Below, piece by piece: positions 1-23,989 of a stretch of 23,989 nt of DNA; positions within the stretch are counted from its first letter, which is position 1; each line of letters starts with the position of its first letter. Both the position numbers and the translations under genes were made by a program. The DNA comes from a virus. The notes beneath the pieces are model-generated. The model ran no database searches. It saw nothing but the letters and a program-made list of their open reading frames with translations, and was not told where the DNA came from. The stretch lies in the IMG/VR virus record IMGVR_UViG_3300031566_000365, positions 1-23,989 of that record; one strand, written 5' to 3'.

Positions 1-346
1 GACTATTTTCTTTCTTTCCGGTTGCCTTAGTAACATCGACCTCACGACCCCTGGCCGATCTCACGTTTTCAAGATCAGATTCAAGCTGTTTGATTCTCCA
101 TTCTTGATTCAGCCTTGCTATAACTTCGGTGTGTTTCAGTTCAAGCTCTTTAAGTTTTATCATGGCTTCCGGATCGGCCTGAATAGCTTGATAAATCTCA
201 TCGGGTTTGGCATCATCTTTTAAGCCGAATGCGCCAGCTATAACTTTCAGCAACGCTCCCCCCGCTGCTCCTGCCGGACCGAGAAACGCACCACCGAGCA
301 TGGGCGCTATACTTGCGATTTTAGAACCAAATTCTTTTAAGTCCAC
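1..346 (-). CDS. Holin-like protein (3-TM GTA-holin type), cut by the left window edge
   Basis: The reading frame opens with GTG at 346 and stays open to the left edge, giving 115 visible codons. An AAAGGGGG ribosome binding site lies just upstream. The N-terminus has an Ala/Gly-rich stretch (SIAPMLGGAFLGPAGAAGG) of the kind that opens the phage holin family with three TM segments (GTA_holin_3TM, Pfam PF11351). A short DDAKPDEIYQAIQADPEA segment, a charged helix and an SARGREVD motif follow, in the order seen in that family. The TM helices expected near the C-terminus lie beyond the window. Its place at the end of the lysis cluster, after the endolysin, fits a role in opening the inner membrane. 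The family assignment is from memory of the motif order. The gene is real with high confidence; the holin function is moderately sure. Confidence 0.75.
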   Translation of the reverse strand, partial: MDLKEFGSKIASIAPMLGGAFLGPAGAAGGALLKVIAGAFGLKDDAKPDEIYQAIQADPEAMIKLKELELKHTEVIARLNQEWRIKQLESDLENVRSARGREVDVTKATGKKENS

Positions 347-357
347 TTAGTCCCCCT

Positions 358-483
358 TTATTTAATTTTTCTTAGTCTTTCTTCAAACTTGGCCCTGTTG
401 TTTTTCCACACAAAGAACCATCCGACTGAAGCACAACATGCCCCCGCCACAAATGCTACTATTTGCCCAATTAAATAATTCAT
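358..483 (-). CDS. Small single-TM protein of the lysis cluster (41 aa)
   Basis: This short frame encodes 41 residues. Residues 4 to 26 form one hydrophobic, Gly/Ala-rich membrane segment (IGQIVAFVAGACCASVGWFF), followed by a basic tail (KNNRAKFEERLRKIK). The pattern suggests the tail stays in the cytoplasm. The stop lies 11 bases before the GTG of the holin-like gene, and the start ATG overlaps the TGA of a possible mini-gene as ATGA, so translational coupling is likely. The size, TM segment and position between endolysin and holin suggest a lysis accessory protein such as an antiholin or small holin. No family was recognised, so this role is an inference from context. Confidence 0.6.
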   Translation of the reverse strand: MNYLIGQIVAFVAGACCASVGWFFVWKNNRAKFEERLRKIK

Positions 484-545
484 CTCTTCACCTTCACTTT
501 TAGGGTTGAATCAAAATACATTTCATCCCCCGGCTGGGGGACCAT
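480..545 (-). CDS. Possible mini-gene (21 aa, longer with an upstream start)
   Basis: An open frame runs from ATG at 545 to a TGA that overlaps the next gene's ATG in an ATGA arrangement. The encoded peptide is MVPQPGDEMYFDSTLKVKVKR. The frame stays open upstream to a CTG at 590, just inside the end of the previous gene. A very good AGGAAAGAGGAG ribosome binding motif lies inside that upstream part, with no standard start at the right distance. So either a non-canonical start is used or the frame is a remnant. The coupling to the next gene is the main argument for translation. No homologue was recognised. Confidence 0.25.
   Translation of the reverse strand: MVPQPGDEMYFDSTLKVKVKR
526..539. 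repeat. GC-rich perfect hairpin CCCCC-GGCT-GGGGG
   Basis: A 5-bp all-GC stem with a 4-base loop lies between the exported-protein gene and the small TM gene. It has no T-run on either strand, so it is not a classical terminator. It falls inside the possible mini-gene and could slow ribosomes or stabilise the mRNA. Confidence 0.35.
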
Positions 546-582
546 CTGCCAAAACGTAAGTTTTTTATTCTCCTCTTTCCTT

Positions 583-915
583 TTAATCAGGGCTTAATCC
601 GAAATTTTGGGGACCGCCTGGAACCCCCTTTTTGAAGTCGAAAGGGACATATACAGATTCCCCCCACACGTTGGCCGCCGCTATTTCAAAATTGTGATTC
701 CCGTTTGCCAGATCCTTCAAATCATAATGGAGCATCACGGTCCCGTCAGGGTTTCCAAAAGCCGGCACAATGACTGCATCCAATCCGTCAATCTGGATAC
801 AATAGTGAGATACAGTATCACTTGGTACAGGCGAGCACACAAGAAAAGGACCAGCCAGAGCAGCGGCGCTGCCAATAAGAAAAAACATAATAGTAAGTAC
901 AATTTTTTTTCGCAC
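583..915 (-). CDS. Secreted small protein with Sec signal peptide, fibronectin-III-like
   Basis: The GTG start at 915 is preceded by AAAAGGAGA at good spacing. The first 21 residues are a classical signal peptide: basic MRKK, a hydrophobic core (IVLTIMFFLIGSAAA) and an ALA cleavage site before GPF. The mature part has about 89 residues with an alternating beta pattern. Motifs such as GTVMLHYDLKDLANGNHNF and AANVWGESVYVPF resemble the strands of a fibronectin-III or other Ig-like fold, ending in FDFKKGVPGGPQNFGLSPD. Nothing looks catalytic. It lies 12 bp behind the endolysin gene and is probably co-transcribed with it. It could be an exported lysis accessory protein or a lysogenic-conversion protein. 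The export signal is clear; the function is unknown. Confidence 0.72.
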   Translation of the reverse strand: MRKKIVLTIMFFLIGSAAALAGPFLVCSPVPSDTVSHYCIQIDGLDAVIVPAFGNPDGTVMLHYDLKDLANGNHNFEIAAANVWGESVYVPFDFKKGVPGGPQNFGLSPD

Positions 916-927
916 GATTTTCTCCTT

Positions 928-1449
928 TTAGGCATAAGCCCTGTTGAGCCAGCCCTTTAAAAATTCTTCAAATTTTGGCTTCCCGGCTACCAGGCTCCGG
1001 TAAAATCCGGCGGCCTCGCATCGAACCCCGATAATTAAACCGTCCCTGTAGGGAATGTTATTGATCGCATTAAACGACACCGGCCCGAGGACCCCATCCT
1101 CTACCAAACGCACGTCAAAGGCCCGCATGGCCCGCTGAACCAGCTTTCCGGCCTGCTTTGAACCCATATTAACCGCCAGGTCGAAAACCTTTGTGGCCAG
1201 CAGCATATGATTAATTTCGTAATATTTATAACGGTCCCACCATCGGCGCTTATAGAACGCGATTGCATCCTCTATCGTCATGGCCCGGATATCATCACCA
1301 TCGATGTCGCCGTCCAGGTCGATATCCACGTCCAGGGATCTCAACGTCACGCCGTAATTAGTCGGTCCGGCATGGTCCACCGTGTAACCGCCCTCATGCT
1401 TGAGAACCGTCTGGATCGCGATTTCAAATATTTTATCGCCCCTGCCCAT
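928..1449 (-). CDS. Endolysin, glycoside hydrolase family 108 type
   Basis: Starting at ATG 1449 the protein has 173 residues, normal for GH108 peptidoglycan hydrolases. The frame is open further upstream, but the ATG overlapping the previous stop (TAATG) fits the family start. The catalytic motif is LKHEGGYTVD with Glu19 as the general acid, followed by GPTNYGVTL, matching the family pattern HEGGY...TNYGIT. An acidic 12-residue loop, DIDLDGDIDGDD (residues 42 to 53), has the spacing of an EF-hand or dockerin calcium loop. Then come AIAFYKRRWWDRY and a C-terminal helical part (FDLAVNMG...VQRAMRAF...DGVLGP) typical of the PG_binding_3-like region. It should cut murein glycan strands at lysis. 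No signal peptide is seen, so it needs a holin for release. Confidence 0.9.
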   Translation of the reverse strand: MGRGDKIFEIAIQTVLKHEGGYTVDHAGPTNYGVTLRSLDVDIDLDGDIDGDDIRAMTIEDAIAFYKRRWWDRYKYYEINHMLLATKVFDLAVNMGSKQAGKLVQRAMRAFDVRLVEDGVLGPVSFNAINNIPYRDGLIIGVRCEAAGFYRSLVAGKPKFEEFLKGWLNRAYA

Positions 1450-1670
1450 TAGAAAAAAAACCGTTCGGTAAAAAATGCAGTAAACCCGCCCACAAAAGAC
1501 CCGATAATGATCAAGTATGGGGTCCACCTTCTTAGCCATTTTCGGGAATCGGTGAGCGCATCCACCTTCTCATAAAGCCCGGCAAACAGATCCCACAAAA
1601 TTTCCGCCTGTAATTTTGAGTCGTTTTTTACAAATGCGCTGATAAATGTCTCTTTTGATAGTCCGTCCAT
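1449..1670 (-). CDS. Small membrane protein with one C-terminal TM segment (XhlA/holin-like)
   Basis: The chosen start is ATG 1670, giving 73 residues. A longer version to 1766 would overlap the upstream gene's end and add a poor N-terminus. Residues 1 to 45 form amphipathic charged helices (LQAEILWDLFAGLYEKVDAL), and residues about 51 to 67 form one TM segment (PYLIIIGSFVGGFTAFF). This cytoplasmic helix plus C-terminal TM layout resembles haemolysin XhlA-type phage proteins, which work with holins. Its stop overlaps the endolysin start (TAATG), so the two are likely coupled. The role in lysis control is inferred from layout and neighbours. No conserved motif proves it. Confidence 0.62.
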   Translation of the reverse strand: MDGLSKETFISAFVKNDSKLQAEILWDLFAGLYEKVDALTDSRKWLRRWTPYLIIIGSFVGGFTAFFTERFFF

Positions 1671-1716
1671 ATTTAATCCGCTTTGATCTTTTTCATTTGC
1701 TTTGTGTTGCCAAGTC

Positions 1717-3939
1717 TTAATTAACAGACCTGGACACTTCACGAAACGCCGAGGCTGCGCCACCAACTACACAGAATAGTGTTATTAAATCATTTGAATC
1801 TCCAGTGAAATTCGCTCCACCCGCTAACAACAATCGAGCACCACTGGTTATAGTAGAATTTGCATCAATCCTAACAATTATCTCTTGTCCAATGCTACCG
1901 TTATCAAAGGCTGTAATAGCAGTCGCTCCCGTATTAACACACAAACCATACTCAACTCCCGTAACAGATGGTGTTGTGTCCGCATCAGTGAAGGTTGTTT
2001 GCCAAACTGGATTATTGCGGTAATATACAGTGGTGCTTCCAGAGTCAATTAAAGCAGCGGTAACTCCATTTAAAATATTATTCGTTGCAAATATCTCAGT
2101 TCCCCCAGAGACATTGAGGCCGTACTTAACATTATTTCCAGATCCACCTAAAACCACAATATTTCCGGATATAACGGTCTCATTACAAGTTTCAGCATAG
2201 ATCCCATCATATGTATCATTGGTATCAAAACCGGCTTGATGAACCGTATTTCCTTGAACTATTCCTTGATCAACACTTTTAAGATGGATGCCAGTTAAAT
2301 CAGTCTGATAGAGGTTATTCCCAATAATTGAAATCCTGGTAAAGTCAGTTACACGAATTCCTTGCTGACCCTCACCAAAAATAACATTTCCAATAATATT
2401 GGCATTATTGGCATTTTTGGCAATTATAGCTGCCTGGGTAGCATCTGCGGCAACACTGTTACCAGAAAAGTAATTATGTGATATAGTAATATGCTTTACA
2501 CTGCCACTAGTACCTTCTATTCTCGCCCCAGCCTTTTGATTGCTAATAAAACTGTTTTCTGTAATGATGCAACCATAAACAAAATCGCCAGTATCTGGCT
2601 CTATATCAATCCCCATTTGTGGATCAGTACCATTTGCGCTCTTAAATGTGTTTCCTTTAACGGTTACTTGAAAAGCATGAACAATGCTAAGATTATTTCG
2701 TCGGGAGTACTCAACATAATTGTTTAGAATTAAAATATCCTCGGCTCGAGTACCAGCAATGTCTCCCAAATATATTCCGTCTCCCCAAGACTTAGAGATA
2801 TAAACACCTTCAATTTTTACCCTCGAAGATGCGCGAATATCAATACAATGACCCCACTCGCCAGTCTCACCAATATGTTCATATCTCTCACCCTCTACTG
2901 CACCGCCTGTTACTATGACGTTACTGACATTATATATTCCAAGAACTGCGGAATTAGTATGGTCATTTCCGATAGCTTTTAATATTGTATTTTGTGACAT
3001 TTCTATTTTAATGTTCGATGGAACTGTTAATCCATGATCAGTTGGCGAAGCATTTTCAGTTGCTTCTATCATATACGTTCCATCGGAAATGTAGACATGC
3101 TCAATACCCGAATCGAAAGCAGCTTGAATTTCTGCTGTCATGTCTGTTGTGCCTGGGGTTGTATTTTCTCCCCACCATTGAGGATAAGCTTTGGGCACAG
3201 CGCCAGTTCCAAAACTTACCGTTCCGGTGCTGGTAAAAACCTGAATCGGTCCAGGGTCGGGAAAGGATCCATTGATATTCAAAGCCGCGTCATTCGTAAT
3301 CGAACCGCCCTGCATGATCAAGGGTCCGTTAGTTGTCAAGGTGCTTCCTGCCTGATCTATCGAGCCGCCTTTTAAAATAATTGTTGCAAGCGTCGCCGGT
3401 GTAGTAACATTCGTTGACATTGTGGCGGCCTCATCAACATAAAGCGTAGTCGGAATTGCGCCGATTGCTAACACGGCAGCATCGTAATCTCCGTCGTAAA
3501 CTCCTATACTAACCAGGATAACGCCTGGATCGATCGTGGCCACACCGGCCAACCAGCTTATGTCTCCATGATCCGCATCGGCCATTTCAGCAACGCCCAC
3601 CACATCGGCGTTCAGCGAAACCACGTTGCCGCTTACGCTTATATCGCCCCAATCCTGATTGCCGAACGACGCCTTGAAAATCACGTCCTCGACCCCGAAT
3701 AAATTGGCCAGGGTCACTTTTTTATTCACCGGGGTTCCACCGGGATCGTTAGCAGTTACCACTATATCGTCAGACGTTGGGGCGGTATCTTCGGGAAGCT
3801 GCGTGAATTTCTGATTGGCCATTGTCTGTTCGCCAAGCTTCATATAGTCTTCGGGCGACATAATCTTTTTAGGCAGACCGGTCGAAGCGCACCCTACAAA
3901 CGCCAGACAAATAAAAGTAATTAATATTCGTTTTAACAT
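1717..3939 (-). CDS. Beta-helix tailspike-like protein with lipoprotein signal
   Basis: The start ATG at 3939 has a GAGGGGG site upstream. Residues 1 to 16 are a lipoprotein-type signal (MLKRILITFICLAFVG) with Cys17 as the lipidation residue and Ala18 after it, which would favour outer-membrane sorting. Residues about 35 to 85 (LPEDTAPTSDDIVVTANDPGGTP...KVTLANLFG) look like the start of phage tail-fibre proteins. At about residue 250 a YPQWWGE...TAEIQAAFDSG motif opens a right-handed parallel beta-helix. Repeated NVIVTGG, ILILNNYVEYSRRNNL, TVKGNTF, ITENSF, ISHNYFSGNS, IIGNVIFG and VQGNTVHQ coils follow to about residue 640. The last 70 residues form a separate C-terminal domain. Tailspikes of this fold bind or cut surface polysaccharide. 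The signal is odd for a virion protein, so a surface-displayed lysogeny product is an alternative. The beta-helix part is visibly more AT-rich than the N-terminal part. Confidence 0.8.
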   Translation of the reverse strand: MLKRILITFICLAFVGCASTGLPKKIMSPEDYMKLGEQTMANQKFTQLPEDTAPTSDDIVVTANDPGGTPVNKKVTLANLFGVEDVIFKASFGNQDWGDISVSGNVVSLNADVVGVAEMADADHGDISWLAGVATIDPGVILVSIGVYDGDYDAAVLAIGAIPTTLYVDEAATMSTNVTTPATLATIILKGGSIDQAGSTLTTNGPLIMQGGSITNDAALNINGSFPDPGPIQVFTSTGTVSFGTGAVPKAYPQWWGENTTPGTTDMTAEIQAAFDSGIEHVYISDGTYMIEATENASPTDHGLTVPSNIKIEMSQNTILKAIGNDHTNSAVLGIYNVSNVIVTGGAVEGERYEHIGETGEWGHCIDIRASSRVKIEGVYISKSWGDGIYLGDIAGTRAEDILILNNYVEYSRRNNLSIVHAFQVTVKGNTFKSANGTDPQMGIDIEPDTGDFVYGCIITENSFISNQKAGARIEGTSGSVKHITISHNYFSGNSVAADATQAAIIAKNANNANIIGNVIFGEGQQGIRVTDFTRISIIGNNLYQTDLTGIHLKSVDQGIVQGNTVHQAGFDTNDTYDGIYAETCNETVISGNIVVLGGSGNNVKYGLNVSGGTEIFATNNILNGVTAALIDSGSTTVYYRNNPVWQTTFTDADTTPSVTGVEYGLCVNTGATAITAFDNGSIGQEIIVRIDANSTITSGARLLLAGGANFTGDSNDLITLFCVVGGAASAFREVSRSVN

Positions 3940-3950
3940 TTTAACCCCCT

Positions 3951-4379
3951 CTAAAACGTAACGAAAAAGGGTACGTATTGATAATTGTGATCTAAATAGG
4001 TGTCGTCCTGCGGTTCATATACAAGCACCCGTGTTTCGGTAATTATTATAACCATACCGTGAACATCGGCGTTCCCAAATATATCCGCCTTAACTCCCAT
4101 TGAATAGCCGACAGCCCACCTCCATTCGGGCTTAAACTCCCCGGAATGATAGAGGTCGTATTGATATTTATAGATATTGGCGACAAAGGTGCGGGCATAG
4201 TTTTCACATTCAAATATTCCCGGTGTAAAAATAAAATGCCTGACGCTGCAATGCTCTTTTATCTTTAAAAGCCATTCATCTAAATCCAGTGTCCAGTTGG
4301 GATTTGTGGGCCAGATATAAACAAGATCGGACCATATCTTTTTCAACCTGTCCTTGATTTGTTCACTTGTGAATATCAT
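3951..4379 (-). CDS. Small tail-region protein, possible papain-like (Agglutinin_C-type) domain
   Basis: The protein has 142 residues. Three motifs appear in order: FECENYAR with Cys58, then WRWAVGYSMG, then DVHGMVIIIT with His107 followed by VYEPQDD (Glu122, Gln124). The Cys...His...EPQ order, with a Trp-rich Gly strand between, recalls the papain-like C-terminal domain of the mushroom lectin MOA (Agglutinin_C) and phage proteins built like it. If right, Cys58 and His107 would be the catalytic pair. The ATG overlaps the TGA of the upstream fibre-like gene (ATGA), so it is coupled to the tail operon. It could be a tail-associated peptidase acting on the cell envelope. This is a motif-based guess; no database match was available. 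Confidence 0.62.
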   Translation of the reverse strand: MIFTSEQIKDRLKKIWSDLVYIWPTNPNWTLDLDEWLLKIKEHCSVRHFIFTPGIFECENYARTFVANIYKYQYDLYHSGEFKPEWRWAVGYSMGVKADIFGNADVHGMVIIITETRVLVYEPQDDTYLDHNYQYVPFFVTF

Positions 4380-5629
4380 AATGGCTGCATCCCCTTTGCC
4401 TTGATTTTCAATCCTGCCGTTCTCACCATCGCCGGTTTGGGTATAACTTTTTTCACCGGATCGATTTTAGAACCTATTGGCAAATCTTCCCAATTATCAG
4501 GCAGGCCCACCGTCACCTTTACATTCGCCCAGGTCGGTTCCGTGGTTTCGTCAATATCGTAAAGAAGCCGGAAGGCTTCTATAAAATTCAGATTGTGGTT
4601 GCCTTCATCCTCAACGATCATCGCATCCCTGATTTTTTTAACCTCAGCACTGGTTGGGTTGATGCAGACGATTTCCTGTGTGGCCGAGTCAAAGCTCAGG
4701 AACGGGTGCGGCATCAGCAATGGTTTCCCGCCGTTGCCGAAACAGGGATGATCCGGGTTTTCCCATATGCATGTTATTTCTCCGGTGGCCTTGTCTTTTA
4801 ATAAAAATATCCAGTGTACTTCACCGGACGCCGTAACATATCTCTGTGTGGCGTATGCGGTGGCAGCTGCAGAGTTTGAGTATAACGTTATGGCGGCGGT
4901 TATTCCGGTATCGGTAAATCCTACCGCCCGATCCAGCGCCCAAAACCAGTCATCGATACCCGCTATGTCCTCGTATCCAATTACATGCCGGCCCAGCAAT
5001 ACGCCCGCAACTGCATCGGTGCTGGTATTGTTGATGCGGGTACGATGGGAAAACCCGTACTCGCCGCCGGGCAAAACCGTGATCGTTTCGCCGTTGGCCT
5101 GGCTAACACTGCCGGATGCTGTAGCGATTGCATTAGTATTAACCGAGCCGAAGCCATACTTAAGGGTAGTGATGGAACGGTCTGCCAGCACCGCACTTTT
5201 CGAATTGATGCCGTCATGATCGTGGCCGTCCGCATTGCCCTTTAAATCGAAAAGAATCACATAGCTGTCGCCGGACCTGACGCCGTCCGAATATAAATTA
5301 TTGCCCGTACATTCAACGGTCGTGGCGGTGGTATCATGGACAGTGTAGAAATTGCCCCTGGCCAGGCCGGATGTGATTAAAAGGGTTCGGCCATTGTGCT
5401 CATCAACATCAAATCCGGCTCCGGTATTGGTCAGAACTCCGGTAGTGTTGTCGGGGGGATCGCACGTGGCCGAACCCGTATCACCCGTACCGAACAGCAG
5501 CAAAAATAAAACCTCGATGGCCTTTCTTACTGCGGAATAAGTTGTTTCATTGTCCGGGCTGTTGGCATCGGTTTCGGTCTCGAGGATCATCCTCAATGCA
5601 CTTATTCCCGTAAATATTACACCACCCAT
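4376..5629 (-). CDS. Tail fibre or baseplate-periphery protein (417 aa)
   Basis: The start at 5629 has a TAAGGGGTT site upstream. Residues about 62 to 128 look like a small beta domain common in phage fibres (GVLTNTGAGFDVDEHNGRTL...GNFYTVHDT...GDSYVILFDL). Residues 131 to 143 hold GNADGHDHDGINS; the HDHDG motif is frequent in tail fibres and may bind a metal ion. Residues 170 to 290 are rich in Thr, Ser and Ala with a beta pattern (ITVLPGGEYGFSHRTRINNTSTDAVAGVLLG). The C-terminal part, from about residue 320, contains EVKKIRDAMIVEDEGNHNLNFIEAFRLLYD and a basic end. The gene follows the hub-like gene by 11 bp and overlaps the next gene by ATGA. A virion role is well supported by context; a more exact name is not. 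Confidence 0.65.
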   Translation of the reverse strand: MGGVIFTGISALRMILETETDANSPDNETTYSAVRKAIEVLFLLLFGTGDTGSATCDPPDNTTGVLTNTGAGFDVDEHNGRTLLITSGLARGNFYTVHDTTATTVECTGNNLYSDGVRSGDSYVILFDLKGNADGHDHDGINSKSAVLADRSITTLKYGFGSVNTNAIATASGSVSQANGETITVLPGGEYGFSHRTRINNTSTDAVAGVLLGRHVIGYEDIAGIDDWFWALDRAVGFTDTGITAAITLYSNSAAATAYATQRYVTASGEVHWIFLLKDKATGEITCIWENPDHPCFGNGGKPLLMPHPFLSFDSATQEIVCINPTSAEVKKIRDAMIVEDEGNHNLNFIEAFRLLYDIDETTEPTWANVKVTVGLPDNWEDLPIGSKIDPVKKVIPKPAMVRTAGLKIKAKGMQPL

Positions 5630-5640
5630 GTCTTAACCCC

Positions 5641-7341
5641 TTATGGCACAATTAAATGTGCATCATCGTTCGCGGTTCCGAGCGTGTTTGCGCTGTCGGC
5701 AATAAACCCGAATTTTTTTTGCACGGCGGTACAGTCGTCATATTCAGCAAACAAGACGATCCAGCCGGCAGACAGATCGAGTCCCGCGTTGTCTATCTGG
5801 ATCACCCCGGTATATTTATCGACAGCCAATACGGTAACATTGGCAACCTTTTGCCGCATCCCCGCATCACAAATCTGAACCTCCGGATTCGACAGGTTAG
5901 CGTATTTTGCCGCATCCTCCGGCGACACGGTAAAATTCTCCCGATCTGTAACGCCCGTAATGGTCATGGTCGGACTGATCACCTGATACGTTCCCTTGGT
6001 AAAGCCCGTATCCAAAAGCCCCAGCTTCACAATGCCCTGGCGCCAGTCGATTACACGACTGATAACCTCCATCATCTTTGCAGATATGCCCCGCGTTCCG
6101 TTTTCTATATCCGGCAAGTTGGGATGAGAAAATGAAATCACGTCCCCGGCCTCTGCCAGCCAGCGTGAAAACCAGCAATTGGCATTGATCTTGATGGGCG
6201 GAGCCGCAAACCGGTCAAAGATTCGGTTCTTTGAACGGATCATCAGGCTGTCAAATGCCGACAGCCCTTTACTTTTAATAACGATTGATTTCTTGCCCGG
6301 CCCCCGGTTGTTCAGCGAATCCGAGTCGATATAAAAATCGATGGTTTTATATTCATCATCCACCGGGTCATAGTTATAATGCCATTCGACCTCGTTGACC
6401 ACCGCCGCCAGGTTCATGTCCCATGTCGGCAGGCCGATAATTACATCCTCATCAATCACGATAACCTCATCGCTTGCGATCAGGGGCGGCTTGAACGGCT
6501 TAACGCTGAACCGTCCCTGCCCGTCCACGACCGGGTATAAATTCAAGGGCTTTAAAATCTCCTGTTCGATAAAATCCTTTGCCTTGATTCTCTCGGTAAT
6601 GGTAAACGACAGGTGTGCCGAAGTTCCCGGATACCAATTATCCCGAACAGCCTCGATTCCCGCGATATTAATATAATCGACACTGATGCCAAGGCCGTTC
6701 TCCGCAACATACCAATCATAGGAGCCGTTCAATCCGGTGCCCGTCGATGTCAGCAGCGCCAACAGAAGGTTCAATCCATTTCCCGAAATATTAACGCTGG
6801 ATTCCTCCGATCCCCGGAAAATCTTTCTCTGCATCCATTTTTGCGGGTCCGTTACGTTAAAAACATACATCAACCCGTCTGCACTCAACTTGATGTCGGT
6901 CACCCATCCGACCATGATGTTTAAAAGATCATCCTCGTTCATCCCGGCATACCCGGTCTTGATAGTGGTCTTTCTCCGGTGAAAATAATACGGGTCCGTG
7001 GCCAGCAGAGCCGTGATCTCATCGTTTACGTCCAGCAGTTCAAACGTAATACCGCCGATGGTTCCCTTTCCTTCTTCCGGCGTTACCTGCTGGTTAAGCC
7101 CGGCAATCGATTTTAAATAACGGTCATACAGCGACGCCCCGCCGGACTCCAACAAGAAGCCCCCGCTGCCGTCCTCGAGCAAAAAAAGATCGCCGTCCTC
7201 TTTGATCAACAAGTCGCTTACCGCACCCGATATTTTGTGATTGCTGTATCCCCCGGACTCGCCGTCGAATATCACGAGATACAGCGGCGTCTTAAAATCC
7301 AGATCGTGCTTTGCATCAAAATTAGGATTGGTTAACAGCAT
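5641..7341 (-). CDS. Tail hub / baseplate-like protein (566 aa)
   Basis: The protein starts one base upstream of the preceding gene's stop region, directly after the distal-tail-like gene. Its N-terminal 90 residues hold a Gly-rich acidic repeat (LIKEDGDLFLLEDGSGGFLLESGG). Then follow YDRYLKSIAGLNQQVTPEEGKGTIGGITFELLDVNDEITALL and KTTIKTGYAG...DLLNIMVGWVTDIKL, patterns found in hub proteins that build the tail tip ring. The middle has SLTITERIKAKDFIEQEILKPL-like text and a domain ending in RFAAPPIKI...GDVISFSHPNLPD, as in tail hub proteins of siphoviruses and gene transfer agents. The C-terminal 100 residues form an extra beta domain. Position after the tape measure supports a tail-tip role. 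Assignment to a named family was not possible by eye. Confidence 0.7.
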   Translation of the reverse strand: MLLTNPNFDAKHDLDFKTPLYLVIFDGESGGYSNHKISGAVSDLLIKEDGDLFLLEDGSGGFLLESGGASLYDRYLKSIAGLNQQVTPEEGKGTIGGITFELLDVNDEITALLATDPYYFHRRKTTIKTGYAGMNEDDLLNIMVGWVTDIKLSADGLMYVFNVTDPQKWMQRKIFRGSEESSVNISGNGLNLLLALLTSTGTGLNGSYDWYVAENGLGISVDYINIAGIEAVRDNWYPGTSAHLSFTITERIKAKDFIEQEILKPLNLYPVVDGQGRFSVKPFKPPLIASDEVIVIDEDVIIGLPTWDMNLAAVVNEVEWHYNYDPVDDEYKTIDFYIDSDSLNNRGPGKKSIVIKSKGLSAFDSLMIRSKNRIFDRFAAPPIKINANCWFSRWLAEAGDVISFSHPNLPDIENGTRGISAKMMEVISRVIDWRQGIVKLGLLDTGFTKGTYQVISPTMTITGVTDRENFTVSPEDAAKYANLSNPEVQICDAGMRQKVANVTVLAVDKYTGVIQIDNAGLDLSAGWIVLFAEYDDCTAVQKKFGFIADSANTLGTANDDAHLIVP

Positions 7342-7920
7342 TTATAAAACCTCGATAAATTTAAAGGTGTGATGATAGCCGTCCCCTTCCCTTGCGGGCA
7401 AAAACCGCTTGTCCAGGCTCTTAACTTGCGGCCAGTACTCCAAATGCCGGAACGTGTCGTTCGAACTGTAGGAATATTTTAGATTGTCCTTTGCGGTAAT
7501 GCTGACCCCGGCGGATATGGATGCGATTTCGACAATTTCAAATTCGTCGTCGTTATCTTCCGCCCGGATAAAGCACACCTCATCCACAGACAACCCGGCC
7601 GTTGCGGTCAAGGGAATCACCTTCTCGCCGGCGGCCGCTGAATCATCCAGAGTTGTGTTCACGGTTTTTAACGAATCCAGAGTGAACGACCAAACCCTGC
7701 CCTGCCTCGCCCATGACCACCATGCAACCAGATCGTAATAACCCGATTCGGAAAAATACGCATCGAACGACATTTCCTGTATGCCGTGAAAGTTGATGGT
7801 TTCGATCTTGCCGGATATGGATCGGTTAGAACTCTTGGCCTGTTCAAAAGCGGGTTCCAGGCCTTCGGGTCCGATCAGGAGATCGATGTTTTTACTGTCG
7901 TATGTGATTCGTATGGTCAT
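7342..7920 (-). CDS. Distal-tail-like protein (192 aa)
   Basis: The protein follows the tape measure directly, with ATGA overlap at 7917 to 7920, the usual place of the distal tail protein that links the tube to the hub. The N-terminal half has a beta pattern (MTIRITYDSKNIDLLIGPEGLEP, then KIETINFHGIQEMSFDAYFSESGYYDLVAWWSWARQG). The middle part, residues about 90 to 150, is a small inserted beta domain (GEKVIPLTATAGLSVDEVCFIRAEDNDDEFEIVEIASI), a motif often seen in phage tail proteins. It ends with YHHTFKFIEVL. The role is taken mainly from position and fold impression. No catalytic residues are evident. Confidence 0.68.
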   Translation of the reverse strand: MTIRITYDSKNIDLLIGPEGLEPAFEQAKSSNRSISGKIETINFHGIQEMSFDAYFSESGYYDLVAWWSWARQGRVWSFTLDSLKTVNTTLDDSAAAGEKVIPLTATAGLSVDEVCFIRAEDNDDEFEIVEIASISAGVSITAKDNLKYSYSSNDTFRHLEYWPQVKSLDKRFLPAREGDGYHHTFKFIEVL

Positions 7921-9707
7921 GAGGTTTCTCTTGCGTAATTGGATTGATTAATAAAAACGTCCCGCTCATCGGCGTTGTTGATTTTTTCAATCAGCTCATC
8001 GATGTACTGCTCATCGCCGATAAAGTCCCCATAGATGTTTATATTCAGGGTGCCCCGCTGTTCCTGCTGGTCCGTGAACGCTTCCGACGTTACCGCCGGA
8101 ACGTCCGCAGGGGTTGTTACTATCGGCGAGGTATATGTTCCCTCTCCGACACTTCCGCCGCCACTGGCGGCCATTTGCCCGATTGCCGTTGCAGCAATCG
8201 CAGCGGCATGCCAATATCCGAGAGCTACCATCTTAGCCGCCACGCCGATATTGACGGGATACGGAACTTCCGCGAGGGCCTTTGCGCCGGCGGCATAACC
8301 CGAAATAATGGCCATTGCCATATCAAAGGCCTTGGTGGCCATAAATATTGCATCGTTGCTGGCGCCGGCAATGCTCAAGAGCGCGGTCCCCAAACCCAGG
8401 GCGATCTGTTGTTTATACGTGGCCTCCTGTCTGGCAATGTCGGTCATCTGCTTTTGAACGGCCTGTTCCAGCTTGATCTGTTTGTTCGATGTTTCAATAT
8501 ACTGGCGCAGCTCCTCCTCTTTCAAAGCAAAGCCCTGATACATGGCATCGGTCTTCATCTGCAATAAGGCGCTTTCGTGCTCGGCTTCCATCTCGATCCG
8601 CTGGGCCATTGCCTCGGCAATAACCTCGTTTTCCATGTCCACCATGTCCTGGATCATCTGTTGCCGCTTTTCCAGTTGTTCTTTGGTCATGCCGTGCCAC
8701 GGCAAACCCTCGCCCTCACCACCGCCGCCGCCAAAGCCGATGTTAGGTGCGGTAATGGGTGCAACATCCGACAGGTTTAACAATTCATCCACAAAACGGT
8801 TTGCCTGGTCCGCCGCCTCTCTGAAATGATCCGCAGCACCGGCGGCCCCTTCCTGTAGCCACGTAAACATCTTTGATTGCGGCCCCGGAATCTTTGCCAG
8901 CATCCCCCACAATGCTTCCCATGCACCGAAAAACCGACCCATATAATCATTGATTGCCTGGCCGGCCAGGGCGAACACCATAACCAACGATTTCGCAGCC
9001 CAAACCAAACCCTGACCGATTGCCACCTTTAAATTACTACTTAAAGCCTCTGCGCTCTGAAATATTTCAGCGGTTGTTCGGGTCTGATTGCCAAGGCGCT
9101 GCATCATTTCATCACCTGCCGCCAGGGTAGCATTCAGGAACGCCTGTTTTTTTTCAACGTCCGTAAGCTCCTTTGCGGTCTTGCCAAGCTCCGCGGCGTA
9201 CCGTTCATTGGCCTCGCCCGTCTTCACGATAATGCCCAGGTTATCCAGAATCATCCGGGACTGACGACCGACGGCCATAGAAATATTATCGAACGCCGTT
9301 GTCACTTCCTGGCCGGTCATTTTAGCGGTAGCCCTGGCAATTTCCATGAGCTTTGACACCTTTTCCGGAGCAATGCCCATCATCATAGCGGTACCGGCTT
9401 TTTGCACCAGGGTCATAGTGTCAACGGTTTGCCCGGACGCCCGCTTTAAATCCGATATGATCTGATCCGCCGATGCCCCGTAACTTGCGGCCATGTTCCT
9501 GAAAGCGGTCATTTCCTGCTCGGCTTTAGCCCCCAGCTTTGCCAGGTCCCAGGCTTTCATCGCTCCATAGATCGCACCGGCAACCTGAATCCATGAATTC
9601 CGTATCATCTGGGTGGTTTTCTGATTGATACGGTCCACATCCCGCATGGCACGTTCATACTTGGAAGTTTCACCGACTACTTCTATTTTGGTTTGCGCGG
9701 TAGTCAT
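7917..9707 (-). CDS. Tail tape measure protein
   Basis: The protein has 596 residues, short for a tape measure and consistent with a tail of roughly 90 nm by the usual 0.15 nm per residue rule. The N-terminal TTAQTKIEVVGETSKYERAMRDVDRINQK opening, with long helices after it, is typical. Residues 55 to 200 match the TMP core found in tail length proteins (GASADQIISDLKRASGQT, AGTAMMMGIAPEKVSKLMEIARATAKMTG, DNLGIIVKTGEANERYA). Hydrophobic stretches lie near residues 230 to 255 and 430 to 510. A Gly-rich linker (GFGGGGGEGEG) and a coiled coil (QLEKRQQMIQDMVDMENEVIAE) separate them. The gene start overlaps the end of the chaperone T frame. It determines tail length and is probably injected with the DNA. 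Confidence 0.9.
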   Translation of the reverse strand: MTTAQTKIEVVGETSKYERAMRDVDRINQKTTQMIRNSWIQVAGAIYGAMKAWDLAKLGAKAEQEMTAFRNMAASYGASADQIISDLKRASGQTVDTMTLVQKAGTAMMMGIAPEKVSKLMEIARATAKMTGQEVTTAFDNISMAVGRQSRMILDNLGIIVKTGEANERYAAELGKTAKELTDVEKKQAFLNATLAAGDEMMQRLGNQTRTTAEIFQSAEALSSNLKVAIGQGLVWAAKSLVMVFALAGQAINDYMGRFFGAWEALWGMLAKIPGPQSKMFTWLQEGAAGAADHFREAADQANRFVDELLNLSDVAPITAPNIGFGGGGGEGEGLPWHGMTKEQLEKRQQMIQDMVDMENEVIAEAMAQRIEMEAEHESALLQMKTDAMYQGFALKEEELRQYIETSNKQIKLEQAVQKQMTDIARQEATYKQQIALGLGTALLSIAGASNDAIFMATKAFDMAMAIISGYAAGAKALAEVPYPVNIGVAAKMVALGYWHAAAIAATAIGQMAASGGGSVGEGTYTSPIVTTPADVPAVTSEAFTDQQEQRGTLNINIYGDFIGDEQYIDELIEKINNADERDVFINQSNYARETS

Positions 9708-10006
9708 TATCTCCTTCCCTTAAAGCGGGGCGACAATCCGGGCATTTTGCCCAAAATTTCCTGTTGTTTGCGTTTCTTTTCAGCCTCTTTGGCCTGCGCC
9801 CGCATCTTGACTCGCTCGGGCGAAAACTCGATGTAATAAACTTCGATGATGCGAAAATAATGAAGAATCTTTTTATCCAGGCGAGACAACCTGCACCATT
9901 GTGCGGGAGACAATCGGCTAGCCTTCATGACCGCGATGTCCTGATATAGTGGAGTAGTGCTTTCAGCCTTTCGTTCTTCCTGGCGCTGATCGAGCTTTGT
10001 CAGCAC
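9707..10006 (-). CDS. Tail assembly chaperone T part, made by -1 frameshift from the G gene
   Basis: This frame is unlikely to be translated alone: the nominal GTG at 10006 has no ribosome binding site. It is open upstream to the slippery site at 10036 to 10042, where a -1 shift from the G gene enters it through ATC CGG GAC CTG ATC. The joined product would have about 285 residues, close to the 279 of lambda gpGT. The T part is very basic at its end (RAQAKEAEKKRKQQEILGKMPGLSPRFKGRR) and has a helical SPAQWCRLSRLDKKILHYFRIIE segment. In lambda, the T part of gpGT binds tube subunits while G coats the tape measure. Its stop overlaps the tape measure start. Confidence 0.82.
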   Translation of the reverse strand: MLTKLDQRQEERKAESTTPLYQDIAVMKASRLSPAQWCRLSRLDKKILHYFRIIEVYYIEFSPERVKMRAQAKEAEKKRKQQEILGKMPGLSPRFKGRR

Positions 10007-10010
10007 ATCG

Positions 10011-10042
10011 TCGGTAAGACCGATCAGGTCCCGGATAAAAAA
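10011..10042 (-). promoter_or_regulatory. Programmed -1 ribosomal frameshift site (T TTT TTA) with downstream hairpin
   Basis: On the minus strand the G gene reads GAT TTT TTA TCC GGG ACC TGA. The heptamer T TTT TTA (10036 to 10042) is in the correct X XXY YYZ phase for -1 slippage and is the same heptamer as in HIV-1 gag-pol. Twelve bases downstream a hairpin TCGGT-CTT-ACCGA (10011 to 10023) could pause the ribosome. A longer CTGATCG/CGATCAG pairing is also possible. After the slip the frame is open through the whole T region. The zero-frame stop is the TGA at 10024. Confidence 0.85.
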
Positions 10043-10563
10043 TCCTCTCTATCCTCCGCGAACTGAGTCAGAGCGTTAACGTCTTTAAAAATACGATCGA
10101 TGTGAAACCCGGTGATCCCGCTGGACTGAAGAACGGCCCGTTTTTCCTCGTAACTTCCGGCCTGGGTGCCGTCCTTTTTCTTGAGGGTCATGTCCAGGGC
10201 GAATATGGCCACTTTCCAGGCGAATTCCTGTTGGTGCTTTTCAAGGGCATCGATGTATTTTTCATCGGTATTATCGAACACCAAAGCAATTTTGTCATGG
10301 GGCAAACCCAATGCCCGACCCTCTTTAGACCCCTTTTTGATCAGCTCTTTGGTTATCGGGGGCCTGGGCGCCTTTCCCTCGAGGACTCTCTGATATTCCG
10401 CAACCCCGGTGCTTTTAATGGGGATCTTTACTTTTTCCGAAACCCCGCTTTTTGTAACTTTGAGGATCGAATAGCCGTGGCTGTCAAACAGCCGATCCCC
10501 CTCGATCAGTTCGGAAATAACCCTGATTTCCTCAACATCTTTTTCTTCCGGATGCTCACCCAT
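10024..10563 (-). CDS. Tail assembly chaperone G-like protein
   Basis: The start ATG at 10563 has an AAGGGGGG site at 6 to 7 bases. The 179-residue product contains an acidic N-terminus (GEHPEEKDVEEIRVISELIEGD), a small beta part (RLFDSHGYSILKVTKSGVSEKVKIPIKS), an AEYQRVLEGKAPRPPITKELIK segment and a C-terminal helical part ending AEDREDFLSGT. This pattern, a moderate-size protein just after the tube genes and before the tape measure, is that of lambda gpG-type chaperones. These bind the tape measure and keep it soluble during tail assembly. The slippery site three codons before its stop strongly supports the identification. Most ribosomes are expected to stop here; a small fraction makes the GT fusion. 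Confidence 0.85.
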   Translation of the reverse strand: MGEHPEEKDVEEIRVISELIEGDRLFDSHGYSILKVTKSGVSEKVKIPIKSTGVAEYQRVLEGKAPRPPITKELIKKGSKEGRALGLPHDKIALVFDNTDEKYIDALEKHQQEFAWKVAIFALDMTLKKKDGTQAGSYEEKRAVLQSSGITGFHIDRIFKDVNALTQFAEDREDFLSGT

Positions 10564-10616
10564 TTATCCCCCCTTGATCGTTGAATGTAGCTCAAATAAG
10601 ACCTGTTTGGTTCGAC

Positions 10617-11207
10617 TTATATCTCAACATCGGTCCCGGTCGTAAACGCCTCAATGTCTAGGATGGTGCCATAGCATAGACCGGCCAGGGTCAATGTAAT
10701 GGCATCCTCCGCCTCCGCAAGCGGGACTTGGTCCGCCGGGAAATACACTTCCGCATATTTCAAACCGAGATCCGCGGCGCCGGTTTCGATCAGATATTCA
10801 ATGTCGCAAGTACCTTTATTGGCATCCGCGAATACCGGATTGAAGTTGGTTCCATCCCGCTTGGTTTTGCCCTGGGTAGAAACCAGGGTTTGCGAATTGA
10901 CCTGGGTAGCAAGCGCGTCGTTCATGGCCCGAATCCAGTTTCGAATGTTGACGGTTTGCGCACTGTCTGTAATTCGAATCGTAAACGATACCGCCTGGGG
11001 CTCCATCAACTTATCGTCCGGCCCCTTTCGATAATGTGCGTGCGCATCCATCCGGCCCCGGTTTAAAACCAGGATTTCTTCCTGCCTGGATATACCCAGC
11101 GGCCCGTTAAAATCACCGGGTTCAAGATCGACCTCCAGGTACAACGGCGTAGTAGCCGTTCCATCATACAGTCTAATTTTCGCATCATATAAAGTTTTTA
11201 AAGTCAT
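10617..11207 (-). CDS. Tail tube-like protein, second paralogue
   Basis: The protein has 196 residues and a GGAGGATGGGG site upstream of the ATG at 11207. It clearly shares ancestry with the upstream 349-residue protein: GPLGISRQEEILVLNRGRMDAHAHYRKGPDDK matches that protein's GPFGRPWQEEILVLNRMKMDSLAHYRKGPDDK. Further shared parts are DGTNFNPVFADANK, KYAEVYFPADQ and LAEAEDAITLTLAGLCYGTI. Placement between the tail completion gene and the chaperone pair is that of the major tail tube protein. This version lacks the inserted domain. Which of the two makes most of the tube is not decidable from the sequence; this shorter one looks like the basic form. Confidence 0.72.
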   Translation of the reverse strand: MTLKTLYDAKIRLYDGTATTPLYLEVDLEPGDFNGPLGISRQEEILVLNRGRMDAHAHYRKGPDDKLMEPQAVSFTIRITDSAQTVNIRNWIRAMNDALATQVNSQTLVSTQGKTKRDGTNFNPVFADANKGTCDIEYLIETGAADLGLKYAEVYFPADQVPLAEAEDAITLTLAGLCYGTILDIEAFTTGTDVEI

Positions 11208-11219
11208 AACCCCATCCTC

Positions 11220-12269
11220 CTAATATCGGTTTCCAAAACCGTGAATGTCCTCGATAACACCAAAAATACCGCCGGTGCATGACACGCTGATACCGTCCTC
11301 GGCCTCTGCTATGTTCTGTTCCGCCGGCGGAAAATAAACCTCATAATATGCCAGCCCGATAGAAATTCCTCCAGATCGATCGGTATCAAACAAGATTTGC
11401 ACGTTAACGGTCTTTTTGCTGGTATCGACAAACGCCGGGTTAAGGTTAACACCGTCGTTTTTGGTGTCGCCTTTTGAACTCACACCCACCGCCGTCCACC
11501 GGGCAGAATCGGGATCACCACAGACCAGCACGATTTTAAGATCATCTTTGTTGTGGGTATCATCGATCATGCAGGAAAAGCCCAGGGCCAGGGCCTCGTA
11601 AATTTTATCGTCCGGTCCTTTCCGGTAATGGGCCAGTGAATCCATTTTCATTCGATTAAGCACCAGGATTTCTTCCTGCCACGGCCTGCCAAACGGCCCG
11701 CTAAAATCCATGGCCGCGAACGGCACTTCAAAAAACTGGCCGTCACACGGGCACAACACGTCGGCATCCGGATCGGTGGTGGGCGACGTGGTGGTCATGA
11801 GTTTGACATAATACTTGTCCGCATCCAGGGCGGCGTTCACCGTGTTTGCCCCGACCGCCCAATCCGCCGGAATCTTAAACGTGATTTTGCCGTCCTTTGC
11901 GAAACAGTCACCGCCCGAAGCGGTACCGTCCAAAACACCGGTCAATACTTCCGTAAAATCCGTGCCGTCAAAATAATATGCCTTTAACATCCCGGACCCG
12001 GCGGCATAGTTAGCCCCCTCGCCCTTCAAGTATTCGATCATGGCAAACAGAACGTCCGATCCGATAAAGACCGCACCGGCATTATCGACAATAAAAGCCG
12101 AGGCCGCATTGGCATCGTCGGTGTCAACGTCTGTCGTAATGTTCGTCCAGGCAGCCGCACCGTCCCACTTGACGATATCAGGGGTGGCATCGTCCCTGGG
12201 TGCCGCACCGTGCAGAATGGCGCTTGAATCATATATTCGTAACACCCCTTCTTTTCCGGTTGGTATCAT
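11220..12269 (-). CDS. Tail tube-like protein with inserted domain, first paralogue
   Basis: The 349-residue product starts MIPTGKEGVLRIYD, parallel to the KIRLYDG start of its paralogue. An insertion of about 160 residues follows (about 16 to 177). It contains a beta-rich domain with AYYFDGTDFTEVLTGVLDGTA, KDGKITFKIPADWAVG and DKYYVKLMTTTSP, a pattern also seen in other phage surface proteins. From residue about 178 the tube fold resumes (FFEVPFAAMDFSGPFGRPWQEEILVLNRMKMD). The insertion sits in the first loop of the tube fold, where it could decorate the outside of the tail. The ATG at 12269 overlaps the preceding stop (ATGA). It may be a minor tube or decoration-bearing protein. Confidence 0.7.
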   Translation of the reverse strand: MIPTGKEGVLRIYDSSAILHGAAPRDDATPDIVKWDGAAAWTNITTDVDTDDANAASAFIVDNAGAVFIGSDVLFAMIEYLKGEGANYAAGSGMLKAYYFDGTDFTEVLTGVLDGTASGGDCFAKDGKITFKIPADWAVGANTVNAALDADKYYVKLMTTTSPTTDPDADVLCPCDGQFFEVPFAAMDFSGPFGRPWQEEILVLNRMKMDSLAHYRKGPDDKIYEALALGFSCMIDDTHNKDDLKIVLVCGDPDSARWTAVGVSSKGDTKNDGVNLNPAFVDTSKKTVNVQILFDTDRSGGISIGLAYYEVYFPPAEQNIAEAEDGISVSCTGGIFGVIEDIHGFGNRY

Positions 12270-12832
12270 AACCCTATCCTCGGATTTTCCTTGCTCAAGA
12301 ATTTCTGAAAGAATCGCTTTTCGATATACCCCGCAAGCCCTGCCTTTACCTTCCGCCAGAATGGCCCGATCATAGGCCGGGCCGGGATCTCCAGATATCG
12401 GGTGCTCTTCTTGATCGGACTGCCCATTGCAGCGGCCTTTCTCCGCATGGCGGGAGTAATCCGGATTCTCTTCCCGTATTCATGCATTTTGGCCACCTGC
12501 AGGGCTGTAAGCTGCTGCCGAAAATACCGTGCGCCCCCGCCAAGAAAACCGAACCACAATCGAAACCGGGTTTTTTTAATCCTGGACACCTTGAATCTGA
12601 CCATCTTACCCAGGCTGTACAACGGCGACCGCGGTTTTTTCCTCTTTCCTTCTGTCAGGGGATGCAGTTCTTTGGGACCTCCGATGCGCCCCTGTTCGAT
12701 GTCCGCCCTTAATTCCTTGCGGTAATGACCGCCGGCCATGGAAAACGCTTCACGTAGCGCCCAATCCGCCCGCTGGGGGGATGTTTTGACAAACCGCTTG
12801 ATTTGCCGGTCGTCGATCTTGACCGAAAACAT
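12266..12832 (-). CDS. Tail completion / minor tail protein (gpS or HK97-gp10 type)
   Basis: The protein has 188 residues and is very basic (MFSVKIDDRQIKRFVKTSPQRADWALREAF at the N-terminus, many Arg and Lys later). The typical motif near the end is RYLEIPARPMIGPFWRKVKAGLAGYI, matching the IPARPF-type motif of tail completion proteins that seal the tube end facing the head. The middle includes GRIGGPKELHPLTEGKRKKPRSPLYSLGKMV, similar to the gpS family text. The start overlaps the stop of the FII-like gene at 12832. The role in joining or ending the tail is supported by both motif and place. The exact family within this broad group is uncertain. Confidence 0.75.
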   Translation of the reverse strand: MFSVKIDDRQIKRFVKTSPQRADWALREAFSMAGGHYRKELRADIEQGRIGGPKELHPLTEGKRKKPRSPLYSLGKMVRFKVSRIKKTRFRLWFGFLGGGARYFRQQLTALQVAKMHEYGKRIRITPAMRRKAAAMGSPIKKSTRYLEIPARPMIGPFWRKVKAGLAGYIEKRFFQKFLSKENPRIGL

Positions 12833-13161
12833 CAGTCGATCCTTCGCAATGAGATTTCAAAAACATATCCATCGTCCAGGGTAACGCCCTCGCCGGGTTC
12901 CAGCTCCCAATCATAACCGTCAAACGTGAATATATCCCCGCGCTGGGGAGTCGTGACCTCGCTGGCCATAATGGTAATGATAGCGGTGGCCGTACGCGGA
13001 CCCCGAATATAGGGCTCCTGGGCAAATCCCGAACGATCCACAAAGGCTAAAACGCTGTCTAAAAGACCGCCCTTGGGCGTATAGCCGATGGATTCCGGAT
13101 CCATATCAGCCCCAAACCATACGGCCATCGCTTTAGTTACGGCATCGTCAAAATCGCCCAC
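12832..13161 (-). CDS. Head-tail joining protein, lambda FII-like
   Basis: The protein has 109 residues and fits the size class of lambda gpFII (117 aa). It starts with a helix (MGDFDDAVTKAMAVWFGAD), and then has beta-rich text ending with TPQRGDIFTFDGYDWELEPG and DDGYVFEISLRRID. The RGD-x-(F/I)-x-F-x-G-x-x-(W/Y) pattern near the C-terminus is a hallmark of head-tail joining proteins. It sits between the decoration-like gene and the tail completion gene, which is the expected place. The gene starts two bases after the upstream stop at 13164. FII-type proteins complete the connector before tails attach. Confidence 0.72.
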   Translation of the reverse strand: MGDFDDAVTKAMAVWFGADMDPESIGYTPKGGLLDSVLAFVDRSGFAQEPYIRGPRTATAIITIMASEVTTPQRGDIFTFDGYDWELEPGEGVTLDDGYVFEISLRRID

Positions 13162-13163
13162 GA

Positions 13164-13556
13164 TTAAACTCCGAGCACATATTTCAGGTGAACCACGAAC
13201 CGGCCCGCCGTCAATGCCGCCACAGCCACGGACATGGTCATGTTCCCTTTGGCCGTCATTTTGATCATGGTGGCCGCAGTGCCGACCGGCACCACGTCCA
13301 AAACCGCCGCCAGGGTAAACGACGTGATGGCCGTGGCCGCCAGGATGTCGTCCGTACCCAGCACCTTGAGCGCAACAGTGGCCGTGGCTCCGACCAATGC
13401 GGTCTTTACCTCGATAATACCGTCCATGACGATTGCGTCATCGGGCAGCACGTCGTTGTCCAGGGTGATGTCCCCGATGTCCCCGCCGTGAACCGCAAAG
13501 TCGTATTCAAACGAGGCCAGGTTGACTTTTGCTTTTTCAAGTCCTGATGTCTGCAT
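13164..13556 (-). CDS. Putative capsid decoration / head protein
   Basis: The protein has 130 residues and an AAAAGGAGAAC site upstream. It is Ala-, Val- and Thr-rich with alternating short strands (ATATVALKVLGTDDILAATAITSFTLAAV, GNMTMSVAVAALTAGRFVVHLKYVLGV), so a compact beta structure is likely. The N-terminal EYDFAVHGGDIGDITLDNDVLPDDAIVMDGIIEVKTAL is a pattern I associate with small phage head proteins. It follows the capsid gene directly, the usual position of a decoration protein. No charged active site or export signal is seen. The function is inferred from position and composition. Confidence 0.6.
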   Translation of the reverse strand: MQTSGLEKAKVNLASFEYDFAVHGGDIGDITLDNDVLPDDAIVMDGIIEVKTALVGATATVALKVLGTDDILAATAITSFTLAAVLDVVPVGTAATMIKMTAKGNMTMSVAVAALTAGRFVVHLKYVLGV

Positions 13557-13590
13557 GATAATGTTCTCCTTTTTTAAAAAAACGCCTAAT

Positions 13591-13618
13591 AGGAATTAGG
13601 AAATAGGAATTAGGAAAT
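13591..13618. repeat. Tandem 14-bp repeat (AGGAATTAGGAAAT x2)
   Basis: Two perfect copies of AGGAATTAGGAAAT lie head to tail between the capsid and decoration genes, next to a nearly pure pyrimidine tract (13619 to 13666). The stretch from 13557 to 13664 has no gene. On the transcribed minus strand the tract is purine-rich. Similar short repeats lie at other gene borders in this window. Confidence 0.75.
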
Positions 13619-13664
13619 AGTTTTTCTCTTTCCTCTTTTCTCTATCCTCTTTCCTTCTTTTTTT

Positions 13665-15740
13665 TTATGCACCATAATTCTGATAAAGGCCGCGCCATTC
13701 CATGGCTTTTGCGCCGGCATCGATTCTGACTTTGTATTCCACACCGTCCACGGTCCAGCCTTCTTTGGTCTCCATGTACGGCGCTTCTTGACCGTTTAAG
13801 AAAAAAATGATTATGGTTTTCCCTTTACGGGCGGCCAGATACCACTTCGTGGCCACGTCGTCATCGATCCTGGGTTCATAGACCCGGGTGAAATAGGTCC
13901 CGCTATAGATATTTTTCCGGGTGGCCGCCAAAGAACTGTCCGTTGCAATGGTGTTGGTGTCCGCGTATTGCAGGGTCTGGAAAAACACCTCGGAAGCACC
14001 TTCCAGGGCTTTCGGCGCGATAAAGAATTCCGGACGGATATTGAGCCGGCGGAGCCCCTTGATATCCTTCTGGGTTCCCATGGCCAGCACGCCGGCGCCG
14101 ATGGTGTCAACTCCCGGCGCAGCGCCGGAACCGGAACCCACAAGATTGCCGTGGCCGGCGACAAACAATGCCAGCCCGTCGCCCATGGCTGCGTTGGCGG
14201 ACAGCACCGCGTAGACCACGTCCCCGATTTTCCGGTTCGCAGCTTCCCCGTGGCTCATGGGGATTCGAGTCAATGCCCCCAGGTCATCATTGATGATGGC
14301 CTGGCGGGTGATGGCAAAAATCTTTCCATAGGTGACGATGGAATACTGCTCCTGTTCCTCGGACCTGGACCCATACTGGTATTCGCCATGCTCCGGAATT
14401 TCCTCCAGGTCGTCGCTTTCCGATATTCTCGGTGAAGAGTGTATTTTGAAATCCGACACGGACCCGGTGGCGCACCAATCCTTCCAGGTTTCCTCGCTGG
14501 TCTCAAAGCCGACAAACAGGGCCTTGTTGGCCACGTTTCCCAGGATATAAGGCAGGTCGGTGGTTTGAAGCGCACGCCCCACCATCTTTCTGGGATCCCC
14601 ATCCTGTGATTTTCCGGCCAGGTACAATGCGTGGCGGGCCAGTTCTCTTAAAGAATACCCGGTGAGATCTTGGGCGCCCAGGGCCGGTTTTTCCGGCTTG
14701 AATTCCGGGCCCGACCGGATCAGCAGCGCATCGACGGCGGCCGCACGGAATTTGTCCCGCTCGTCCGCGATGGTTTCAATGGGCGTCCGGTACTGGGTGG
14801 TGTTTTCATCCTGCTTTTTGATCAGCCATGTCATTACCTTTTCACGAGCCTCATCCAGGGGCGTCCCTTCACGAACCAGATCATTGGTTTTTTCAGGGGG
14901 GTAATCAAATTTCGTGCACATGGCGTCGATGCCCCGGATCCGTTCGCGCTCTTCGCCGGTGGCCTCTTTCCGGATTTTGTCGATATCGACTTCGGGCTCT
15001 TTTTCAATTCTTTTTTGCTCCTCCTTCGGCAAATCCAGCCTCTCCAGGAACGCCCAGGCTTCGTCCTCCGTGGCCTCCTTGGAAAGCCCCCTTGCCTCCA
15101 GGAATTTTCTCGTTTTTTCATTCATGGTATTCTTCTCCTCTGTTGAAGTTGATCGTTTCTTTTTTTTGGTTTCGGTTCTGGCCTTGGCCTGTTCGTCCGC
15201 TCCGATGGGAACGATCGAAAGCTCCTTGACCCGCCACCGGGTGGTCACCAGGATCGGCCCCTCAAAGCTGCGCCCCTTGATGGTTCTGCGTTCATCTTTG
15301 GGCACCCATTCAGAGCTGATCTGACGATATCCCACGGAGAAATCGGTGAGGTGGCCCTCCCTGAGCTTGGTGAAAGGCTCTTCCGCCCCGGACACACTGG
15401 AAAAATGGACCCGTCCCGTAAGCTGGTCTTTTTCGGTTTTCATGTCCCGATAGGATCCCAATACGCTGGATGTTCCGGCCCATCGTTGGTGTGAGTCCAA
15501 CAGCGGCACCTGTCTCGATTTCGGTGTCTCCAATCCATCCATCATTAAAATTTCACTGATAATGCCCCGCTCCCAGTCAAATATTTCAATCGGGTCCTCG
15601 GTGGCGCCCACGACTTCGACGCTGCGGTCCTCTATATTTAGGGTGGCCGGTGCGCCGTCCTGCATCCGCAGGCTTATGGTGCGGTAGCTCAAATCGCCGG
15701 TGTTCGCCTGGTTGCGATGGATGATTTTCTTTTTTTTCAT
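13665..15740 (-). CDS. Prohead protease / major capsid protein fusion
   Basis: The 691-residue product joins two head functions. Residues 1 to about 185 are an HK97/U35-type prohead protease: PLLDSHQRWAGTSSVLGS carries the likely catalytic His84, GHLTDFSVGY carries Ser135, and VKELSIVPIGAD gives the conserved Glu173 region. A Lys/Thr/Ser-rich linker (KKKKRSTSTEEK, 192 to 203) follows. Residues about 206 to 330 are charged helices like a scaffold (delta) domain (EEQKRIEKEPEVDIDKIRKEA). The rest is the capsid protein: ALFVGFETSEETWKDW, NRKIGDVVYAVLSAN and a C-terminal KGKTIIIFFLNGQEAPYMETKEGWTVDGVEYKVR block resembling gpT-like capsid subunits. The protease should cut the delta domain during maturation. 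A strong internal ribosome binding site before Met206 suggests separate capsid synthesis. Confidence 0.9.
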   Translation of the reverse strand: MKKKKIIHRNQANTGDLSYRTISLRMQDGAPATLNIEDRSVEVVGATEDPIEIFDWERGIISEILMMDGLETPKSRQVPLLDSHQRWAGTSSVLGSYRDMKTEKDQLTGRVHFSSVSGAEEPFTKLREGHLTDFSVGYRQISSEWVPKDERRTIKGRSFEGPILVTTRWRVKELSIVPIGADEQAKARTETKKKKRSTSTEEKNTMNEKTRKFLEARGLSKEATEDEAWAFLERLDLPKEEQKRIEKEPEVDIDKIRKEATGEERERIRGIDAMCTKFDYPPEKTNDLVREGTPLDEAREKVMTWLIKKQDENTTQYRTPIETIADERDKFRAAAVDALLIRSGPEFKPEKPALGAQDLTGYSLRELARHALYLAGKSQDGDPRKMVGRALQTTDLPYILGNVANKALFVGFETSEETWKDWCATGSVSDFKIHSSPRISESDDLEEIPEHGEYQYGSRSEEQEQYSIVTYGKIFAITRQAIINDDLGALTRIPMSHGEAANRKIGDVVYAVLSANAAMGDGLALFVAGHGNLVGSGSGAAPGVDTIGAGVLAMGTQKDIKGLRRLNIRPEFFIAPKALEGASEVFFQTLQYADTNTIATDSSLAATRKNIYSGTYFTRVYEPRIDDDVATKWYLAARKGKTIIIFFLNGQEAPYMETKEGWTVDGVEYKVRIDAGAKAMEWRGLYQNYGA
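15123..15141 (-). promoter_or_regulatory. Internal ribosome binding site and start for the capsid part
   Basis: Inside the fusion gene the minus strand reads AGAGGAG, nine bases, then ATG (15125), in frame with the capsid part at Met206. It falls exactly in the linker between protease and delta domain. Initiation here would give a 486-residue scaffold-capsid protein (13665 to 15125) in excess over the full-length fusion. This fits the need for hundreds of capsid subunits and few proteases. Confidence 0.7.
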
Positions 15741-15773
15741 GGTAAAAATCTCCGATTTTCAGGTTAAAGGTAA

Positions 15774-15836
15774 AAGGTAGAAGGCTGAAGGTAAAAGGTG
15801 AAAGGTTTTAACCTTCAGCCTTCAGCCTTCTACCTT
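15774..15836. repeat. Long inverted repeat with 18-bp perfect arms between portal and protease genes
   Basis: The arms are AAGGTAGAAGGCTGAAGG (15774 to 15791) and its exact reverse complement (15819 to 15836), with a 27-base loop made of related AAGGTAAAAGG-type repeats. The gap from 15741 to 15858 has no gene. It has no T-run on the minus strand, so a terminator is unlikely. A strong mRNA hairpin that separates portal from capsid expression is possible. Confidence 0.8.
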
Positions 15837-15858
15837 CAGTCTTCAATCTTTCACTGTT

Positions 15859-17427
15859 TCAAACCACGACCTCATCCAATTTATCGATCAGATCGATAAT
15901 CATGGCCTTGGTGTCGTCGTCGTTGCCGTTCAGGGCGGCCGGATTGTTGGCCAGGGCGGTGGATACTTCCTGACCGGTGAGATCGTATTCCTCGGCCAGC
16001 TCTTTGGCCATTTTGATTTCCTTGTAAATATCCTCCAGATCCCGGCCCCGGCTTTTGGCGATCTCATATGGAGATCTCAACAGGGCGTTGACCTCGTCGA
16101 TCCGGGCCTTGGTCTCCCGCAACGGATCGATGCTCTCCATTCCCGGCGGCTGCCACTCGCACCGGAGGTAGGGGATCGGATTGGTAAAATAGCCCGGGAA
16201 TTGGAGCCGGCCTGCCAGGACCGCGCTGTCCATAAACGGAATAAAGGTTTTCTGGGCAAAATGCCGGATGTGCCGGACGGCGATGGGTCGGAGCTGATGG
16301 GCAAAATCATTGCGGGACGTGCGGCCCGTGGAATAGTTAAACCCCTCGTAATCGCCGGACAGCAGTTCATAGGGGGCGCCGGCGGTGATTGCCACCATGC
16401 GCAGGATTAATTTGATGAACGGCGGAAAGTTGGTGCCGGGGCGCGGGTTGCTGGCGATGGTGACATCTTCGCCGGGCCGGAGATACTCGATAATGGCGTT
16501 CTGCATCTCTTCGATTTTCTGGCCGGTATCGGGATCGGTAGTCATAGTCCCCAACTGGCGGCTGAACGGATCCGGGGTCTTCACAAATGACAGGTATTTG
16601 GCGGCCATCTTCGCGGCGTCGATTTCGGCGTCCATATATTCGGACAGATCCTTGGCCACCAATATGGCCGGCGTGAACGGGGATATCCCCCGGAGCTGGC
16701 CCGGCCGTAATGTTTGAAATCCGTGGATCACCCGGTCTACCGGAATCCGGACGGACTTTCCCCAGGAATCCGGGTCGATAAGATGAAGCGCCGCCACCTG
16801 GCCGGTGGCCTTCTGATATTCAATACCCTGGGAAAATTCGTTGCCCGGGCTCATTTTCTGACTGGCGGAACCGGCGAGCCAGTCGGCCTCGTACATCTGG
16901 AGGGCAAAGGGCAGGTATCGGCTCCGGTCTTTGGAAAGGGTTTTTACAATGAGAAATTCGCCGGTCTCCGCATCCTGGCGCTTGCCCAGGTGCATCATTT
17001 CATAATAATGGAGCTTGCCGGCAATGTCGGCCTCATCGGCCCAGAAATTGAATGCGTCCTCGGTCTGTTGGATCCGCTTTTTGTCCAGCTGGTCGTCCGC
17101 TCCGCGGATCCGGCTCTGGAAAATGATCCCGGCCCCCACCGTATAGTCGGCCAGAATATTGACCGCCCGGGCAAAATAGGGAAAATCGCGAACCAATTGC
17201 CGGACCCGGGCCCGGATGGCGCCTGATGAAGCTCCAATAATGTCGTTGACATTGGAATCCACCGGCGCCCAGGGGCCGGTGAGGCGTGTGGTTTTGGCGG
17301 CGGCATATTGGGCGCTGCGGACGGTTTCCAGTTTTTTCCGAAAAAACCGGCGCCGGATTTCGCGGCCCGGAGAAAAAACGCCGATCAGCCGGTCCAGAAA
17401 AGATTCTATTCCGTCGAATCGGCTCAT
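15859..17427 (-). CDS. Portal protein, lambda gpB type
   Basis: The 522-residue product matches the length and text of lambda-family portals (Phage_portal_2). N-terminal basic helices lead to TRLTGPWAPVDSNVNDIIGASSGAIRARVRQLVRDFPYFARAVNILADYTVGAGI, a very typical stretch. Later parts include FNFWADEADIAGKLHYYEMMHLGKRQDAETGEFLIV, VIHGFQTLRPGQLRGISPFTPAIL and APYELLSGDYEGFNYSTGRTSR, then the C-terminal ECEWQPPGMESIDPLRE-like segment (here RCEWQPPG). Twelve copies form the ring through which DNA enters and leaves the head. The ATG at 17427 overlaps the stop of the gpW-like gene (ATGA). The C-terminal acidic DLIDKLDEVVV may be the end of the crown. The call is firm. Confidence 0.95.
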   Translation of the reverse strand: MSRFDGIESFLDRLIGVFSPGREIRRRFFRKKLETVRSAQYAAAKTTRLTGPWAPVDSNVNDIIGASSGAIRARVRQLVRDFPYFARAVNILADYTVGAGIIFQSRIRGADDQLDKKRIQQTEDAFNFWADEADIAGKLHYYEMMHLGKRQDAETGEFLIVKTLSKDRSRYLPFALQMYEADWLAGSASQKMSPGNEFSQGIEYQKATGQVAALHLIDPDSWGKSVRIPVDRVIHGFQTLRPGQLRGISPFTPAILVAKDLSEYMDAEIDAAKMAAKYLSFVKTPDPFSRQLGTMTTDPDTGQKIEEMQNAIIEYLRPGEDVTIASNPRPGTNFPPFIKLILRMVAITAGAPYELLSGDYEGFNYSTGRTSRNDFAHQLRPIAVRHIRHFAQKTFIPFMDSAVLAGRLQFPGYFTNPIPYLRCEWQPPGMESIDPLRETKARIDEVNALLRSPYEIAKSRGRDLEDIYKEIKMAKELAEEYDLTGQEVSTALANNPAALNGNDDDTKAMIIDLIDKLDEVVV

Positions 17428-17651
17428 GATGTCCGCCCGCCCTGTTTGGCGTAGGTTCTCAGCGGCACCGTGCCGGCGACCGCGTCGGTCTGGGTCTGCA
17501 TGTCGTCGATCAGATCCTTGAGGCTCTTCATGTCCACGGGATGGTACTGGATGGTTTTGCCGGCAACGGTGGCGGAGGCCACCCGGGACCCGGCGGCCAG
17601 TTTGAGATAAGCGGCTTTGAGGGAATCGATTTCAGCTTGAGTGAATGCCAT
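17424..17651 (-). CDS. Head-tail joining protein, lambda gpW-like
   Basis: The start chosen is ATG 17651, which has AGGGG at eight bases and gives 75 residues, close to the 68 of lambda gpW. A further upstream ATG at 17702 lacks support. The protein reads MAFTQAEIDSLKAAYLKLAAGSRVASATVAGKTIQYHPVDMKSLKDLIDDM, very close to the gpW pattern: a helix, then GxRV, a short beta hairpin, then xxxDLxxyIxxL. It fills the portal channel before the tail attaches. It is the first gene after the terminator at 17813 to 17844, so the promoter for the structural genes may lie just upstream. It overlaps the portal start by four bases. Confidence 0.85.
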   Translation of the reverse strand: MAFTQAEIDSLKAAYLKLAAGSRVASATVAGKTIQYHPVDMKSLKDLIDDMQTQTDAVAGTVPLRTYAKQGGRTS

Positions 17652-17812
17652 AAAAAAAACCCCTATGCATAGTGGTTGCAAGTTGTGCAACAACCATATC
17701 ATGGGATTTTTTGTTTTTTTTTAAACTGCCGGATTCTGCGGAACTTTACGGAAGTTTTAGGCAAGGATGCGCAAATCTGCGCAATTTTACGCTTGACAGG
17801 GGATTTTTAGGC
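17652..17812 (-). promoter_or_regulatory. Gene-free control region upstream of the head operon
   Basis: This stretch between the terminator and the gpW-like gene holds several symmetric elements. GTTGCA-AGTTG-TGCAAC forms a hairpin near the gene start (17672 to 17688 by eye). TGCGCA-AATC-TGCGCA lies at about 17768 to 17783, and TTTTAGGCA occurs twice (17755 to 17763 and 17805 to 17813). A promoter for the structural operon is expected here because a terminator precedes it, but no convincing -35/-10 pair was found. It may need a phage activator or sit further away. Confidence 0.4.
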
Positions 17813-17844
17813 AAAAAAAAGAGCCGCTCCGGAGAGCGACTCTT
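17813..17844 (-). terminator. Rho-independent terminator after the accessory cassette
   Basis: On the minus strand AAGAGTCGCTC-TCCG-GAGCGGCTCTT forms a ten-pair stem with one mismatch, directly followed by eight T. It lies 27 bp behind the stop of the 161-residue gene and should end the transcript that carries the ParB-like gene, separating it from the head operon. Confidence 0.88.
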
Positions 17845-17870
17845 AAGGACTTGCCCAGGTCTTGAGGGGG

Positions 17871-18356
17871 TTAGATAATCTCGACAATATCAAAAGAAAA
17901 ATGCTCCCGATCTCTACCGTCAAATTGGTCAACATAGTCTACGATCCGGCGAACAAGACAACGATTTCCCGTAGACTTCTCATGCTCATCTGCAATGTGT
18001 CGAGCAAGTTCAACCCCGGATCTTTTCCCGTCACTTACTCCGTCTTTAATGTTCCTTACGATGTTTTCCATGTTGTTTCCCCCTTTGCCCATTATGGGCG
18101 GTTGGCCAATTATAGAAATTACTATCTCGTATTGAGCAAAGCCATTTCCGTGTTCATCCTCAACATTCGGAACCAAGCTGGCTATAAATTCATCTATGGA
18201 TACAAATTCACATTCATATCGCTCGTTTTCGTTGCTCGAGTTGACCATTTTGGCAACATAACCAGTCTTATAGATTTCGCTTCGTGTGTAGTCTGTGTTT
18301 CGCCGCACATTAATCTTGGCGGTTATTTCAGCCGCTTTTTCAAGAAATTTTTTCAT
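17871..18356 (-). CDS. Unknown protein, last gene of the accessory cassette (161 aa)
   Basis: An ideal AGGAGG lies 7 bases before the ATG at 18356. The product is soluble and charged, with no TM segment or signal. The N-terminus is a helix (KKFLEKAAEITAKINV). Beta-rich text follows (ARKMVNSS-like, YECEFVSIDEFIASLV, AQYEIVISIIGQPP), then a Gly/Asn-rich turn (MGKGGNNMENIVRNI), a helix with GVELARHIADEHEKSTG and a final strand pair (RCLVRRIVDYVDQF, HFSFDIVEII). I recognise no family. It is visibly more AT-rich than the head genes, and the terminator directly follows it. Its place as the last gene of a unit with the ParB-like protein suggests an accessory rather than structural role. Confidence 0.68.
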   Translation of the reverse strand: MKKFLEKAAEITAKINVRRNTDYTRSEIYKTGYVAKMVNSSNENERYECEFVSIDEFIASLVPNVEDEHGNGFAQYEIVISIIGQPPIMGKGGNNMENIVRNIKDGVSDGKRSGVELARHIADEHEKSTGNRCLVRRIVDYVDQFDGRDREHFSFDIVEII

Positions 18357-18364
18357 GTTGCATC

Positions 18365-18435
18365 CTCCTATGTTTGCCTATAATGTAATAATTGTTTTAA
18401 AGTTTTCAAGACTTTTTTTTAAAAGATCCTTTTAA
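18365..18435 (-). promoter_or_regulatory. Leader of the 161-residue gene with shared CAAACATAGGAG motif and AT hairpin
   Basis: The 93-bp gap behind the ParB-like gene is AT-rich. It has a TTAAAAG-GAT-CTTTTAA hairpin (18419 to 18435) and a weak promoter-like TTGAAA ... ATTATA pair with 19 bp spacing. The 12-mer CAAACATAGGAG, including the ribosome binding site, is identical to the one before the first cassette gene (20860 to 20871). Confidence 0.35.
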
Positions 18436-18449
18436 GGTTAATTTAATTT

Positions 18450-20159
18450 TCAATTCACTGTTTCGGAGGTCAGGATCTCATCAGGAACCTTGCCGGCCAA
18501 GTCCGCGCCGGATTCGATGAACACCCGGATCAGTTCGGCTTTTTTGCAGGATTTGAACGCACCCCGCTTTTTGAGCAGTTTTTCGAACAGAAAGGTCTGG
18601 GCCTTGGGATCCGCGAAAATTTCCAGCTTTTCCCCCAGGCCGAGCATTTCGCCGATGGTTTTCTTTTGGAGGTATTCCTCGGTGATCCGCCATTCCTTTT
18701 CCAGCTCGATGCCGAAGTGAGCCGCGATCTTTAACCGGGATTTGACATCGTACCGGTCCTGGAGAACCACCTGGATGGCGGCCTCCCGGAATGCGTCGTT
18801 GATCTGGACCATATCCATCTTGGTAATCAGGTCGAACAGGACATGATTTTTAATGGAGAAACAATAAGAGTTGTTATCGTCCTGCACCACGCTCTTTTTC
18901 CTGTACCCGCTATAAACGGCAAACCATAGGTCCAGGTCGTCGTTGGATTTGAGCAGGGAAAAAAGGGCCACCTGGGCCAGTTTCAACTCGTCATTCGAGG
19001 CCTGGATCCGGACCGGGATCTCGGTTTCATAAAATTTTTCCCGGAAATGGGTCCCGTGCCAGGGCACCCGGGGGCCGTCGCCGGGCATTTTTTTGTCGTT
19101 CTTTTCGGCTTTCTCTTGGACCCTGCTGGACCGGTAACACGCATCCTGGCCGAAACAGGCCCGCTCCTTGTAAACCGTTCCGTCCAGTTCGAGGATGGTG
19201 AGGTAGTGGGCGCACCCGCCGTTTTCCCCTTTTTTGCATTTGTCCGTGGGCTTGATCGGGTCGTATGACCAGGTGTTAAAGGAATTGTAATCTTGATTGT
19301 GGACATCGCCCTGGAACCGGAACCCGGTGGTTTTGAACTTTTTATAATAGGTGCTCTTTTTCCAATGTTTCACCAGGTGGTCATATTGCTTTCGCTTGTA
19401 ACAGATCCGGTTGAGGCACCGGTGTTTTTCCGTGTCCATGCCCCAGAGGGTTTTCTGGACCTCGGAATTTTGACTGCACGTCTCGCATTTTTTCCGGTCG
19501 AACCGGGCGCCGGCCAACTGCGGGGACAGGTTGTCGATTTTCCTTTTAAGGTCTTTGACCGACGCGATGCCATCCTCCCGCCAGGACACCTCTTCCAGGA
19601 CCCATTTGAAAAACTCGTTTCTCGTTTTTTTGTCTTTCAGGCGCATGAGCTGCTCCAGGTGGCCGTATTTCAGATCGTCCTTATCCCAGGCTTTCAGGAT
19701 TTTTGGAGCCAGGTCCAGGACCGCCACCCGCCGGCGGATGTACCGGGCATCGATGCCGGTGCGGTCGGCCAGATCCTGGAGGGACCCGGCGCCTTTTTTG
19801 TCCAGGTAAATTTTAAAGCCCCGGGCCTCTTCCAGTTCGGTGAGGTCCTCGCGCTGGAGGTTTTCGATGGTCATGAGGTCAAAGGCGGTGTCATCGTCCA
19901 TTTCCTGGACAATGGCCGGGATCCGGCAGTCGCTGTTTTCCGCCACGGCCTTGAGGGCCCGGAACCGGCGCTCGCCGAAAATGATTTCGTGCATGCCTTC
20001 GGGCGGGATCGGCCGGACCCGGATGGGTTGCAGGACCCCGTGGGCATCGATGGATTTCTTGAGCCCTTCAAATTTTATGCCGCTAAAATTGGTCCTGGAG
20101 TTCATGGGATTCGGCTGAATTCGGTCCAGCGATATTAATTGATAGGTTTCTTCTTGCAT
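18450..20159 (-). CDS. ParB-like nuclease/CTPase-domain protein with Cys clusters (569 aa)
   Basis: The N-terminal 200 residues form a ParB/Spo0J-type unit: LDRIQPNPMNSR (11 to 22), LKKSIDAHGVLQPIRVRP, the GERR box (62 to 65, in FGERRFRALKA) and ENLQREDL (99 to 106), the motifs around the CTP pocket. A helix-turn-helix follows at about 125 to 148 (SLQDLADRTGIDARYIRRRVAVL). Two Cys clusters that could bind zinc are C225-x2-C228...C248-x4-C253 and C308...C316...C335-x5-C341. The rest is helical with no family recognised. At 569 residues it is about twice the size of a chromosomal ParB, like plasmid or PRTRC-type ParB proteins. No ParA is visible in the window. It may bind phage DNA for partition, transcription control or packaging. 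An AGAGGAT site precedes the ATG. Confidence 0.8.
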   Translation of the reverse strand: MQEETYQLISLDRIQPNPMNSRTNFSGIKFEGLKKSIDAHGVLQPIRVRPIPPEGMHEIIFGERRFRALKAVAENSDCRIPAIVQEMDDDTAFDLMTIENLQREDLTELEEARGFKIYLDKKGAGSLQDLADRTGIDARYIRRRVAVLDLAPKILKAWDKDDLKYGHLEQLMRLKDKKTRNEFFKWVLEEVSWREDGIASVKDLKRKIDNLSPQLAGARFDRKKCETCSQNSEVQKTLWGMDTEKHRCLNRICYKRKQYDHLVKHWKKSTYYKKFKTTGFRFQGDVHNQDYNSFNTWSYDPIKPTDKCKKGENGGCAHYLTILELDGTVYKERACFGQDACYRSSRVQEKAEKNDKKMPGDGPRVPWHGTHFREKFYETEIPVRIQASNDELKLAQVALFSLLKSNDDLDLWFAVYSGYRKKSVVQDDNNSYCFSIKNHVLFDLITKMDMVQINDAFREAAIQVVLQDRYDVKSRLKIAAHFGIELEKEWRITEEYLQKKTIGEMLGLGEKLEIFADPKAQTFLFEKLLKKRGAFKSCKKAELIRVFIESGADLAGKVPDEILTSETVN

Positions 20160-20195
20160 GGTTTTATCCTCTGCTGCTGTTCGATGTTTTTCATT

Positions 20196-20384
20196 TTAAT
20201 CCTTTTTGGGTCTTCCGGGTTTTCGGCGTGGGATAGAGTTGAATTTTTCAACATCCTCTTTTTTAACCCACCAATCCCGACCCATTTTGGTTGCCGGTAG
20301 TTTTTTCCCGATTATGAGATACCGAACCCATGAAGTTGTGACCCCCAGGAGTTCGGCACATTCTTTTGTTGTGTATTGTTTCAT
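20196..20384 (-). CDS. Excisionase-like HTH protein with AT-hook-like tail (62 aa)
   Basis: The protein is a single MerR/excisionase-type winged helix: YTTKECAELLGVTTSWVRYLIIGKKLPATKMGRDWWVKKEDVEKF, the usual pattern of HTH_17 domains. The last ten residues, RRKPGRPKKD, contain the GRP core of an AT-hook, a minor-groove binding motif rare in phage excisionases. GGGAGA lies upstream of the ATG. The gene sits 36 bp before the ParB-like gene and could control the cassette or assist the ParB-like protein at its binding site. A role in excision is possible, but no integrase is present here. Confidence 0.78.
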   Translation of the reverse strand: MKQYTTKECAELLGVTTSWVRYLIIGKKLPATKMGRDWWVKKEDVEKFNSIPRRKPGRPKKD

Positions 20385-20389
20385 GCCAA

Positions 20390-20587
20390 TTAGATCTCCC
20401 TTAAATCATTTAAACACGTTTGGATCTCCGCGGTTATCATTTCCGGCAGATCGATTTCGTCAAGGATTTCAACCGCTGAATCCCGATAATAATCATCAAG
20501 CACCGTCAAAATTCTTTGCGTGATGTGCTTTGCCTTTGTGTGTAGGACTAATCTTTTTACCGCTGATGTGTCGTTGTAGTCTATCAT
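20390..20587 (-). CDS. Unknown small helical protein (65 aa)
   Basis: The start ATG at 20587 has GGGAGG at seven bases. The product is predicted helical and mildly acidic: DYNDTSAVKRLVLHTKAKHITQRILTVLDDYYRDSAVEILDEIDLPEMITAEIQTCLNDLREI. There is no TM segment, signal or known motif. It lies five bases before the HTH gene and is co-directional with it, so the two are probably co-transcribed. A small regulator or partner protein is possible, but nothing in the sequence proves it. Confidence 0.6.
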   Translation of the reverse strand: MIDYNDTSAVKRLVLHTKAKHITQRILTVLDDYYRDSAVEILDEIDLPEMITAEIQTCLNDLREI

Positions 20588-20611
20588 GGTTAGACCTCCC
20601 TTTTTCCCCTT

Positions 20612-20631
20612 GCCCCTCCGAAGAGGGGCAG
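20612..20631 (-). repeat. UUCG tetraloop hairpin between cassette genes
   Basis: On the minus strand TGCCCCTC-TTCG-GAGGGGCA forms an eight-pair stem closed by C(UUCG)G, one of the most stable RNA tetraloops. It has no T-run behind it, so it is more likely an mRNA-stabilising or processing element than a terminator. It lies in the 57-bp gap between the first two cassette genes. Confidence 0.7.
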
Positions 20632-20644
20632 TTGATTGTTTTTG

Positions 20645-20851
20645 CTACCAGCCTTCTTCCTCTTCGATTCCAAGAATGTCATTCAAGCCAACAATCGCCC
20701 TGGCGATGTTGCCAACATGCCCCCAGTTTATTTCTTCGGGTGCAAATGCATTTTGGTGGTTTTCAAGATACGTCTCAAACATTTTGATTCGCCTTTTTGC
20801 TTTTTCCTGAATCTCTATATAGGCGTTAAGTGCTTTGGTGTTTTTTTCCAT
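20645..20851 (-). CDS. Unknown small helical protein, first gene of the accessory cassette (68 aa)
   Basis: The start ATG at 20851 is chosen because AGGAG lies eight bases before it; a longer frame to 20884 would begin before the ribosome binding site. The product is helical: MEKNTKALNAYIEIQEKAKRRIKMFETYLENHQNAF, then PEEINWGHVGNIARAIVGLNDILGI and an acidic EEEEGW end. No family was recognised. It is the first gene behind the sigma-54-like promoter at 20900 to 20915, with a predicted leader of about 38 bases. Its role in the cassette is unknown. Confidence 0.65.
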   Translation of the reverse strand: MEKNTKALNAYIEIQEKAKRRIKMFETYLENHQNAFAPEEINWGHVGNIARAIVGLNDILGIEEEEGW

Positions 20852-20899
20852 TTTATTTTCTCCTATGTTTGGGTTTTCTCTCATCTTGCCCTATTATAA

Positions 20900-20915
20900 A
20901 GCAATTATTGTGCCA
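20900..20915 (-). promoter_or_regulatory. Sigma-54 (-24/-12) promoter candidate, with overlapping TATAAT
   Basis: On the minus strand TGGCAC-AATAA-TTGCT matches the RpoN consensus TGGCAC-N5-TTGCW at every defined base, with the required ten bases between GG (-24) and GC (-12). Transcription would begin near 20890, just before the first cassette gene. A TATAAT (20893 to 20898) overlaps it, but its -35 (TCACGC) is poor, so a sigma-70 promoter is the weaker reading. No activator site could be assigned with certainty. Confidence 0.55.
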
Positions 20916-21175
20916 GCGTGACGATTAAATAGCGAGAAAGCATAACTCCCTGTAATTGCACAGTAAAACCGATCAAGCAAAAACTAAAGGCGTGAAATAG
21001 TTGCTCAAGAATGACAATTTTCGGCACCAAAAACACCATTTTGTCACGTACGAAAAACAATAAGAAAATCACATGTTTAGAGTGCAGGAAAATACAACAT
21101 GACAAACATTATACCGACCATTAAAATATTTAATACTTATTAAATAAATTTAAGGATTAAAAAACCTCAATACTA

Positions 21176-21202
21176 TTTACAAGGCCGGAGCATCCTTGTA
21201 AA
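21176..21202. repeat. Inverted repeat TTTACAAGG-N9-CCTTGTAAA
   Basis: The arms are 9 bp and perfect, the spacer is CCGGAGCAT. On the minus strand no T-run directly follows. The symmetry and arm length suit a dimeric DNA-binding protein. It lies about 270 bp upstream of the sigma-54-like promoter and partly overlaps the first direct repeat. Confidence 0.75.
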
Positions 21203-21279
21203 CCCTTGAATAGCGGGGATTTGCGGGAAGTATTTGGAGAAGTAAAAAATCATCGTAAACCCTTTGATAGCGGGGGTTT
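21198..21279. repeat. Two 25-bp direct repeats (GTAAACCCTT...ATAGCGGGG...TTT)
   Basis: Copies at 21198 to 21222 and 21255 to 21279 agree at 22 of 25 positions and start 57 bp apart. Each begins GTAAACCCTT and ends GCGGGG(A/G)TTT, so AAACCC and GGGTTT form an imperfect inverted repeat inside each copy. They lie within 120 bp of the Nu1-like gene end and may be its binding sites. Confidence 0.75.
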
Positions 21280-21313
21280 TCAGAAAGTTGATGATGGTTG
21301 TAAAAATTGTTTT

Positions 21314-21568
21314 TTATCGGATTTTTTCTTTTTTAATTTTTTTTTTGGTTGAAGATTTTTCCTCCTTTTTTCGGATTTTAGGTCCGGTTATCATTTTGCG
21401 GCGCCAGTCATCGATAGCTGTTTTGTCGCTTTCCCATATACCGCCATCCATCTTGTTTGCCGGAAAATCCAAATTCCGAATCCAGTCCAAAACGGTGGCC
21501 TCGCTTCGGTTGACATATGCGCCGATTTCCTTCATGCCCTGCAATGCGGTTGATGATCTTTTGACCAT
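21314..21568 (-). CDS. Nu1-like winged-helix protein, putative small terminase subunit or regulator
   Basis: The 84-residue product has a MerR/Nu1-type winged helix: GMKEIGAYVNRSEATVLDWIRNLDFPANKMDGGIWESDKTAIDDWRRKM, with the recognition helix near residues 21 to 33. The tail is strongly basic (KIRKKEEKSSTKKKIKKEKIR). Position next to the large terminase suggests the small subunit, which marks the packaging start on DNA. It is shorter than lambda Nu1 (181 aa) and lacks its C-terminal part that binds gpA, and it follows rather than precedes the large subunit. So a phage regulator of the same fold is a real alternative. It has AAAAGGAGA upstream and starts 14 bp behind the terminase stop. Confidence 0.7.
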   Translation of the reverse strand: MVKRSSTALQGMKEIGAYVNRSEATVLDWIRNLDFPANKMDGGIWESDKTAIDDWRRKMITGPKIRKKEEKSSTKKKIKKEKIR

Positions 21569-21582
21569 TTTTCAATCTCCTT

Positions 21583-23538
21583 TTACCATCGGGTTTCTTT
21601 TGGTTTTTTCTTTTTGGGTTTGCCGGGTTCTTGTTTTTTTTCTTTGGGCCAGAACATCATCCCCAGAATCTCGTGGGCCACCAGGCAGAGGGATGCGCAG
21701 TCCCACAAATGATTATCCTCGCCGTCCGGGCAGTCCCAGACGCCTTGCTCGTTGACGAACTCGGCGGTCATGTGCCGGGCCCAGTCGGATGAAAATTCAT
21801 TGTTTTCGTGCCAGGCCCCGGGATCGGACGGGGCGATCTCCAGGAGGCCGGAGAGTTCGTCCTTGAAATACTGGGTGTTGACGTTGATCCCCTTGAGCCC
21901 GCCGGGGATCTGTTTTTTGGTCCCGGGAAAATATTCCAGATTGGTCCAGGTATATTTGGTGGCCATGCGCTGCCGGCCGAACGATGGAAAAATCCGGCCC
22001 CGGTGTTTGAGACAGAACGTATAGACCTCGGAGGTTCGGTGCCCTAGGGCGTCCTGGACCACCATGGCCATGGCGTACGGGTTGCCCTCCGCGTCCATGT
22101 AGGTGTCCTGCCAGAGGACCCGTTCCAGGGCTCCGAAGGTGGTGACGTACCCTTCCCGGATCCCCCAGCTCTCCTTGACCAGCTCCGGGCCGCCGTATCC
22201 GAACGCCCGGATTCGGTACCAGAACCCATAGTCCTGGGTATCCACCCCGGCCACCAGCCCGGCCACCACATTGTCCCCGGGCACCCGCCCCAGGGGCCGG
22301 TCGTCCCGGAGCATCAGAATCCGGTCTTCGCTCCGTTCTTTTTGGGTAATCTTCCAGGGTTCTGCTGCATATCCGTTCTGGAAATCCTTCAGGGCGGTCT
22401 TTTGGGGGGATGTGTCATGGATGCCTTTGAGAAACGCCGCCGCGCACTCGCTCAGGGTCACGAACGGCGATATCCAGGCCGGCATATGAAAGCCGATGGC
22501 CTTGGGGTTGAATTCTTTCAAATAGGCGAACAGTTCGACATCCCCGGTCCTGGATCGGTATTCCCCGTGCCGGACCGCCAGATCCCGGAGCGGGTTCAGT
22601 CCGTCCATGTCGTCCCATGTTGCATCGCATTCCAGGCATACATAAAAGGCGGCCTGATCCCGGTGGATCGTTTTGGGATCCGCAGCCGAACCCCCGGGCC
22701 ATTTGATTTGTTTGAAATCCATTTTATAGGCCGAACCGCAGTCCGGACACCGGACCCAATAATCGAAAACGACCTCTGCATCTTCGTTGAGCCCCTTGGA
22801 GATCCCCACGCCTTCGATGGTGGGGGACGACAGTCGCCAGAGTTTCCGCTTGTTCGGAAAATTGCGCATCCGTTTGCGGACCAGCTCCACCGGACCGGTT
22901 TCTTTTTTCCCCACCGTGACCGGGTTTTTGTTCTCCTCGTCGACAATCCCATAGGGCAGGGGCCGCTGGGACAGCCGGGCCGCGGACGTGGCCCAGGCAA
23001 AATAAATCTTGAGGTGCTGGAGCTTGATCCGCATGGTGGCCAGATCGTCCATATCCCCGGTAAGGTAGGACCGGAGCCGGGGCGAATCTTGGAGCATGGG
23101 CCGGATCCGGTCCTTGGAAAAGGTGCCGGCCTCTTTTTCGTCGGGAAACACAATCAAAACATTTCCAGGTGCCCGGTCTATGATATATCCCAGGCAGTTG
23201 GCCGCGCCCTGGGATTTTCCTCCCTGGGGCACCGCGCACACGATGATCTCCTCCACCGACGGGTAAAACGACGCGTCCATGATCCCGGTGAGATACTGGG
23301 CCGTGATGTTTTTCCAGGGTCCGGGGCGGGGCGAATCCTCGGGGAGAACGATGTGCCGCTCGGCCCAGACCGATGGCCGGATTTTGGATTTCCGGATGAG
23401 GATTTTCTTGTCTCCGGGCGAAAACGACACGGTGATGTGGTGCCGCGCCTGCAGCTCCTCCATGGACCAGGCCGGCAGCCATGCCGGATCGATGGAGATG
23501 GGCATCTCCAGGTGATGGGTAATGGGTAATGGGTTCAT
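21583..23538 (-). CDS. terL: Terminase large subunit, lambda gpA type
   Basis: The protein has up to 651 residues, matching lambda gpA (641). Residues 57 to 85 include SVWAERHIVLPEDSPRPGPWKNITAQYLTG, a family hallmark. The ATPase Walker A-like motif is VPQGGKSQ (103 to 110), and the Walker B is YGIVDEEN (196 to 203, Asp200 and Glu201). Cys264, Cys267, Cys301 and Cys304 form a likely zinc knuckle (CPDCGSAYK, CLECDATW). The nuclease part begins at VVAGLVAGVDTQDYGFWYRI. It drives DNA packaging and cuts the genome ends. The first 11 residues (MNPLPITHHLE) come from an ATGGGTAATGGGT-type repeat and have no good ribosome binding site; ATG at 23505 may be the true start. It is Arg/Gly/Pro-rich at codon level, so the reverse strand shows long spurious frames. 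Confidence 0.95.
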   Translation of the reverse strand: MNPLPITHHLEMPISIDPAWLPAWSMEELQARHHITVSFSPGDKKILIRKSKIRPSVWAERHIVLPEDSPRPGPWKNITAQYLTGIMDASFYPSVEEIIVCAVPQGGKSQGAANCLGYIIDRAPGNVLIVFPDEKEAGTFSKDRIRPMLQDSPRLRSYLTGDMDDLATMRIKLQHLKIYFAWATSAARLSQRPLPYGIVDEENKNPVTVGKKETGPVELVRKRMRNFPNKRKLWRLSSPTIEGVGISKGLNEDAEVVFDYWVRCPDCGSAYKMDFKQIKWPGGSAADPKTIHRDQAAFYVCLECDATWDDMDGLNPLRDLAVRHGEYRSRTGDVELFAYLKEFNPKAIGFHMPAWISPFVTLSECAAAFLKGIHDTSPQKTALKDFQNGYAAEPWKITQKERSEDRILMLRDDRPLGRVPGDNVVAGLVAGVDTQDYGFWYRIRAFGYGGPELVKESWGIREGYVTTFGALERVLWQDTYMDAEGNPYAMAMVVQDALGHRTSEVYTFCLKHRGRIFPSFGRQRMATKYTWTNLEYFPGTKKQIPGGLKGINVNTQYFKDELSGLLEIAPSDPGAWHENNEFSSDWARHMTAEFVNEQGVWDCPDGEDNHLWDCASLCLVAHEILGMMFWPKEKKQEPGKPKKKKPKETRW

Positions 23539-23581
23539 GGTTTATAAAAAATGCCTAAAATGATCTAAAGTGCCTAAAATG
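23512..23581. repeat. ATGGGTA and TGCCTAAAATG short repeats upstream of terminase
   Basis: ATGGGTA-type repeats (about 23514 to 23535) cover the first codons of the terminase frame. Directly upstream, TGCCTAAAATG occurs twice (23552 to 23562, 23571 to 23581) at 19-bp spacing. The inverse 9-mer TTTTAGGCA occurs twice upstream of the head operon as well. The stretch from 23539 to 23618 has no gene and no terminator was seen in it. Confidence 0.7.
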
Positions 23582-23618
23582 TCTAACTTTCGGCTTTTTC
23601 ATAGATTTCGTTTTTTGA

Positions 23619-23989
23619 TTAAATGCGATAATAACACCCTTCGCCAGCAGCCAGGCATTGCGTGCAATCGCTGTTCCGTGTCTCTCCCCTTTCTGTAATG
23701 CACCACCATCCCGAGCATCGAGAGCGCACCCTACCTGTAAAAATCATTTGAGCATATCCGGCATCAAAATCAGGACAGGCCGTCATTTTTCCCGATTCTA
23801 TTGATAGTTTTAATGCTTCATCCATATCGTCAATAGTCAGCCCAATATGCAATGTGTCGTGGTGCGGTACTTTCATCCACAATTTTTTATTGCGGGTAAA
23901 CCCGTATTGAGGGATTCCCTTGCGATGTAACCCCACAATTACCTCAGCTACTTTATCGGTCAGTTCTGGCAGACAATCGCCCCATGTCC
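23619..23989 (-). CDS. Unknown Cys-containing protein, cut by the right window edge
   Basis: The frame is open from the right edge to a stop at 23619, giving at least 122 residues; the start lies outside. The visible part reads TWGDCLPELTDKVAEVIVGLHRKGIPQYGFT..., then HIGLTIDDMDEALKLSIESG, and ends with a Cys-rich segment: CPDFDAGYAQ, then RCSGWWC, and SDCTQCLAAGEGCYYRI. The spacing of the last cysteines could bind zinc. No family was recognised. It has more even base composition than the terminase. Being upstream of the terminase on the same strand, it may be the end of the early region. Confidence 0.65.
   Translation of the reverse strand, partial: TWGDCLPELTDKVAEVIVGLHRKGIPQYGFTRNKKLWMKVPHHDTLHIGLTIDDMDEALKLSIESGKMTACPDFDAGYAQMIFTGRVRSRCSGWWCITERGETRNSDCTQCLAAGEGCYYRI

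Follow-up and report, generated by a model that had tools for sequence, protein, structure and literature searches.

Several described systems bear on the locus analysed here. The ParB proteins of ParABS partition systems (P1, F, actinophages) carry ParB_N and HTH domains together with CTPase motifs. Orphan ParBs are defined as proteins of the ParB fold that are encoded outside a parAB operon and do not carry the ParA-binding motif, (L/F/I)G(K/R)G(L/F/I); the nucleotide that they bind is not predictable from their sequence (Kaljevic et al. 2025, PMC12704722). PRTRC systems hold a ParB that likewise has no ParA beside it. Two further comparisons concern the surroundings of the gene: morons, extra genes amid conserved genes that are missing in close relatives; and T4-type hairpins, which hide the ribosome sites of late genes.

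The window, by which we mean the whole stretch of 23,989 bp analysed, is a fragment from an IMG/VR virus record, and its source is an uncultured temperate phage. It carries five genes, among them one for a ParB-like protein, between its terminase and its structural genes. We read these genes, at a probability of about 0.7, as a moron-type accessory cargo in a variable slot before a boundary element and the structural module, with an orphan ParB that would form a clamp on phage DNA.

Gene order and cassette ends

The five ORFs of the cassette, all on the minus strand, stand where the preliminary description of this DNA had put them, the 569-aa ParB-like protein with its ParB_N and HTH_ParB domains included (Table 1). 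The order on that strand is TerL, an 84-aa HTH gene (HTH84), a spacer, the genes for the 68-aa, 65-aa, 62-aa HTH, ParB-like and 161-aa proteins, a terminator, gpW, and portal. The cassette had been described as lying between the terminase and gpW/portal, which is right, but it does not follow TerL directly, being set off from it by HTH84 and a non-coding stretch of 0.46 kb. For the 68-aa gene, a 79-aa form would start at 20884, but the ATG preceded by AGGAG is the one at 20851; the start of gpW was corrected to 17651 by homology.

Table 1. Features of the cassette and its flanks, in minus-strand order
Feature	Position	Strand	Evidence or remark
Terminase large subunit, gpA type (upstream neighbour)	21583-23538	-	phrog_15, E 2e-112
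84-aa HTH gene (HTH84)	21314-21568	-	weak HTH matches; position after TerL common in relatives
Non-coding spacer, AT-rich, 462 bp	20852-21313		34% GC
Candidate sigma-54 promoter TGGCACaataaTTGC	20901-20915	-	exact match
68-aa protein	20645-20851	-	phrog_14596 member, E 3e-8; function of phrog_14596 unknown
65-aa protein	20390-20587	-	without family
62-aa HTH_17/excisionase-family DNA-binding protein	20196-20384	-	TIGR01764 and HTH_17
ParB-like protein, 569 aa	18450-20159	-	ParB_N 7-102, HTH 104-190, Cys-rich C-terminal half
161-aa orphan protein	17871-18356	-	no relative
Intrinsic terminator, strong, at cassette end	17819-17844	-	sequence scan
Conserved boundary element	17652-17800	-	comparison with relatives
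gpW head-tail adaptor	17424-17651	-	phrog_75, E 2e-10; start set by homology
Portal protein (downstream neighbour)	15859-17427	-	phrog_21, E 5e-84

At the upstream end, TGGCAC-N5-TTGC (20915-20901) matches the sigma-54 -24/-12 core perfectly, the single exact match in the window against 0.09 expected by chance, for a pattern picked post hoc. A TATAAT (20898-20893), without a good -35, comes just after it. Among 29 loci searched, the sigma-54 match had no conserved copy in relatives and recurred only in copies of the same phage; the cassette's own promoter at 20915-20893 is a candidate by consensus match only. The strong terminator noticed earlier at the opposite end was recovered at 17844-17819 with an 11-bp stem and T8, ranks top among minus-strand terminators in the scan, and separates the cassette from gpW. 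The cassette would be transcribed separately, between 20915-20893 and 17819. The spacer also holds two 40-nt direct repeats (21192-21231 and 21249-21288), possibly an operator or parS-like site or a packaging site; no parS site was identified, these repeats (21192-21288) being the sole feature noted.

The 62-aa protein scores 46.4 bits against TIGR01764 (cut-off 28.8), which upholds its early assignment as an excisionase-like HTH protein; an integrase is not adjacent and lies past the other end of the window (8311-9402 of locus L012). The composition of the cassette is not uniform. Its four small genes are AT-rich, with GC3 values of 41-49% and a codon use unlike that of the phage backbone (GC3 67-75%), whereas the ParB gene, with a GC3 of 72.6%, uses codons as the backbone does, so that the cassette differs from its neighbours in the small genes and not in ParB. 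The 161-aa protein has no relatives in the IMG/VR, plasmid and phage sets searched, and its single-sequence structure model is uninformative (pLDDT 37). As a counterpart of the genes downstream of plasmid ParBs it is unconvincing, the alignment reaching only 17-20% identity.

The ParB-like protein

Profile searches place ParB_N (E 1e-20) and HTH_ParB (E 3e-9) in residues 1-190, and the CTPase motifs, GERRFRA and ENLQREDL, are intact; the protein is predicted to bind CTP. The C-terminal half of about 380 aa is cysteine-rich and conserved across the full-length homologues, which occur on the Desulfosarcina (D. ovata) plasmid Do28_1 (41% identity), in other phages (30-49%), and on Geoalkalibacter pGSUB1 (30%). 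The AlphaFold model (pLDDT 78, pTM 0.45) can be aligned with the structures of ParB, Noc, and KorB, though only in residues ~1-210. No solved structure matches the C-terminal half, and the full-length structural matches are other predicted phage ParBs.

The best NCBIfam match is the PRTRC ParB TIGR03734, with 172.3 bits in two stretches. The protein resembles PRTRC-system ParBs in its length and in having no ParA, but it falls below the cut-off of 278.6, and ThiF (PF00899) is absent from the six phage records searched; a PRTRC cassette was rejected on these two grounds. As an orphan ParB it conforms to the published definition (PMC12704722), having the ParB fold outside a parAB operon and without the ParA motif; it further shares with those described by Kaljevic et al. 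the CTPase fold joined to an HTH domain and residence on a mobile element. It differs from them in the ~380-aa Cys-rich half without a solved match and in that its gene shifts position within one phage group. The protein is thus an orphan ParB whose family is PRTRC-like, long, and rich in cysteine.

The homologues stand before the helicase gene (L007, L060), in the gap between primase and TerL (L018, L019), or, as in the window, after TerL; in two bacterial contigs (L028/L029) the homologue adjoins a DnaN-like clamp. The Do28_1 homologue, the closest on plasmids, adjoins an annotated antirestriction gene with an SSB gene nearby, and that of pGSUB1 adjoins a ThiF cassette. Only four of 21 loci spanning helicase to portal contain ParB. 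The ParB tree is poorly resolved, and the ParB and TerL trees do not separate relocation from fresh acquisition.

A variable slot at the joint of two modules

Two further IMG/VR records (G001 and G002) share the window's DNA at 100% and extend its map; the three cassette-bearing records are DNA-identical and were counted as one observation. In L006 (record G003), whose TerL, gpW, and portal are 77-81%, 97%, and 95% identical to those of the window, 69 bp separate the HTH gene from gpW and the cassette is absent. On the gpW side, the DNA of L006 ceases to resemble that of the window at 17710, which is 8 nt ahead of the gpW leader ORF; on the TerL side it does so at 21647, close to the 3' end of that gene. 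The best-supported TerL clade has one further member, L033, in which the interval is compact (~0.7 kb) and ParB is lacking. The cassette is thus missing at the same site in the two closest relatives (L006/L032 and L033), which makes it accessory, and it was probably gained recently in the window's lineage.

A TerL profile scan of IMG/VR gave 80 loci. The gene order of the group is helicase (D5/P4 type), primase, often a methyltransferase, p291, TerL, HTH84, gpW, portal, and protease/MCP, and the distance from TerL to portal ranges from 543 to 6592 bp (53 loci). Many of these phages carry a different cargo in the slot, or none; the cargo genes include those for N6/N4 and C5 methyltransferases, for AntA and Bro-N antirepressors, for PAPS-reductase-like proteins, and for a dNMP kinase, an AbiU2-like HEPN protein, a SocA-like protein, and RadC. 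The slot of L062 is filled by a ParB from another subfamily, preceded by RadC and a sigma-70 promoter that fits the consensus.

TerL bit scores correlate with those of helicase, primase, and p291 (Spearman 0.78, 0.81, and 0.76), yet with those of portal at only 0.22 (p 0.14), while portal and MCP correlate at 0.69; all scores were measured against the window's own proteins, and the loci are related, so that p-values are only a guide. Since TerL tracks the replication genes and not portal, the slot is where a replication/terminase module meets a structural one. It is the 3' end of the former and does not lie inside a packaging-head module. In 13 of 47 loci an intrinsic terminator precedes portal at a distance of 180-560 bp; the control counts were 0.7 for shuffled sequence, 1 for the opposite strand, and 1.9 for random places.

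A conserved boundary element before gpW

Between the slot and gpW lies an element with the layout CTGTCAAgc, degenerate repeats, a AAAAATCCCATGATATGGT dyad/hairpin, a T8 run, and the gpW ATG. Its consensus in the window and many relatives reads CTGTCAA, degenerate repeats, AAAA(T/C)CCCATGATATRGT...ACCATATCATGGGG-T run-ATG. It was detected in 19 of 47 loci, where the background rate predicts ~1.2 chance matches, and it is kept where the cassette is missing, as in L006 and many other relatives. Scanning IMG/VR for AAAACCCCATGATATRGT returned 48 stretches, 43 of them with a portal gene 228-993 bp downstream; the remaining five are two palindromic matches read in the wrong orientation or loci that leave little space downstream. 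The element is single in G001 and G002, and G003 has one exact match and one with a single mismatch. BLAST found it in no cultured phage, and Rfam and tRNA scans gave no match.

The hairpins fold at best to -33 kcal/mol with z to -6.7, in most though not all of the cases tried, and three of 14 consensus pairs have changes on both sides. In most cases the gpW ribosome site falls within the 3' arm, as in hairpins of the T4 type; the element differs from these in that it may harbour a promoter start, or may instead be a packaging site. Contig ends did not decide for or against a packaging site: contigs of 40 kb pass through the element, an apparent end in L144 being the edge of the stretch only. 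The element could act as a terminator and translation lock that contains a late start, or it could serve in packaging, and together with the terminator after the slot the hairpin looks like insulation.

Discussion

Maintenance of the prophage outside the chromosome, by partition or in the manner of a plasmid and through a host or unseen ParA, would fit the presence of ParB_N and HTH_ParB and a nearest full-length non-phage relative that is plasmid-borne. The likeness to ParABS systems extends to domains and CTPase motifs but not to a ParA or a ParA-binding motif, and the phage has an integrase. The ParA families PF13614 and PF01656 are absent from the window, G001, and G002 (G000-G002) and from eight records with ParB relatives, all of these records being fragments in which controls were found, so that the missing ParA partner of the preliminary description stays missing. 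By regular expression the ParA-binding motif (PMC12704722) has no match in 15 homologues, two of them without N terminus; G001 carries an integrase and a CI-like repressor, and most relatives have integrases. An integrase without ParA makes plasmid-type partition unlikely, and with the motif also missing a partition system was rejected; the maintenance role, one of those first suggested for the cassette, is not supported, and we regard recourse to a ParA supplied from elsewhere as very improbable. A regulator of late transcription, in the form of a KorB-like repressor partnered by the HTH protein, is improbable too. The cassette does lie directly ahead of the structural operon, KorB is among the structural matches, and a dyad and repeats precede gpW, but the boundary element persists in cassette-free relatives and is therefore independent of the cassette.

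An operon for anti-defence or host takeover, whose ParB would coat phage DNA or silence host genes early after injection, has more in its favour and is still unlikely. Beside the antirestriction and SSB genes near the closest plasmid homologue, it can claim the ParB behind RadC in the slot of L062, the methyltransferase and PAPS-reductase-like genes of neighbouring slots, and such roles as were proposed for phage ParB fusions (PMC12704722). Against it, the cassette proteins gave only generic HTH and weak matches to PADLOC families, and no known PADLOC defence system was matched. In the work on leading-region anti-defence (PMC11541004) both mentions of ParB refer to hok/sok of plasmid R1, another kind of protein. 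The best of the alternatives, if a doubtful one, is a relocated replication gene: an early ParB that worked with helicase and primase and now stands at the end of their unit. Because of its backbone-like codon use, ParB may be a long-established early gene that changed its place and not foreign cargo; its homologues adjoin helicase or primase (L007, L060, L018, L019) or a DnaN-like clamp (L028/L029), and TerL co-varies with the replication genes. Its presence in so few helicase-portal loci, however, argues that it is not a core replication gene, and the AT-rich partner genes and the promoter and terminator candidates of the cassette also speak against this account.

We favour moron-type cargo with an orphan ParB. 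That the cassette is a self-contained accessory unit, as first described, is supported by its absence in L006/L032 and L033, by the unrelated cargo found elsewhere in the slot, and by the terminator; related phages do not always carry these genes. Like morons, they are extra genes amid conserved ones, with AT-rich small genes, a terminator, and a promoter candidate; unlike them, they include a ParB of backbone-like composition and sit where two modules meet, a place taken by many unrelated cargoes. As cargo placed where the replication/terminase module has its 3' end, ahead of the gpW-portal module, the five genes would be expressed as a unit of their own, with the HTH protein as the likely regulator of the operon. 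With CTP bound, ParB would encircle DNA at a parS-like site and then slide; without ParA, it would not segregate DNA. It may instead clamp incoming or replicating phage DNA, with replication help, silencing, or shielding as the outcome. Such a clamp on phage DNA is suggested by the neighbours of its relatives, namely a P4-type helicase, primase, a DnaN-like clamp, and plasmid SSB and antirestriction genes. The phage would benefit through help in replication or through protection/anti-defence, and the data fit both alike.

More tentatively, and at less than even odds, we picture a large group of uncultured phages whose genomes consist of two interchangeable halves, with a single conserved cis-element (CTGTCAA, repeats, and the CCCATGATATRGT dyad before gpW) at their joint. 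This element would be a late-gene switch or a packaging (cos) site and would fix the adjacent cargo slot. One cargo among others would be the orphan ParB, as a clamp that works on phage DNA and needs no ParA.

The locus shows that these phages keep their exchangeable cargo where the replication/terminase and structural modules meet, and its ParB is a clear example of one in a phage for which ordinary partition is an unlikely role. It also points to an undescribed conserved DNA or RNA element ahead of the portal operon.

Conserved element and gene content around the cargo slot

The gpW/portal genes are preceded by a conserved non-coding element made up of CTGTCAA, degenerate repeats of ~10-11 bp and the dyad or hairpin CCCATGATATRGT; in most cases there is overlap between the hairpin's 3' arm and the ribosome site of gpW. 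The same element was found in further IMG/VR stretches (L031, L032, L034-L036, L039-L042, L044, L048, L054, L058, L065, L089, L101, L104, L107 and L121-L165); it has no counterpart in Rfam, and BLAST against cultured phages found none. In L062 the slot between terminase and gpW is occupied by a separate operon (small ORF/RadC/ParB) downstream of a predicted promoter. Scattered between phage genes are short repeats of ~60-100 bp that share 79-94% identity and occur in both orientations.

Beyond the 569-aa ParB, the phage of the window codes for two additional ParB-fold proteins (stretches L011 and L012). In Synergistaceae and Syntrophorhabdus contigs (L028, L029) a DnaN-like sliding-clamp gene lies directly upstream of a homologue of the 569-aa ParB.

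Features identified in the window and in related stretches
Feature	Location	Strand	Remarks
Pre-gpW element	window 17652-17800	-	
Sigma-70 promoter, predicted	L062 3707-3735		consensus, TTGACA-17-TAAAAT; sequence match
Dispersed repeats	window 15737-15861; several places in L006 and L013		
Two 40-nt direct repeats	window 21192-21231, 21249-21288		80% identical
ParB-N/N6-N4 methyltransferase fusion	L011 8571-9899		
338-aa ParB-like protein	L012 4493-5509		
DnaN-like clamp	L028 1438-2607		sequence similarity
DnaN-like clamp	L029 4767-5918		Pfam-confirmed

Terminase module

The direct repeats following the 84-aa HTH gene are possibly binding sites of the HTH protein or a packaging site; the relatives L006 and L007 carry other, different repeats at the equivalent place. 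Across loci L030-L108, TerL co-varies with the replication genes and not with portal; the gpA-type terminase here is to be counted as a member of the replication module.
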